Program-made: the position numbers and the translations under genes | Notes under the pieces: model-generated | Databases searched by the model: none | The model's input: only the letters and a program-made list of their open reading frames with translations | Told to the model about the DNA's origin: nothing | Part shown: piece after piece, positions 1-64,000 of the stretch | Layout: each line of letters opens with the position of its first letter | How positions within the stretch are numbered: position 1 is the stretch's first letter | Assembly (NCBI RefSeq): GCF_001238275.1 | Contig: NZ_LGTB01000007.1 | Coordinates: 124,001 to 188,000 of the forward strand | Length of the DNA stretch: 64,000 nt | Source: Bradyrhizobium viridifuturi | GTDB taxonomy: Bacteria; Pseudomonadota; Alphaproteobacteria; Rhizobiales; Xanthobacteraceae | Reading direction: 5' to 3'

Positions 1-1525
1 GCGCGTCTTGATCTGCGCGGTGCGGGCGCTGGCGGGGCCTTTCGGCCTGTTCCGCGTCCGTGCCGAGACCGCGGCCTATATCGAGATCTGGGCGCGGCGC
101 ATCGTTGCGGTCGGGGTCTCCGGCATCGCTTTCGCCAACGTCGCGCTGCTGCTCGGGCTGCATCGCGCCGGCTATGCCGCGCTGATCCGCCTGGTGATGC
201 TGGTCGTGCATCTGTTCGTCGTCGTCATCATCCTGCAGTGCCGCCGCCAGGTCGCCGATGTCATCCGTGCGCCGGCCGATCGCACCGGGCTTGCGGCGCG
301 GACGCGCAACCGTCTCGCTTCACTCTGGCATGTGCTGGCGATCGCGCTCGACCTCGCGCTGTGGGCGGTGTGGGCGCTCAACATCCGCAACGGCTATTCG
401 CTGCTGCTGCAATATTTTGTCGGCACGGTCGCGGTGCTACTGGTCACCCGGCTCGTCACCATGGTGGTGCTGAGCCTGATCGATCGCGGCTTCCGCATCA
501 GCCCGGACCTGATGCAACGTTTCCCGGGGCTCGAGACGCGCGCCAACCGCTACCTGCCGCTGCTGCGCAAGGTGGTGACAACGGTGATCGCCTTGATCGG
601 CTTCGTCGCGCTGCTCGAGGTCTGGGGCGTCGACGCCATCGTCTGGTTCTACGGCGGCCAGATCGGCTCTCGCCTGATCTCGGCGCTGGTGACGATCGGC
701 ATCGCCGCGCTCGCCGCGGCCGTGATCTGGGAAGTCGCCAATGCGCTGATGGACCGCCAGATCGACACGCTGTCGCGCGAGGGGCATTACGCTCGCGCGG
801 CGCGCTTGCGTACCTTCCAGCCGATGCTGCGCACCGCGCTGTTCTGCATGATCGTTGCGGTGGTCGGGCTCACCGCGCTCAGCGAGATCGGCGTCAATGT
901 CGCGCCGCTGCTCGCCGGCGCCGGCATCGTCGGCATCGCGATCGGTTTCGGTTCGCAGAAGCTGGTGCAGGACCTGATCACCGGGCTGTTCCTCCTGATC
1001 GAGAACACCGTGCAGGTCGGCGACACCGTCACGGTGTCGGGCCTCTCGGGCGTGGTCGAGAACGTCTCGATCCGCACCATGCGGCTGCGCGCCGGCGATG
1101 GCTCGGTGCATGTGGTGCCGTTCAGCGCGGTGACGACGATCACCAATTCCAGCCGCGGCGCGGGCAATGCCGCTGTCAGCGTCAACGTGTCCTACAAGGA
1201 GGACACCGACCGCGCCGGCGAGGTGCTGAAGGATATCGTCGCGCAGATGCGTCAGGAGACGGCGTATCGTGCATTCATCCGCGGTGACCTCGAATTGTGG
1301 GGCGTTGACAAGGTCGACGGCTCCGTGGTGACAATCGTCGGCCAGATCCGCTGCACCGATAGCGGCCGCTGGTCTGTGCAGCGCGAGTTCAACCGCCGCA
1401 TGAAGCGGCGCTTCCAGGAAGAAGGCATCGAGATCGCCTCGATGGGCCAGACCATCCTGATGCAGCTCCCGCCGCCCTCCGAGCCTGATACCAACAACGC
1501 GATGCCGCGCCGCGCGGCGGGCTGA
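1..1525 (+). CDS. MscS-family mechanosensitive channel, 5' end outside window
   Basis: Inner-membrane mechanosensitive channel of the MscS family, which releases solutes when the membrane is stretched by hypo-osmotic shock. The frame is open from the first bases, and the first possible start (TTG at 8) has no ribosome site, so the true start lies left of the window. About 505 residues are visible. Several hydrophobic helices come first, then at about residues 303-318 the Gly/Ala-rich pore helix (GAGIVGIAIGFGSQKL), followed by the beta domain (VGDTVTVSGLSGVVENV) and an alpha/beta C-terminal domain. The number of helices before the pore suggests one of the longer, multi-helix members. A second MscS paralogue lies at 20659-21981. 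The family call is firm; the gating role is inferred from the family. Confidence 0.9.
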   Translation, partial: RVLICAVRALAGPFGLFRVRAETAAYIEIWARRIVAVGVSGIAFANVALLLGLHRAGYAALIRLVMLVVHLFVVVIILQCRRQVADVIRAPADRTGLAARTRNRLASLWHVLAIALDLALWAVWALNIRNGYSLLLQYFVGTVAVLLVTRLVTMVVLSLIDRGFRISPDLMQRFPGLETRANRYLPLLRKVVTTVIALIGFVALLEVWGVDAIVWFYGGQIGSRLISALVTIGIAALAAAVIWEVANALMDRQIDTLSREGHYARAARLRTFQPMLRTALFCMIVAVVGLTALSEIGVNVAPLLAGAGIVGIAIGFGSQKLVQDLITGLFLLIENTVQVGDTVTVSGLSGVVENVSIRTMRLRAGDGSVHVVPFSAVTTITNSSRGAGNAAVSVNVSYKEDTDRAGEVLKDIVAQMRQETAYRAFIRGDLELWGVDKVDGSVVTIVGQIRCTDSGRWSVQREFNRRMKRRFQEEGIEIASMGQTILMQLPPPSEPDTNNAMPRRAAG

Positions 1526-1745
1526 TCGGGCACGCTATCTGCGCGTCTCACGGTTGCGACGCGTCTCGCGACCGTGAGACGATCGCGGCGCTCTTGAACA
1601 CGGCAATCGGCTAGAGCCGGCCGAAAACCGGCTGTTCCCAACGATTCTCTGCGATTTCTCCCGCTGGCACAGCGCTTGCTGATTGTCGCGCAATGCGCGG
1701 CAAGACGCATTGCATGACTGAACCCAACGAAGGAAGGAAACGCAC

Positions 1746-2846
1746 ATGGAGCTTGGCTACTTCACCATGCCCTCGCACCCGCCGGAGTGCGGATTGAAGG
1801 AGGGCCACGACTGGGACCTGCAGACGCTGCGCTGGCTCGACGAGCTCGGCTATCAGGAAGCCTGGATCGGCGAGCATCACACCGCGCCCTGGGAGCCGCA
1901 TCCGTCGCCAGATCTCCTGGTGGCGCAGGCGCTGCTGCAGACCAAGAATCTGCGCATCGGGCCCGGTGGCTTCCTGCTGCCGTACCATCACCCGGCCGAG
2001 CTCGCCAACCGCGTCGCGATGCTCGATCATCTCTCAAACGGCCGCTTGAACTTCGGCGTCGCGGCCTCGGGCCTGCCGAGCGACTGGGCGATGTTCAATG
2101 TCGACGGCATGTCGGGGCAAAACCGCGACATGACCCGTGAGGCACTCGAGATCATCCTGAAGATGTGGTCGGAGCCGGGACCGTGGACCCACAAAGGCAA
2201 GTACTGGACGGTGAGCAAGCCGGACACGATGTTCGACTTCCTTAAACCCCACATCAAGCCGTTGCAGGGCCCGCATCCGCCGATCGGCGTCGCCGGCCTG
2301 TCGAAGAACTCCGACACGCTGAAGCTCGCCGGCGAGCGCGGCTTCATCCCGATGAGCCTCAACCTCAACCCGGCCTATGTCGGCAGCCACTGGGATTCAG
2401 TCGAAGCCGGCGCAGCCAAGACCGGCCGCAAGCCGAGCCGCAAGGATTGGCGGCTGGTGCGCGAGGTGTTCGTGGCGGATACCGACGAGGAGGCGTGGAA
2501 GCTGTCGACCGGCGACATGATGGGCCGGATGATGGGCGAGTATTTCCTGCCGCTGCTCGGCCATTTCGGCTTCAAGGACTATCTGAAACACGCGCCCGAC
2601 GTGCCCGACAGCGACGTCACCGTCGAATATTGCGCACGCCGGAATTGGATCGTCGGCTCGCCCAAGACGGTCACCGAGAAGATCGAGCAGATCTACCGGG
2701 AGGTCGGCGGCTTCGGCGTGCTCTGTGTGTTCGGCTTCGACTACAAGCACAAGCCGGAGGCCTGGCGGCACTCGCTGGACCTGCTCAAGAACGAGGTGAT
2801 GCCGCGGCTCAAGCATCTCGGCGCCGAGTTCGAGAAGGCTGCATGA
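1746..2846 (+). CDS. LLM-class flavin-dependent oxidoreductase
   Basis: Luciferase-like (LLM) flavin-dependent oxidoreductase of 366 residues, a normal length for the family. It should be a cytoplasmic TIM-barrel enzyme that uses reduced flavin and oxygen on an unidentified substrate. The N-terminal half carries the family pattern: WLDELGYQEAWIGEHH near residue 35, then RIGPGGFLLPYHHPAELANR and LDHLSNGRLNFGVA. A purine-rich ribosome site (aaggaaggaaa) lies just before the ATG. A flavin reductase-like gene follows 82 bases downstream on the same strand and could supply reduced flavin, making a two-component monooxygenase. The pairing is inferred from position only, and nothing in the sequence identifies the substrate. 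Confidence 0.88.
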   Translation: MELGYFTMPSHPPECGLKEGHDWDLQTLRWLDELGYQEAWIGEHHTAPWEPHPSPDLLVAQALLQTKNLRIGPGGFLLPYHHPAELANRVAMLDHLSNGRLNFGVAASGLPSDWAMFNVDGMSGQNRDMTREALEIILKMWSEPGPWTHKGKYWTVSKPDTMFDFLKPHIKPLQGPHPPIGVAGLSKNSDTLKLAGERGFIPMSLNLNPAYVGSHWDSVEAGAAKTGRKPSRKDWRLVREVFVADTDEEAWKLSTGDMMGRMMGEYFLPLLGHFGFKDYLKHAPDVPDSDVTVEYCARRNWIVGSPKTVTEKIEQIYREVGGFGVLCVFGFDYKHKPEAWRHSLDLLKNEVMPRLKHLGAEFEKAA

Positions 2847-2928
2847 CAGCTAGGCGGGGTGCGGGGCTTGCCTCGTACCCCGCCTTGCATATCTTGAGGG
2901 AAATATATTTCAGTACCGGGGTTGCGGC

Positions 2929-3483
2929 ATGACGGTCGACGCACAGAGTTTCAAGCAGGCGATGCGCCATTGCGCCGGCGCGGTCGCGCTGGTGACGGTC
3001 GGCTCGGAGACCGGGCAGCGCACCGGCCTGACGGTGACCTCGGCCTGCTCGTTGTCGGACAATCCGCCCTCGGTTCTGGTTTGCGTTAACCGTAATGCCA
3101 GCGCGCACGCCCGCATCCTCGAGGAGCGCCATTTCGTCATCAACTTCCTGAACGAGGACCACGCTCTGCTGGCGCTGACCTTCTCCGGCCAGAAGGGCGT
3201 CAACGGCGACGACCGTTTCGCGTTCGGACGCTGGACCACCGGTGCGACCGGCGCCCCGGTGCTGGAGGATGCCGTCGCGGCGTTCGACTGCGTGCTGGCG
3301 CAGGAGCTCGAGACCAAGACCCATTCGATCTTCATCGGCGAGGTCCAGCATGTCCGCGCCGCGACCACGGTCGATCCGTTGATCTATCTGCGCTCGGGCT
3401 TCCAGAGCGTGCGCAACATCCATGATCCGATCACGCTCGGCGACGTCGATGCGCGCCGCGTCAGCTGGAACGAGTTTTCCTGA
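2929..3483 (+). CDS. Flavin reductase-like protein (HpaC type)
   Basis: Flavin reductase-like domain protein of 184 residues, the full length for the HpaC/NADH:FMN oxidoreductase fold. These enzymes use NAD(P)H to reduce free FMN or FAD for a partner monooxygenase. Visible family features are the N-terminal FKQAMRHCAGAVALVTVG, the flavin-binding segment GLTVTSACSLSDNPPSVLVC at about residues 32-51, and the middle segment HFVINFLNEDH. The C-terminal half reads HSIFIGEVQHVRA, also typical. It lies just downstream of an LLM oxidoreductase and may be co-transcribed with it. Whether the two work together is inference. Confidence 0.87.
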   Translation: MTVDAQSFKQAMRHCAGAVALVTVGSETGQRTGLTVTSACSLSDNPPSVLVCVNRNASAHARILEERHFVINFLNEDHALLALTFSGQKGVNGDDRFAFGRWTTGATGAPVLEDAVAAFDCVLAQELETKTHSIFIGEVQHVRAATTVDPLIYLRSGFQSVRNIHDPITLGDVDARRVSWNEFS

Positions 3484-3663
3484 GCAGCCGGCACGCGGTG
3501 CGCCTCCGATAGTCAATCAGCATCGCTGACCAATCCTGATCAATTTGACGAGCGCGCCATGCGCGCTAGCGGCATGCTATAAGTGCCGCCGCGCTTTCCA
3601 TCGGCGGTTTGAGGCCCCAAGCGCATCTCGAGATCTCCAGTCATCGACAAAGGAGAGCAACTC

Positions 3664-4419
3664 ATGAAGATCGTTGTGATCGGCGGCACCGGACTGATCG
3701 GCTCCAGGACGACAGCCATTCTGCGTCAAGGCGGCCATGACGTCGTCGCCGCTTCGCCCAAGAACGGCGTCAACACCATCACCGGCGAGGGGTTGAAGCA
3801 GGCCCTGGCTGGCGCAGCCGTCGTGATCGACCTCGCCAATTCGCCGTCGTTCGAGAACAAGGCGGTGCTGGAATTCTTCGAGACCTCCGGCCGCAACCTG
3901 CTCGCGGCGGAGAAGCAGGCCGGCGTCAAACACCATGTCGCGCTATCGATCGTCGGCACCGACCGCACGCCGGAGAACGGCTATTTCCGCGCCAAGGTCG
4001 CCCAGGAGAAACTGATCGAGGCGGCCGGCATTCCCTACACCATCATCCGCGCGACCCAGTTCATGGAATTCGTCGGGGCGATCGCCGATGCCGGTGCGGT
4101 TGGAAACACGGTCAGGCTCTCGCCCGGCCTGTTCCAGCCGATCGCGGCGGAGGATGTGTCCGCGTTCGTGGCCAATATCGCGCTCGAGCCGCCGCGCAAC
4201 GGCATCGTCGAGATCGCTGGCCCGGACCGTGCGCCGTTCAACGACATCGTGGCCCGCTACCTGAAGGCAAAGGGCGACCCGCGCGAGGTGGTGCGGGACC
4301 CTGACGCGCTCTACTGGGGCGGCCGGGTCGAGGAATACTCGCTGGTGCCGTTGGGCGAGGCGCGCATCGGCCGCATCGATCTGAACGAGTGGCTGCGCCG
4401 CTCGCGGTCCGCTGCCTGA
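3664..4419 (+). CDS. NAD(P)-binding (NmrA-like) protein
   Basis: Atypical short-chain dehydrogenase / NmrA-like NAD(P)-binding protein of 251 residues. The N-terminus is a clear Rossmann dinucleotide-binding segment (MKIVVIGGTGLIGSRT, the GxxGxxG pattern). The middle part (YFRAKVAQEKLIEAAGIPYTI, about residues 108-128) keeps a lysine where extended SDR proteins have the YxxxK helix but lacks the clear tyrosine, so activity as a reductase is uncertain. A good ribosome site (aaaggagagcaa) precedes the ATG. The gene stands alone, convergent with the minus-strand genes that follow 22 bases later. Relatives are often annotated as NAD-dependent epimerases or sugar-nucleotide epimerases; no substrate can be assigned. 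Confidence 0.8.
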   Translation: MKIVVIGGTGLIGSRTTAILRQGGHDVVAASPKNGVNTITGEGLKQALAGAAVVIDLANSPSFENKAVLEFFETSGRNLLAAEKQAGVKHHVALSIVGTDRTPENGYFRAKVAQEKLIEAAGIPYTIIRATQFMEFVGAIADAGAVGNTVRLSPGLFQPIAAEDVSAFVANIALEPPRNGIVEIAGPDRAPFNDIVARYLKAKGDPREVVRDPDALYWGGRVEEYSLVPLGEARIGRIDLNEWLRRSRSAA

Positions 4420-4441
4420 GTGGAGAGCCTGACGGCGTCAG

Positions 4442-4846
4442 CTATTTGAGCCACACCAGGAGCGGGACGGGCGCGCGGCCCTCGCAGGACAGCGTGCCCT
4501 CGTAATTGTGCGTCTTGCGGGCGCTATAGGTGCAGGGCGCGCCGTCCAGCACCAGTTCGGCCGTGACCTGTGCATCCGAACCGGTGATTTGCAGCTTGAT
4601 CTCGCCGGCGCGTTCCTCCGGCCCATCCTGCGTGCAGATTCCGACGTGCTTCATCTTCAATGGTCCGGAGAATTGCCTCGGCGTGCCCGGCGCGCTTTCG
4701 GTGAGATGCCCGGTCAGCTCCCATTCGCCGAGGACGCCGGCCTGGCCGAGGATCTCCATCGCACCGAGCGGCGGCGCGTGGCTGAGACACAGCGCAACAG
4801 CGCCGAGCAGCGCCGCGCCGCCGTTGCGCCATGTCGTCAGCGGCAT
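4442..4846 (-). CDS. Small secreted hypothetical protein
   Basis: Hypothetical protein of 134 residues with a signal-peptide-like N-terminus (hydrophobic GGAALLGAVALCLSHAP) and no other membrane segment, so it is probably periplasmic. Three cysteines in the mature part could form a disulfide. The start chosen is the ATG at 4846, which overlaps the TGA stop of the upstream TPR gene once that gene's frame is repaired (TGATG). A GTG one codon earlier is possible but less likely. The overlap means the two genes form a coupled unit. I do not recognise a domain; some segments (GEWELTGHL, KHVGICTQDG) resemble a small beta-rich secreted protein. Confidence 0.7.
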   Translation of the reverse strand: MPLTTWRNGGAALLGAVALCLSHAPPLGAMEILGQAGVLGEWELTGHLTESAPGTPRQFSGPLKMKHVGICTQDGPEERAGEIKLQITGSDAQVTAELVLDGAPCTYSARKTHNYEGTLSCEGRAPVPLLVWLK

Positions 4847-6428
4847 CACAGCTTGCTTCCCGTTGTCTGTCGCAATTCCATCAGCTCCGGCCGGGACACG
4901 TCGGAATCCGCGGTGAGCCGGGCGATCTGCGTTGCGCAGTCCTGGGTCTTGGCTTGATCGCCGGATGCTTGGCGCTCTTCATCATCCCCACATAAGCCGC
5001 CAGCCGGTTCGGCTCCTTCTTGAGCACGGCCTCATAGGCGGCAAGCGCGTCGGCGGCCTTGCCGCGATCGAGCAGCATCGCGGCGTAGAGCTCGCGTGCC
5101 GGGGCGAGCGGTCCCGGCGTGACGGGATGCTTCTCGGTCTTGTCTTCCGCTTCCGCCGCGGAATTCATTGCGCTGAGCGCTTCGTCGTACTTGGCTTCGG
5201 CGTACAGCACCCAGGCGCTCGCGATCTGCTGCTGGATGTCGACGATGTTGGACCAGTAGGCGTCCTTGGCGTTCTTGAGCTTGTCGCGTAGCTCGACCAG
5301 CTTGGCGATATCGGGCTTGGCGGCCGCCGGATCACCGGAGCGCGCGGCGCCGACGGCGCGGGCGAAGTAGGTGATGGCGTCCGCATAGGCGTATTTGGTC
5401 GGGTGCACTTCGAGCGCGGCGGCGCCCTTCCAGTCGCCGCGTTCGAACACATAGCGAGCCTGGCTTGCCGCGACCGCGAAGGGGCCGGCGAACCGGTCCT
5501 GCTTGAACTGGAGTTGGCCGAGCTCCTCGACCACCGCCCGGGCCTCCTTGTCCTGGCCCAACTGGAGATAGGCATAGACCAGATAGTCCATCGCGTGCGC
5601 CTGATCCTGCTGCTCGCCGTCTTCCTTGGCGATGCGCGCAGATTCCTTGTTCGAGGCGATCGATTCCTTCCAGTAGCCGACGCGCGTGAAGATGTGCGAC
5701 GGCATGTGCTGGGCGTGTGGCGCGCGCTCGGCGATCTTGGCATAGCGCATCGCCGCGGGGAGGCCCTTCTCCGCGAGCGCCGGATAGTCGTAGAGATGGA
5801 TCAGGTAGTGGGCGATGCCGGGGTGCTCGGGCTGGCGCTTGAAGATCGGCTCGAGCAGCGCCGCGCCCTTCAGCTGGTTGGCATAGGTCTTGTCGGACGG
5901 GGACGCCGCGACGTTGAGCGTGATCGCATAGGCGATCTGCGCCTCGTCATCGTCGGCATAGCGTGTCGCGACCTGCTCTTCGGCTGCGAGGAATCTCTGC
6001 ACGCGGGTGCGGTGATCGACCTTGTCGTAATCGACATACATCGCCGCGATCGCATCGACATAGTCGCGCTCGCGCTGTGTCTGCGCGCCCAGCGCCTGAC
6101 CCTTCTTCACGGCTTCGAGGCCGAGCGGAAGGTTCTCCGGCGGTGGCGGCCCATGCGGATTGTAGAGATAGCTGAGCGCGATGCCCCAATAGGCGATGGC
6201 GCATTGCGGATCGGCCTCGAGCACTTCCTCGAAGGTGCGCCGCGATGCGCTGTACCAGAACGAATGCTGATACAGCATGGCGCGATCGAACAGCTCCTGT
6301 GCCTCGGGCTTGCAGGACGTCGCGAAATGAACTTTGCCTAATCGTTGTTCAGTCGAATCCGAGACGGCAGGCTGCGAAATGGTCGCGGCAATCAGGCCAA
6401 CGACCACAGCGAGGGGAAACCGTGTCAT
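4846..6428 (-). pseudogene. Secreted TPR-repeat protein, frameshifted near its C-terminus
   Basis: Tetratricopeptide-repeat protein of unknown function with a signal-peptide-like N-terminus (MTRFPLAVVVGLIAATIS), so probably exported. Helix-turn-helix repeat pairs run through it, for example ELFDRAMLYQHSFWYSASRR near residue 45 and LAAYEAVLKKEPNRLAAYVG near the C-terminus. As written, the frame goes wrong after GMMKSA and ends at 4881 with an arginine/proline-rich tail. Adding one C to the CC run (plus-strand GG at 4971-4972) restores QASGDQAKTQDCATQIARL and so on, ending with a TGA at 4846-4848 that overlaps the next gene's ATG. The break is therefore probably a one-base deletion or a sequencing error. 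Confidence 0.8.
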
Positions 6429-6509
6429 GGGACCCGCTCCGTGGCGTTGAATGAAAGGCGCATGATAGCACCTTTCCCGCGCGGCCGGAACGGCAGGTGC
6501 TGTCCTGGC

Positions 6510-8374
<1,865 letters not shown>

Positions 8375-8483
8375 CCAGTGGTCTCCACCCTGTATTTTGA
8401 GCGAAGTCTGGCAGCCCGATGGCGAATGTCAATTGGCCGACGAGGTCGCGGGGAGGGACCTTTGGGTGGAGGCGGGTGGGCTG

Positions 8484-8565
8484 TGTAGGGCGGATGAGCG
8501 AAGCGTCATCCGCCGTCTTGCGCGTCGATCTGCGGCGGATGACGCCTTCGGCTAATCCACCCTAC
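8484..8565. repeat. Palindromic intergenic repeat
   Basis: Imperfect inverted repeat: the left arm reads gtagggcggatgagcgaagc and the right arm ends gccttcggctaatccaccct, about 30 bases each around a short spacer. Elements with this GTAGGG...ATCCGCC layout are common between genes in Bradyrhizobium-like genomes. It occupies the 364-base gap between the broken activator and the AraC gene; I see no gene in the rest of that gap. Confidence 0.75.
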
Positions 8566-8738
8566 AAGCTCTGACATTTGTAGCTTCCTGATCGATGTTA
8601 AAGATGAATGCCCTCGAACGCTGCTTCTGACCCCCGACCGGACATCCGCGGCGCGGAACAATTAATTTCAATTCTCGTCCGCAAGGCTCCCATGAGCATG
8701 CCGTTGATTGTACGGACGCTTAGTGCCGAGTTCATCGA

Positions 8739-9586
8739 TTAGCGAGATCCATCCCGGAGCGCGTCGAACTCGCGCGGTGGCTGCCCGGTCATCCGACTGA
8801 ACACGCGCGAGAAGGAGGCGGCGCTGTCGTAGCCGACCTGCGCCGCCACACTCTTGACCGGTTTGCCCTTGCCGAGAAGCTGGCGCGCGATCGTCATGCG
8901 CCAGACCGTCAGGTACTCAATGGGCGTCAGGCCGACCAGCGTCCGAAAATGATCGGCGAACCGCGTGCGTGACATGCCCGCAACGTCGGCCAGATCCTCA
9001 AGCTTCCAAGGCTTCTTCGGCGCCTCGTGCATCGCGGTCAGCGCCTTGACCAGGCGTGGGTCGGCGAGCCCGGCGAGCACGCCGGTCGAAATGGCGCCGC
9101 TCTCAACGACGTGGCGCACGATTAGGATCAGGAGATAGTCGAACAGCCGGTCGAGCGCCGCTTGGCGGCCACCACCTTCGGAGAAGCTTCGCCGACCAGC
9201 AGATCACAAACCGGGCCCAGCGCCGGATGAGCAGTGAGCGGCAGGACCACACATTCAGGCAGGCCCTGGCCAATCGGGTTGCCCTCCGCACCCCCGAGTT
9301 CGACGGTCGCGCATACGAGGTCGGCTCCGCGCTCGGGATCGACTGCGAAACTGTGGGTCCGCCCGCGCGGCAAAAACAGCAGGGTCGGCTCAACGAGTTC
9401 GAGGTCAGCTTGTCCGTCCTGGGTGACCGTGAGCGCGCCTGCCTTGAACAGGTGCAGATGGCCCACACCAGTGAACTGCAACGTCTGGCACAGGTTCCCG
9501 GTGAAGAACGTCCGGGCCGTCGGCGTTACGTGGGCGAACAGGGCAGCAAAGGGGTCCATCGGGACGATCTGCAAAGTTATTGGCAC
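8739..9586 (-). pseudogene. AraC-family regulator with cupin-like N-terminus, frameshifted
   Basis: AraC/XylS-family transcription factor, about 282 residues when repaired. The N-terminal half is a cupin-like sensor domain (MDPFAALFAHVTPTARTFF near the start, TLLFLPRGRTHSF in the middle). The C-terminal half holds two helix-turn-helix motifs (KLEDLADVAGMSRTRFADHF and VKSVAAQVGYDSAASFSRVF). As written the frame breaks between the halves at about 9180-9189. Adding one base to a T or C run there restores EGGGRQAALDRLFDYLLIL, the expected linker. The upstream start could be the GTG at 9586 or the ATG at 9559. It is divergent from the membrane-protein gene at 9657, with a shared promoter region of under 100 bases. 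A second member of the same subfamily lies at 10169. Confidence 0.83.
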
Positions 9587-9656
9587 CAGGCGTCACCCAT
9601 AGTCTTCCATATGAGTGGTGTGCAAGTCCCCAGTCCTTGATCAACCGGAGAGTCTC

Positions 9657-10043
9657 ATGAATATTCGCTTCGTCACAAAGACCGTTCACGCCTTCCTCGA
9701 CTACCCCGTCGCGTTGAGCCTGATGGCAACGCCGTTCCTGCTCGGACTTGGCCGTGCCAATCCACTGGCGCTCTGGGTGTCGGTCGCAACCGGCGTCGCC
9801 GCCCTCATTCTGACCCTGTTCACCAATCACAAGACCGGTGTAGTCCGCGTGCTGCCATATGGGTTGCATGTCGCGGTTGACCGCCTCGTCGGCATTACTT
9901 TCGTCGCCGTGCCCTTCGTGCTCGGCCTGCATGGGCTGGACGCCTGGTACTACTGGGCGAACGGTGTTGCTGTTCTCCTCGTCACCTTCGTGCTCAACGC
10001 GCCCGAAAGCGGGGAGCGCGCGCTGAAGTCGGCGAACGCCTAA
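9657..10043 (+). CDS. Small four-helix membrane protein
   Basis: Integral membrane protein of 128 residues with about four hydrophobic helices (PVALSLMATPFLLGLG, LALWVSVATGVAALILTLFT, VGITFVAVPFVLGLHG, YYWANGVAVLLVTFVLNAP). The internal resemblance between the first and second helix pairs suggests a duplicated two-helix unit, as in SPW-repeat-like proteins. The ATG at 9657 is chosen because ggagag precedes it; an upstream GTG at 9615 has no such site. It is divergent from one AraC regulator and 125 bases upstream of another, so it is a plausible target of either. The function is unknown. Confidence 0.72.
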   Translation: MNIRFVTKTVHAFLDYPVALSLMATPFLLGLGRANPLALWVSVATGVAALILTLFTNHKTGVVRVLPYGLHVAVDRLVGITFVAVPFVLGLHGLDAWYYWANGVAVLLVTFVLNAPESGERALKSANA

Positions 10044-10168
10044 GAGCCTTCGCTAACATCATGTGACAGCGGCCGAGTTAACCCTCGGCCGCTGTCGGTG
10101 CTTGAACCACCCCGGTACGGAGCCAGGTTTGGAAGTTGCGATAGGATGTTTCACCGTTTCGAGGTCGT

Positions 10169-11125
10169 ATGTCCCAAGTCGATTGGCTGAGCCAACTCTT
10201 GCAAATCATCACCGTTACCGGCCAGCTCGAGGTCCGCTGCGCCTACGGTGCGCCATGGCGTCTGGCCTGGGGCCCGGCTGCGGCAAACGAAATTCCCTAC
10301 CACGTCATAGTCAAGGGCCGAGCCATTTTCGAGGATCCGGAGACGAGAACAGCGAGGGAGCTGGTGAGCGGAGATATCGTGCTGCTGCCACACGGTGCAG
10401 CGCATGTACTACACGACGGTAGTGGGCAAGCACCAATCCGTACCCAGGAACGCCAGGGGTCTGCTGGATGGATGCTGAGCGAGAACGACGGCGAGGGCGA
10501 GCAACTCGATCTGATGTGCGGGCGCTTCTTCATTGCGCCACCCCATGATCGGCTGATCCGCAACTACATGCCGACAAATCTAGTGGCGCGGGCTATTGAC
10601 GGCCACGGAGAAGAGGGCATCGGGTCCGCGTCCAACCAACTGGCCAGTCTGGTGGGGTTGATGCGAATGGAGTCCGCTGGCGACCGAGCGGGAGGACGCG
10701 CCATGCTCAACGCACTTTCTTCGGCTCTGTTCACACTGGTACTGCGAGCGGCGAGCGAATCCGAGAAAGCCCCTGAAGGCTTGCTGGCCCTGGCCGGCCA
10801 TCCGCGACTGGCTCCGGCCATCGCGGCAATGTTTGCCGATCCAACACGGTCCTGGAAACTGCCTGATCTGGCGGACTTGTGCGGCATGTCACGCGCCACG
10901 TTCATGCGACACTTTCAAGACAGGTTGGGTTGCTCCGCCCTCGACCTGTTGACCGATCTCCGGATGAGCTTGGCCGCCAACGAACTTAAGAAGCAAGCGA
11001 TCAGCACCGAGGCTGTGGCCGAGACGGTTGGGTATCAATCCGTTTCGGCATTCCGGCGTGTGTTTGCCGAGAGGATGGGGATGACGCCGGGGGAATGGCG
11101 CCGACTGGCGCACAAGGGCGAGTAG
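10169..11125 (+). CDS. AraC-family regulator with cupin-like N-terminus
   Basis: AraC/XylS-family transcription factor of 318 residues. The N-terminal domain is cupin-like (SGDIVLLPHGAAHVLHDGSG, about residues 69-88) and presumably binds a small ligand. The C-terminal DNA-binding domain has two helix-turn-helix motifs (KLPDLADLCGMSRATFMRHF and TEAVAETVGYQSVSAFRRVF) and ends in the typical GMTPGEWRR. It is intact, unlike its relative at 8739-9586. It reads toward the nitroreductase gene that starts 133 bases later, so it is the best candidate to control the nitroreductase / AhpD / azoreductase genes. The ligand is unknown. Confidence 0.88.
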   Translation: MSQVDWLSQLLQIITVTGQLEVRCAYGAPWRLAWGPAAANEIPYHVIVKGRAIFEDPETRTARELVSGDIVLLPHGAAHVLHDGSGQAPIRTQERQGSAGWMLSENDGEGEQLDLMCGRFFIAPPHDRLIRNYMPTNLVARAIDGHGEEGIGSASNQLASLVGLMRMESAGDRAGGRAMLNALSSALFTLVLRAASESEKAPEGLLALAGHPRLAPAIAAMFADPTRSWKLPDLADLCGMSRATFMRHFQDRLGCSALDLLTDLRMSLAANELKKQAISTEAVAETVGYQSVSAFRRVFAERMGMTPGEWRRLAHKGE

Positions 11126-11258
11126 ACGCACGCGGCCCGGGAATTCTACGCGTGTCAATTTGATCCTTTCGGGCATTATATTGAGGCAATTAAGTCTCGA
11201 AATTACTATTCCCTGCCGTAGGTTGAGCTCCGCAATCACTTGATGAAGGAGCCACCCA

Positions 11259-12002
11259 ATGAACTGCATCAGCATCGCTGCCACCGAACCCGCAACCGGC
11301 GTAGCCGCGGAAATCTACGCGCAGACCGAAAAGAGCGGAAACACTCTCGCGACCCAACCCTCCCATTCACCCACGCGGCCGACGCCGACAAACGCCGTCA
11401 TCGAAACTATCCTGAGCCGTAGTGCTGCCAAGTACTACGACCCCAGCGCCACCCTGAGCGACGATCATATCCGCGACCTCGTGCGGATCGGCACCTCCGC
11501 GCCGACATCTTTCCATCTGCAGAACTGGCGCTTCATCGCCGCGCGTACGCCTGAGGCCAAGGCTCGGTTGCGTCCGATCGCATGGAATCAGCCTGCGATC
11601 ACCGACGCCGCCGTTACCTTCATCATCATCGGCCAGTTGGCCGATGCCAGTACCGTCCCCGAGCGCCTGGCGCCGGTGGTGGAAGCCGGCATCATGCCGG
11701 CGCACCTGGTGCCGGAATGGGAAATCCCCGCTCGCGGGCTGTATGACGATCAGCCCCAGCGGCAGCGCGACGAGGCTGTGCGCTCCGCGACCTTCGGCAC
11801 TGCGGCGATCATCTATGCGGCTCGCTCGCTGGGCCTGGGTTCGACGCCGATGATCGGTTTCGACGCAGAGGCCGTGCACCGCGAGTTCGGCCTGGGCGAA
11901 GACGAAGTCCCGGTCATGCTGTTGACCGTAGGGCCGGAGCGAGCTGGCAACTGGCCGCAGAAGCCGCGCATGCCGGTGGCCGATGTCTTGGACTTCGCAT
12001 GA
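11259..12002 (+). CDS. Nitroreductase-family protein with foreign-looking N-terminus
   Basis: Nitroreductase-family FMN enzyme of 247 residues. From about residue 44 it is a standard nitroreductase (VIETILSRSAAKYY, then IRDLVRIGTSAPTSFHLQNW with the SxPTSxxxQNW-like FMN contact, and later AARSLGLGSTPMIGF). Such enzymes reduce nitro groups or quinones with NAD(P)H. The first 30 residues (MNCISIAATEPATGVAAEIY) do not belong to that family. They resemble the start of AhpD-like / carboxymuconolactone decarboxylase proteins, the family encoded by the next gene. The simplest reading is an in-frame fusion left by a deletion. The gene is preceded by aaggagccaccc and followed at 31 bases by the AhpD-like gene. 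Confidence 0.82.
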   Translation: MNCISIAATEPATGVAAEIYAQTEKSGNTLATQPSHSPTRPTPTNAVIETILSRSAAKYYDPSATLSDDHIRDLVRIGTSAPTSFHLQNWRFIAARTPEAKARLRPIAWNQPAITDAAVTFIIIGQLADASTVPERLAPVVEAGIMPAHLVPEWEIPARGLYDDQPQRQRDEAVRSATFGTAAIIYAARSLGLGSTPMIGFDAEAVHREFGLGEDEVPVMLLTVGPERAGNWPQKPRMPVADVLDFA

Positions 12003-12033
12003 TTATCAAGCGACCCAACCACTCATGGAGACT

Positions 12034-12582
12034 ATGATGCCAAGAACTGCAGCCCTGAAGCCGGAACAGGTGCCGGCCGAGTCGAAACCGACTCTCGATG
12101 CGTTCACGAAGAACATCGGGTTCACCCCCAACATGATGGCGGCCTTCGCGCAGAGCCCGATAGCGTTCAACGCGTGGGCCACCCTGCTCGGCGCGCTAAG
12201 CAAAGCGCTCGACGTGAAGACACGCGACAGCATCGGCCTCGCGGTTTCGGAAGTGAATGGTTGCAACTATTGCCTGACGGTTCACAGCTTCACAGCCGAA
12301 CATATGGCCAAGCTGCCACCCGATGACATCATTCTCGCCCGGAAGGGCTATGCCAGCGATCCGAAACGGGATGCGGCCGTCCAGTTTGCGCGCAAAGTCA
12401 TCGAGACCCGCGGGCAGGTCAGCGACGCCGATCTGAAAGCCGTTCGCGATGCTGGATACACCGAAGCAAACATCATCGAGATCATCGCACTGGTGGCGAT
12501 GTACTCCCTGACGAATTTCTTCAACAACGTGTTCGATCCCGACAAGGACTTTCCCGCCGTTGCACCGGCTGGCTCGATCTGA
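12034..12582 (+). CDS. AhpD-like / carboxymuconolactone decarboxylase family protein
   Basis: Peroxidase-related AhpD-like protein of about 182 residues. The redox-active CxxC is present in NGCNYCLTVHSFTAEHMAK (cysteines near residues 76 and 79), with the following histidine typical of AhpD. AhpD-type proteins use this pair with peroxiredoxins to remove peroxides, though many family members have unknown partners. The ATG at 12034 follows atggag at a good distance; a second ATG directly after it is equally usable. It lies between a nitroreductase and an azoreductase gene on the same strand, probably one transcript. The CxxC makes a redox role likely; the substrate is not known. Confidence 0.86.
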   Translation: MMPRTAALKPEQVPAESKPTLDAFTKNIGFTPNMMAAFAQSPIAFNAWATLLGALSKALDVKTRDSIGLAVSEVNGCNYCLTVHSFTAEHMAKLPPDDIILARKGYASDPKRDAAVQFARKVIETRGQVSDADLKAVRDAGYTEANIIEIIALVAMYSLTNFFNNVFDPDKDFPAVAPAGSI

Positions 12583-12627
12583 GCTCTGTCCCTGTCGCAA
12601 CCTCATGAAGCCATTGGGATCGATCAC

Positions 12628-13413
12628 ATGAACATCCTCCATATTGATTGCAGTCCACGTCAGGAATCGTACAGCCGGCAGCTTTCGGCGGCGATCGTCG
12701 AAAAGCTTCTCGAGGTTGCGCCTGGGGCGAGCATCACCCGGCGCGATTTGGGGACTGAACCGTTGCCCCACGCCTTGGCTGACTACGCGGTCGCGCTGTC
12801 GTCGCCGGCCAGCTTGGCGGCCCCGCCGAAGGGCGCTCTGGATCTTGCCGACGCGCTGATCCAGGAAGTCGAGGCGGCCGATGCGATCGTCATCGGCACG
12901 CCGATGTACAATTTCACCATCCCCTCGGTGCTCAAGGCGTGGATCGACAAGATCCTGCGCGTCGGTCGCACGATGAAGTCGACGCCGACGGGGAAGGTGG
13001 GAATGCTCAACGATCGTCCGGTATTCATCGGCGTCGCCTCCGGCGGCGTCTTCTCCGGCGACCGAGCCAACCAGCCGGACTTTCTAAGGCCGTATCTGTC
13101 GCTGGCGTTTAGCTCCATTGGGCTGACGACCCAGCAATTTCTGCCCCTACAGGCCACTGCGTTCCTCGACCGAGACAAAGCCGAATTGGCGAGGGAGAGG
13201 GCCTTGGCGGCGATCGATCTGACAGTCGTGCGAGAGTTTCGAGGTGTCGACGGTTGGCCTGCGGTGCTCGCAAACGCCAATAGACCGTCTCGCGATGCCC
13301 CCTGCTCTGGAGAGCATCGCAAGGAGCATTCTGAGGGCGCGCCGCAAGCTCTTGGCGACGCGAGCATCATTACCATCCGGCCTTCGCCGGACTATCAACA
13401 CGAGGTCTTGTGA
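12628..13413 (+). CDS. azoR: FMN-dependent NADH-azoreductase, C-terminally extended
   Basis: FMN-dependent NADH-azoreductase / NAD(P)H:quinone oxidoreductase with a flavodoxin-like fold. The FMN-phosphate loop (CSPRQESYSRQLS, residues 8-20) and the family signature GTPMYNFTIPSVLKAWID (about residues 91-108) are clear. These enzymes reduce quinones and azo compounds by two electrons. The usual length is about 200 residues; here a tail of roughly 55 residues follows RERALAAIDLTV. It is polar and matches nothing I know, so a lost frame near 13215 is possible (another frame meets a stop at once). The TGA stop overlaps the ATG of the DUF3788 gene (TGATG). Confidence 0.85.
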   Translation: MNILHIDCSPRQESYSRQLSAAIVEKLLEVAPGASITRRDLGTEPLPHALADYAVALSSPASLAAPPKGALDLADALIQEVEAADAIVIGTPMYNFTIPSVLKAWIDKILRVGRTMKSTPTGKVGMLNDRPVFIGVASGGVFSGDRANQPDFLRPYLSLAFSSIGLTTQQFLPLQATAFLDRDKAELARERALAAIDLTVVREFRGVDGWPAVLANANRPSRDAPCSGEHRKEHSEGAPQALGDASIITIRPSPDYQHEVL

Positions 13414-13880
13414 TGATTTTACCTACCGGTACGATCCCCCAAATCGGCGACAGGATCACCGACAAATCAGCACCGCCCGATGAGAGTGCCGTCCGCGAAT
13501 GGATCGGACCCGAGGCGTTCGAGCATTGGGCCGAGCTGCGAAACTGGATCGACGAATTCTACCCTGGAGTTTTCGCGCCAGACTGGCTCTACGGTGGCAA
13601 GAACCGCGGCTGGTCCCTGCGCTACAAGAAGACCAAGGCGTTCACCACCTTGGTGCCGGAATACAGGCGCTCTTCGGCTATCGTGGTCATGGGTGGAACA
13701 GAGCGAGAAAAGTTTGACGAGCGGCGTTATGTCTGGCGCCCGCAATTGGTCAAGCTCTACGATGACGCCAAAACATACATTGACGGGAAATGGCTGACAG
13801 TCGCGATCTCATCGGCTGATGATCTGCATAATGTGACGGAGCTCTTGACCATGAAGCGCCCGCCACTGTCGCGCGGTTAA
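13413..13880 (+). CDS. DUF3788-family protein
   Basis: Small soluble protein of 155 residues of the DUF3788 type. The family pattern is visible in WLYGGKNRGWSLRYKKTKAFTTL (about residues 59-81), with aromatic and basic residues as in DUF1801/YdhG-like folds. The ATG at 13413 overlaps the azoreductase stop codon, which favours it over the GTG at 13410 and implies translational coupling. Function is unknown; it ends the nitroreductase-AhpD-azoreductase series. A related-fold DUF1801 protein is encoded at 32552-33010. Confidence 0.78.
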   Translation: MILPTGTIPQIGDRITDKSAPPDESAVREWIGPEAFEHWAELRNWIDEFYPGVFAPDWLYGGKNRGWSLRYKKTKAFTTLVPEYRRSSAIVVMGGTEREKFDERRYVWRPQLVKLYDDAKTYIDGKWLTVAISSADDLHNVTELLTMKRPPLSRG

Positions 13881-14026
13881 GGTCACAAAAATCCTGGATT
13901 CACGGCGTGGTGGCTCCAACGAACCCAAGTGGCATCACACAGCAATTCGACATCAAGGTCGTCGCGGAAGGCGTCGAACCTGCAGCCAATTGCGTGAGAG
14001 ATCGAAACGACCCTCGATGCCGAGAG

Positions 14027-14050
14027 GCGGATTACACTGCGCTAATCCGC
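14027..14050. repeat. Short palindrome, remnant of an intergenic repeat
   Basis: GCGGATTA at 14027-14034 pairs with TAATCCGC at 14043-14050. It resembles one end of the GTAGGG...ATCCGCC repeat at 8484-8565 and lies just before the glgX stop codon. Confidence 0.5.
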
Positions 14051-14051
14051 G

Positions 14052-16164
14052 CTACTTCACTTCACCTGCCATGAACAGCACAAACGAACGCCCGGCCGTC
14101 TTGTACGTGCTCTCGAACGCGAACTGCGCGCCTGCCGCTTGCTCCGGCGCGTTGGTATCCAGCAGCAGCGACCAGTGCGGGCCGGCCGACGTCGCCGGCA
14201 GCTTGAAGTCGACCTCGCCTTCATAGCTGTTGAGGATCACCAGCACGGTGTCGTCCTGGCCTTCGCGGGCGATCGCGGTCTTGCGGGCGCGGCCGTCGAG
14301 CACGACGCCGAAGCATTTGATCCAGCCGGTGGTCCAGTCTCTTGCGACATCTCGCGCCCGCGGCGTTGATCCAGACCACGTCGCGGATGGCGAGCTGCGG
14401 ATCACGGTCGCCGGAGAGGAAGCGGCTGCGGCGAAGGATCGGATAGTCGCGCCTCAGCTTGATCATTCGCTTGGTGAAGGCGAGCAGCCTGTTGGCGTCG
14501 TCGGAGAAATTCCAGTCGAACCAGGAGATGTCGTTGTCCTGGCAATAGGCGTTGTTGTTGCCGCGCTGGGTGCGGCCGAACTCGTCGCCGCCGAGCAGCA
14601 TCGGCGTGCCCTGCGACGCCAGCAGCGTCGCCAGCATGTTGCGCTTCTGGCGTTCGCGTAAAGCTCGAATCTCGGGATTATCGGTCGGCCCCTCGGCGCC
14701 GCAATTCCAGGAGTGGTTGTCCGACGAGCCGTCGTTGTTGTTCTCGCCGTTGGCCTCGTTGTGCTTGTTGTCGTAGCTCGCCCAGTCGTTCAGCGTGAAG
14801 CCGTCATGGGCGGTGATGAAGTTGACGCTGGCCCAGGTGCGGCGACCCTCGCGGTTGAATACGTCGTGCGAGCCGAGCAGCCGCGGCGCGAGGCTGCCTG
14901 GCGCGGCCTCACCGCGCCAGAAATCACGCACCGTGTTGCGGTATTTGTCGTTCCATTCCGCCCAGCCCGGCGGAAAGCCGCCGACCTGGTAGCCGCCGGG
15001 GCCGCAGTCCCAAGGTTCTGCGATCAGCTTGACGGTCGCGAGCAGCGGGTCCTGGTTCATCGCCTTGAGGAATCCTGACTGCTCGTCGAAGCCATAGACC
15101 TCGCGTGCCAATATGGTGCCAAGGTCGAAGCGGAAGCCGTCGACATGCATGTGGCCGGCCCAGTAGCGCAGGCTGTCCATCACCAGCTGGATTACCCGCG
15201 GATGCGACAGGTTCACCGTGTTGCCGGTGCCGGTGTCGTTGATGTAGTAGCGGCGCTTGTCGGGCAACAGCCGGTAGTAGCTCGCATTGTCGATGCCCTT
15301 GAACGACAGCGTCGGGCCGCGCTCATTGCCTTCGGCGGTGTGGTTGTAGACCACGTCGAGGATCACCTCGAGCCCGGCGCCATGCAGCCGCGACACCATC
15401 TCCTTGAACTCGCGCAGGCTGTTGGCGACATCGGCGGCATAGCGCGGGTCGGGCGCGAAGAAGCCGATCGTGTTGTAGCCCCAGTAATTGGTCAGGTGCT
15501 TGTCCAGCAGGTTGCTGTCGTTGATGAAGGAATGCACCGGCAGCAGTTCGACCGAGGTGATGCCGAGCGCCTTCAGATGATCGATCGCGGCGTTCGAGCC
15601 GAAACCGGCATAGGTGCCGCGCAAATGTTCGTCGATGCCGGGGTGCTGTTTGGTAAAGCCCTTGACGTGCGTTTCGTAGACGACGGTCTCGTCCCAATGC
15701 ACGTCCTGGCGCTGCGCCTCCTGGACCCAATCGAAATTGGGATCGACCACCACGCATTTCGGCATGAACGGCGCGCTGTCGCGCTCGTCGAAAGTGAGGT
15801 CGTCGCCGCTCTCCATCTTGTAGCCGAACACGGCCGGATTCCAGGTGAGGCTGCCGGCATGAGCGCAGGCATAGGGATCGAGCAGCAGCTTGTTCGGATT
15901 GAACCTGTGGCCGCCGTCGGGCTGGTAGGGACCGTAGACCCGATAGCCGTAGTACGTGCCCGGTTGCACGCCGTTGATGAAGCCGTGAAACACCTGGTCG
16001 GTATATTCGGGCAGCTCGAAGCGGTGCGTCTCGCGCTCGCCGTCGAACAGGCAGACCTCGACCTTGGTGGCGTTGGCGGAGAATACCGCGAAGTTGGTGC
16101 CGTGGCCGCTCCAACGGGCGCCTAGCGGATAGGGTAGTCCTTCCTCAATCGTGAAATCGGACAT
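14052..16164 (-). pseudogene. glgX: Glycogen debranching enzyme GlgX, frameshifted
   Basis: Glycogen debranching enzyme of the GH13 family (isoamylase/GlgX type), about 704 residues when repaired. It cleaves alpha-1,6 branches of phosphorylase-trimmed glycogen in the cytoplasm. The N-terminal CBM48-like domain (YPLGARWSGHGTNFAVFSAN) is followed by the catalytic barrel with DVVYNHTAEGN, VDGFRFDLGTIL (catalytic Asp), LIAEPWDCGPGGYQ (catalytic Glu) and NFITAHDGFTLND. The ATG at 16164 gives MSDFTIEEGLPYPLG. As written, the last domain is out of frame. Two single-base losses 14 bases apart (plus-strand C missing near 14339 and 14353) must be restored to read NAAGAEMSQEDWTTGWIKC. GlgP, its natural partner, is at 56777-59362. 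Confidence 0.88.
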
Positions 16165-16302
16165 CGGTCCCCCAAGGCCTGCAACTGACAAATCAACCTG
16201 CAACAAACGCCGCCGCGCGGAAAACGTTGCATGGGTGATGTTAGCGGCAAGAGTTCGTGGTTCGTATGACGCCGAGGCAGCACTCGCTCAACACATTCGG
16301 TA

Positions 16303-16423
16303 TCGTCCCGGCGAAAGCCGGGACCCATAACCACGAATGGTCATTGTTGAGCGATGTTGAAACGACGAGTTCCTTCAGCAATATCCGCCGCGGAGTATGG
16401 CTCCCGGCTTTCGCCGGGACGAC
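16303..16423. repeat. Short non-coding element with hairpin inverted ends
   Basis: Roughly 120-base element bounded by inverted arms. Each arm contains the hairpin TCCCGGC-GAAA-GCCGGGA (left arm from 16305, right arm ending at about 16422); beyond the hairpin the arms differ at some positions. The arms match the terminal repeats of the GIY-YIG element at 60056-60456, except that the stem pair T-A is replaced by C-G, which keeps the pairing. There is no coding capacity inside. It looks like a non-autonomous relative of that element. Confidence 0.75.
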
Positions 16424-16454
16424 GTATGAAGAGAATCTTGTCCCGACCTACACC

Positions 16455-16558
16455 CGTCATCGCCCGGCTCGCCCGGGCGATCCAGTACGCCGCGGCCCCT
16501 CGGCTCAAGCACTGCTGCCTCTGGAATACTGGATCACCCGCATGCGCGGGTGATGACA
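16455..16558. repeat. Palindromic intergenic repeat
   Basis: A second inverted repeat of a different family, about 30 bases after the preceding element. The left arm reads gtcatcgcccggctcgcccg and ends in gatccagta; the right arm begins tactggatcacccg and ends gggtgatgac. With the neighbouring element it fills most of the 435-base gap between glgX and the TPR gene, where I see no gene. Confidence 0.7.
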
Positions 16559-16600
16559 CCGAACACCGTCGCCCCGACATTCGCCAGGACCACGGCGCAA

Positions 16601-17965
16601 CTAGTTGTTCGCCAGCAGCGCAAACCGGCGTCTGTCGATCCGCTCGCGCACCCCTTGTCCGGCCGCCGCACAAAGATCGGGCGCGTAGAGCTGGCAGGTA
16701 CCGCGCTTCTCGATGGCCGTGTCGATCAGATGTAGAAGTCGCGCGGGCGCGATGTCGGGAGGCGCGGCAATGCGGCCGACGACGACGTGCTTTTCCATTT
16801 GCTCGTGATCGGCGTGATCGATATCGGGGTTGCGCCAGCAATTCGCGCACATGATCTTGAAGCCCTCGGAGTGCGAATAGATCACGGCGTCGCCGTCCAA
16901 TTCGTCGCTGATGTCGGCCAGCTGCCGTGCGGTCTCCTGCGTGCCCGCGAAATCGAAGAACTGGTAGTTCCGGCGCAGCAGCGTTGCCAAATGGGGGAAG
17001 ACCGGAATCTGCTGCTCGCCATAGGTGTGATGGGTAATCGGGGCGCCATCCATCAGGATGACATCGCCATAGTCGACGCCGAGATCGCGGTACAACACGC
17101 TGCGGATGATGCCGTGGCATGGGCTCAGCCGTTCGATCCACACGGTTTCCTCTTCGCCTGGATCGTCAGAGTCCGCCGTGCGCTCGGCAAGCGGCCGCTC
17201 GGCAAGCCGCACCTTGCAGGCCGGATATCCGCCTTCCGGCAAGGCGAACCGCCCGGGCGCGATGTTCTGTCCCATCCGCTTCCACACGTCCAATGCGGTC
17301 TCAACGTCGCCGGCGCCAGTGGCGCAGATTCCAAGGTTCCATTCGAAGCTGTCGACGACCTCTTGCGACAGGCTTGCAGCAGCCCGGTTTGCCGCGACGC
17401 CTTCTGCGAACTTACCTCGCGTCTTGTAGAACAGGCCCAGATTATAGTGGGGCGAGCTGTTCTGCGGATTGAGTTCAACCACCTTGCGAAGGCTGTGCTC
17501 GGCGATCGCATCGTTCTGGCGCGCCATCATCCGCGCCGCGGTGGCGAGCCCGCGCAGGATCTGCTCCTGCTCAGGTTTCCCCTCATGGAGCCTGGCCAGG
17601 CGGTCCAGCTTCTCGACCGTGGTCTGGAAGATCGGGTGTTCCGGCGGCGGCGCGTTCAGATCATCAATGTCGCGCACCGCTTCGAGGCATTGCCCAAGCG
17701 TCGAGAGGACATCGATGTCGTCATCGTGAGCATCCGCGATCTCCGAAAGCAGGTCCGCCGCCTCGTCCCTTGTGAGGCTCCGCTGGTCGACAATCCATAC
17801 CAACGCCCTCGCAGCCTCAGGCTGGTGGCGCTGGACCTTCCGCAATGGTTGGATCTTCTGCCATGCAGCCGGCTTGCGGTCCGCCTGTCCCTCTGCAACG
17901 GCGTCACGCGCAATTGCAGCGATCTCGTCGGACGAGAGAACCGCGCTGGGAGCATTCGACATCAT
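16601..17965 (-). CDS. TPR-containing hypothetical protein
   Basis: Cytoplasmic protein of 454 residues with at least one recognisable tetratricopeptide region (LRKVVELNPQNSSPHYNLGL followed by FYKTRGKFAEGVAANRAA, about residues 163-200). The N-terminal part is helical and acidic. The C-terminal part (from about residue 280) is a separate domain with THHTYGEQQIPVFPHLATL and a cysteine pair in FKIMCANCWRNPDID that could bind metal. No signal peptide is visible. Two ATG codons stand together at the start, preceded by ggagacg. It is followed by repeats and not obviously in an operon. The function is unknown; I recognise no enzyme family in the C-terminal half. Confidence 0.72.
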   Translation of the reverse strand: MMSNAPSAVLSSDEIAAIARDAVAEGQADRKPAAWQKIQPLRKVQRHQPEAARALVWIVDQRSLTRDEAADLLSEIADAHDDDIDVLSTLGQCLEAVRDIDDLNAPPPEHPIFQTTVEKLDRLARLHEGKPEQEQILRGLATAARMMARQNDAIAEHSLRKVVELNPQNSSPHYNLGLFYKTRGKFAEGVAANRAAASLSQEVVDSFEWNLGICATGAGDVETALDVWKRMGQNIAPGRFALPEGGYPACKVRLAERPLAERTADSDDPGEEETVWIERLSPCHGIIRSVLYRDLGVDYGDVILMDGAPITHHTYGEQQIPVFPHLATLLRRNYQFFDFAGTQETARQLADISDELDGDAVIYSHSEGFKIMCANCWRNPDIDHADHEQMEKHVVVGRIAAPPDIAPARLLHLIDTAIEKRGTCQLYAPDLCAAAGQGVRERIDRRRFALLANN

Positions 17966-18028
17966 CGTCTCCGTGGAGGCGCCGCGATGTGGGCAGGGAT
18001 CGGTGCGGGACGTCTCAACGCCGCGAGA

Positions 18029-18778
18029 CTACATCAATCTCATGCCCTTGAAGCTGGTATGTCCGTTCTTGCCGACGATGATGTGATCGTGCACGGCGAT
18101 CCCGAGTGGCTTGGCGATGTCGACGATCGCTTTCGTCATCTGGATGTCGGCCTGCGACGGGGTCGGGTCGCCTGAGGGATGGTTGTGCACCAGGATCAGC
18201 GCGGTGGCGGACAGTTCCAGCGCGCGCTTGATCACCTCGCGCGGATAGACCGGGGTGTGGTCGACGGTGCCGGTCTGCTGCACCTCGTCGGCGATCAGCT
18301 GGTTGCGCTTGTCGAGGAACAGCAGGCGAAATTGCTCCTTGTCGGCGAACGCCATGCCGGTGCGGCAATAGTCGATGACGTCGTTCCACGACGACAACGC
18401 GATGCTGCGCTTGATCTGGCCCTTGGCGATCCGGCCCGCCGCCGCGGCGAGCAGTTTGATCTGGTTGATCGAGGCATCCTTGACGCCGTCGACCTCGCGC
18501 AGCCGCGCCACCGGCGCGTGCACCACCTCGGCGAAGGAGCCGAATTTCTTCAGCAGCGCCTTGGCCAATGGCTTGGTGTCGCGGCGCGGGATCGCGGCGA
18601 ACAGCGCCATCTCCAGCAGCTCATAGTCGGTCAGCGCGTCGGGCCCGGCAGCATAGAAGCGCTCGCGCAGCCGCTCGCGATGGCCGTGATAGTGCGGCGT
18701 CTCGTCAGGCTCGTCGTTGCTGGCATCGGGTTTGGCGGGCATCGGCCACAACCTTGCCGTGCCGGCCGCGTTTTGCAA
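18029..18778 (-). CDS. radC: RadC-family JAB-domain protein
   Basis: RadC-family protein of 249 residues, the normal length. The N-terminal part has helix-hairpin-helix-like sequence ([20 protein letters not shown], then [20 protein letters not shown]). The C-terminal JAB/MPN metallo domain shows the metal-site motif [15 protein letters not shown] at about residues 191-205. RadC was named for a supposed role in DNA repair that is not well supported, so its true activity is open. The gene is divergent from the 3-methyladenine glycosylase gene, 81 bases apart, so the two may share a promoter region. Confidence 0.92.
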
Positions 18779-18859
18779 GGGCTGATGCTGTCGAGATTTG
18801 CCACCGCGCGGCGGGCGAATTACCGTCGCTTGCAGCGAGATCGAAAGGGGGAGGGCGGC

Positions 18860-19579
18860 GTGACGTCATTCAAGGTGATCCGCGCGCGCGCCGAGAAGCG
18901 CAAGGGCGGGCCGAAGGCGCTGGAGAAGCTGCTGCACCCGCCGGCCGGCGCCAAGGCACTGGCCAAGCTCGGCGACGACCGCGTACTGGCCGAAATGACC
19001 CGGCGCGTGTTCTGCGCGGGCTTCGCCTGGAGTGTGATCGACGCCAAATGGGAAGGCTTCGAGGCAGCCTTCCTCGGCTTTCAGCCGGCCAAGCTCGCCT
19101 TCAAGCCCGATGAATTCTGGGAGAAGCTCACGGGCGACGCCAGGATCGTGCGCAACGGCGCCAAGATCATGTCGGTCCGCGACAATGGCCACTTCGTGCA
19201 GGAGATCGCGCGCGAGCACGGCAGCTTCGGCAAATTCCTCGCGGCATGGCCGTCATCCAACGAGATCGGGCTGCTGGAGCTGCTCGCCAAGCGCGGCAGC
19301 CGGCTCGGCGGCAACACCGGGCAGATGCTGCTGCGCTTCCTGGGCTGGGACGGCTTCGTCACCTCGCGTGATGTCGTGGCCTGCCTGCGCGATGCCGGGC
19401 TCGATATTGCGGAGGAGGTCAAGTCGAAGCGCGATCTCGCCAAGGTGCAGGCGCAGTTCAACGCCTGGGCGGAAGAGACCGGGCTGCCCTACCTGCATCT
19501 GTCGCGGATCTGCGCGATGTCGATCGGCGACAATCACACGCCCGAGGAGATCGAGCGGCGCACGCGGAGTGACTATTGA
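18860..19579 (+). CDS. DNA-3-methyladenine glycosylase I-like protein
   Basis: Protein of 239 residues from the DNA-3-methyladenine glycosylase I (Tag) family, which removes 3-methyladenine from alkylated DNA in base excision repair. Visible family segments are [20 protein letters not shown] (about residues 46-65), [31 protein letters not shown] and [20 protein letters not shown]. The start is the GTG at 18860, chosen because gggggaggg lies just upstream; the frame stays open further left only by chance, over radC. It is longer than E. coli Tag (187 residues) at the N-terminus, and the zinc-site cysteine/histidine set of classical Tag is not obvious, so substrate range may differ. Confidence 0.82.
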
Positions 19580-19610
19580 GTTTGTTGAGGTCGGCTAGAC
19601 CTGCACCCAA

Positions 19611-20435
19611 TTACACTTGCACCCACGGCTTCTCGCCGTGGCGTTCGGACAGGGTGAAGATCTCGACGCCGTCGGCGGTGACGCCGACCGAGTGCTCGAA
19701 CTGTGCCGACAGCGAACGGTCGCGGGTCACCGCGGTCCAGCCGTCGGACAGGATCTTCACATGCGGCTTGCCGAGATTGATCATCGGCTCGATGGTGAAG
19801 AACATGCCGGGCTTCAGCGGCGCGCCTTCGCCGGGGCGGCCGATATGGATGATGTTCGGCTCGTCGTGGAACAGGCGGCCGAGGCCATGGCCGCAGAAGT
19901 CGCGCACCACGCTCATGCCCTGCGGCTCGACGAAGCTCTGGATGGCGTGGCCGATATCGCCCGTGGTGGCGCCGGGCTTCACCGCCGCGATGCCGCGCAT
20001 CATCGCCTCATAGGTCACTTCGATCAGCCTCTCCGCCTTCCGCGCGATGGCGCCGATCGCATACATCCGGCTCGAGTCGCCATACCAGCCGTCGACGATG
20101 AAGGTGACGTCGACATTGACGATGTCGCCTTCCTTCAGCGGGCGGTCGCCCGGCATGCCGTGGCAGACCACGTGATTGATCGAGGTGCAGGTCGAGTAGC
20201 GATAGCCGCGATACATCAGCGTCGCCGGATAGGCGCCGTGATCGAAGGCGAACTTGCGAACGAATTCGTCGATGACAGAGGTCGGTACGCCCGGCTTGAC
20301 GATGTCGGTCAGCGCATCGAGGCATTTCGACACCAGCGCGCCCGCCTTGCGCATGCCGGTAAAGCCGCTCGGTCCGTGCAGCTTGATCTGGCCGGTCTTG
20401 CGAAGCGAGGTGTCGGTGGCGTCGATATAGCTCAT
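19611..20435 (-). CDS. map: Type I methionine aminopeptidase
   Basis: Methionine aminopeptidase type I of 274 residues, which removes the initiator methionine from new proteins. The pita-bread fold is recognisable, with metal ligands in NVDVTFIVDGWYGDSSRMY (two Asp), GHGLGRLFHDEPNI (His), FTIEPMINLG (Glu) and AQFEHSVGVT (Glu). The active-site histidine lies in TSINHVVCHGMPG. A short N-terminal extension (about 20 residues) precedes the catalytic core, as is usual in alphaproteobacteria. It is convergent with the glycosylase gene, 31 bases apart. An essential function is expected and the gene is intact. Confidence 0.95.
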   Translation of the reverse strand: MSYIDATDTSLRKTGQIKLHGPSGFTGMRKAGALVSKCLDALTDIVKPGVPTSVIDEFVRKFAFDHGAYPATLMYRGYRYSTCTSINHVVCHGMPGDRPLKEGDIVNVDVTFIVDGWYGDSSRMYAIGAIARKAERLIEVTYEAMMRGIAAVKPGATTGDIGHAIQSFVEPQGMSVVRDFCGHGLGRLFHDEPNIIHIGRPGEGAPLKPGMFFTIEPMINLGKPHVKILSDGWTAVTRDRSLSAQFEHSVGVTADGVEIFTLSERHGEKPWVQV

Positions 20436-20598
20436 GGGCGGGATGTTTCTGCGGGCAAGGGGCTGATTTCAGGCCCTAATTTAATGATCGGCGCGCCCGG
20501 CGCAAGCCAAGCTTGGGCATGGGGACAATATCCATACAGCTTGATTTCAGGACAAAATCCGGAACAGCGGCCGCAATACCGCGCAAAACCGGGTCCTA

Positions 20599-20655
20599 GA
20601 TTCCTGTTTTGGCGCGTTTTCTTGACGCGAACCGGTGCTCACTTCGCTCGAAAAT
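20599..20655. repeat. Partial intergenic repeat next to mscS stop
   Basis: The stretch cgcgttttcttgacgcgaac followed by gtgctcacttcgctcgaaaa matches a repeat type common in Bradyrhizobium-like intergenic DNA. It abuts the stop codon of the MscS gene. Only one copy of this type is visible in the window, so the call rests on memory of the type. Confidence 0.5.
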
Positions 20656-20658
20656 GCC

Positions 20659-21981
20659 TTAGCTGGAAACCTCGACCACGCTCTCGACCGGCAGCGCGCC
20701 GCCGCGGATGCGGAGTTCCCGTACCGGGTAGGGCACCCGGATGCCCTCCTGCTTGAAGGCGTCCCACAGCGACAGCATGACGTCGCTCTTCACATTGTCC
20801 ATGCCGTCGGGGTCGGCGATCCAGAAGGTCAGCGAGAACTTCATCCCGGCCTCGGCGAACTCGGTCAGGATGCAGTTCGGGTTGCGGCCCTTGGTGGCGC
20901 GCGGATGGGCCGCGGCGGTTGCGATCGCGAGCTTGCAGACCTGCCGCGGATTGGCGTCGTAGTTGGTGGAGAAGGCGATCTTCACCAGCGTGTTCTTGTC
21001 GGTGTAGGTCCAGTTGGTGACCTTCTGCGTCACCAGGTCTTCGTTCGGGATGAGGAACTCGCGGCCGTCGCCGGCGGCGACCGAGATGTAGCGGGTCTTC
21101 ATCGCGCTGATCCGGCCCGAATTGTCGCCGATCGTGACGAGGTCGCCCGGCTTCACCGATTTGTCGACCAGCAGGATCAGGCCGCTGATGAAGTTGGCGA
21201 CGATCTTCTGCAAGCCGAGACCGATGCCGACGCCGGCCGCGCCGGTGAACACCGCGAGCGCGGAGAGGTTGATGCCGACCGCGCCGAGCGCGATCGCGAT
21301 CGCCAGCACCATCAGGCCGATGCGGATGATCTTGACCAGCAGCACCTGGATCGACGGCGTCAGGTCGGTGGCCTTGTTGATGCGGCTTTCGGCGAAATTG
21401 CTGGCGAGGTTGGTCAGCCACAGCGCCACGATCAAGAGCGCGCCGGCCTTGATCAGCAGCAGCGGGGTGAGGCGGAGGCCGCCGACCACGATCGCATACG
21501 AATCCAGCGTATCGGCCGCCCAATCGAGCTGGCCGATGATGCTGAGCGCCGCGACCACCCAGGCCGCGATCGATACGGTTTTTACGATGAAGGCGTTGTC
21601 GATCACCGAGGTGACGAGCCGGATCATCAGCCAGGCCAGCGCCAGCTTGGCGGAGACCGCGATCAGATAGCTGCGGCTCGGCCAGGTGGCGTGCCACATC
21701 ACGATGCGCGAGATCACCATCAGGACCGCGAACACCGCGGTGGAGGCGCTCGTCACCATCACGCGGGCGAAGTGCCGGAGCGGCAGCGGCCAGCGCGTCG
21801 CCAGCGTGGACAGGTTGACCCGCGCATGGATGGCGGTATCGGCGGCGTAGGCGAGGCCGGCGGCGGCGAGGATGATGCCGAACTGCAGATAGAACCAGGG
21901 CGAGGCGACCTCGGCGCCGACCGAGCGCAGCGCCGTTTGGATCGATTCCAGGACGTCCTTCCAGCTCATGTCCATCGGCAA
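20659..21981 (-). CDS. MscS-family mechanosensitive channel
   Basis: Mechanosensitive ion channel of the MscS family, 440 residues. Five or six membrane helices precede the pore helix at about residues 228-245 (AVFTGAAGVGIGLGLQKIVA). The beta domain follows (VTIGDNSGRISAMKTRYISV, then DGREFLIPNEDLVTQKVTNW) and then a C-terminal alpha/beta domain. It releases osmolytes on membrane stretch. The N-terminus MPMDMSWKDV offers two ATG starts. It is convergent with nothing close on the left and divergent from the K+/H+ antiporter gene on the right (215 bases apart), which also deals with ion and volume homeostasis. It is not closely similar to the channel at the left edge of the window. Confidence 0.9.
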   Translation of the reverse strand: MPMDMSWKDVLESIQTALRSVGAEVASPWFYLQFGIILAAAGLAYAADTAIHARVNLSTLATRWPLPLRHFARVMVTSASTAVFAVLMVISRIVMWHATWPSRSYLIAVSAKLALAWLMIRLVTSVIDNAFIVKTVSIAAWVVAALSIIGQLDWAADTLDSYAIVVGGLRLTPLLLIKAGALLIVALWLTNLASNFAESRINKATDLTPSIQVLLVKIIRIGLMVLAIAIALGAVGINLSALAVFTGAAGVGIGLGLQKIVANFISGLILLVDKSVKPGDLVTIGDNSGRISAMKTRYISVAAGDGREFLIPNEDLVTQKVTNWTYTDKNTLVKIAFSTNYDANPRQVCKLAIATAAAHPRATKGRNPNCILTEFAEAGMKFSLTFWIADPDGMDNVKSDVMLSLWDAFKQEGIRVPYPVRELRIRGGALPVESVVEVSS

Positions 21982-22196
21982 AGTCTCAACTTGAAGTGCG
22001 GGTCAGGCAAATGTGATTCGAATGGATGGAGAGAATCCCACAACGGCGCTCACCCGACCATCGATACACCACAGTGTCGGGGCGACCTAGGGTGAGCAAG
22101 AGCGGGCGGATTGCCGCTGAGGGCAGAAATCGGTTGGCGTCCCAGTGTGGCGACGATAAGGATGCAATTGCAAGTATTTGAGACTTCCGTAGGCGC

Positions 22197-23990
22197 ATGG
22201 CATCCCTCGACTCCGTCAGTATAGCGATCCTGCTCGGCGCGGTGCTGGTGATGGCCGGCATCCTGTCGAGCCTGCTGGCGTTGCGGTTCGGCGCCCCCTT
22301 GCTGCTGGTGTTCTTGCTGGTCGGCATGCTGGCGGGCGATTCCGGCCCCGGTCGCCTGCAGTTCGACGACGTTCGCACCACCTATCTGGTCGGCTCGGTG
22401 GCGCTGGCGCTGATCCTGTTCGACGGCGGATTGAAGACGCGTTTCGCCAGTATCCGCACCGTGCTGGCGCCCTCGATGATGCTGGCGACCGCCGGCGTGC
22501 TGCTGACCGCGCTGATCACGGCGCCGGTCGCCCGTTACGTGCTCGACCTCAACTGGACCGAATCGCTGTTGGTCGGCGCCGTCGTGGCCTCGACCGACGC
22601 CGCGGCGGTGTTCCTGCTGGTGCACACCCAGGGCCTGCGGCTGCGTCCCCGCGTCGGCGCCACGCTGGAGGCGGAGTCCGGCACCAACGATCCGTTCGCG
22701 ATCTTCCTCACCCTGATGCTGGTCGAGTTCATCTCGATCGGCCAGAGCTCGGCCTCGCACATCGCGATGGAGTTCATCCAGGAAGCCGTGCTCGGCGCCG
22801 TCATCGGGGTGATCGGCGGGCGGCTGGTGGTGATTGCGCTGAATTACGTCGCGCTGCCGCAGGGCCTGCATGCGCCGTTCGTCACGACGGCGGCGCTGGT
22901 GATCTTCGGCGGTTCGCAGATCGTGCATGCCTCGGGATTCCTCGCGGTCTATCTCGCCGGTATCATCATCGGCAACCGGCCGACCCGCGCGCATAATTCG
23001 GTGGTGACGTTCCTCGACGCCGCGACCTGGCTGGCCCAGATCGTGATGTTCGTGCTGCTGGGCCTTCTGGTCTCGCCGCATCGTCTGCTGTCCAGCGCCG
23101 GCGGCGCGGTGCTGGTGGCGTTCGCGCTGATGCTGGTGGCGCGGCCGCTCGCGGTCCTGATCTGCCTCGCGCCGTTCAAGTTCAACTGGCGGGAGAAGGT
23201 CTTCATCGCCTGGACCGGCCTGCGCGGCGCGGTTGCGATCTTCCTTGCCTCGATCCCGATGCTGGTCGGCCTGTCGAAGGCCTACCTCTATTTCGACGTC
23301 GCCTTCGTCGTTGTCATCATCTCGCTGCTGCTGCAGGGCTGGACGCTGGCGCCGGCGGCGCGGAAGCTGCACGTCGCGCTGCCGCGCGCCGAACGCGGCC
23401 CGCGCCGTGTCGAACTGGATCTGCCCGGCCAGCTCGAGCAGCAGCTGGTCGGTTATCCGGTGCGGCCGAAGAGCCTGTATTTCCGCCGCGGGCTGATTCC
23501 GTCGTGGTCGAAGCCGACGCTGGTGATCCGCGACGAGCGGATCCTGACCCCTGTCGAGGCCGATCCGGTTGCGCCCGGCGACTACATCTATCTGCTGGCG
23601 CCGCCGGAGCGTGCCGAGGCGCTCGATCGCTTCTTCGTCGACATGGCGCCGTCGAGTGCGCCCGATCCACATCTGCTCGGCGACTTCATGGTGTCCGGTG
23701 AGCATACGCTCGGCGAACTCGCCGAGATCTACGGCGTCAAGGTTGACGAGAACACCGCCAAGCTGACGCTTGCGGATTATTTCGACATCAATCTCGACCG
23801 CGCGCCGAAGGAAGGCGCCGAGCTTGCGCTCGACGAGATCGTGCTGGTGGCGCGCAGCATCAGCGGCGGTCGGGTCAATGTCGTCGGCCTGCGCCTGCCG
23901 GAGGAAGAGGAGGAGGTCGCGCCGCAGACGCGGATGCAGACCGTCCGGCGCAAGCTCGCCGACATCTGGGCGTCGGTGGCGGGGGTCTGA
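22197..23990 (+). CDS. K+/H+ antiporter (NhaP2/CvrA type)
   Basis: Monovalent cation:proton antiporter of the CPA1 family, NhaP2/CvrA (K+/H+) type, 597 residues. Twelve or so membrane helices run from MASLDSVSIAILLGAVLVMA to about residue 390. They include the ion-site region VVASTDAAAVFLLVHTQG with its adjacent aspartate, and LRGAVAIFLASIPMLVG. A cytoplasmic regulatory part follows, with a TrkA-C-like segment (LGELAEIYGVKVDENTAKLT near residue 504) and a C-terminal domain ending at residue 597. It exports K+ or Na+ in exchange for protons. The start ATG at 22197 fits a normal first helix. It ends 7 bases before the convergent proline-rich protein gene. Confidence 0.9.
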   Translation: MASLDSVSIAILLGAVLVMAGILSSLLALRFGAPLLLVFLLVGMLAGDSGPGRLQFDDVRTTYLVGSVALALILFDGGLKTRFASIRTVLAPSMMLATAGVLLTALITAPVARYVLDLNWTESLLVGAVVASTDAAAVFLLVHTQGLRLRPRVGATLEAESGTNDPFAIFLTLMLVEFISIGQSSASHIAMEFIQEAVLGAVIGVIGGRLVVIALNYVALPQGLHAPFVTTAALVIFGGSQIVHASGFLAVYLAGIIIGNRPTRAHNSVVTFLDAATWLAQIVMFVLLGLLVSPHRLLSSAGGAVLVAFALMLVARPLAVLICLAPFKFNWREKVFIAWTGLRGAVAIFLASIPMLVGLSKAYLYFDVAFVVVIISLLLQGWTLAPAARKLHVALPRAERGPRRVELDLPGQLEQQLVGYPVRPKSLYFRRGLIPSWSKPTLVIRDERILTPVEADPVAPGDYIYLLAPPERAEALDRFFVDMAPSSAPDPHLLGDFMVSGEHTLGELAEIYGVKVDENTAKLTLADYFDINLDRAPKEGAELALDEIVLVARSISGGRVNVVGLRLPEEEEEVAPQTRMQTVRRKLADIWASVAGV

Positions 23991-23997
23991 GCCGCCG

Positions 23998-25215
23998 TCA
24001 CTGCTTGCGCAGGAAGTTCGAATCCGGGGCGAACTTCTTGATCATGTCGGACAGGCCATCGTCGGCCGGTGGACCCTTCGACGCCGCGTCCGGCTTGGAC
24101 TCATCCTTCAACTTCTGGCCTGAGATCTCGGCCAGCGCCGCGAGCAGCGTCTCGTCGAGATTGTCGGCCGCCGTTTTCGCGGGCGTTGTCTTGGCCGGCG
24201 GCGTGTCGGCGAGCGGCGGCGGAGCGGATTTCGGCGCAGTGGGTGCGATGACCCGGATCTCCGGCTCGCCCTTCACCGCAGGTTGCGTTGGCTCCGGAAT
24301 CGGGGCTGGCTTCGATCCGTCCGCCCGCCTGGCGGCGGCCTCACTGACGGCGGCGATCAACGATGCTTCGAGGTCGGCCGGCGTCTCCGCCGGTATGGCG
24401 GGTGGTGCAGCCGACATTGGTGGCGGCTCGGCGGGCTTCGCATCCCGGGGCGCGCGACCGAACAGCGGTTCCCGCTGGCTCGCTGTCGACGGCCGGCTGT
24501 CGGTCGCCTTGCCGGGATCCTTGGAGGGCTTGAAGAGACCGGCGCGTTCGGCGGCGATCCTGGCGGTCGCCTCCTCGACCGTGGCGAGCAGAGATGTTTC
24601 AAGTGCATCGGCGGACTTGGCCGGAGGTGCCGGCGGTGGCGTAGGCGGCCTTGCAGCGGGGGCAGATACCCGCGGCTCCGGCCGGGGCGGCAGCGGCGGC
24701 GGCGATCCCTCGGCTTGCGCGGGCGGCGGGGCCGGCTGGCCATCCCGGGCGCGCGCAATGATGCCGTCGACGATCGCGCCGAGGCGGCTCTTGTCGGGGG
24801 CGGCGAGATAGCTTGCCGCGAGCTCATCGACATATTGCGGGCCATAGTCGGTCAGCACCTTCGCAAGCTGCGCGAGATCGGGATCGCTCTCGATCAGCCG
24901 GCGCCAGGTCTGCCGGTCGTAGGGGGCATCCCCCTTCTTGTCGGACCAGGCCACCCGGCGCGGCTGACGCTGCGGCCCGTTGTCCTGGCCGGTGACCGGG
25001 TCGAGGGTCGGCGGCTGCAGCCCGGAGCTGAGGCGCGGAGGGGTAAATCCCGCGGCGCCGGCCGGCACGGCGTCACCCGCCGGGTGGCGTCGGCGTTCGG
25101 CGACCTGCAGCGAGATCAGGCCGATGCCCATCAGCAGGAAGCCGAGCGCGGCCCACGAAATCGTGGCGCATAGCAGTCCGCCGATCAGCAGCAATACCCA
25201 GCCAGTCAGTCGCAC
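23998..25215 (-). CDS. Proline-rich membrane-anchored protein with internal repeats
   Basis: Hypothetical protein of 405 residues. The first 35 residues form two close membrane helices (MRLTGWVLLLIGGLLCATIS, WAALGFLLMGIGLISLQVA). The rest is soluble, rich in proline, alanine and lysine, and mostly disordered in appearance. A short helical segment near residues 100-165 (ESDPDLAQLAKVLTDYGPQY, then DELAASYLAAPDKSRL) may be folded. Three degenerate copies of one motif can be seen: LETSLLATVEEATARIAAER, LEASLIAAVSEAAARRADG and LDETLLAALAEISGQKLKD, separated by proline-rich linkers. I recognise no named domain. It is convergent with the antiporter gene and upstream (in its own direction) of nothing related. 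Confidence 0.72.
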   Translation of the reverse strand: MRLTGWVLLLIGGLLCATISWAALGFLLMGIGLISLQVAERRRHPAGDAVPAGAAGFTPPRLSSGLQPPTLDPVTGQDNGPQRQPRRVAWSDKKGDAPYDRQTWRRLIESDPDLAQLAKVLTDYGPQYVDELAASYLAAPDKSRLGAIVDGIIARARDGQPAPPPAQAEGSPPPLPPRPEPRVSAPAARPPTPPPAPPAKSADALETSLLATVEEATARIAAERAGLFKPSKDPGKATDSRPSTASQREPLFGRAPRDAKPAEPPPMSAAPPAIPAETPADLEASLIAAVSEAAARRADGSKPAPIPEPTQPAVKGEPEIRVIAPTAPKSAPPPLADTPPAKTTPAKTAADNLDETLLAALAEISGQKLKDESKPDAASKGPPADDGLSDMIKKFAPDSNFLRKQ

Positions 25216-25309
25216 GATGCACCTTTCCCCATGCCCGATCGGGATGTCCCGACGCGGGCCTAGCAGACAAGATGGGCTATCTTATGCCGACTTTCGGAAA
25301 AACGGCCAG

Positions 25310-25981
25310 CTACCCGCCCGCCGTCAACACCTTAACACCGCCGAATGCGGTGACCTGGCCGCCGCGCAGCATCACGATCTGGGTGGCGAGCTGGCGCAGC
25401 TCGGCCGCGTCGTGGCTGACATAGACCATCGGGACGCCGGCCTCGTCGCGCAGCCGGACCAGATAGGGCAGGATCTCGAGCTTGCGGCTTTCGTCGAGCG
25501 CGCCCAGCGGCTCGTCGAGCAGCAGCAGCCGCGGCTTGGACAGCAGCGCCCGGCCGAGCGCGACGCGCTGCCGCTCGCCGCCCGAGAGCTTGCCGGGGCG
25601 GCGGTCGAGCAGGGCGCCGATGTCGAGCAAATCGATGACGCGCTTGTGCTGCGCGGGGTCTTCAGCGAGGCCGTTCATGCGGCGGCCGTAGTCGAGGTTC
25701 TGCCTGATATCGAGATGCGGAAACAGCCGCGCGTCCTGAAAGACGTAGCCGATGCGACGGCGCCAGGTCGGCACATGGATGCCGGCCGCGGTATCGTCGA
25801 CGGTCTCGCCGTCGATCACGATGGACCCGCGATCCGGACGCAGCAGCCCCGCGATGGTGTTGATCAACGACGTCTTGCCGGAGCCGGACGCGCCGAACAG
25901 GCCGGTGACGCGGCCCTCGCTGGTGAACGAGGCCGCGAGCGAGAACTCTCCAAGCTGCTTCTGGATGTCGACGCGCAGCAT
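25310..25981 (-). CDS. modC: Molybdate ABC transporter ATP-binding protein
   Basis: ATP-binding subunit of the molybdate importer, 223 residues. Walker A is GASGSGKTS (residues 30-38), the ABC signature is LSGGERQRVALGRALLSKP, Walker B is LLLLDEPLGALD and the switch histidine is in VYVSHDAAEL. It lacks the C-terminal MOP/TOBE molybdate-binding domain of E. coli ModC (352 residues), so it is a short form. The ATG at 25981 lies 2 bases after the modB stop. The frame is open far to the right, but that part overlaps modB and is not coding. Order modA-modB-modC on one strand with tiny gaps makes a single operon. Confidence 0.92.
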   Translation of the reverse strand: MLRVDIQKQLGEFSLAASFTSEGRVTGLFGASGSGKTSLINTIAGLLRPDRGSIVIDGETVDDTAAGIHVPTWRRRIGYVFQDARLFPHLDIRQNLDYGRRMNGLAEDPAQHKRVIDLLDIGALLDRRPGKLSGGERQRVALGRALLSKPRLLLLDEPLGALDESRKLEILPYLVRLRDEAGVPMVYVSHDAAELRQLATQIVMLRGGQVTAFGGVKVLTAGG

Positions 25982-25983
25982 CG

Positions 25984-26679
25984 CTATTGCCCATGCAGGC
26001 GCGCGGTGGCGCGGCGCGCAAACACTTCGGCCGCGATCAATGCGCCGACCGCGAGCACGACTGAGATGATCACGAGCCGCGCGGCGGCGGTGTCGCCGTC
26101 GGGTGTCTGGATCAGCGAATAGATCGCCGACGAAATGGTCTGGGTCTCGCCGGGGATGTTGGAGACGAAGGTGATGGTCGCGCCGAACTCGCCGATCGCC
26201 TTGGCGAAGCCGAGCACCATTCCCGCCAGCACGCCGGGCAGCGCCAGCGGCAGCGTCACCGTCGCGAACACCCGCCAGGGCGCGGCGCCGAGCGTCTCCG
26301 CGGCCTGTTCGAGGCGGCGGTCGACGGCTTCGATCGAGAGGCGGATCGGCCGCACCAGCAGCGGAAACGACATCACGCCGCACGCGAGCGCAGCGCCGGT
26401 CCAGCGGAACGCGAACACGATGCCGAGATGATCGGCGAGCCAGCCGCCGACCAGGCCGCGCTTGCCGAAGGTCAGGAGCAGCAGATAGCCGGTGACGACC
26501 GGCGGCAGCACCAGCGGCAAATGCACGACGGCGTCGAGCAGCGACTTGCCCCAGAAATCGCGCCGCGCCAGCAGCCAGGCGAGCGCGATCCCGAACGGCG
26601 TCGCCACCAGCGTTGCGATGACGGCGACCCGCAGCGACAGCAGGATCGCCGTCCATTCTGTCGGCGAGATCTCGAACAT
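25984..26679 (-). CDS. modB: Molybdate ABC transporter permease
   Basis: Inner-membrane permease of the molybdate importer, 231 residues with about five or six helices. The EAA loop that contacts ModC is visible as EQAAETLGAAPWRVFATVTLPLAL (about residues 142-165). It starts at 26679, where its ATG overlaps the modA stop (TGATG), and ends 2 bases before modC. The complete ModABC set supplies molybdenum for the molybdenum cofactor and, in a diazotroph, nitrogenase. No modE regulator gene is next to it. Confidence 0.93.
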   Translation of the reverse strand: MFEISPTEWTAILLSLRVAVIATLVATPFGIALAWLLARRDFWGKSLLDAVVHLPLVLPPVVTGYLLLLTFGKRGLVGGWLADHLGIVFAFRWTGAALACGVMSFPLLVRPIRLSIEAVDRRLEQAAETLGAAPWRVFATVTLPLALPGVLAGMVLGFAKAIGEFGATITFVSNIPGETQTISSAIYSLIQTPDGDTAAARLVIISVVLAVGALIAAEVFARRATARLHGQ

Positions 26680-27464
26680 CAGGTGGTCGGGCTGATCAGG
26701 AACTTGAAGCCGTATTTCTCGAGGATCGCCTTCGCCGTCGACGAGCGCAGGAAGGCGAGATAGTCTGATGTCTCGGGCTTTGCGGTTGTCGTCGCTGCGA
26801 CCGGATAGATGATCGCGGGATGGGTGTCGGCCGGGAAGGTGCCGACGATCTTGACGCCCGGCTCGACCTTTGCGTCGGTCGAATAGACGATGCCGAGCAC
26901 GGCTTCGCCGCGCGCCACCAGCGTCAGCGCCGCGCGCACGCTCTCGGCCATCGCGAATTTCGACTCCGCGGCCTGCCAGGCGCCGAGCTTCTCCAGCGTG
27001 GCCTTGGCGTATTTGCCGACCGGCACCGCCTTGACGTCGCCGGTTGCGATCCTGCCGTCACCGGCGAGCTTGGCGAGATCGAAGCCGGGTCCGATGTTGA
27101 CGTTATCGATTTTGGAATCCTTCGGCGCGATCAGCACGATCGAGTTGCCGAGCAGGTTGACCCGCGTCGGCTCGTTGATGTCCTTGTGCTTGATCGCATA
27201 GTCCATCCAGTCGGTGTCGGCGGAGACGAACACGTCGGCCGGCGCGCCCTGCTCGATCTGCTTCGCCAGTGCGGAGCTCGCCGCATAGCTGGCGCTGATC
27301 TTGACGCCGGTCTTGGCGGTATAGGCGGCATCGATCTCATCGAGCGCGTTCTTCATCGAGGCCGCGGCGAACACGGTGAGCGTCTTGTCCTCGGCTCGCG
27401 CGGGCGAATGGATCGCGCCGAGCAGCATGACGAAGGCGGTGAAAAGTCCGGCAACTCGTGACAT
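26679..27464 (-). CDS. modA: Molybdate-binding periplasmic protein
   Basis: Periplasmic molybdate-binding protein, 261 residues from the ATG at 27464. That start gives a classic signal peptide (MSRVAGLFTAFVMLLGAIHS ending ARAED); an in-frame start ten codons earlier is less convincing. The mature protein begins KTLTVFAAASMKNALDEI, typical of ModA, and contains SYAASSALAKQIEQGAPADV and ADTDWMDYA, which line the oxyanion site. Near the C-terminus, AVLGIVYSTDA and YPVAATTTAKPE fit the family. Its stop overlaps the modB start. Tungstate binding is also possible for this family. Confidence 0.93.
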   Translation of the reverse strand: MSRVAGLFTAFVMLLGAIHSPARAEDKTLTVFAAASMKNALDEIDAAYTAKTGVKISASYAASSALAKQIEQGAPADVFVSADTDWMDYAIKHKDINEPTRVNLLGNSIVLIAPKDSKIDNVNIGPGFDLAKLAGDGRIATGDVKAVPVGKYAKATLEKLGAWQAAESKFAMAESVRAALTLVARGEAVLGIVYSTDAKVEPGVKIVGTFPADTHPAIIYPVAATTTAKPETSDYLAFLRSSTAKAILEKYGFKFLISPTT

Positions 27465-27657
27465 GGAAAGCGCTCCGTGCAAGTTCGCGCGCAAGCGGAC
27501 GCGCGCAAATCAGGCGTTAAATGAGGTCTGGCCCGCGACGGACGGAAGCGCTGTTCCGCTGGTCCCCAACAGGACTTACGGTCCTCGGGGATATCGCACT
27601 GCGAACATAGCAGGCTGAGGCTTACGGTAAAGGCGATCGTTTGTCTAACCGATCGTC

Positions 27658-28167
27658 CTATTCATCCGAGGGCTGGATCACAATCGACAGCGAGTTCTCT
27701 TTTGAGCCGCTGACCTGCAGCACGAAAGGGCTGGCCGCGAGGTCGTATTTCATGGTCTTGCGGATACCGTCACAATCGGTCGCGCCGCTGAACGCTTTCG
27801 GCTTCAGGAAATGCCCGTCCTGCACCAGGTCGACCCAGGCGCCGGCCGACAGGCTGACGGTATAGAGCCCGGCCTTCGGCGCGGCCTTGAAGCTGGTGAA
27901 GCCGGCGAAGCTGCCGTCCTTCGGTGCGCGCTCCGGCGGCGACGGCAATTTGGCATCGCTTGGGGCCACCAGCGCCAGCGTCATGGCGGTTGGCGGCAGC
28001 GCGGCCTGCTCGCTGCCCGAGGTGAGCTTGACGCGATCGGGCGCGGTGAGTGCGGCGCGCGCGCGGTCGATCGACCATTTGAACTTGTCGCAACCGCTCG
28101 GCTCCTCTGCTGCGAAGGCGGGAATGGATACGAGCAGGAGCGATGCGGCGAGGAGCGATCTGCGCAT
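27658..28167 (-). CDS. Secreted hypothetical protein
   Basis: Hypothetical protein of 169 residues with a clear signal peptide (MRRSLLAASLLLVSIPAFAA), so periplasmic or secreted. The mature part starts EEPSGCDKFKW and has two cysteines in all, the second in SGATDCDGIRKTMKYDL, which could form a disulfide. The sequence suggests a beta-rich fold (AGLYTVSLSAGAWVDLVQDG). It lies between modA and the murein endopeptidase gene on the same strand, with gaps of about 130-190 bases, so it is probably a separate transcript. I do not recognise the family. Confidence 0.75.
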   Translation of the reverse strand: MRRSLLAASLLLVSIPAFAAEEPSGCDKFKWSIDRARAALTAPDRVKLTSGSEQAALPPTAMTLALVAPSDAKLPSPPERAPKDGSFAGFTSFKAAPKAGLYTVSLSAGAWVDLVQDGHFLKPKAFSGATDCDGIRKTMKYDLAASPFVLQVSGSKENSLSIVIQPSDE

Positions 28168-28301
28168 GTCTGATCCAATGCAATTGTGACGGATGAAAAC
28201 AGATCGGCGGCCCCGATCCATCGCGCGATCGCGCTTACGGCGCGACGAGGCGAGATCATAACTTACTTCGAGCCGACCGGCATAGCCGCCTGACGAAGAT
28301 G

Positions 28302-29258
28302 TTATTGCTCTGAATGTTTGGCGTCGGGTGCGTTCAGCACCGTCCTGCACCCCGCCGGCATTTGCGCCAGCGTCATCGGCGGGTGTGGCTTCGGCGGTTT
28401 CGGCGGCGGCTTCGGATGCAGCACCGAGTCCTTGAACCAGAAGGCGAGATCGGACGGCTTGCAGCCTTCGCCTTCGGTCTGCGGCTTCTGCGCTTCGCAT
28501 TGCGGGCTGCCGGGCGGACATCGCATGCGGATGTGGAAGTGGTAGTCGTGCCCCCACCACGGCCGGATCTTCGACAGCCAGCTGCGGTCGCCCTTGGCCT
28601 CGCGGCACAACGCCTTCTTGATCGCCGGATTGACGAAGATGCGCTGCACCGCCGGCTCGCGCGCCGCGTCGCGGATGACGAGAACATGACCTGGGGTGAA
28701 GACGCGCGGATCGATATCGAGCCGGTCGTCGCGCACCATCATCACCGCCGACATCTCCTCGCGATCCTCGCGCGACAATCTGCGATCCGGCATCGGCGTC
28801 AGCCAGATGTCGGCGTCGAGACCGATCTGGTGGCTGGCGTGACCGGAGATCGCGGGACCGCCGCGCGGCTGGCCGATGTCGCCGACCAGGATGCCGGGCC
28901 AGCCGGCGTCCCTGTGCGCGTCGGCCGCCAGCCGCTTCAATAGCGCGATCATGGCGGGGTGACCCCAATAGCGGTTGCGCGACAGCCGCATCACCTGCCA
29001 GGTGGCGCCGTTGAGCGGCATCTGCGCGGCGCCGGCGAGGCAGCCCTTGGTGTAGCCGCCGATCGATTGGGTCGGCATCGCTGCCGGCAGCACCTTGCGG
29101 GCGAACAGCTGCTTCGCCCCGATCGTCGGATCGTTAGGGTTGGCGAGCGGCGGCAATGGCTGCGGATTGAGCGAGCCCTTGTCCTGCGCCCGCGCGGAGA
29201 TGGTGCAAGCAACGAGGGCGGAGATCAGGAGCGGGATCAGACGCAGGCGGGATGTCAT
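28302..29258 (-). CDS. mepA: Penicillin-insensitive murein endopeptidase
   Basis: Penicillin-insensitive murein endopeptidase of the MepA / LAS metallopeptidase family, about 318 residues, which cuts D-Ala-meso-DAP cross-links in peptidoglycan. A signal peptide is present when the ATG at 29258 is used (MTSRLRLIPLLISALVACTI). Zinc ligands are visible in SGHASHQIGLDADIWLTP (His and Asp) and WWGHDYHFHIRMRCPPG (the HxH pair), with six or more cysteines for disulfides. The C-terminus is proline-rich (KPPPKPPKPHPP), longer than in E. coli. It is divergent from an L,D-transpeptidase gene 190 bases away, another enzyme acting on the cell wall. Confidence 0.9.
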   Translation of the reverse strand: MTSRLRLIPLLISALVACTISARAQDKGSLNPQPLPPLANPNDPTIGAKQLFARKVLPAAMPTQSIGGYTKGCLAGAAQMPLNGATWQVMRLSRNRYWGHPAMIALLKRLAADAHRDAGWPGILVGDIGQPRGGPAISGHASHQIGLDADIWLTPMPDRRLSREDREEMSAVMMVRDDRLDIDPRVFTPGHVLVIRDAAREPAVQRIFVNPAIKKALCREAKGDRSWLSKIRPWWGHDYHFHIRMRCPPGSPQCEAQKPQTEGEGCKPSDLAFWFKDSVLHPKPPPKPPKPHPPMTLAQMPAGCRTVLNAPDAKHSEQ

Positions 29259-29450
29259 TCGGATCACTCTGTCCACGCAAGGCTAGCATGGATTCGTGCT
29301 GGACGAACCGCGCTCTCATCCCATTTGCTTGATCGCCCACAAGGCGGATTAAGATTACCCGCGACTTCCGGTTCCGGATGTGAGCCGCGCCACTTTACAA
29401 CTGCGCCGCGGGCGACATCATGCGCGCAATAATTTCAGGCAGGCGTTTTT

Positions 29451-29888
29451 ATGACAAGCGTATCTTGCGTGCGGCCGGCAATTGCCGTCGCGATTGCCGC
29501 ATTGACGATGACGCTCTCGCCGGCGCGAGCCGACGTCGTCGTTCACATCGATAAATCATCGCAGCGCATGGCGGTCAGCGTCGACGGCGCGCCGCGCTAC
29601 AACTGGCCGGTGTCGACCGGACGCCGTGGTTACGGCACGCCGAACGGCGTGTTCCGTCCGCAGATGCTGGCGCGCCACTGGTACTCGCGGAAGTACTACA
29701 ACTCGCCGATGCCGTACTCGATCTTCTTCCATGGCGGCTTCGCGATCCACGGCACCTATGAGCTCACGCGTCTCGGCGGACCGGCCTCGCATGGTTGCGT
29801 GCGCCTGAATCCCTCGCACGCGGCGCTGCTCTATGGGCTGGTCGAGCGCAACGGCCGCGGCGGCACGCGGATCGAGATCACCAACTGA
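29451..29888 (+). CDS. L,D-transpeptidase (YkuD domain)
   Basis: L,D-transpeptidase of the YkuD family, 145 residues, a small single-domain form. A signal peptide (VAIAALTMTLSPARAD) leads to the domain, with the catalytic signature HGTYELTRLGGPASHGCVRL (His100, His114 and the nucleophile Cys116). These enzymes make 3-3 cross-links in peptidoglycan or attach outer-membrane proteins to it; the latter is common in Rhizobiales. The early part RYNWPVSTGRRGYGTPNG is also family-typical. It is divergent from mepA. Confidence 0.92.
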   Translation: MTSVSCVRPAIAVAIAALTMTLSPARADVVVHIDKSSQRMAVSVDGAPRYNWPVSTGRRGYGTPNGVFRPQMLARHWYSRKYYNSPMPYSIFFHGGFAIHGTYELTRLGGPASHGCVRLNPSHAALLYGLVERNGRGGTRIEITN

Positions 29889-30202
29889 CTCCGCAAGACG
29901 GGTTAACCTTCGCGCCTTAACCCCGCGATAACCTTGTCACACGCTGGCAAACATTGATGCGCTGGCGGCGCTTTTCGGCGCATTCATGTGCAGGCAGGCG
30001 CAGGTTTACTCTTCCTTCACCACGCTCCGGCGCCTTGGCGCTGCAAATCTGCGCTGTCGGCCGCGTGCGCAGTGCCGGCCACTCGCGCGCGGCGTGAACG
30101 CGCCTCCTAAGCAGGCATGCTGCGGCTTCTCAACGCGCGCAGCTATTCGTCAAGAGATACCAATTTTTCAGAGACTTATCGCAGAAATGTCGCCGAACTG
30201 GA
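29889..30202. other. Gene-free gap of 314 bases
   Basis: Between the L,D-transpeptidase and the GGDEF-EAL gene. I see no convincing gene, strong hairpin or repeat here. The frame that crosses it lacks a start and codon bias. It probably holds the promoter of the signalling gene. Confidence 0.5.
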
Positions 30203-32425
30203 ATGCGCGTGGGGCGTGCGATGCCGATGATGCGGCCGAAGAAGATCAAGAAACCAAAGCAGGCCAAACTGTCGGGCCGGCCGGGCCGCCGGCCCAAGCC
30301 GGTGCCGAGACTGTCGGGCAGTTCGCGCCGTACCGCTGTCGAGATCGGCGAGCTGGTGCGCCAGCGCGCGCAGGCCGAGGCGGCGATCGCCGACGCCCGC
30401 ACGTCCAACGCGCGGCTGCGCGAGGCGGTCGACATCCTTCCGCAAGGCATCGTGTTCCTGGACTCCGAAGGCCGCTATCTGCTCTGGAACAAGAAATACG
30501 CGGAAATCTACAAGCGCAGCTCCGATCTGTTCGAGCACGGTGCGCGTCTCGAAGACACCATCCGCATCGGCGTCGCGCGCGGCGACTATCCCGAGGCGAT
30601 AGGGCGCGAGGAAGAGTGGATCGCCGAGCGGCTCCAGAAGATGTACCAGCCGGGCGAGCGGCACGAGCAGGTCCTGGCCGATGGCCGCGTGGTGCTGATC
30701 GAGGAGCGATTGACCTCGGATGGCGGCATCGTCGGCCTGCGCGTCGACATCACCGAACTGAAGCAGCGCGAGGCGTCGTTCCGTCTGCTGTTCGAAGGCA
30801 ACCCGGTGCCGATGATCCTGTGCGCGCTCGACGGTGAACGGATCCTGGCGGTGAACGACGCGGCGATCGCGCATTACGGCTATGTGCGTGCCGAATTCGA
30901 GAAGATGACGATCAAGAGCCTGCAGGCGTTCGATCCCGAGCTGCCCTGGGCCGCCGGCCGCAGCAGCGACGAGCAGGCGGCGCGGACCTGGAAGCATGTG
31001 CGTGCGGACGGCACGCTGATCGACCTTGCGATCTATTCGCGCCAGCTGATGCATGGCGACCAGCCGGCGATGCTGCTCGCGCTGATGGACATCACCGAGC
31101 GCAAGCGCGCCGAGGCGCGGCTCGCCTTCATGGCCCAGCACGACAGCCTGACCGGCCTGCCGAACCGCAACCTGCTGCGCCAGCAGATGGAGGAGATGCT
31201 GCAGCACACCCGCCGCTCGACCGACAAGGTCGCGGTGCTGATGCTGGGGCTCGACAATTTCAAGGCGGTCAACGACACGCTCGGCCACGGCATCGGCGAC
31301 AAGCTGCTGCGCGGGGTTGCCAAGCGCCTGCGCTCGACGCTGCGCGAGGAGGATGCGCTCGCTCGTCTCAACTCCGATGAGTTCACCATCGTGCAGGGCG
31401 GCGTGATGCGGCCCGAGGACGCCGTGCTGCTGGCGCGGCGGATCCTGGATGCGATCGGCGAGCCCTATCTGCTCGAAGGACATTCGGTGGTGATCGGCGC
31501 GAGCATCGGGATCGCGATGTCGCCAGGCGACGGCGAGGATTCCGAAAAGCTGCTGAAGAGCGCCGACATGGCGCTGTCGCGCGCCAAGAGCGATTTCCGC
31601 GGCACCTTCTCGTTCTTCGAGGCCGAGATGGATGCGCGCGCCCAGAGCCGCCGCAAGATCGAGATCGACCTGCGCGATGCGATCCAGAACGAAGGCCTGC
31701 AGCCCTACTACCAGCCGCTGGTCGATCTCACCAGCGGACGCATCACCGGCCTCGAGGCGCTGGTGCGCTGGCCGCATCCGGAGCGCGGCATGATCTCGCC
31801 CGGCGAGTTCATCCCGGTGGCCGAGGAAACCGGCCTGATCAATCCGCTGGGCAGCCTGATGCTGCATCGTGCCTGCATGGACGCCGCGCAATGGCCCGAC
31901 GACGTGCGCGTCGCCGTCAATCTGTCGCCGCTGCAATTCCGTACCGGCAATCTGCTGGCGCTGGTCACCGATGCGCTGCGGCAATCCGGCCTGCCGGCGC
32001 GGCGGCTCGAGCTCGAGATCACCGAGACGCTGCTGCTCGAGAAGAGCAGCCAGGTGCTGGCGACGCTGCATGCGCTGCGCGCGCTCGGGGTGCGGATGTC
32101 GATGGACGATTTCGGCACCGGCTATTCGAGCCTCAGCTATCTGCGCAGCTTTCCGTTCGACAAGATCAAGATCGACCAGTCGTTCGTGCGCGACCTCGGC
32201 GCCAACCCGGACGCGCAGGCGATCGTGCGGTCGATCGTCAGCCTCGGCGTCGGGCTCGGCGTCACCATCACCGCCGAGGGCGTTGAGACCGAGGCGGAGT
32301 TGAGCTGCCTGCGCGCGGAGGGCTGCCACGAGGGCCAGGGCTTCCTGTTCAGCCGCGCCCGGCCGAACGCCGAGGTCGTCAGCCTGCTGAAGGCGCAGCG
32401 CGTCGCGACGGCGCTGGTGGCGTAG
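30203..32425 (+). CDS. PAS-PAS-GGDEF-EAL signalling protein with degenerate GGDEF
   Basis: Cyclic-di-GMP signalling protein of 740 residues. A basic N-terminus (MRVGRAMPMMRPKKIKK) and a short coiled coil lead to two PAS domains (about residues 75-190, where LPQGIVFLDSEGRYLLWNKK opens the first, and about 195-310). A GGDEF domain follows (about 315-480), then an EAL domain (about 495-735). The GGDEF signature is replaced by LNSDEF near residue 390, so diguanylate cyclase activity is doubtful. The EAL domain keeps EALVRW, NLSPLQF, ELEITET, DDFGTGYSSLSYL and KIDQSFV, so phosphodiesterase activity is likely. No membrane helix is seen. The GGDEF part may instead bind GTP and regulate the EAL domain. 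Confidence 0.9.
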   Translation: MRVGRAMPMMRPKKIKKPKQAKLSGRPGRRPKPVPRLSGSSRRTAVEIGELVRQRAQAEAAIADARTSNARLREAVDILPQGIVFLDSEGRYLLWNKKYAEIYKRSSDLFEHGARLEDTIRIGVARGDYPEAIGREEEWIAERLQKMYQPGERHEQVLADGRVVLIEERLTSDGGIVGLRVDITELKQREASFRLLFEGNPVPMILCALDGERILAVNDAAIAHYGYVRAEFEKMTIKSLQAFDPELPWAAGRSSDEQAARTWKHVRADGTLIDLAIYSRQLMHGDQPAMLLALMDITERKRAEARLAFMAQHDSLTGLPNRNLLRQQMEEMLQHTRRSTDKVAVLMLGLDNFKAVNDTLGHGIGDKLLRGVAKRLRSTLREEDALARLNSDEFTIVQGGVMRPEDAVLLARRILDAIGEPYLLEGHSVVIGASIGIAMSPGDGEDSEKLLKSADMALSRAKSDFRGTFSFFEAEMDARAQSRRKIEIDLRDAIQNEGLQPYYQPLVDLTSGRITGLEALVRWPHPERGMISPGEFIPVAEETGLINPLGSLMLHRACMDAAQWPDDVRVAVNLSPLQFRTGNLLALVTDALRQSGLPARRLELEITETLLLEKSSQVLATLHALRALGVRMSMDDFGTGYSSLSYLRSFPFDKIKIDQSFVRDLGANPDAQAIVRSIVSLGVGLGVTITAEGVETEAELSCLRAEGCHEGQGFLFSRARPNAEVVSLLKAQRVATALVA

Positions 32426-32442
32426 AAACTCTGTACTCTCCG

Positions 32443-32528
32443 CGTCATTGCGAGGAGCGAAGCAACGAAGCAATCCATCGTCCCGCATGCGTGGAAGCAT
32501 GGATTGCTTCGCTTCGCTCGCAATGACG
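32443..32528. repeat. Palindromic intergenic repeat (CGTCATTGCGAG type)
   Basis: Inverted repeat just after the GGDEF-EAL gene. The left arm begins cgtcattgcgaggagcgaag and the right arm ends cttcgctcgcaatgacg; the arms also share an inner GCAATCCAT / ATGGATTGC pair. A compound copy of the same type lies at 56579-56700. Confidence 0.8.
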
Positions 32529-32551
32529 GCGGAGAGGATTGCGCCCGATCG

Positions 32552-33010
32552 CTAAGACCTTCGTCTGTTCAAATGATAGGTCAGCGCCAGCGCCACGCAG
32601 TGGCGCAGCGCTGCCTCCGGAAGCTTGCCTCCGACGTCGAGCAGGATCGCGCGGTTGCCGCTGTAGCTGAGCTCGGGATAGAGCTCGCGGAAGGTCTCGA
32701 CCAGATTGGTCTGGCAGTGGAAATAGACCGCGACCTGATCGGTGGCCGGCTTCACCTGGTCGATCCGGATCGTGCTGCCGCTGCCGGTCTCCGGCGTCAG
32801 GTAGCTCGGCTGGCTCCATTTCAGCGTCTCTTCCAGCGCGCCGACGCCCTTGGTCGCCTTTGCGGTCTCGAAGATCAGCCGCCGCAACGCCAGCAGCTTG
32901 GCCTTGACGGGGGCAGGGTAGGCGCCGAACAGCGTCTCTGCGGAGGCGGCATTGCCCTGGCGCGGCTTCTTCGTCACGCTGGTGCTCGATTTCTTCATCG
33001 GTCCGGTCAT
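32552..33010 (-). CDS. DUF1801-family protein
   Basis: Small protein of 152 residues of the DUF1801 / YdhG-like family. A lysine-rich, probably disordered N-terminus (MTGPMKKSSTSVTKKPRQGN) precedes the domain. Family features are YPAPVKAKLLALRRLIFETA, LEETLKWSQPSYLTPETG (the WSQPSY segment) and VYFHCQTNLVETFRELYP. The biochemical function of this family is not established. It is divergent from the RDD gene, 116 bases apart, and ends before the palindromic repeat. Confidence 0.83.
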   Translation of the reverse strand: MTGPMKKSSTSVTKKPRQGNAASAETLFGAYPAPVKAKLLALRRLIFETAKATKGVGALEETLKWSQPSYLTPETGSGSTIRIDQVKPATDQVAVYFHCQTNLVETFRELYPELSYSGNRAILLDVGGKLPEAALRHCVALALTYHLNRRRS

Positions 33011-33126
33011 GGTTGCTTTTGCAGGCGTGCGGAGAAACTAGGCTAACCGCCCGCCGCGTGATAGCCCTTGCTTGAACCTTCGCCGTCATCGTCTCGTCTG
33101 ATAGGTAGGAGACGTACGAGAGCGGG

Positions 33127-33873
33127 ATGAACCCGATGAGCGTTGCCAGCACCGTTCCATCCGCGGCGGCCGCGCCGCTCTATGCGCGGTTCTCTCGCCG
33201 CTTTCGCGGCATCTTCATCGATTGGATCGTCACGCTGCTGACGATCGCCGGCGCGTTGCTGGTGGCGTCCACGGTAGCGATCGACTCCGTTTCGCGTGCG
33301 CTCGGGTTCGCCGTGATCGCAGCCCTGGTGCTTTACGAGCCGGTCCTGGTGTCATTCACCGGCGGCACCGTCGGGCATCATCTCACCAATCTGCGCGTGG
33401 TCGACGACGCGACCGGCGGCAATGTCGGCTTCCTGAAGGCCTGCGCGCGGCTCCTGATCAAGAGCTTCCTCGGCTGGTACTCGTTCGTCATCATCGCGGC
33501 AACCCGCCGCAACCAGGCGATCCACGATCTGGTGACACGGTCGACGGTGCAGATTCGCGATCCCGCGAAGGCGCGACCGGGCCAGTTTGTCACCGAGCGG
33601 ATTGAAGAGACGCGCGCGTCCCTGATGCCGGCGCGCTGGCAGCGCATCCTGGTGACACTGCTGTATCTGCTGCTCACATTCTTTTTCGTCACCTTGCTCG
33701 CCGTGATCGCCGAGACGCTGCTGGGAGGCTGTGCGTTCCACTCTTGCGCGCCCGTGCTAAGGGTCGTCGGCCTCGTCCTCGATGTCGGGCTGCTGCTGGC
33801 AATGGCGGGGATCATCGCACTGGGCTGGAAGGGCAAGCTGCCCGGCGCGCGGGTCAGCCGCGCCTCACGATGA
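33127..33873 (+). CDS. RDD-family membrane protein
   Basis: Integral membrane protein of the RDD family, 248 residues. The domain begins YARFSRRFRGIFIDWIVTLL, where the Arg/Asp pattern of the first helix is visible, and continues with TGGTVGHHLTNLRVVD and IKSFLGWYSFVIIAATRRNQ, then AIHDLVTRSTV. Two more helices in the C-terminal part (LVTLLYLLLTFFFVTLLAV and VVGLVLDVGLLLAMAGIIAL) are an addition to the basic fold. RDD proteins are suspected of transport, but their function is generally unproven. It is convergent with the chemoreceptor gene. Confidence 0.85.
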   Translation: MNPMSVASTVPSAAAAPLYARFSRRFRGIFIDWIVTLLTIAGALLVASTVAIDSVSRALGFAVIAALVLYEPVLVSFTGGTVGHHLTNLRVVDDATGGNVGFLKACARLLIKSFLGWYSFVIIAATRRNQAIHDLVTRSTVQIRDPAKARPGQFVTERIEETRASLMPARWQRILVTLLYLLLTFFFVTLLAVIAETLLGGCAFHSCAPVLRVVGLVLDVGLLLAMAGIIALGWKGKLPGARVSRASR

Positions 33874-33935
33874 CAGCGCCTTGAACGTCATATAGAGCGC
33901 CATCAGCGACACCACGACGTCGCCGGGTCCATCGC

Positions 33936-35903
33936 TCAGGCCGCGTTGCGCAGTCCGGCGAGGAATGTATCGACGCTATGCGAAAGCGCGGAGGCGTGAT
34001 CGCCGAGCTGGCCTGATGTATCCAGCACGGTGCCGGTGAGCGCCCGCGATTGGCCGGCGGCCTGGCTCGCGCCCGCGATATTGGCGGAGACCTCGACGGT
34101 CCCGGAGGAGGCCTGCTGCACGCTGCGGGCGATCTCCCGCGTCGCCGAATCCTGCTGCTCGACGGCGGCCGCGATCGCGGTGGCGATGCCGGAGATCTCG
34201 CGGATGGTCCCGCTGATGTCGCCGATCGCGCTGACGCAATTGCCGGTGGCCGACTGGATCGCGCCGACCTGGCCGGCGATCTCGTCGGTCGCCTTCGCGG
34301 TCTGGCTCGCCAGTTCCTTCACCTCTGACGCGACCACGGCGAAGCCGCGACCGGCCTCGCCGGCGCGCGCGGCCTCGATGGTGGCGTTGAGCGCCAGCAG
34401 ATTGGTCTGGCTCGCGATCGCGCTGATCAGGCGCAGCACGTCGCCGATCTTCTCGGCGGATGCGGCAAGGCTCGTCACCATCTCGGTGGTTTCCATCGCC
34501 TTGGCCACCGCATTGTCGGCGACGCGGCTGGAATGGGTGACCTGGCGGCCGATCTCGGTTATCGAGGACGCCAGCTCCTCGGTTGCGGCGGCGACCGCGT
34601 TGACGCTGGCCGACGCCTCCTCGGACGCGGCGGCTGCCGCCGCGGTCCGTTCCGAGGTGCCGTTGACGCTGGTGGTGATCTCGCCTACGACGCGCTGCAT
34701 GTCGCCCGACGAGCGCGCGACGGCGGCGACCATGCCCTTGACGTCGGCTTCGAAGCGGTCAGCCATCTGCCGCTGCAGCGCCTGCTTGTCGGCCGCAGCC
34801 TTCACCTTGTCGGCTTCCTGCGCATCGCGCAGCGACGAGGTTTCGAGCATGCTGCGGCGGAACACATCGACGGCCTTCGCCATCGTGCCGAGCTCGTCGC
34901 GGCGCTCGCTGCCGGGGATCGTGACGCTGGTGTCGCCGCTGGACAGGCGGTTCATGACCGCGGTGATCGCGATGAGCGGCCGTGACAGGCCGCGGCCGAG
35001 CAGGAATGCGAGCAGCACGGCTGCGGCCAGGATCGCGACCACGCCGAGGATCAGATTGCGCTGCGCGCTCGCCGCCGCGGCTGCATAGTCGCTGGTGTCC
35101 TTGATGATCTCGAGCACGGCGACCGGTTCGCCGGCATAGTTCTTGATCTGGCCGAGATAGAGCTCGACCGCATGGCCGTCGAGAACAGCGTCGCGCAGCA
35201 CGGCGGCACCGCTCATCACGCTCTTGAGCTCGTCCTGGGTCGCGACCGCGGTGTCGCCGAAGGTCGAGGACAGCCGCTTGAAGCCCTGGCCGTCGAACGA
35301 ATGCACCGCGAGGTCGATGCCGAAGCGCTTCTTGGCGCGGTCGACGAATTCCTTGCCGAAGGCGACGCCGATGTCGACGTTGCCCAGGGTCTTGCCGTCG
35401 CGCATGACCGGGGTCATGCCGAAGATCGAAAGCGCCTCGCGGCCCGGCTCGACGCCGACGATTGGTTTGCCGGCCTTGATCGATTCCACCACCGTGGTGC
35501 GCCGCGTCGAGGCGTCGTCGCCGAAGGTTTTCGGCGCGTGGACCCGGTAGAAGCTCGTCGCCGGGGCCTGCCAGAACGAGATCAGCGGGATGCCCTGCGC
35601 CTTGATCGACGCCCAGGGAGCGCCGAGCAGCTTGCCGAGCCCATCGCGATCGCCCTTGGCGATGGCATCCTCGACCGGCGGCAGGGCGGCGATGGCTGCC
35701 GAGACTGCAAGCGCAGTGCGGCCTTCATAGTCGATCGCCGCAATGACGCTGTCATATTGCAGCTTGAGCTGCTGATCGAGCGCGAGCCGGGTCAGTGCGC
35801 GCTGCTGGCTGATCGAGAAGCCGCCGAGGATGGCGCAGGCGACTGCGACGGTCAGTGAAATCGCCAGGATCAGGCGGGCGGCAATCGATCGAAGCGTGAA
35901 CAT
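33936..35903 (-). CDS. Methyl-accepting chemotaxis protein
   Basis: Transmembrane chemoreceptor of 655 residues. It begins at the ATG at 35903 ([20 protein letters not shown]); the frame is open further right but without coding character. A periplasmic sensor part (about residues 35-285) resembles a double Cache-type domain, with [20 protein letters not shown] and [21 protein letters not shown] second helix ([21 protein letters not shown]) leads into a HAMP segment and a long helical signalling domain. The conserved hairpin tip reads [20 protein letters not shown], then [19 protein letters not shown]. It should pass ligand signals to CheA/CheW. The ligand is unknown. Confidence 0.93.
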
Positions 35904-36033
35904 GGGACCAGCGGAACTCCAGGCATTAGCGCCGTCCGCAAACTCCCAGAAAAAGCTTAACAACCGGATGTTGCGCCGCCGAAAATTCGCGCCGGACCAT
36001 CGTCGCCGGTGCCTACTTTCGTACCATGCGCTG

Positions 36034-36068
36034 AAGCATGATCCGGGAAAGTGCCAAGCGGTTCTCCG
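36034..36068. repeat. Partial copy of the AGCATGATC repeat
   Basis: The sequence aagcatgatccgggaaagtg with its continuation to agcggttctccg resembles the reverse complement of the repeat arm at 40495-40541. It lies between the chemoreceptor start and the TetR gene, in a 273-base gap. Confidence 0.5.
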
Positions 36069-36151
36069 CAAGGTGCTTCGGGAGAACAAGCGGACATCGC
36101 GAACCTGCGTTGAAATTGGTCGAGCAGGTCCAAAGCGGCTGCTTGATTTAA

Positions 36152-36165
36152 AGACCGTTTGGTCT
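36152..36165. promoter_or_regulatory. Probable TetR operator upstream of the regulator gene
   Basis: Perfect dyad AGACC-GTTT-GGTCT, 11 bases before the TetR start codon. The core GACC-N4-GGTC recurs at 36835-36846 in front of the transporter gene, which is what a shared operator of this regulator would look like. Inferred from position and symmetry. Confidence 0.65.
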
Positions 36166-36176
36166 ATATTTCTCTG

Positions 36177-36791
36177 ATGAACAACCGAACCTCGGCGCCA
36201 TTGCCCCGCGGTCGCCCGCGGAGTTTCGATGAGGACGCCGCCGTCGAACGTGCGATGGGCGTGTTCTGGTCGCGCGGCTATCACGCCACGGCGCTGCCAG
36301 ACCTGCTTCGTGCGACGAAGCTCTCGCGTGGCAGCCTTTACGCTGCTTTCGGCGACAAGCACTCGCTGTTCCTGCGCGCGCTCGACTGTTACATCGACGA
36401 TGCCGTGACACGGATAGATATCGAGCTTGACCCTCGCAAGGATCCGGTGGACGGCCTGCGCGCCTACCTTGCTGGATATGTTGACCGCACCAGCGGCGCC
36501 CATGGTCGGCGCGGATGTCTGGTGATCGCCACAACCATGGAACTGGCCGGCCACGACGCTGACGTTAATCGCCGCATCGCGAGCTTCTTCAAAGTCATGG
36601 AGGTGCGGGTGGCGGATGCACTTTCCCGCGCGAAGGTGGCGGGCAAGTTGGCCGACGGTGTCGACCCTGCAATTGCTGCCCGCATTCTCGTCTGTTTCGT
36701 TGAAGGGCTGCGCGTGATCAGCAAGACGGCGCCGACGGGCGCCATAACGCACGCCGCCGCCGACGCTCTGCTCGATCGTTTCATCAGGTAG
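36177..36791 (+). CDS. TetR/AcrR-family repressor
   Basis: TetR/AcrR-family transcriptional regulator of 204 residues, starting at the ATG at 36177 ([20 protein letters not shown]). The helix-turn-helix lies at about residues 36-60 ([20 protein letters not shown], then [16 protein letters not shown]). The C-terminal ligand domain resembles the TetR_C_16/AcrR group ([20 protein letters not shown]). A perfect dyad just before the start and a matching one before the downstream EamA transporter suggest it represses itself and the transporter. The inducer is unknown. The two genes are 71 bases apart on the same strand. Confidence 0.9.
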
Positions 36792-36834
36792 GCAAATCCA
36801 CCGCCCGTTCTCGCAATCGGCTCGCCGATATATG

Positions 36835-36846
36835 GACCAATCGGTC
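36835..36846. promoter_or_regulatory. Probable TetR operator upstream of the transporter gene
   Basis: Dyad GACC-AATC-GGTC, 16 bases before the EamA start codon and just ahead of its ribosome site (aaaggag). It shares both half-sites and the 4-base spacer with the dyad at 36152-36165. Confidence 0.65.
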
Positions 36847-36862
36847 GTTAAAGGAGAATACC

Positions 36863-37723
36863 ATGTCCGCGATCCAGATTGTTTGCGCGGTGGCCGTTCC
36901 CCTGTTGTGGGGTTATCAGTTCGTGGTCATCAAAGTGGGCGTTACGGAGTTTCCGCCGTTCTTCTTCCTTGCGCTGCGTTTCCTCGCCACCGCGCTCCTG
37001 CTCATTCCGTTCGTCAAAAAGCCCACGCGTGAACAGTTGCGTCCTATCGCAGCTATCTCGTTCTTTCTCGGTGGACTGAATTTCGGGCTCTTCTACGTGG
37101 GTCTTGGGCTCGGCTCAGGAAGCATGACGGCTGTTGCATATCTGCTCTCCACGCCCTTCATGGTCCTGTTGGCGTGGCCGCTGCTTGCGGAGAGGCCGTC
37201 TCTCACGACCGTCTCGGGAGTAGCGCTTGCATTCGCCGGCGTCTTTGTGTTGAGGGCGGAGCCCGGCCTGTCGGCAAACGGGCTGCCACTGCTGCTGGTG
37301 ATCGGAGCTGCCTTCGCGTTCGCGGTATCCAACGTCCTGACGAAACGCTACGGCCCTTTTGACCCCTTGATGTTGATGGGGTGGTCGTCGCTGTTCACGG
37401 TGCCGCAGGTGATGCTGATGTCGTTGCTGCTTGAATATGGACAACTGGCGAGCCTCGTTGCTGCGGATGAACGTGGCTGGCTGGCACTCGCCTACACAAT
37501 TTTCATCGGAGGGATTGTCGGATTTGGCCTTTGGTTCTGGCTGATCGCTCGCTGCTCCATGGGGCGGGTCGCCCCGTTCAGTCTGCTCCTGCCGGTGTTC
37601 GCCCTCATGTCGAGCGCATTGTTCCTTGGCGAGCCGATGACTCCGAAGTTGATTATTGGTGCGCTGCTGGCGATCTCTGGTGTTGCCTTGACACAGTTTA
37701 GGCCGAGCGCTCGAACGATTTGA
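36863..37723 (+). CDS. EamA/DMT-family transporter
   Basis: Drug/metabolite transporter superfamily protein of the EamA type, 286 residues with ten predicted helices in two five-helix repeats. The first repeat includes [20 protein letters not shown] and [20 protein letters not shown]; the second includes [19 protein letters not shown] and ends [12 protein letters not shown]. It probably exports a small metabolite or amino acid. A strong ribosome site (aaaggag) is present. A TetR regulator lies directly upstream, with matching dyads before both genes, so it is likely an efflux gene induced by its substrate. The substrate is unknown. Confidence 0.88.
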
Positions 37724-37749
37724 GCACGCGCCCCGGTTCAAATCTGACT

Positions 37750-38922
37750 TCAGCGCGCCGTCGGCGGGGCTGCGAGATTGCCCGACAGGATCGCCTTGCC
37801 GGCATCCTCATACTGGGTGTCGCGGGCCTGGATCTGCTGCGCGATCGCGTGCATGTCACGAAACCTTCGCTCGAACGGATTCTTGGCGAACACCGCGGTG
37901 GCCCCCGAAATGTGATAGGCGATGTCGACCACGGAGGCCGACTGGTGGATGGTCCAGGTCGAGGCGATGCGGATCGCGATGCGGTGCGCCTCGGTGATGG
38001 GACCGCCGCTCGCAAGATCGCTCCAGACGTCGTGTGCGGTTGCGTACAGATAGGCGCGCGCGGCGCGCAGGCTGGCCTCGGTGCGGCCGATCTGGCCCTG
38101 CACCGCGTTGTTGTCGCGCATCGCTTTCAGGCCTTGCGGAGTCTTGCCCCGCGCGAGCTCGGTCGCCGCATCCAGCGTCGCGCGGGCGACGCCGAGCGCG
38201 GTCGCCGCAAAGCCCATGCTGAACACCATGTTGGTGGTGAGCTTGTAGAGCGGCCCTCCCTCGCGGCACGCGCCGGGATCGTCGCGCAGTGCGGCGAATT
38301 TCTCCGGGATGAAGAGGTTGTCGACCGAATAGGAATCGGTGCCGGTGCCTTTGAGGCCGATCACGTCCCAGACGTCGTACATCACAGCTGACGACATCGG
38401 GAACAAGATGGTGCGAATCTCCGGCGAGCCGTCGGTCTTCTTGCGCGGAGAACCGTCGGCCTCGACGACACGGACATGGGCGCCGAGCCAGCTCGCCTGC
38501 CGCGAGCCCGAGGCGAAATCCCAGCGCGCGCTGGCGCGGTAGCCGCCGGGCTCGGCACGGACCTCATGCGCGATTGCGCCCCAGGCCAGGATGCCGGGCG
38601 CGGTGTTGAAGATCTCATTGGCCACGTCGGGCTCGAGATAGGCCGCGGTCATCGCGCAGACGCTGCACTGGCCGAGGCACCAGGCGGTCGACGCATCGGC
38701 CTTGGCGATCTCCTCCTGCATCTGCATGAAGGCGTCCAGCGTCGCCTCGGCGCCGCCGAAGCGCTTCGGCAGCAGCGCGCGATACAGCCCGTTCTCGACC
38801 AGCGCCGCGGTGACGGACGGCGTCAGCCGCCGGGTCCGTTCGATCTCGTCGGCTTCGGCAATGATCAGCGGCGCCAGCGCGCGTGCCCGCTCGACAAGGT
38901 CTACTCCCTGCGGCCTGTTCAT
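37750..38922 (-). CDS. Acyl-CoA dehydrogenase-like flavin monooxygenase
   Basis: Acyl-CoA dehydrogenase-fold protein of 390 residues, starting at the ATG at 38922 (MNRPQGVDLVERARALAPLI). The N-terminal helical domain has LYRALLPKRFGGAEATLDAF, and the middle has STAWCLGQCSVCAMTAAYLE and WDVIGLKGTGTDSYSVDNLF, typical of the acyl-CoA dehydrogenase superfamily. The Ser/Trp pattern and the lack of the catalytic Glu context fit the group D flavin monooxygenases (HsaA/HpaH-like or DszC-like) rather than a fatty-acid enzyme. Such enzymes need a flavin reductase; none is adjacent. It is convergent with the EamA gene, 26 bases apart. The substrate is unknown. Confidence 0.83.
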   Translation of the reverse strand: MNRPQGVDLVERARALAPLIIAEADEIERTRRLTPSVTAALVENGLYRALLPKRFGGAEATLDAFMQMQEEIAKADASTAWCLGQCSVCAMTAAYLEPDVANEIFNTAPGILAWGAIAHEVRAEPGGYRASARWDFASGSRQASWLGAHVRVVEADGSPRKKTDGSPEIRTILFPMSSAVMYDVWDVIGLKGTGTDSYSVDNLFIPEKFAALRDDPGACREGGPLYKLTTNMVFSMGFAATALGVARATLDAATELARGKTPQGLKAMRDNNAVQGQIGRTEASLRAARAYLYATAHDVWSDLASGGPITEAHRIAIRIASTWTIHQSASVVDIAYHISGATAVFAKNPFERRFRDMHAIAQQIQARDTQYEDAGKAILSGNLAAPPTAR

Positions 38923-39063
38923 GCTTTTCCTCGGCCCGTTCTGACATTCTTGTTGAGGGCGCACGATGGTGACCCATCCGGCAGGGGAGGGCAAGGCGGG
39001 ACGGCGCCGATGCAGATCAGCTATCCGTCACTGATGACGCGAGCGCGGCGAACGCATCGGCGC

Positions 39064-40290
39064 TCAGGCGGCGGCGCGGCCGAGATCGAGCGAGGGCCGG
39101 CGCTTGGTCGAGAAGCTCAGCGCGACGGCGACCGCGGCGAGGCCGATCGCGAAGGAACCGGCGTGCAGCCATGTGTAGCCATGGAACGTGTCGAACACGT
39201 AGCCACCGGCCCACGGCCCGAGCGCCATGCCGAGGCTCGCAAAGGCCGACACCGCGCCGAACACCGTGCCCATGATGCGCGCGCCGAAGAACTCGCGCAC
39301 CAGCACGGCGTAGAGCGGCATCACGCCGCCATAGGCGAGGCCGAACACGACCGACAGTGCGTAGAACTCGCCGAGCTGCGCCACCGCGAGATACGTCGCG
39401 ATCGACAGCGCCTGCACCAGGAGGCCGCCGACCAAAACCGGCTTGGCGCCGAGCCGATCCGCCAGCACGCCGAGCAGCAGACGCCCGCCGAGCCCGGAGA
39501 AGCCGGCGAGGCTGTAGACGGTCACCGCGGTGAGCGGCGCGATGCCGCAGACCATGGCGTAGGACACCATGTGGAAGATCGGCCCCGAATGCGCCGCGCA
39601 GCAAGCGAAATGCGCGAGCGCCAGCGTGATGAACTGCGGCGTGCGCAGCGCCTGCGCCACGGTCCATTCGGTTTGCGGCGCGCTCGCACCCGCTGGGATC
39701 GCAACGTTCGTTCCCTGCGGTGCCGGGCGCACCAGGAACGATGCGGGGATCAACAGCGCCCAGGCGGCGATGCCGATCACGAGCATCGCAAAGCGCCAGT
39801 CATAGGCCGTGATCAGCCAGCTCGCCGAGGGTGCGACGGTGACGGGCGAGACGCCCATGCCGGCCGACACCAGTGCGACGGCGAGGCTGCGATGCTTGTC
39901 GATCCAGGCGCTGGCGAGCGCCATCATCGGCGCATAGAAGCTGCCGGCGGCGATCCCGATCAGCACGCCGAAGCAGAGCTGGAATTGCCACAGGGTCTGC
40001 GCGTAGCTTGCGGTCACGAGGCCAAGCCCGAGCAGCAGGCTGCCGGCCAGCACCACGATGCGGGTGCCGAAGCGATCGGACAGCGCGCCCCAGGCGAACG
40101 CCGCAAAACCCATGCAGAGGAAGTCCAGCGTCGCCGCCGCCGATACGCCGGCGCGCGACCAGCCCATCGCATCCGAGATCGGTTGCAGGAACACGGCGAG
40201 CGACAGCATGGTGCCGAAGCCGACGCAGGTCATCAGCGCGCCCGCGCCGACGACGACCCAGCCATAATCGAACCGAGCGGCCTTGCTCAT
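39064..40290 (-). CDS. MFS transporter
   Basis: Major facilitator superfamily transporter of 408 residues with twelve helices. The helix 2-3 loop has the MFS motif in modified form (WGALSDRFGTRIVVLAGSLL, about residues 68-87), and the equivalent in the second half reads GGRLLLGVLADRLGAKPVLV. The YxxGWVVVGAGALMTCVGFG start is typical of the monocarboxylate/oxalate-formate antiporter group. It probably moves a small organic acid. It lies 141 bases downstream of the acyl-CoA dehydrogenase-like gene's start region on the same strand, so transcriptional linkage is possible but unproven. Confidence 0.88.
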   Translation of the reverse strand: MSKAARFDYGWVVVGAGALMTCVGFGTMLSLAVFLQPISDAMGWSRAGVSAAATLDFLCMGFAAFAWGALSDRFGTRIVVLAGSLLLGLGLVTASYAQTLWQFQLCFGVLIGIAAGSFYAPMMALASAWIDKHRSLAVALVSAGMGVSPVTVAPSASWLITAYDWRFAMLVIGIAAWALLIPASFLVRPAPQGTNVAIPAGASAPQTEWTVAQALRTPQFITLALAHFACCAAHSGPIFHMVSYAMVCGIAPLTAVTVYSLAGFSGLGGRLLLGVLADRLGAKPVLVGGLLVQALSIATYLAVAQLGEFYALSVVFGLAYGGVMPLYAVLVREFFGARIMGTVFGAVSAFASLGMALGPWAGGYVFDTFHGYTWLHAGSFAIGLAAVAVALSFSTKRRPSLDLGRAAA

Positions 40291-40440
40291 GCGTTTCCCC
40301 GGCGCTGTTGTCTTTTGTGGTGCGCGCAGGGGGATGGTGGCCTATCCGGGGTCCAGGGGCAATATGACGGGCAACATGCCTCTTATTCCGGGATCAGTGG
40401 ATTGTGAGTTGCGTGCGCGAGATGTCGCAGCGACGCGCGG

Positions 40441-40541
40441 CTAAAGCGGGATGAGATTGGGCTAGATCGCCATCGCGCTTTAGCTTGTTGTTTAAGCATG
40501 ATCTTTCCGGAAAACCGCTTCGCGCTTGTCCGGATCATGCT
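40441..40541. repeat. Two adjacent palindromic repeats
   Basis: The first palindrome (40441-40482) has ends ctaaagcg and cgctttag. The second (40495-40541) starts agcatgatctttccgg and ends ccggatcatgct around an aaaaccgcttcgcgc centre. This pair, CTAAAGCG followed by AGCATGATC, is a common composite repeat in Bradyrhizobium-like genomes. It runs up to the stop codon of the small secreted protein gene. Confidence 0.8.
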
Positions 40542-40877
40542 CTACCCGCACTGCCAGGCGCGCCCGATCGGTGTCCAGACCCAGCACGGGCCGTAGCTGC
40601 CGCCATTGTAGCGGCCTCCGCCATGGAATCCGGGGCGGCCGAAGTAATGCCAGTCCCCGCCATACCAATATTGCGGCGAATAGTCCGGGTAGCCGCGGGT
40701 GGCGCCGCGCGGGCCGAGCACCGGAATGGTCTGATTGGGCGGCTGCCGATAGCCGGGCAGGAAGCCATAGCCATGCCAGCGGGTAGAGCCGTGCCGCTTC
40801 TTCGAGGAGGCGGCCGAGCTCAGGTCCGGCTGCAGCAGTGCGAGGATGACGACGAGGAGAGACAAAATGCGCAACAT
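40542..40877 (-). CDS. Small secreted glycine/tyrosine-rich protein
   Basis: Hypothetical protein of 111 residues with a signal peptide (MLRILSLLVVILALLQPDLS). The mature part is basic at first (SSKKRHGSTRW) and then rich in Gly, Tyr, Trp and Pro (PDYSPQYWYGGDWHYFGRPG, FHGGGRYNGGSYGPCWVW), a low-complexity composition seen in many small exported proteins of Rhizobiales. A single pair of cysteines near the C-terminus (PCWVWTPIGRAWQCG) could be bridged. The function is unknown. Its stop codon abuts a palindromic repeat. Confidence 0.7.
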   Translation of the reverse strand: MLRILSLLVVILALLQPDLSSAASSKKRHGSTRWHGYGFLPGYRQPPNQTIPVLGPRGATRGYPDYSPQYWYGGDWHYFGRPGFHGGGRYNGGSYGPCWVWTPIGRAWQCG

Positions 40878-40976
40878 GACCGGAGCTTAGTCGGCGCGCC
40901 GCGCCGTGGCGATTCAAATCATGGTGCGTTTTGTTGCTGGGACAAGAACCGGCAAAGGTGCGCCGGCGCCGTCGCC

Positions 40977-42787
<1,811 letters not shown>

Positions 42788-42948
42788 GGGGCGCGGGATA
42801 GCATCCGCACCCCCGCGCGGGCAACCATATTGCGGTATTTTGCAGGGGTGTGACGGCGAATCACGGGGGTGTCTCGGGCGGGGTTGCAATGATCGATTTC
42901 CGGGCATGTTTCTGCTAGGTCTGGCGGCCGAAATTCGTGGATTTGACG

Positions 42949-44318
42949 ATGCGCTGGACCCTTCTCGCCGCCGGATTGCTCGCCATCTTGTTCGCGGCGC
43001 CCGCGGCCGCCGACAAGCGCGTTGCGCTGGTCGTCGGCAATTCGACCTATCAGAACGTGTCGCGGCTGCAGAACCCGAAGAACGATGCGCAGCTGGTGGC
43101 CGAGACGCTGCAGCGGCTGGGCTTCGCGCTGGTCGGCGGGCAGGCCCAGGTCGATCTGGACAAGGCCGGCTTCGATGGTGCGATCCAGCGCTTCGGCAGC
43201 CAGCTGATGGGCGCTGACGTTGCGCTGTTCTATTATGCCGGCCACGGCATCCAGGTGCGCGGCACGAATTATCTGGTGCCGGTGTCGGCGAACCCGACAC
43301 GCGAGGCGGATGTCGATTTCCAGATGGTCGATGTCGGCCTCGTGCTGCGGCAGATGGAAGGGGCGGGCACGCGGCTCAACATCGTCATCCTCGATGCCTG
43401 CCGGAACAATCCGTTCGGCGGGCGCGGCTTGCGCGCCGCCGATGGCGGCCTCGCCCAGATCCGCGCCCCGGAGGGGACGCTGTTGTCCTACGCGACCCAG
43501 CCCGGCAACGTCGCGCTGGATGGCGATGACGGCCACAGCCCCTACACGCGGGCGCTGGTCGACACCATGCAGAAGCCCGGGCTCGACGTGCTCCAGGCAT
43601 TCAACCAGGTCGGTCTCGTCGTCAAGCGCGCCACCGGCAGTGCGCAGCAGCCCTGGGTCTCGACCTCGCCGATCGACGGCTCGTTCTATTTCGCCGGCAA
43701 CGCGGCGGCACAGGTCGCGACCGCCGATCCGCCGGCTACGGTGATCCCGCCGCAGCAAAGCCTGCCGCCGCCGAGTTCACCTCCGTCCGCGCCGCCGGTG
43801 GTGCGCACGCAATCGGACTTCATCATCCCTGACTCCGACAGCCGCCTGCTGTCGGAGAGCGATCTCAGGCGCTCAGCAAGGACGATCTGCGGATTGCCCG
43901 CAACGAGATCTTCGCGCGGCGCGGGCGCTACTTCAACGCGCCGGACCTCACCGCGCGGTTCAGCAGGTTCGCCTGGTACGTGCCCCGCTCATGGGATCCG
44001 CCGCTCAATGCGGTCGAGAGCGCCAATGTCGCGCTGATCGATCGCTTCGAATCCGGCGGCGCGGCACCAAGCGGTTTCATCTTCCCCGACTCCGACCGGC
44101 GTCTGCTGACGCCGGCCGATCTGCGGCGGCTGTCGCGGGACGAGTTGCGGATCGCGCGCAACGAGATCTTTGCCCGCAGGGGCCGCTATTTCGATTCCGT
44201 CGATCTCAAGGCGTATTTTTCGCGCTTTCCCTGGTATGCGCCGAACAGCTGGAATCCGAAGCTGAATGCGATCGAGGAGGCCAATGTGGCGCTGATCGAT
44301 CAGGTCGGGAAACGCTGA
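42949..44318 (+). pseudogene. Caspase-like peptidase with two YARHG domains, frameshifted
   Basis: Exported caspase-fold (peptidase C14) protein, about 456 residues when repaired. A signal peptide ([20 protein letters not shown]) precedes the caspase domain, with the catalytic pair His99 in [12 protein letters not shown] and Cys151 in ILDACRNNPFGGRG. A proline-rich linker (PPQQSLPPPSSPPSAPP) leads to two tandem YARHG domains (DDLRIARNEIFARRGRYFNA and DELRIARNEIFARRGRYFDS). As written the frame is lost at the first YARHG domain. Adding one C next to 43872 restores DLRRLSKDDLRIARNEIFA and the rest, to the stop at 44318. The M15 peptidase ATG follows with no gap. The biological role is not known. 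Confidence 0.85.
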
Positions 44319-45086
44319 ATGGCCGCGCGAGGGACGGCCTGCATCGTTGCCGTGCTGGCGCTGCTGCCGCCGCTTGCGCACGCCCAGGGCAGAAGCGAGC
44401 TGCTCGATCGCCTGGTGCGCGCCTATCCCGATGCGCTCGCCACCCATGACGACACCACGATCACCTGGCGCGACGGCACGGTGATGCCGGTCGATGACGG
44501 CGCCTCCGACAAGCCGTTCGATCAGCTGCTGCGCAATGCATCGATCCTCGACCAGATGCGGCTGTCCTATCCGTCGGGGTCAGCCGGACCGCCAGCGGTG
44601 AATGCCGATCCTGGCCGCTTCCGCAACGAGGCCTTCTTCAAGAAGATGTATGGCGACTGCAACACGGCGGAGGTCCGGCGGAACCTGGTGACGATCACCT
44701 GGCTGTCGAAATCCTGGGGCAAGCCGGTTCAGGTCACCCGGGTTAACGGCGTCGCCGAACGGCTGAAGCAGGTTTCCGCCGAGATCGACGCACTCGACCC
44801 GGCGCTGCGCGCCGCGGCGTTTCCGATCGCGGGTGTGCTGTCTTGCCGCGCCGTCGCCGATACCGGGCGGATGAGCATGCATAGCTACGCCGCTGCGATC
44901 GACCTCAACCTGAAAGTCTCGGACTACTGGCTGTGGGCGGGCAAAGGCAAAACCATCCCCTACAAGAACCGGATGCCGCAAGAGATCGTCGACATCTTCG
45001 AGCGCCACGGCTTCATCTGGGGCGGCAAGTGGTATCACTACGATACCATGCATTTCGAGTACCGGCCCGAGCTTCTCGAAAAGTGA
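44319..45086 (+). CDS. M15-family D,D-/L,D-carboxypeptidase-like protein
   Basis: Metallopeptidase of the M15 family (D-alanyl-D-alanine carboxypeptidase / VanY type), 255 residues. A signal peptide is present (ACIVAVLALLPPLAHAQG). Zinc-site motifs are SMHSYAAAIDLNL (about residues 187-199, His and Asp) and WYHYDTMHFEYRPELL (about 239-254, His and the catalytic Glu). It should trim peptide stems of peptidoglycan in the periplasm. The ATG follows the stop of the caspase gene directly (TGAATG), so the two are probably translated together. That links an exported caspase-fold protein to a cell-wall enzyme. Confidence 0.88.
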   Translation: MAARGTACIVAVLALLPPLAHAQGRSELLDRLVRAYPDALATHDDTTITWRDGTVMPVDDGASDKPFDQLLRNASILDQMRLSYPSGSAGPPAVNADPGRFRNEAFFKKMYGDCNTAEVRRNLVTITWLSKSWGKPVQVTRVNGVAERLKQVSAEIDALDPALRAAAFPIAGVLSCRAVADTGRMSMHSYAAAIDLNLKVSDYWLWAGKGKTIPYKNRMPQEIVDIFERHGFIWGGKWYHYDTMHFEYRPELLEK

Positions 45087-45238
45087 CGGCGCGTTGGAGG
45101 CGTTCTCACGCCAAGCTGATTTCACTGGCCACAAAAACGCGCTAAAGCGCGCCGATGTGCTGGTGAGCGATCACTCATCGCACGTCCGTTTCCACTCGGT
45201 ATGATCCCTCGGAAAGCCACGCTCCCCTTTTCCGGGTC

Positions 45239-46869
45239 ATGCCTCAGGCACAGGCCATGTCGACCGCTTCCATTCTTCCTGCCGCCCGGCGCACCACCCG
45301 CAGGCTGACGATCCGGCGGATCGCGGCCTGGATCGCCTCGCGCGCCATCGATCCCCGGACCAGCCTGTGGTTCGTGATCGGCTTCGCACTGGTCCACGCG
45401 TTTCTCTGGACGCTTATCCTGGTCAAACTCAAGGCCGCGCAGGATGTCCATATGGACGTCGCGGAGGCCTATGCCTGGGGCCAGCGCTTCCTGCTCGGCT
45501 ATGGCAAGCATCCGCCGCTGTCGGGCTGGATCGCCGGGGTCTGGTTCAGGATCTTCCCCGTCACCAACTGGTCGACCTATGCGCTTGCGATGGCAACCGT
45601 CAGCTTCGCGCTCGTGGTGTGCTGGCAGATTGCGCTGCGCGTCGTCGATCGCCGCCGTGCGTTCTTCATGGTGGTGATGCTCGCGCTCTACCCGATCTTC
45701 AATTTCAAGGGTTTCAAGTACAACGCCGACCTCGCGCAGCTGGTGCCGCTGCCGCTGTTGGTGCTGGCCTATCTGAACGCGTTCGAGAAGCGCAGCTTCA
45801 AGTCGGGCCTGTGGCTCGGCTTTGCCGGCATGCTGGCGCTGATGACCAAATACTGGGTGGTGACGATGATCGGCGCCATCGGGCTCGCTGCGCTGATCCA
45901 CCCGCAGCGGACCCAGTTCCTGCGCTCGCCGGCACCCTGGGTTGCGATCGGCACGATGCTCGTGGCGATGATTCCGCACCTGGTGTGGCTCGAGGAGGTG
46001 AACTTCGTGCCGTTCACCTATGCCGGCGACGTCTACGCGCTGTCGAGCCGTGAGCTCAACGTCCAGCTCGTGATCGGCTATATCCTGCACAATCTCGGCC
46101 TGCTCGCGATTCCCGTCGTGCTGGGCCTCATCGCGCTGTTGCTGGGGTCAGTGCCGTGGCGGCCGTCGGACGTGCTGGCGCGGATCCGGTCGCGCGGACC
46201 CAATCCGGCCGTCAACCTTCCGCAGGCGCTCAACGTCTGGATCATCCAGTCGATCGTCGCGATCGGGCCGCCGCTCGGCGCGCTGGCATTCACCGTCTAT
46301 ATCAAGACCGATTGGGGTATCCCGCTGTTCTTCCTGGTGCCGCTTGCGCTGGTTGCGATCCCCTCGCTCAGATTCCCGCGCATGGCGTTGTTCTCGATCA
46401 CGGCGGTCTGGTTCGTGGCCACGATCGCAACGCTGATCGCCGCGCCCTCGATCGCCACGCAGGAGGTCGCGTCCAACCGCATCGGCGCTCGACCTACGCC
46501 GCGCGCTCCGAGCTCGCGCGTGAGCTCACCCAGACCTGGCAGGCCAAATTCCATTCGCGCTGGGCCGTTGTCGTCGCGCGGTCGGACATCGGCGAGCCGA
46601 TGACGTTCTACAGTCCGGATCATCCGGCCTCGCTGGTGCCGGGCGAAGCCTGGTCATCGGGGCTGACGTCGCTCGACGAAGCCAAACGTCTCGGCTTCAT
46701 CGGCATCTGCGACACCACCGATCCGGTATTCCTGCAACCATGCGAGGCATGGATGGCCGAGCACGCCAAGGATGCCGAGCCGCTGGTGATGACCACCATG
46801 CGCTTCTTCAACGGCCATCCCGGTCCGTCCACGGCGTGGAAAGTCTATCTGGTGCCGCCGGCGAAGTAA
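45239..46869 (+). pseudogene. GT39-type (ArnT/PMT-like) glycosyltransferase, frameshifted
   Basis: Integral-membrane glycosyltransferase of the PMT_2 / ArnT (GT39) type, about 544 residues when repaired. It transfers a sugar from a polyprenyl-phosphate donor to lipid or protein in the periplasm. The first periplasmic loop has the catalytic acidic residues (DVHMDVAEAYAWGQRFLLGY) and the typical GYGKHPPLSGWIAG. Eight or more helices follow, for example VVTMIGAIGLAALIHP and GLLAIPVVLGLIALLLG. As written the frame is lost after ASNRIG. Adding one G next to 46487 restores GGSTYAARSELARELTQTWQ and the soluble C-terminal part to 46869. A second start (ATG at 45257) is possible. The acceptor is unknown. 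Confidence 0.85.
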
Positions 46870-46896
46870 TCGTTTCCGGCTACTCGTGCCGCTTCC

Positions 46897-46995
46897 GTCA
46901 TCCTGAGGTGCGAGCTCTTGCGAGCCTCGAAGGATGAATCGGCCGCCGCCCGGGCCGCGCATCCTTCGAGACGCGCTTCGCGCTCCTCAGGATGA
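46897..46995. repeat. Palindromic intergenic repeat (GTCATCCTGAGG type)
   Basis: Inverted repeat with ends gtcatcctgagg and cctcaggatgac, and inner arms gcctcgaaggatg and catccttcgag. It fills the gap between the glycosyltransferase gene and ptsH, both of which read toward it, and could act as a barrier between the two convergent transcripts. Confidence 0.8.
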
Positions 46996-47036
46996 CCGGG
47001 AGAGGCTTTCGCTTAGCGTGGCGGCTGAGGATCGCC

Positions 47037-47363
47037 CTACGTGCCTTCCTCGTTGAACTTGCTGGCAACGAGTTCGGCGATGGCGTCGAGCGCCTGCTGT
47101 GCTTCTTCGCCTTTCGCGGAGACCACGACGGTGGTGCCGGGCCCGGCGGCCAGCATCATCAAGCCCATGATCGAGGTGCCGCCGACGGTCTCGCCGCCGC
47201 GCGTCACCCAGATTTCGGCGTTGAAGCGCTCGACCAGCTGGACGAACTTCGCCGATGCCCGCGCATGCAGGCCGCGCTTGTTGACGATCAAGAGTTCACG
47301 CGAAATGGTGCCCGCAGGCACGCCCGGGCCGACATGGTTTGCGCCCGGGGCCTCGTCGCTCAT
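47037..47363 (-). CDS. ptsH: HPr phosphocarrier (PTS-Ntr)
   Basis: HPr-family phosphocarrier of 108 residues, with an N-terminal extension of about 20 residues before the core. The phosphorylated histidine is His33 in NKRGLHARASAKFVQ. The regulatory serine is Ser64 in GGTSIMGLMMLAAGPG, the site that HprK phosphorylates. In Rhizobiales this protein is part of an incomplete regulatory phosphotransferase system that links carbon and nitrogen state rather than importing sugar. Its ATG overlaps the stop of the EIIA gene by 4 bases (ATGA). It is the last gene of the series chvI-chvG-hprK-EIIA-ptsH. Confidence 0.93.
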   Translation of the reverse strand: MSDEAPGANHVGPGVPAGTISRELLIVNKRGLHARASAKFVQLVERFNAEIWVTRGGETVGGTSIMGLMMLAAGPGTTVVVSAKGEEAQQALDAIAELVASKFNEEGT

Positions 47364-47761
47364 TTGCCTGCGAGAACGCGGCTGGCGATGGTGACGTATT
47401 TGCGGCCGGCTTCCTGCGCCATCGCGATCGCGTCGGGCAACGAACGCTCCTCGCGAACCTTGGCAAGCTTGACCAGCATGGGAAGATTGATGCCCGCGAG
47501 CACTTCCACCTTCGGGCGGCTCATGCAGGAGATCGCGAGATTCGACGGGGTGCCGCCGAACATGTCGGTGAGGATCGCAACGCCGTCGCCGCTATCGACG
47601 CGGTTCACCGCTTCGATGATGTCGCTTCGACAGAGATCGGAATCGTCCTCGGCCCCGATCGTAATTGCTTCAATTTGTTTCTGCGGACCCATAACGTGTT
47701 CGAGCGCCGCTCTGAACTCGTCGGCAAGGCGCCCATGGGTCACCAGCACTAGACCAATCAT
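47360..47761 (-). CDS. PTS EIIA component, mannose type
   Basis: EIIA-type phosphotransferase component of the mannose family (often named manX or EIIAMan in Rhizobiales), 133 residues from the ATG at 47761. The phosphorylated histidine is His9 in GLVLVTHGRLADEF. Other family segments are AILTDMFGGTPSNLAIS (about residues 62-78) and EVLAGINLPMLVKLA. A strong ribosome site (gaggag) precedes the start; the longer open frame to 47818 lacks one. No sugar permease is nearby, so a regulatory role is expected. Its stop overlaps the ptsH ATG. Confidence 0.92.
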   Translation of the reverse strand: MIGLVLVTHGRLADEFRAALEHVMGPQKQIEAITIGAEDDSDLCRSDIIEAVNRVDSGDGVAILTDMFGGTPSNLAISCMSRPKVEVLAGINLPMLVKLAKVREERSLPDAIAMAQEAGRKYVTIASRVLAGK

Positions 47762-47975
47762 CGGAAACTCCTCGCGGGCGCCCTTTGGTGCACCGCACGA
47801 ACGCGCCACTTTGACCATCCAGAGGCCCCGCGCAAGGGGGCATCTTGGCTAGTCTCCCGGTTCCTGGCGGTAGAGAGGGGAGGCTGCGCCGGCAAAATCC
47901 GACGCGATAGTGGATGTGATATGGTTACCAATTCCCTTCCCACAATTGGCCGCAAGATTACGGGAACATGAACTT

Positions 47976-48415
47976 TCAGGTTGTCGTCAGCGCGGCGACA
48001 ACCAGCGGCAGGGGTTGGAAGCCCGCAGCTACAGGAATTCGCGGTATCAAAACACCATTAAGGCGAGTCTGAAGCGCCTCCGACGACGGCAGCCGCTCGG
48101 CGTCGTCGGCAGCAAGGTCGACGATCAGGCCGACCACGGCCTCGTCCGCGAACGGGCAATGGCGGATTCCGAGGCCTCGTATCTCGATCATACCGGCCAA
48201 TTGCCGGGCCGGACGGACCCACAATTGTTCGCCGGCTGTGTCGAGATGGACACGGTCATCCCCCACCAAAATGGCCGGCGGGAGCGCTCCGGTGCGCCCG
48301 GCGAGAATCAGTTCGAAGGCGAGACGCGACTTGCCGCGCCCGACGGGCCGCGGATCAGCACCGCACGCTCGCCGACCAGAACGGCGGATGCGTGCACGCT
48401 TGAATTTTCGCTCAT
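47976..48415 (-). pseudogene. hprK: HPr kinase/phosphorylase, frameshifted
   Basis: HPr kinase/phosphorylase of the short alphaproteobacterial form, about 147 residues when repaired; only the kinase domain is present. From the ATG at 48415 it reads MSENSSVHASAVLVGERAVL and Walker A GPSGRGKS (residues 23-30), then ILVGDDRVHLD and MIEIRGLGIRHCPF, the family signature. As written the frame is lost inside Walker A. Adding one G next to plus-strand 48338 restores SGRGKSRLAFELILAG. Its ATG overlaps the stop of chvG by 4 bases. It should phosphorylate the regulatory serine of HPr (Ser64 of the ptsH product). Confidence 0.88.
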
Positions 48416-50222
48416 AGGGTCGGCAGCCTGACCACGAAACGAGCGCCGGCCACGGTTGGCTTGCCGTCTTCGTCCGCGGGGCCAGGGCGGTTCTCGGCCC
48501 AGATCCGTCCGCCATGCGCTTCGATGATCTGCTTGGAGATCGAAAGCCCAAGGCCGGAGTTCTGGCCGAAGCCTGGTGCGGCCGGTCGGTGTAGAAGCGC
48601 TCGAAGATCCGCTCCAGCGCATCTTCGCCGATACCGGGCCCGTCATCATCGACCACGATCTCGATCTCGCCGCGGGTGCGGCGGCAGACGATGCGCACCT
48701 TGTCACCCGGCTTGGAGAACGATTGCGCGTTCGACAGCAGGTTGGAGATCACCTGGCCGAGCCGGGAATCGTGGCCGGGCACCGAGAGCGTATCGGTCGG
48801 CCCGCGACCCTCGAAGCGGGCTTCGACGGCGACATCGTGGCCGAGCCGCGTCTCGTTGGCGACGCTGGTCAGCGTCGTCAGCAGCCGGCGCAGATCGACC
48901 GGCGCCATGTCCTGGCGCTGCAATTCGGCGTCGAGCCGGCTGGCGTCGGAGATGTCGGAGATCAGGCGGTCGAGCCGCTTGACGTCATGCTCGATCACCG
49001 CAAGCAGCCGCGCGCGGCTGTTCTCGTTGCGCGCCAAGGGCAGCGTCTCGACCGCCGAGCGTAGCGAGGTCAGCGGGTTCTTCAGCTCGTGGGCGACATC
49101 GGCGGCGAACATCTCGATCGCCTCGATCCGGCTGTACAGCGCGTTGGTCATGTCGCGCAACGCGCCGGAGAGATGGCCGATCTCGTCGCGGCGTCCGGTG
49201 AAGTCGGGAATCTCGACGCGGGTCTGGATGCGGTGACGGACGCGCTCGGCGCTTTCGGCGAGCCGCCGCACCGGGCCTGCGATCGTGCTCGCAAGCAGCA
49301 GCGACAGCATGATCATGACGGCGGACGCGACCCCGCCGATCTTGAGGATGGCGAGGCGCTCGGACATCACCAGCTGGTCGATGTCGTCGCCCTGCGTCGT
49401 CAGCATCAACGCGCCGCGCACGGCGCGGAAATGCTGCACCGGAACGGCAACCGACACGATGATCGCGCCGCGGTCGGTGACGCGCACGGCGCTGCCCTTC
49501 ATGCCCTCAAGCGATTGCGCGACTTCGGAATAACCCTTGCCGCCTTCGGGGCCGAGCTCGCGGTAGATCGGCAGGTCGCCGCGGTTGAGCCAGGTCTTGA
49601 TCGTGGCCTTGGTCTTCTCATACAGCGACGGCTTCTCGGACGGCGGCGGCAGTTCCATGCGCAGCACGTCGCCGCGCGCGAACAGATTGCGGCTGTCGAG
49701 GATCAGGCCGCCGTCGCGGTCGAAGATGCGGGCCCGCGTCTTGGTCGGCGCGATCAGGCGGCGCAGGATCGGCGCGACGCGCTCGGGATTGATCGGGAAG
49801 TCCGCCGATTCATCCGGCTGGCCGAAGCTCTCGCCGGGCTTGAGGTCGAGCAGCCGGTCGGGATCGATGGTGACGGTGTTGCCCTCGACGGTCGCGGACG
49901 CCGCGATCGCCTCCGAGATGATCTCGGCATAGACCAGCAGGCTCTGGGTGCGCGCCTCGATCAGGCCGGCGCGGAATTGCGACAGATAGAGGATGCTTGC
50001 GACCAGCGCGACGAGGCCGGCCAGGTTGAGCGAGACGATGCGGCGCGTCAGGCTCGAGAACGACAGCGCGAAGAAGAATTGACCGGCGCGGCGCAGCCAG
50101 CCGAGCGGCCGGCGCCAGCCCTTCTCCGCCAGATCGTCGGCCACGGCCTCGTGATCGAGGAGCTGTGACGCGTCCTCGGTGTTCAGTCCCTGCTCGAGCT
50201 GCGTTCGATCAAGCACTGGCAA
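48412..50222 (-). pseudogene. chvG: Sensor histidine kinase ChvG, frameshifted
   Basis: Sensor histidine kinase of the ChvG/ExoS type, about 604 residues when repaired. Two membrane helices (SLNLAGLVALVASILYLSQF and GGVASAVMIMLSLLLASTIA) flank a large periplasmic sensor. HAMP and dimerisation parts follow, with the phosphorylated histidine in FAADVAHELKNPLTSLRSA (about residue 376), then N-box and G1 (IEIVVDDDGPGIGEDALERI). As written the frame is lost after FYTDRPHQ. Adding one C to plus-strand 48572-48573 gives GFGQNSGLGLSISKQIIEAH (G2) and the end RFVVRLPTL, with its TGA overlapping the hprK ATG. In rhizobia it senses acid or envelope conditions and pairs with ChvI. Confidence 0.92.
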
Positions 50223-50326
50223 AGCTGCCGGTTGGTATGGATGTCGTCCCGCGAAGCAGACAGTCGCCCGAGCTTACCCCAGCCGTGCGGAGCCTGTCAG
50301 TTAACAAGCCGCTCCGGATGCGCAGA

Positions 50327-51028
50327 TCAGGCTTCCTTGAAGCGATAGCCGACGCCGTACAGCGTCTCGATCATCTCGAAGTCGTCGTCGACCACCTTGA
50401 ACTTCTTGCGCAGCCGCTTGATGTGGCTGTCGATGGTGCGGTCGTCGACATAGACCTGGTCGTCATAGGCCGCGTCCATCAGCGCGTTGCGGCTCTTCAC
50501 CACGCCGGGGCGGGTGGCGAGCGCCTGCAGGATCAGGAATTCGGTCACGGTCAGCGTCACCGGCTCGTTCTTCCAGGTGCAGGTATGGCGCTCCGGATCC
50601 ATCCGCAGCAGGCCGCGGTCGAGCGCGCGGGCGTCCGGCTCCTTCGGCGCGGCGGTCGGATCCTTGGGCTGGCCGCGGCGGAGCACGGCCTTGACGCGTT
50701 CGACCAGCAGGCGCTGCGAGAACGGCTTGCGGATGAAATCGTCGGCGCCCATTTTCAAGCCGAACAATTCGTCGATCTCCTCATCCTTCGAGGTGAGGAA
50801 GATCACCGGCAGATCCGATTTCTGGCGCAGTCGGCGCAGCGTCTCCATGCCGTCCATGCGCGGCATCTTGATATCGAGGATCGCAAGGTCGGGCGGCGAC
50901 GTGCGAAATCCATCCAGCGCCGACGCGCCGTCCGTGTAGGTCATGATGCGGTAGCCTTCGGCTTCAAGCGCGATCGAGACCGAAGTGAGAATGTTGCGGT
51001 CGTCGTCGACCAAGGCGATTGTGGGCAT
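50327..51028 (-). CDS. chvI: Response regulator ChvI
   Basis: OmpR-type response regulator of 233 residues, the partner of ChvG. The receiver domain has the acidic pocket VDDD (residues 7-10), the phosphorylated Asp52 in [13 protein letters not shown], Thr79 and Lys101 ([13 protein letters not shown]). The C-terminal winged helix shows [20 protein letters not shown] and [12 protein letters not shown]. In Rhizobiales ChvI controls exopolysaccharide, motility and acid response. It is intact, whereas chvG, 104 bases downstream, is broken as written. A neighbouring possible target is pckA. Confidence 0.95.
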
Positions 51029-51268
51029 GAGCTGCTTTCACAATGAGAGTGGCTTAAACGGCGGGCACTCTGGCAACGCGCCGTGGAAATGGGCTTCGAA
51101 CGCGGTCAACGAGCAATGCAAGCTGGGCTGAAGTGTGACCGAGTTCCGCAAAAATACGCTTCTGCGACCCATGCGATGGACCCCATATACCACCCTGAGA
51201 TCATGAAAACAGGCCCTTTTTTCATCCGGAACCGGCCCGAATCGCCCTCAAAATGACCCGTTAGGCCC

Positions 51269-52003
51269 ATGCAACCGACCGCCGACTTCGATCCTGCCCA
51301 CCTTGCCCGCTCGCTGCTTCGCCGCAGCCGCCAGGGCGCGCTCGCCACGCTGATGGCCGGCTCCGGCGATCCCTATTGCTCCCTGGTCAACCTCGCCAGC
51401 CATCCGGACGGCTCGCCGATCCTGCTGATTTCCCGCCTGGCGCTGCACACGAAGAACATCCTGGCCGACAGCCGGGTGTCGCTGATGCTGGACGAGCGTG
51501 CCGAGGGCGATCCCTTGGAGGGCGCCCGGATCATGCTGGCGGGGAGGGCGGAAGAGGTCGCCGAGGCCGGGCGCGAGCTCGCCCAACGGCGCTATCTCGC
51601 TGCCCAGCCGTCGGCGGAAGCCTTTGTAGAATTTAAGGATTTTTCGTTCTTCGTGATCCGGCCAAGCGGCGCCCATCTGGTCGCCGGGTTCGGTCGCATC
51701 GTCGACCTCAAGCCCGCCCAGTTCCTGACCGATCTCGGCGGCGCCGAAGCGCTGCTGGAGGCCGAGCCTGGTGCGGTGGCGCACATGAACGAGGACCACC
51801 GCGAAGCCATGAACCTCTACGCCACGCGGCTGCTCGGCGCCGACAGTGCCGACTGGCTGTGCACCGGCTGCGATCCCCACGGCATGGACATGCAGGCCGG
51901 CCGCGCCACGCTGCGGTTGGATTTCCCCGAGCGGGTCAGCAACGGCACCGAGCTGCGCAAGATGCTGGTGCGGCTCGTCGGCGAAGCTCGCGCCAAGGGA
52001 TAG
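51269..52003 (+). CDS. HugZ-family pyridoxamine-oxidase-fold protein
   Basis: Protein of 244 residues of the HugZ / pyridoxamine 5'-phosphate oxidase-like fold with a C-terminal DUF2470 domain. The split-barrel N-terminal part has LRRSRQGALATLMAGSGDPY and SRLALHTKNILADSRVSLML. The DUF2470 part has VAHMNEDHREAMNLYATRL with the typical MNxDH motif. HugZ proteins bind haem or flavin, and some degrade haem for iron. The gene is divergent from chvI, 240 bases apart. Haem oxygenase activity here is inference; general stress-protein relatives exist. Confidence 0.88.
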   Translation: MQPTADFDPAHLARSLLRRSRQGALATLMAGSGDPYCSLVNLASHPDGSPILLISRLALHTKNILADSRVSLMLDERAEGDPLEGARIMLAGRAEEVAEAGRELAQRRYLAAQPSAEAFVEFKDFSFFVIRPSGAHLVAGFGRIVDLKPAQFLTDLGGAEALLEAEPGAVAHMNEDHREAMNLYATRLLGADSADWLCTGCDPHGMDMQAGRATLRLDFPERVSNGTELRKMLVRLVGEARAKG

Positions 52004-52902
52004 CAAAGGGGATAGCAAGCGATCGGAAGGGATAGGCAGCACTCGCTGCCGACACCGGGGGCTGCGGCGCCCGGCGAGGCATCGTGTCGCATGCTGCGGC
52101 TCCCTGCGCCTTCGCTGAGGCGGAGTGCGGTGTCGCTGATAGCGCGATCATTTCGTGCCGGCCGTCACGTCATCGCTGATGGGTTCGGCGCGGGTGCGCG
52201 AATTTCCGTTGCTGCTGGATCGGAAAATCACCGGGATTGCGAGGCTCGCGGCGCGACGATGCGCGGGGCGTCAGGTGCTGATTGCGTTACCATCGATCGT
52301 GACGGCCAGCGATCTAGTTGCGCAACGTGCAAGACATTGCGGAACATTCGCCGATGCCGGGCATTGAAGTCACCCCGCTTCGACGACGGCATGTTGAGCT
52401 CAACCGAATGCTCGATGCCGAGCAGATGGTGCTATCCGCGTGCAACACGATCGTGGGCGACATGCTCGGCAGTGCAGCGCAGCGTCAACTCGCGGCAGTC
52501 CATTGCAACGACACATCCTCAGCGCGAAACGCATACCCGGCATTCCCCTTGCTTTATGCAGCGATCGGCGCACGCACACGCCGATCGCTGGCACTCTTTG
52601 TGCATCGCAAGGCCTTGTTCGTAGCGGGAAAGGCGACGAAACGTCGCCCGATCGGGGCGAAAACAATGCGAAAGCGAAAGCAAAGCGAAAGGGTTTCGCG
52701 CTGCGGTATTTGCGCCAGATGATGTACCCCTGTTGGAATGAACCAAAAGCCGTTCGACCGGCTTGGCAAGCCCGGCGATCCCCACTATTAGGTCGCCGGA
52801 CCGGGGCCGAGAGGCTATATTCTGATGACGGTCATCACCGCGACGGGGCGCGACTAGCGACATTCGCGCGAACAAGGATACGCGGGTTCGAGGAGGTTCT
52901 TC
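52004..52902. other. Gene-free region of about 900 bases upstream of pckA
   Basis: Long stretch with no convincing gene. Short open frames occur on both strands, but none has a ribosome site, family resemblance or steady codon bias. It contains a perfect hairpin at 52560-52589 and A-rich purine-tract DNA near 52625-52690 (gcgaaagcgaaagcaaagcg), less GC-rich than its surroundings. The last 150 bases presumably hold the pckA promoter. Confidence 0.6.
52560..52589. other. Perfect hairpin upstream of pckA
   Basis: Eleven-base perfect stem, AGCGATCGGCG (52560-52570) with CGCCGATCGCT (52579-52589), around the 8-base loop cacgcaca. No T-run follows, so it is not a classical terminator. It could be an operator dyad or part of a small RNA; nothing more can be said from sequence. 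Confidence 0.5.
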
Positions 52903-54516
52903 GTGCAAGAGACGGGCGTGCATAACGGTGCCTTCGGCGCCGACAAATTCGGCTTAAAAAATCTCAAGGGCGTGCATTGGAACTATGGTGCGCCGCAGCT
53001 CTACGAGCACTCCTTGCGCAATGGCGAAGCGGTGCTCTCGGCCGATGGCGCGCTCTGCGCGGATACCGGTGAGTTCACCGGCCGCAGCCCGAAGGACAAG
53101 TTCACGGTCCGTGACGGCCTGACCGACAAGAGCATGTGGTGGGCCGGCAACCAGTCGATCACCTCCGAGCAGTTCGCAACGCTCCATGCCGACTTCCTCA
53201 AGCATGCCGAAGGATGACGCTGTTCGCGCAGGATCTCTACGGCGGCGCCGATCCGAAGATCGCATCAAGACGCGCGTCTTCACCGAGCTCGCCTGGCACT
53301 CGCTGTTCATCCGCACGCTGCTCATTCGTCCCGAGACGTCGGAGCTCGCGGGCTTCGTGCCGGAACTCACGATCATCGATCTGCCGAGCTTCCGCGCCGA
53401 TCCGAAACGTCACGGCTGCAAGTCCGAGAACGTCGTCGCGATCGATTTCGCCCGCAAGATTGTCCTGATCGGCGGGTCTTATTATGCCGGCGAAATGAAG
53501 AAGAGCGTGTTCACCACGCTGAACTTCTATCTGCCCGAGAAGGGCGTGATGCCGATGCATTGCTCGGCCAATGTCGGCCCCGACGGCGACACCGCGATCT
53601 TCTTCGGCCTGTCCGGCACCGGCAAGACCACGCTCTCGGCCGATCCCAAGCGCACGCTGATCGGCGACGACGAGCATGGCTGGAGCGAGGACGGCGTCTT
53701 CAATTTCGAAGGCGGCTGCTACGCCAAGTGCATCAAGCTGTCGGGCGAAGCCGAACCGGAGATCTATGCCGCCAGCAAGCGCTTCGGCGCGGTGCTGGAG
53801 AACGTCGTGCTCGGCTCCAATGATCGCGTGCCGGATTTCGACGACGGCTCGAAGACCGAGAACACCCGCTCGGCCTATCCGCTCGACTTCATCCCGAACG
53901 CCTCGCGCACCGGCCGCGCGCCGCATCCGAAGAACGTGGTGATGCTCGCCGCCGACGCTTCGGCGTGATGCCGCCGATCGCCAAGCTGACGCCGGCGCAG
54001 GCGATGTACCACTTCCTGTCCGGCTACACCGCGAAGGTCGCCGGCACCGAGCGTGGCCTCGGCAACGAGCCGCAGCCGGAATTCTCGACCTGCTTCGGCT
54101 CGCCGTTCCTGCCGCGCGATCCGTCGGTCTACGGCAATTTGCTCCGTGAGCTTATTGCGAAACACAATGTCGATTGCTGGCTCGTCAACACCGGCTGGAC
54201 CGGCGGCAAGTACGGCACCGGCCGCCGCATGCCGATCAAGGTGACCCGCGCGCTGCTCACCGCGGCATTGAACGGTTCGCTCCGCAACGCGGATTTCCGC
54301 ACGGACAAGTATTTCGGCTTCGCGGTGCCGACCTCGCTGCCGGGCGTCGAGCCGCACATCCTCGATCCGATCAAGACCTGGGCCGACAAGGTCGAGTTCG
54401 ACAAGACGGCGCGTGCGCTGGTCGGCATGTTCCAGAAGAACTTCGCCAAGTTCGAAGCGCAGGTCGACGCCGAAGTCCGCGCCGCCGCGCCGGAAGTGAA
54501 GCTGGCTGCGGAGTAA
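52903..54516 (+). pseudogene. pckA: Phosphoenolpyruvate carboxykinase (ATP), frameshifted
   Basis: ATP-dependent phosphoenolpyruvate carboxykinase, the entry step of gluconeogenesis (oxaloacetate to PEP), about 538 residues when repaired. It starts at GTG 52903 after a strong ribosome site (gaggagg). Motifs are GRSPKDKFTV near residue 65, [20 protein letters not shown], the P-loop [11 protein letters not shown] (about 237-247), [20 protein letters not shown] and [13 protein letters not shown]. As written it is cut into pieces by three single-base losses: one G near 53212, one A near 53263 and one T near 53962. The repaired joins read [32 protein letters not shown] and [14 protein letters not shown] terminator follows. 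It sits beside the chvGI-PTS genes, as in other Rhizobiales. Confidence 0.93.
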
Positions 54517-54541
54517 GCCGCGCAAGCGATACGCGATTTTG

Positions 54542-54570
54542 AAAAGGCGGCCTTCGTGGCCGCCTTTTTT
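54542..54570. terminator. Bidirectional rho-independent terminator
   Basis: Stem aaaaggcggcc / ggccgcctttt around the loop ttcgt, followed by a T-run on the plus strand and preceded by a run of A. It serves pckA (plus) and the convergent arginase gene (minus). Confidence 0.9.
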
Positions 54571-54612
54571 GTTTGCGCACTAGGCCGGGACGACATTGAG
54601 TGTGTTGCCTCG

Positions 54613-55590
54613 CTACTCGCCCATCTCCGGCAGCACCGCATTGCTCGGTGTCTGCCTGTCGGTGATCTGAAGCCCGAACAGGCTGCCGATCAGCTCCACC
54701 GCGACGCGCGCGGTGCGGCCGCGTTCGTCGAGGAACGGATTGAGCTCGACGATGTCGAGCGAGCGCACCAGCCCGGAATCGTGCAGCAGCTCCATGATGA
54801 GATGCGCTTCCCGGTAGGTCGCGCCGCCCGGCACCGTGGTGCCGACGCCCGGCGCGATGTCGGGATCGAGGAAGTCGACATCGAACGAGACATGCAGCAC
54901 GCCGTTCTTCGCCCTGACGCGGTCGATGACGCGTCGGGTCAGCACGGCGACGCCGAACTCGTCGATCTGGCGCATGTCCGCGATCGAGACGCTGCGCTGC
55001 CGCAGCAGCTTACGCTCCAGCGGATCGACTGATCGGGTGCCGATCAGCGCGAGCTGATCGGATGGGATCGAGGCGCGCGGCAATCCACCGAGCAAATCGT
55101 CCAGTCCGTCCTCGCCGCACAGGAACGCCGCCGACATGCCGTGCATGTTGCCGGTGATCGTGGTGGCCGGTGTGTTGTAGTCGGCATGCGCGTCGACCCA
55201 CAGCGCGAACAGCGGCCGGCCTTTCTCTTGCCAGTAGCGCGCAACACCGTTGATCGACCCCATCGACAGCGAGTGATCGCCACCCATGAAGATCGGGATC
55301 GCGCCGGAATGCGCCAGCCAGTAGGCGCGCTCGGACAGGGCGCGGGTCCAGGTCTTCACCTCGTCATAGAACTTGGTATTGGCCGGCACCGGGCCGTCGG
55401 CGACGACAGCCGGGATTGCAAGGTTGCCGTGGTCGTCAACCCTGAAGTCGAGCTGCTCGAGCAGGCGCGCGATGCCCGCGGTGCGCAGCGCGTCCGGTCC
55501 CATCAGCGGACCGGGCTGCGACGCGCCGATCTCGATGGGAACGCCAAGCAGCGCGATGCGCGAGGGTTTTGAAGTGTCGGCTTCGGACAT
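54613..55590 (-). CDS. Arginase
   Basis: Arginase of the ureohydrolase family, 325 residues, which hydrolyses arginine to ornithine and urea. The manganese ligands are in GGDHSLSMGS (about residues 102-111), WVDAHADYNTP (about 129-139) and SFDVDFLDPDIAPGVG (about 235-250). The pattern with a long loop before GGDHS and the ending LDIVELNPFLDERGRTARVA fits arginase better than agmatinase. The ATG at 55590 gives MSEADTSKPSRIALLGVPIE. It is convergent with pckA across a shared terminator. The related activity agmatinase cannot be fully excluded. Confidence 0.88.
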   Translation of the reverse strand: MSEADTSKPSRIALLGVPIEIGASQPGPLMGPDALRTAGIARLLEQLDFRVDDHGNLAIPAVVADGPVPANTKFYDEVKTWTRALSERAYWLAHSGAIPIFMGGDHSLSMGSINGVARYWQEKGRPLFALWVDAHADYNTPATTITGNMHGMSAAFLCGEDGLDDLLGGLPRASIPSDQLALIGTRSVDPLERKLLRQRSVSIADMRQIDEFGVAVLTRRVIDRVRAKNGVLHVSFDVDFLDPDIAPGVGTTVPGGATYREAHLIMELLHDSGLVRSLDIVELNPFLDERGRTARVAVELIGSLFGLQITDRQTPSNAVLPEMGE

Positions 55591-55729
55591 GCGGCAATGC
55601 TCCCAAAGGCGTGGAACAGAAGCGACGCGCCAATGTTCCCTCAACCCTTGAAATAGGCAATCCGGTCCTAGCAGACCAATGTGGATATTTGGCTACGATG
55701 CGAGCCGGTGGCCGATCCGCTCGGAGCGC

Positions 55730-56551
55730 CTACGCCTTGAAGTAGGCGATCTGCGTCGTGGTGGCGAGCAGGCGGCCGGAGGGCGACCACAATTCGCCGT
55801 GCTGGTCGCCGTAGCTCTTGTGGAAGGTTTTCGCGTCGGCCGTGGCCAGCACGCGGGTGGTATCCTCGGCGTCGAGGTCGGCCGCATCGGCGTGGAAATA
55901 GGTCGTCAGCGATACCGTGCCGAACGGCACCAGCTCGTGCCGCGCGTGGAAGACGCGGCCGAAGAACGCATCCGACATCGACATCAGCGACAGCGCGTCG
56001 AGCTTGCGCGGCACGCGGTCGGCGATCCAGAGTTTTGAATAGGGGCTCGACAGCTCCTTTGCACCGCCGCCACCGGCGAATTTCGGCTCGCCCTCGGCGA
56101 AGCGGAAGTCGTACTGGTTGGCCCAGGTCATCGCGAGCTTCGGATAGGGCCGCAGCTCTTCGAACGGCACCGCGCCGGGAAACTCGGCCGGCTGGTGCGA
56201 CCACGACGGCCGCCGCTCGGCGAACACGGCGGTCGCCAAGGTCGCGACCTCGCCGCCGCCTTGCGTCATCTCGACCGACCAGTGCTGGCTCGAGCGGTTG
56301 GCCTTGACCAGGCGGACGTCGAGATCGAACACGCCCTCGGCGACCGGCGCGCAGTAATTGACCGTCAGCGCCAGCGGATCGCCCGCGCGCTGCGGGTGCT
56401 GCATCAACGCGCGCAGGATGGTCGCGGCCGTGCAGCCGCCGAACGGGCCGACGAAGGCCCAATAGTCCGGGCTGGTGCGCCCCTGCCAGCGGCTGTCGCC
56501 GGCAGTCACTGCGGTTGCTTCATCGAAAAGGTGCGGGGTCTTGGTGAGCAT
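55730..56551 (-). CDS. Acyl-CoA thioesterase-like protein
   Basis: Thioesterase-family protein of 273 residues with a double hot-dog fold, of the TesB-like / YbgC-related acyl-CoA thioesterase group. Visible segments are SPDYWAFVGPFGGCTAATIL (about residues 28-47), VNYCAPVAEGVFDLDVRLVK and SLMSMSDAFFGRVFHARHEL, where the aspartate and neighbouring residues are expected at the active site. It probably hydrolyses medium- or long-chain acyl-CoA. The start ATG at 56551 is the first with family resemblance; the frame is open further right through a palindromic repeat and is not coding there. It follows the arginase gene's start region but with no clear operon. Confidence 0.82.
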   Translation of the reverse strand: MLTKTPHLFDEATAVTAGDSRWQGRTSPDYWAFVGPFGGCTAATILRALMQHPQRAGDPLALTVNYCAPVAEGVFDLDVRLVKANRSSQHWSVEMTQGGGEVATLATAVFAERRPSWSHQPAEFPGAVPFEELRPYPKLAMTWANQYDFRFAEGEPKFAGGGGAKELSSPYSKLWIADRVPRKLDALSLMSMSDAFFGRVFHARHELVPFGTVSLTTYFHADAADLDAEDTTRVLATADAKTFHKSYGDQHGELWSPSGRLLATTTQIAYFKA

Positions 56552-56578
56552 GAAAGTCCCTAATTCGAATTCGTCTGC

Positions 56579-56700
56579 CGTCATTGCGAGGAGCCGCCCG
56601 GTCCGGCCTCCGGCCGGCCGGATGACAGGCTCCGCGACGAAGCAATCCATGGCTCCGCAAATGTGGAGCGATGGATTGCTCCGCTCCGCTCGCAATGACG
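56579..56700. repeat. Compound palindromic repeat (CGTCATTGCGAG type)
   Basis: Ends cgtcattgcgag and cgcaatgacg match the repeat at 32443-32528, with the inner GCAATCCAT / ATGGATTGC pair also present. The left arm is interrupted by about 38 bases, including the GC palindrome cggcctccggccggccgg. It looks like one repeat inserted into another. Confidence 0.75.
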
Positions 56701-56776
56701 CTGCTGCAACAGCAGTAGCCCAGCGACTGCGCCAAATTCAATGATGTCGGACGTAATCGATTTCCGCGCCCCGGGA

Positions 56777-59362
56777 TTATCCCTTCGCCTCGCGCTGGCT
56801 GCCCAGCTGCGGCGCGGCGGTCGGGTGCACCGGCACGTGCCAGATGTCCTCGGCGTATTCGCGGATGGTGCGGTCGGAGGAGAACCACGCCATGCGCGCC
56901 ACGTTGAGGATCGAGGCGCGGGTCCAGGCCGGCGGCACCTGCCAGCGCGCGTCGATGCTACGCTGCGCGTCGTAGTAGGAATCGAAATCGGCCGAGACCA
57001 TGTAATGGTCGAGGTAGCGCAACGCGTGGCCGATCGAGGCGAAGCGCGCGGCATCGCCCGGCGAGAACTCGCCGCTCTCGATGGCACGGATCGCGCGCTC
57101 GAGCCGCGGCGATCTGCGGATCACGTCAGAGGCATCGAGCCCCTGCTTGCGGCGGACCATGACGTCGCCGGCCTCCAGTCCGAAGATCGCGATGTTCTCG
57201 GGGCCGACGGCGTCGCGGATTTCGATATTGGCGCCGTCGAGCGTGCCGATGGTCAGCGCGCCGTTCAGCGCGAGCTTCATGTTGCCGGTGCCGGAGGCTT
57301 CCATGCCGGCGGTCGAGATCTGCTCGGACAGATCGGCGGCCGGAATGATCACCTCAGCGAGGCTGACATTGTAGTCGGCGAGGAAGACCACCTTCAGTCT
57401 GCCGCCGAGCGAGGCGTCATTGTTGACGACCTCGGCGACGTCGCTGATCAGCTTGATGATCAGCTTGGCGTAGCGATAGCTCGCCGCCGCCTTGCCGGCG
57501 AAGATCTTCACCCGCGGCACCCAGTTCGCGGCCGGGTCATCCTTCATCGCGTGATAAAGCGCGATCGTCTCCAGGATGTTGAGCAGCTGCCGCTTGTATT
57601 CATGGATGCGCTTGATCTGCACGTCGAACAGCGCCGACGGGTCGACCTTGACGTTGTTGCGCTCGCCGATCAGCCGCGCCAGCGCCAGCTTGTTGTGATG
57701 CTTGACGTCGCGGAACCGCTTCTGAAATTCGAGGTCGCTGGAATGCGCCTCAAGCCGATCGAGCAACGAGAAGTCGTCGAGCACGGCCTCGCCGCAGGTC
57801 TCGCGCAACAGCGCGGTCAGCCGCGGATTGGCCAGCATCAGCCAGCGGCGGAAGGTGATGCCGTTGGTCTTGTTGGTGATGCGCTGGGGATAGAGGTGAT
57901 GGAGATCGTGGAACACGGTCTCCTTCATCAGGTCGGAATGCATCGCCGAGACGCCGTTGATGCGATGCGAGCCGACGAAGGCGAGCTGGCCCATCCGCAC
58001 CCGGCGGCCGCTGCGCTCGTCGATCAGCGAGACCGAGGCGCGATATTCGATGTCGCCGGGGAAGCGCTCCTCGGCGAGCGCGAGATGGGCCACGTTGATG
58101 CGGTAGATGATCTCGAGATGCCGCGGCAGCAGCCGCTCGAACAGTTCGACCGGCCAGGTCTCGAGCGCCTCGGGCAGCAGCGTGTGATTGGTGTAGGACA
58201 GGGTTGCGACCGTGATCTTCCAGGCCTCGTCCCAGCGGAAATTGTGCAGGTCGACCAGGATGCGCATCAGCTCGGTGACGGCAAGGCTCGGATGGGTGTC
58301 GTTGAGCTGCACTGCCGCCTTCTGCGCGAGGTTGCGCAGGCCGCCGTCGGAGGCGAGGTGCCGATTCACCAGATCCTGCAGCGAGGCCGAGACGAAGAAA
58401 TATTCCTGGCGCAGGCGGAGCTCGCGGCCCGCCGCGCTCTCGTCGTTCGGATAGAGGAACTTGCAGATCGCTTCCGCGCGCGCCTGCTCGGCGCTGGCCG
58501 AGACGTAGTCGCCCGAGTTGAACACGTCGAGCTTGAGCGGGTCGGGCGCATGCGCCGACCACAGCCGCAGCGCGTTGACGTGCTGGCCGCGCCAGCCGAC
58601 GATCGGGGTGTCGTAGGCCATCGCCTCGACGGTTTCCGCCGGATGCCAGGTGGCGCGGTCGCGACCGCGCTCGTCGACATGCTCGACATGGCCGCCGAAA
58701 TGGACGTTGTAGACCACCTCCGGCCGCTGGAATTCCCAGGGGTTGCCGAAAGCCAGCCACTCGTCGGGATATTCCTGCTGCCAGCCCTGATTCATGATCT
58801 GGCGGAACAGGCCGAAATCGTAGCGGATGCCGTAGCCGGTCGCCGGGATCGCCAGCGTCGCCATGCTCTCCATGAAGCAGGCCGCGAGCCGCCCGAGGCC
58901 GCCATTGCCGAGCGCCGCATCCGGCTCGCATTTGCGCAGGTCCGAGAGATCGACGCCGAGGTCGCCGAGCGCGGCCTCGAACAGCGGCAGCAGCCCCATA
59001 TTGTTCAGCGCGTCGGTGAACAGGCGGCCGATCAGGAATTCCAGCGAGAGATAATAGACGCGCTTGGCGCCGGCATCGTAGGTCTGCTTCTCGGCCGTCA
59101 GCCAGTGGTGCACGATGCGGTCGCGCAGCGCCAGCGCCGCCGCCTTGTACCAGTCACGCCGGGTCGCAACGGTGGCGTCCTTGCCGATCGCAAGCCGCAG
59201 CTTGGCCAGGATCGCGCCCTTGATCTCGGTCAGCGCCAGCTCGTCAACCGGCTGATTCAAGGCCGGATAATTTGTCTGTTCCTGCAACGCCCAATCCCTG
59301 CCGTTCAGACGGGAACCTGATGCCATGGCAGGCATCATGCTCTCGTCGCCTTGTTTGAGCAT
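56777..59362 (-). CDS. glgP: Glycogen phosphorylase
   Basis: Glycogen/starch phosphorylase of 861 residues, full length. It releases glucose-1-phosphate from glycogen ends using pyridoxal phosphate. Motifs in order: YYLSLEFLIGRLFTDALNNM near residue 64, GNGGLGRLAACFMESMATL, LNDTHPSLAVTELMRILVD, TKTNGITFRRWL-type segment (TNKTNGITFRRWLMLANPRL), IHEYKRQLLNILETI, KIFAGKAAASYRYAKLIIKL and the cofactor segment EASGTGNMKLALNGALTIGT, with its lysine near residue 697. It is intact. Other glycogen genes are absent around it; glgX lies about 40 kb to the left. Confidence 0.95.
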   Translation of the reverse strand: MLKQGDESMMPAMASGSRLNGRDWALQEQTNYPALNQPVDELALTEIKGAILAKLRLAIGKDATVATRRDWYKAAALALRDRIVHHWLTAEKQTYDAGAKRVYYLSLEFLIGRLFTDALNNMGLLPLFEAALGDLGVDLSDLRKCEPDAALGNGGLGRLAACFMESMATLAIPATGYGIRYDFGLFRQIMNQGWQQEYPDEWLAFGNPWEFQRPEVVYNVHFGGHVEHVDERGRDRATWHPAETVEAMAYDTPIVGWRGQHVNALRLWSAHAPDPLKLDVFNSGDYVSASAEQARAEAICKFLYPNDESAAGRELRLRQEYFFVSASLQDLVNRHLASDGGLRNLAQKAAVQLNDTHPSLAVTELMRILVDLHNFRWDEAWKITVATLSYTNHTLLPEALETWPVELFERLLPRHLEIIYRINVAHLALAEERFPGDIEYRASVSLIDERSGRRVRMGQLAFVGSHRINGVSAMHSDLMKETVFHDLHHLYPQRITNKTNGITFRRWLMLANPRLTALLRETCGEAVLDDFSLLDRLEAHSSDLEFQKRFRDVKHHNKLALARLIGERNNVKVDPSALFDVQIKRIHEYKRQLLNILETIALYHAMKDDPAANWVPRVKIFAGKAAASYRYAKLIIKLISDVAEVVNNDASLGGRLKVVFLADYNVSLAEVIIPAADLSEQISTAGMEASGTGNMKLALNGALTIGTLDGANIEIRDAVGPENIAIFGLEAGDVMVRRKQGLDASDVIRRSPRLERAIRAIESGEFSPGDAARFASIGHALRYLDHYMVSADFDSYYDAQRSIDARWQVPPAWTRASILNVARMAWFSSDRTIREYAEDIWHVPVHPTAAPQLGSQREAKG

Positions 59363-59585
59363 GGTCCCTCGGAAATTCCGGTATCCGCGGTTCCCCGATC
59401 ATGCTCCGACGCAATGATACGCGCGTTGCACGGCAATCGAAACCGTCCGGGACAAGGCCATGCAGCGCTGCCGTGAATTTATGCAAGGACCGGGCCGCTC
59501 CGGGAACCTTCCGAAGCCGCCCGCGCAGGTGCTACGATCGGCTGCGAAACGCGAGATTTTGCGACAATTTAGCGGAGGATGCGTG

Positions 59586-59819
59586 ATGAGGCTTTTGATC
59601 GAGATCGCGGCCGCGGCATTGCTCGTGGTGTGCATCGCGGCGACCAGCGCAGCCTATGCGGCGGGCAAATTGGGCCGCAGCGCCGACGGCCTGACGTGCG
59701 GCTTTCGCGTGGCGCAGAACGCGTCGCCGGCGGCGCGCTGTGCCGCCATCAAGCGGCAATGCGGCGGCAAGTTCTACGCAAACGCCTGCGGCGACAGACT
59801 GCTGTCGGCGGCGAATTGA
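59586..59819 (+). CDS. Small secreted cysteine-containing protein
   Basis: Hypothetical protein of 77 residues with a clear signal peptide (MRLLIEIAAAALLVVCIAAT, ending AAYAAG). The mature part has four cysteines (ADGLTCGFRVAQ, ARCAAIKRQCGG, YANACGDRLL), probably two disulfides. A ribosome site (ggagga) precedes the ATG. It is divergent from glgP. No family is recognised. Confidence 0.7.
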   Translation: MRLLIEIAAAALLVVCIAATSAAYAAGKLGRSADGLTCGFRVAQNASPAARCAAIKRQCGGKFYANACGDRLLSAAN

Positions 59820-59969
59820 CGGTCGCGCAAGGCGCCTTCACGCGCAATCGGGAACACCGTGGTGATACGGATTCCCAGAACTTAAGGAGTTCTTTACAAA
59901 CACCCCTGTCGCTCGTGGGGCGGGCAACATTTCAAGCTCCGACGCATTTCATTCCGAAGCAATTTTCAA

Positions 59970-59996
59970 CGGGCCGCTGACCTAGTCAGCGGCCCG
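59970..59996. other. Perfect 12-base-pair hairpin, terminator-like
   Basis: CGGGCCGCTGAC and GTCAGCGGCCCG around the 3-base loop cta, with an outer gcaatt / aattgc pair extending the symmetry. No T-run of more than three follows. It sits 150 bases after the small secreted protein gene and could terminate that transcript or belong to a small RNA. Confidence 0.6.
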
Positions 59997-60055
59997 AATT
60001 GCTTTGGGGGGCAGGCATATCCGTGACAGAGCGATGATGCTCGGTCGCGCCACAT

Positions 60056-60090
60056 CGTCGTCCTGGCGAAAGCCAGGACCCATTACCCCA
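60056..60090. repeat. Left terminal inverted repeat of the GIY-YIG element
   Basis: Begins cgtcgtcctggcgaaagcc and ends cccattacccca; an exact reverse complement of 60422-60456. Confidence 0.9.
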
Positions 60091-60094
60091 ACTG

Positions 60095-60388
60095 TCAAAT
60101 GAGGTCGGACCGGTCGCTCCAATCCGGATTTTCCGCTTCAATCAGCTTGATCTTCCAATCGCGTTTCCAGAACTTCAATTGCTTCTCGCGTGCGATGGCT
60201 TCCTGCGGCGTGGCGAATTCCTCGACATGAACGAGACGGAAGACTTGGTATTCATACACAAACTTGGAGCCGCGGCCCGAGCGATGCAGTTCGAGCCGGG
60301 TATGAATGTCATTGGTGACGCCGATGTAGAGCGTTCCGTGATGGCGGCTCGCGAGAATGTAGACGTAGTAGCTGACCGCAGCTTTCAT
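60095..60388 (-). CDS. GIY-YIG nuclease family protein
   Basis: Small GIY-YIG-fold protein of 97 residues, a stand-alone nuclease domain of the UPF0213/YhbQ-like kind. The two signature tyrosines are in YYVYILASRHHG (residues 8-19) and LYIGVTNDIHTRLELHR (about 20-36, with the conserved Arg). The metal-binding Glu lies in ATPQEAIAREKQLKFWKRDW. The chosen ATG at 60388 lies inside the inverted repeats; the frame continues through the right repeat without resemblance to the family. Such nucleases cut DNA strands. The whole gene is enclosed by perfect inverted repeats, so it may act on those repeats. Confidence 0.85.
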   Translation of the reverse strand: MKAAVSYYVYILASRHHGTLYIGVTNDIHTRLELHRSGRGSKFVYEYQVFRLVHVEEFATPQEAIAREKQLKFWKRDWKIKLIEAENPDWSDRSDLI

Positions 60389-60421
60389 GGTTTGGCCCAA
60401 GCTCGCGATATGTCGACCTGC

Positions 60422-60456
60422 TGGGGTAATGGGTCCTGGCTTTCGCCAGGACGACG
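60422..60456. repeat. Right terminal inverted repeat of the GIY-YIG element
   Basis: Begins tggggtaatgggtcctgg and ends ggctttcgccaggacgacg; an exact reverse complement of 60056-60090. Confidence 0.9.
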
Positions 60457-60585
60457 CCCAATGATGACCATCTAAAAACCACCAAGAACGAATTAAGAAC
60501 ACTTTAGCAAGTCTTTGATATATCATTATGATTCGGCGCTGTGCCAATACAATATCTAGGGTCTCCCAGCCTCCGCGAGGACTAC

Positions 60586-61017
60586 ATGTCCACCATCGCC
60601 TTCGATCAGTTCGCTCTCACCCGCATCGCGGATTTCGCCCGCTCGCTGTCGCGGCTGCACCAGGCCTCGCGGCGCCAGCCGATCGACGACGACCAGCTCG
60701 ATCGCGAGTTCAACGCGGTATGCATGTCGATCTGGGGCTACACCACGGATGATTTCAGCGACGAGCTGTTTTCGCTCGACGATCACGCCTGGCTCGATTC
60801 GCTCGACGAGGCGCATGCGCGCCTGTTCGCCGCCGAGCAGGGCTACGATCTCGTCGACGACCACGGCATGCTGACGGATTGGTGGGGCTATTGCTGGATG
60901 ATCCTCGCCGAGAAGCGCGGTCTCCTCACCGCCGAGAACCGCGCCGCCGCGCGGGCGGCGATCGAGGAGAAATACATGGCCGCGCCGAACGTGATCGGCG
61001 TGATCGTGGCGCGTTAA
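60586..61017 (+). CDS. Hypothetical soluble protein
   Basis: Acidic soluble protein of 143 residues, starting at the ATG at 60586 (MSTIAFDQFALTRIADFARS); 15 codons upstream the frame stays open but lacks a ribosome site, while gcgaggac precedes the chosen start. It has many aspartates and tryptophans (SIWGYTTDDFSDELFSLDDH, MLTDWWGYCWMILAEKRGLL) and appears all-helical. No domain is recognised. Its last codons overlap by 4 bases the 3' end of the convergent DUF2865 gene. Confidence 0.72.
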   Translation: MSTIAFDQFALTRIADFARSLSRLHQASRRQPIDDDQLDREFNAVCMSIWGYTTDDFSDELFSLDDHAWLDSLDEAHARLFAAEQGYDLVDDHGMLTDWWGYCWMILAEKRGLLTAENRAAARAAIEEKYMAAPNVIGVIVAR

Positions 61018-61877
61018 TTCGCCTCGGCGCGCTTGCCGGACTTTGCCGCGTTGCCCTTCGGCGCGACGGACGACGGCGCGACATCGCTTCTGGTCTCCGG
61101 CAGCGGCGCGTCGCTGGCGAGCTCGGCGCTGACGGGCGCAACCCTCATCTCGCCGAGCCGCGCGCGGACCGCCGCAGTCAATCCGGGATAGGAGGCGACC
61201 GGGGTGAAGTCGAACGACTGCTCGTTGCCGACCCGGACGCCGGTATAGGCGACCAGGCCGTCGGTGGTCGCGATCACGTCACCGGCCTTCAGCGAGGCGT
61301 CGAGCGCGAGGTCGACCGGCGCGAGCCCGGCCGGGTCGCGGCCGTTGCAGGTGCAGTCGGCGCGCAGCGCCTTGCGGTAGGCGAAGGCGGTCTCGCTGTC
61401 GGCGTAGCGCTCGCCCGTGCTCGATGCTGAGCTGTCGATATGGCTGCCGTAATAGACCTTGGTCGCGCTCGCGGGGCAGAACGCCTGGCAGAGCTGCGCC
61501 GGCGTCGCGTTGCCGCGCATCGTCAGCGGAAAATACTTGCCGTCGCAGGTCCGCACGCAATAGGCCGGCCCGGAACCGGCGACGCGCGGTGCCGAGGTGG
61601 GTGTGGAAGTCTGCCGTTCCGGCTGGTTGAGGCCGAACGGATCGGCGAAGAAATTGGCCTGCGGCGGGGCCTGCCGGCCCTGCTGCTTCTGGGAACCGCC
61701 GAAGAAGAAGTCGAACAGCCCTTCGGCTGAGACGGGAGCGGGCACGACCACGACGGAACCCGCAAAGGCTGCGGCGGCAAGCATCACACAGCGCCGCACG
61801 CGCCGATCACTCAACTCTGTACGCAACGCCAACTCCACCCGACGCGCCGCGGCGGCAAGGTGCCCCGGCGGATTCAC
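61014..61877 (-). CDS. DUF2865-family exported protein
   Basis: Protein of 287 residues containing a DUF2865 domain, common in Bradyrhizobium and relatives. An N-terminal membrane/signal segment (RCVMLAAAAFAGSVVVVPAP) leads to a low-complexity linker and then the cysteine-rich domain at about residues 104-195: YCVRTCDGKYFPLTMRGNAT, LCQAFCPASATKVYYGSHID, and ALRADCTCNGRDPAG. Five or six cysteines suggest disulfides in the periplasm. The C-terminal part is less conserved. The function is unknown. An internal ATG at the signal segment (about 61784) could be the real start. Confidence 0.82.
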   Translation of the reverse strand: MNPPGHLAAAARRVELALRTELSDRRVRRCVMLAAAAFAGSVVVVPAPVSAEGLFDFFFGGSQKQQGRQAPPQANFFADPFGLNQPERQTSTPTSAPRVAGSGPAYCVRTCDGKYFPLTMRGNATPAQLCQAFCPASATKVYYGSHIDSSASSTGERYADSETAFAYRKALRADCTCNGRDPAGLAPVDLALDASLKAGDVIATTDGLVAYTGVRVGNEQSFDFTPVASYPGLTAAVRARLGEMRVAPVSAELASDAPLPETRSDVAPSSVAPKGNAAKSGKRAEAN

Positions 61878-61985
61878 CTTAGAGCGGGATGGTAAACGAG
61901 CGATTGATTCAGCGTGACGGCGTCACAAGCAGAAGGCGAGATCGAGCGAGTTTTCCTTCACCTCGCCCCGGGAGCAGAGAGACCT

Positions 61986-62549
61986 TCAGTCCTTCAGGAA
62001 CTCGCCGGCCTTGTACAGCGCGCGGAACGGCAAGCCGGCTTCGGCAAAGGTCTCGGTCGCGCCTTCCTCGCGGTCGACCATGGTGAAGACCAGCGCAATC
62101 TCGCCGCCGGCCTCGCGCACCGCTTCGACCGCCTTCAGCGCCGAGCCGCCTGTCGTGGTGACGTCCTCGACGATCACGATGCGCTTTCCGGCCAGGCTCT
62201 CGCCCTTGGCGAGGCCTTCCACCGCGAGCCGTGCGCCGTGCTCCTTCGGCTTCTTGCGCACGAAGAAGGCGGCGATCGGGTGGCCCTTCAGCCAGGACAG
62301 CTGTGCGATCGCGCCGGCGAGCGGCACCGCTCCCATCTCGAGCCCGCCGACGAAATCGAGCTTGTCGTCCTTCAGTGCCTCATAGGTGAGCTCGGCGAGC
62401 AGCGCCGCGCCCTCGGGATCCAGCATTGTCGGCTTCAGGTTGAAATAGAAGTCGCTCTTGCGGCCCGACGCCAACGTGATCTCGCCGCGGCCGAACGAAC
62501 GCTTGCGGATGATCTCGGCGAGGCGGGCGCGGGAGGCTGATTTGGACAA
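61986..62549 (-). CDS. pyrE: Orotate phosphoribosyltransferase
   Basis: Orotate phosphoribosyltransferase of 187 residues, which joins orotate to PRPP in pyrimidine synthesis. The PRPP-binding motif is [18 protein letters not shown] (about residues 122-139). Other family segments are [20 protein letters not shown] and [19 protein letters not shown]. The start chosen is TTG at 62549, because the protein then begins [20 protein letters not shown] and aaggga lies upstream; no ATG or GTG gives a similar fit. The frame continues to 62633 without family resemblance. Confidence 0.92.
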
Positions 62550-62740
62550 AGACTTTTTCCCTTGAGGGTTTGAGGCGGGCGGCAATCTATCGGCGGTTAC
62601 CGGGACATTCCAGCGCGGAAATCGGGCCGTCAACAGCGCCTATGCCGCGATTTCCGCGGGCGAGCTTTCCGGAAAGCGCGGTTGTGCGGCCGGTTCGATC
62701 CCCCTAAAGCAGTCGCCAAATATCTGGAAGGGAAGCGGAA

Positions 62741-63367
62741 ATGACCATCGAGCTGCACACCTGGAACACGCCCAATGGCCGCAAGATCTCGGTGGCGCTG
62801 GAGGAGATGGGGCTGCCCTACAAGGTGATCCCGGTGAATATCGGCAAGGGCGAGCAGATGGCGCCCGCCTTCCTCGCGATCAGCCCGAACAACAAGATCC
62901 CGGCGATCGTTGATCCCGATGGCCCCGGCGGCAAGCCGGTCAGCATCTTCGAGTCCGGCGCAATCCTGCTCTATCTCGGCGAGAAGACCGGCAAGTTCCT
63001 GCCGAAGCCGCTCGCCGAGCGGATCCCGGTCTATGAGTGGCTGATGTGGCAGATGGGCGGTTTCGGCCCGATGCCGGGCCAGGTGCACCATTTCATCGCG
63101 CTGGAGAACGAGCAGGATCGCGCCTACGGCCTGAAGCGCTACATGGCCGAGACGCGGCGGCTCTACGGCGTGCTGGACCGCAGGCTGGATGGCCGCGATT
63201 TCGTCGCCGGCGATCTCTCGGTCGCCGATTTCGCCATCCTCGGCTGGGCCTGGCGCCATCCGCGCCACAAGGTCGATCTCGGCGACTTCCCCAACGTCAA
63301 GCGCTGGTACGAGACGCTGATGGCCCGCCCCGCGACGAAGCGCGGGATGGAAGCGAAGCTGGATTGA
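62741..63367 (+). CDS. Glutathione S-transferase family protein
   Basis: Glutathione S-transferase of 208 residues, of the YfcG/YghU-like group. The N-terminal thioredoxin-like domain starts IELHTWNTPNGRKISVALEE, with an Asn (NTPN) in the catalytic position as in YfcG-type enzymes, and has SPNNKIPAIVDPDGPG and FESGAILLYLGEKTGKFLP for glutathione binding. The C-terminal helical domain includes LMWQMGGFGPMPGQVHHF. YfcG-like enzymes show disulfide reductase activity rather than classical conjugation. A weak ribosome site (ggaaggga) precedes the ATG. It stands alone. Confidence 0.9.
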   Translation: MTIELHTWNTPNGRKISVALEEMGLPYKVIPVNIGKGEQMAPAFLAISPNNKIPAIVDPDGPGGKPVSIFESGAILLYLGEKTGKFLPKPLAERIPVYEWLMWQMGGFGPMPGQVHHFIALENEQDRAYGLKRYMAETRRLYGVLDRRLDGRDFVAGDLSVADFAILGWAWRHPRHKVDLGDFPNVKRWYETLMARPATKRGMEAKLD

Positions 63368-63378
63368 GGGGGTCTTCC

Positions 63379-63535
63379 CTTCTCCCCTTGCGGGAGAAGG
63401 TGGCACAGGCGGCCAACGGCCGTTTGTAATGCAACGCCGACGCGTAGCGTCGGCTACGGCGGCAGATGAGGGGTTGTCTCCGCAGACGATCTCGTGGAGG
63501 GAGACCTCACCCGGATTCGATGCTTTGCATCGAGG
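63379..63535. repeat. Intergenic repeat with CTTCTCCC hairpin
   Basis: Begins with the hairpin CTTCTCCC-cttgc-GGGAGAAG (63379-63399), followed by sequence such as gcagatgaggggttgtctcc and cctcacccggattcgatgc, which matches a repeat type common in Bradyrhizobium-like intergenic DNA. It lies between the GST gene and the LysR gene. Confidence 0.6.
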
Positions 63536-63550
63536 CTCCCGGCAGGGCGA

Positions 63551-64000
63551 TCACCCCTTTGTTTCCTCCGGCCTTGGCAGAGGCGAGACGTGCTTGGCAA
63601 ACTTGCGTCCCGGATAGTGTTTGCCGCAATAGGCGACGAGTTCGTCGATAAAGGATTTGGCATAAGGGGCCAGAAAGCGCTGCGGATCCCAGGCTACGGC
63701 TGTCCATCGCCCGATCGAAGCGCCCCTGTGAAGCAGCGGAAAGGCGTGGACGCTGGCGGGGATCTGAACATTCGACGGCACGATGGCGACATCGTTGCCG
63801 CCTCTTGCCAGCGCGAGCAGCGTGTGAGGCGCGGCGCTTTCGAGGATCACGCGTGGCCTGACGTGCGCGATGTTGCAGGCGGCATCGAACCAGCCGCGAG
63901 ATGCGAAGTCCCGCCGCAGCAGCAGCAATGACTCCTCGGCGAGTTCGGCAATCTCCAGCTTCCGCCTGCTTGCGAAGCCATGCCGTGGCGAAACGGCAGC
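63551..64000 (-). CDS. LysR-family regulator, N-terminal part outside window
   Basis: C-terminal half of a LysR-type transcriptional regulator; about 149 residues are visible and the frame stays open to the right edge. The effector-binding domain is recognisable from LEIAELAEESLLLLRRDFAS, then GWFDAACNIAHVRPRVILES, LALARGGNDVAIVPS and FPLLHRGASIGRWTAVAWDP. The end is CGKHYPGRKFAKHVSPLPR. The DNA-binding part and the start lie beyond the window. The co-inducer and target are unknown. Confidence 0.8.
   Translation of the reverse strand, partial: AAVSPRHGFASRRKLEIAELAEESLLLLRRDFASRGWFDAACNIAHVRPRVILESAAPHTLLALARGGNDVAIVPSNVQIPASVHAFPLLHRGASIGRWTAVAWDPQRFLAPYAKSFIDELVAYCGKHYPGRKFAKHVSPLPRPEETKG

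Follow-up and report, generated by a model that had tools for sequence, protein, structure and literature searches.

A GIY-YIG nuclease gene bounded by CGTC-1 REP hairpins in Bradyrhizobium viridifuturi, and the co-variation of enzyme and hairpin among its homologues

Results

The analysed stretch of Bradyrhizobium viridifuturi DNA, 64,000 nucleotides in length and referred to here as the window, carries an intergenic unit of 401 bp in which a small GIY-YIG nuclease gene lies between the arms of a perfect 35-bp inverted repeat (60056-60090 / 60422-60456; 331 nt between the arms). The features of the unit, and a gene-less pair of related hairpins elsewhere in the window, are as follows:

60056..60456, no strand: REP-bounded GIY-YIG unit, 401 bp (inverted-repeat and ORF anatomy)
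60056..60090, plus strand: left arm, CGTC-1 REP, 4 nt past the gene stop (class according to the available text of PMC3733652)
Left-arm parts, plus strand: CGTC 60056-60059; stem 60060-60067/60072-60079; loop GAAA 60068-60071; tail 60080-60090 (folding)
60422..60456, minus strand: right arm, CGTC-1 REP identical to the left one, 33 nt ahead of the gene's ATG (repeat search, folding)
60095..60388, minus strand: GIY-YIG nuclease gene, 97 aa plus stop (Pfam, AF2 model, dN/dS)
60164..60172, minus strand: codons of residues 73 (F), 74 (W) and 75 (K), the predicted hairpin-reading turn (co-variation, model)
16301..16424, no strand: gene-less head-to-head pair of related REP hairpins, 124 bp (each half at most 4 mismatches from a 27-nt consensus)

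The open reading frame runs on the minus strand from an ATG at 60388 to a stop codon at 60095-60097, 4 bases from the left arm, which ends at 60090. These coordinates and the Pfam match bear out the earlier note, which had placed a 97-residue GIY-YIG gene within perfect 35-base inverted repeats with its stop 4 bases from one of them. Each arm has the order CGTC - GTCCTGGC - GAAA - GCCAGGAC - CCATTACCCCA and folds into an 8-bp hairpin (-9.4 kcal/mol on either strand) with stability z-scores of -4.8 and -4.6 for the two strands, equalled by none of 200 shuffles; the GAAA loop had been recognized correctly, while the stem had been put at 7 bp. Rfam returned no match within 59300-61100, and the unit does not lie inside an intron, intein or conserved gene, the setting of a homing endonuclease.

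The gene matches the Pfam GIY-YIG family at 1.3e-16 (61.1 bits, cut-off 22.6) and Pfam finds only GIY-YIG in it, with no tyrosine (HUH Y1) transposase of the kind that marks a RAYT, in agreement with the earlier proposal of a GIY-YIG partner enzyme. The only NCBIfam match, to a group I intron endonuclease, was sub-threshold. Residues Y10, Y21, G23, R31 and E68, which presumably have catalytic roles, are invariant in a 63-row alignment, and the AF2 model of the 97-aa protein (pLDDT 95.4) places residues 73 and 75 in the turn that joins the final two helices. The closest solved structures by sequence and fold are UPF0213 proteins (PDB 1zg2 and 1ywl; 32% and 29% identity), with Slx1 also close by fold. 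UPF0213 proteins are widespread small GIY-YIG proteins for which we know of no REP link. Purifying selection acts on the enzyme (median dN/dS 0.09, range 0.03-0.22; 45 pairs, 10 orthologues). A second, distant GIY-YIG gene is found in the same genome (L003, C84:4857-5075), near a different inverted repeat (1367-1388 and 1815-1836, CCGTCATCCTGAGGTGCGAGC type) that is probably another REP family.

REPs of the CGTC-1 class, as described in the available text of Di Nocera et al. 2013 (PMC3733652), are located between genes, occur in Bradyrhizobium, and combine a CGTC tag, an 8-bp stem, a 4-nt loop and a CCA tail, mostly in head-to-head dimers; their neisserial members are dRS3. No dedicated transposase is reported for them in that text, and 'GIY' is absent from its main text (PMC3733652). 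The arms of the unit have the same tag, stem length, loop length and tail, and have many dispersed copies, mostly as head-to-head dimers, an anatomy that confirms their earlier description as REP-like. The tag is CGTC and not the GTAG type of the RAYT/REPtron arrangement. The published stems almost invariably begin with complementary A-T in positions 1 and 2 (PMC3733652, available text), whereas the arm stem starts GT (position 1 G-C, position 2 T-A), and AT-start stems are found next to the genes of relatives. Judged by sequence anatomy against that description, the arms are CGTC-1 REPs with one deviation, the G-T stem start.

The same genome (8.81 Mb, 152 contigs) contains 56 exact copies of the stem (reversed control pattern, 0), often in gene-less head-to-head pairs, so that copies with and without the gene, a comparison the earlier note had called for, do coexist. 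At least 16 short head-to-head pairs are present among the matches listed, with 90-96 nt from the start of one stem to that of the other. Pairs in the segments taken from four relatives mostly measure 122-124 bp, and dimers make up 12/18, 15/22, 8/15 and 5/10 of the CGTC-1-like units, gene units included. Within the window, the head and stem pattern (≤3 mismatches) occurs 4 times against 0.03 expected. Across a family sample of 296 genomes, the five with a ≥80% identical enzyme hold 24-77 stem copies; among the other 291, G064, whose enzyme matches in two frames, has 23 and the remainder 0-5. Single double-headed hairpins are rare: the four relatives' segments (~1.48 Mb) contain 4 and the window none. 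Several of the own-genome pairs L005-L007 and L010 combine one ATTACCCC-like arm with one ATAACCAC-tailed arm, unlike the gene unit with its two ATTACCCC arms.

Alignment of the window region shows that many related species have the unit at the orthologous locus. The downstream gene is present in 143 of 146 same-genus genomes, and the enzyme is present in 12 of the best 30 loci for that gene. Seven of the 12 have GTCCTGGC ends (the window's own and six whose enzymes are 84.5-90% identical to it), and five have 70-72% identical enzymes with GCCCCGGC-type ends, L060 among them with one GTCCCGGC arm. Enzyme and hairpin ends switch together at this locus in close relatives: the downstream 0.9 kb is 96.4-96.9% identical among genomes G334, G341 and G417, and G417 has another enzyme with other ends. 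The remaining 18 loci lack such a gene and hold dissimilar DNA of 163 to >900 bp with no clean empty site, and no CGTC-type hairpin of this kind was found in the interval at 17 of them. At gene-less L069 (G381 C484:1804-1823) a single double-headed GCCCCGGC hairpin, possibly a remnant, sits approximately at the place of a unit arm, and in G399, also one of the 18, the unit lies ~18 kb from its usual downstream gene (C1:7682451 vs 7700719; L059). A conserved GC-rich stem-loop (CGGGCCGCTGAC..GTCAGCGGCCCG) is found left of the unit at window positions 59970-59996, and the cassette-swap zone begins directly past it.

Since the unit occupies the orthologous locus in relatives, a recent transposition of the unit is rejected, and neither a recent insertion with an empty site nor a target duplication, as for an insertion sequence or transposon, was found. 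The arms are nearly unchanged in L051, L053, L054, L055, L057 and L058, where dS of the gene against the window is 0.5-1.0, and have diverged in the more distant L021, L022 and L024, most in L024. Arm identity had been taken as a sign of recent activity; kept at such distances in six relatives, it speaks instead for constraint or concerted change.

The linkage of gene and hairpin was scored at 94 homologue loci (67 at ≥58% identity, 27 below) as outward CGTC-1 hairpins within 200 bp of the gene. At ≥58% identity, where many loci come from close relatives, hairpins were found on both sides in 53/67 and on at least one side in 65/67, the two without any being L204 and L206; L081 and L204 (58.1 and 58.4% identity) are counted in this group, the former with hairpins on both sides. 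Below 58%, one locus in 27 (L197) had them on both sides and another (L196) on a single side. The background was 0/12000 for both sides and 149/12000 for either side at random positions, and 3/1688 and 78/1688, respectively, at long ORFs. Gene and flanks share descent, so linkage alone is no proof of recognition. The earlier note had expected the idea to fail if most homologues lacked the same ends and related strains gave no pairs of empty and occupied sites. This came true in part: the exact ends are limited to one clade, but 65/67 of the loci at ≥58% identity have equivalent ends of their own class.

Further examples include a homologue on Azospirillum lipoferum AZO_p3 that lies between sufB and sufC among CGTC hairpins, one on Novosphingobium pNL2 with a 31-bp perfect repeat, and one on Sinorhizobium meliloti pSymB. 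A Neisseria gonorrhoeae homologue (L080, 50% identity) lies among dRS3-type hairpins, which we take to be dRS3 from the equation of CGTC-1 with dRS3. Many lower-identity homologues appear, by eye and with no background count, to be flanked by other palindrome families, such as TCATTCCGGGGCG..GCCCGGAATCC and GTGTCCCGGGCGC..GACCCGGGACCC at L099-L101 and L200-L217 (~49-58% identity), which suggests that other REP classes may also have a GIY-YIG partner of their own. Homologues on viral contigs (uncultivated; L316-L335) have CGTC-type hairpins on both gene sides in 11/20 cases. L342 (Planktothrix agardhii p1) lies between an annotated MmeI-type restriction-modification gene and drmA of DISARM. Two PLSDB records, those of L080 (NZ_CP119142.1, 2.17 Mb, N. 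gonorrhoeae) and L336 (NZ_AP026896.1, 4.94 Mb, Aeromonas caviae), are chromosome-like and filed as plasmids.

Stem class follows the enzyme. On a tree of 64 enzymes, few forks of which are well supported, the five stem classes require 6 changes (minimum, 4) compared to 36.4 when shuffled, with 0/200 shuffles as low; L021, which has one TGG and one CGG-like arm, was set to CGG in the tree and left out of the mutual information and of two of the three residue counts below. Paralogues within one genome (G248, G269, G289, G072, G168, G274) differ in class by enzyme clade. Hairpin counts were compared across 60 genomes (36 with a ≥58% enzyme and 24 without one listed; the gene's own arms counted), and median counts with and without the matching enzyme were 31 and 0 for TGG, 29 and 0 for CTG, 51 and 5 for CCG, and 17 and 0 for CGG. 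With relatedness ignored, Mann-Whitney p-values were 2.8e-10 (TGG), 2.3e-9 (CTG), 1.4e-7 (CCG) and 1.5e-4 (CGG) over all 60 genomes, and 6.5e-7, 2.0e-5, 3.2e-6 and 1.1e-2, respectively, over genomes with some enzyme.

The correspondence is not exclusive. The window's own genome has 93 CTG and 74 CGG hairpins and no CTG- or CGG-class enzyme among its matches; CTG hairpins are also present without a CTG enzyme in G228 (33), G093 (26) and G220 (25); G012 has 196 CCG hairpins and a best homologue at only E 1.4e-23; and 31-92 TGG hairpins are still found in six relatives whose enzyme has been replaced. A REP class therefore either persists beyond its matching enzyme or does not depend on one, and the hairpins of the own genome and of the six replaced-enzyme genomes rule out a strict model of one enzyme to one REP. 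The TGG clade is also rich in CGG hairpins (median, 54), and the CTG count in G248 and G269 is only 3. The GCCCCGGC class shows no sign of having been amplified by its enzyme, with 0-6 copies in 42 genomes; in G336 and G358 two of the three GCCCCGGC copies are the arms.

The residues most informative of stem class are 73 and 75 (mutual information, 1.71 and 1.28 of 2.18 bits), which flank Trp74 and track stem base 6 (s6). In the training set, F73 occurs in 10/10 TGG enzymes and 0/53 others, N or E73 in 15/15 of the CGG and GCGG classes and 0/48 others, and N75 in 19/19 CCG and 1/45 others (exception, L045). The rule fixed on the 64 enzymes reads F73 or N/E73 as G at s6, otherwise N75 as C, otherwise K/R73 with K75 as T. 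The held-out set comprised 109 loci (80 genome, 4 duplicates removed; 20 viral-contig; 13 plasmid-collection), from which only exact duplicates of training loci were taken out, near relatives being kept. After exclusion of 42 without an NGTC 8-bp hairpin, 27 with residues outside the rule and 2 with disagreeing arms, 38 were scored and the rule was right in 36 (shuffled mean, 13.0; maximum, 26 in 10000). By source, it was right in 29/31 genome, 5/5 viral-contig and 2/2 plasmid-collection loci, and wrong in L258 and L307.

Residue A73, absent from training, occurred with A at s6 in 9/9 scorable loci, two of them on one contig; all nine records carry names that we take to belong to the Sphingomonadales. 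Held-out enzymes with K73 and a residue other than N or K at position 75 had C in seven cases and G in one. Over 126 enzymes, training and held-out, N/E/F73 occurred with G in 39/39 (another seven enzymes paired with G carry different residues), N75 with C in 34/37 (10 C cases lack N75), K/R73 plus K75 with T in 23/24, and A73 with A in 9/9 (one A case has R73). The full code proposed from these sequences would thus pair A73 with A, N/E/F73 with G, K/R73 plus N75 with C, and K/R73 plus K75 with T. Relatives from Azospirillum and N. gonorrhoeae fit the code, the latter on its one scored arm. Contrasts on supported branches number 1-3 per trait, or 2-3 over the 126 enzymes, where none runs in the opposite direction; with so few, a sign test cannot reach 0.05.

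Empty sites for gene-less pairs were searched for in 400 kb each of G389, G299 and G304 and in 279 kb of G357. The hairpin was missing at the aligned place in the other genome in 17/49 dimer comparisons among three relatives, and none of the 17 is a clean empty site. Two flush absences keep hairpin remnants: at G389 292139 compared to G299 the difference is a deletion bounded by 7-bp direct repeats, and G299 346040 compared to G389 leaves one double-headed hairpin, which fits deletion between repeated half-stems. Other absences have unaligned junctions, as for G299 267975 and 392930, absent from G389, where the junctions cannot be aligned to the base, or another palindrome family at the place. 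Each of the five G357 dimers is matched by REPs at the corresponding position in G389. The comparison of empty and occupied sites that the earlier note had suggested thus produced no clean insertion pair, in orthologous loci or in the 49 dimer comparisons, and spreading of REPs by the enzyme stays hypothetical. Opposite the CGTC-1 pairs at G389 33044, 65889 and 213533, the corresponding intergenic gap of a close relative (G299 or G357) holds a different palindrome family, CCGTCACCCTGAGG.. or ATCGCCCGGCTCGACCGGGCGAT.., as though one repeat family could take another's place at a fixed spot.

Discussion

The unit is probably a cognate pair, in which a small GIY-YIG endonuclease recognises the CGTC-1 REP hairpin and its gene lies between two copies of that target. 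Enzyme and hairpin behave as such a pair, for which recognition of the hairpin by the enzyme is the simplest explanation; the sequence comparisons suggest that members of the enzyme family read these repeats and probably cut them. The enzyme would probably bind the hairpin as single-stranded or cruciform DNA, with stem base pair 6 read by the residues on either side of Trp74, and may then nick it, as reported for Ssn of Neisseria; GIY-YIG chemistry and the reported Ssn work point to nicking of single-stranded REP DNA. The REP copies elsewhere, often inverted pairs of ~120 bp, would be gene-less targets, and the cassette of gene and REPs would be inherited vertically at one locus and sometimes replaced whole, presumably by recombination. 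Binding and nicking of the hairpin, and any effect on DNA uptake or REP copy number, are what we infer from this arrangement.

A RAYT-like role, in which the enzyme uses single-stranded intermediates to move REP pairs, and at times its own cassette, and the pairs are non-autonomous elements, would account for the uniform size of the head-to-head pairs in four relatives, for a REP copy number that tracks enzyme class and for the 17/49 differences in presence. We regard it as rather unlikely, as none of those absences is a clean empty site, the G357 dimers are all matched by REPs in G389, and the gene unit is old at its locus. GIY-YIG enzymes are to our knowledge hydrolytic nucleases, with no joining activity known.

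It is improbable that the REPs are the gene's own RNA hairpins (terminator, mRNA stabiliser or autoregulatory operator), relevant to its expression only: such a role fits arms placed 4 nt past the stop and 33 nt ahead of the start, leaves the genome-wide copies and the match to enzyme class unexplained, and can hold in addition to the cognate-pair explanation. The idea that this is an ordinary housekeeping gene, beside which REPs gathered because they favour gene ends, draws on the widespread occurrence of UPF0213 proteins and on the many REPs without a gene. It would also suit the location of REPs between genes (PMC3733652, available text), and is already strongly disfavoured by flanking on both sides in 53/67 loci vs 3/1688 ORFs, by the co-variation of stem class with the enzyme tree and by the 36/38 held-out loci that the residue code predicts. 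Also very improbable is a homing-like process, in which the nuclease cuts cassette-less alleles and repair copies the cassette in: it fits the GIY-YIG fold and explains replacement of a whole cassette at a fixed locus, but the co-varying sequence lies in the cassette ends and not in an empty target, the 18/30 gene-less orthologous loci hold dissimilar DNA (163 to >900 bp) with no conserved homing site, and the same REPs are dispersed genome-wide.

For the cognate pair, the nearest known counterpart is Ssn, reportedly a site-specific single-stranded-DNA GIY-YIG nuclease of Neisseria whose target repeat is said to be present in hundreds of copies. The N. gonorrhoeae homologue L080 (50% identity, beside dRS3-type hairpins) may be Ssn. 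Both Ssn and the window enzyme are small GIY-YIG proteins, and by this analogy the window enzyme would most likely be a REP-hairpin-specific nuclease of the Ssn kind. Part or all of the link between gene and repeat may already be in print with Ssn; a literature search found no GIY-YIG–REP link in titles or abstract openings among the matches listed. The earlier note knew of no described element of this design; the repeat class has been published (PMC3733652, available text), and action of a GIY-YIG enzyme on such a repeat is reported for Neisseria. RAYT/TnpA-REP systems and REPINs likewise have an enzyme gene flanked by a REP that is also dispersed as inverted pairs (PMC3733652, available text). 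RAYTs differ in being tyrosine transposases with GTAG REPs, compared to a GIY-YIG nuclease with CGTC REPs here.

More tentatively, and with somewhat less than even confidence, GIY-YIG nucleases may be, in several bacterial phyla, the missing partners of the CGTC-REP superfamily, forming a second, RAYT-independent system that shapes, and perhaps spreads, REPs, with a two-residue code that would predict the target. CGTC REPs, for which the available text of PMC3733652 gave no dedicated transposase, were without an enzyme as of 2013, and are here linked to a GIY-YIG gene; this link and the residue-to-base rule make the question testable. The finding also suggests that small nucleases with predictable specificity for hairpins or ssDNA form a natural family, and offers a second case, beside RAYT/REPIN, for the co-evolution of repeat and enzyme.
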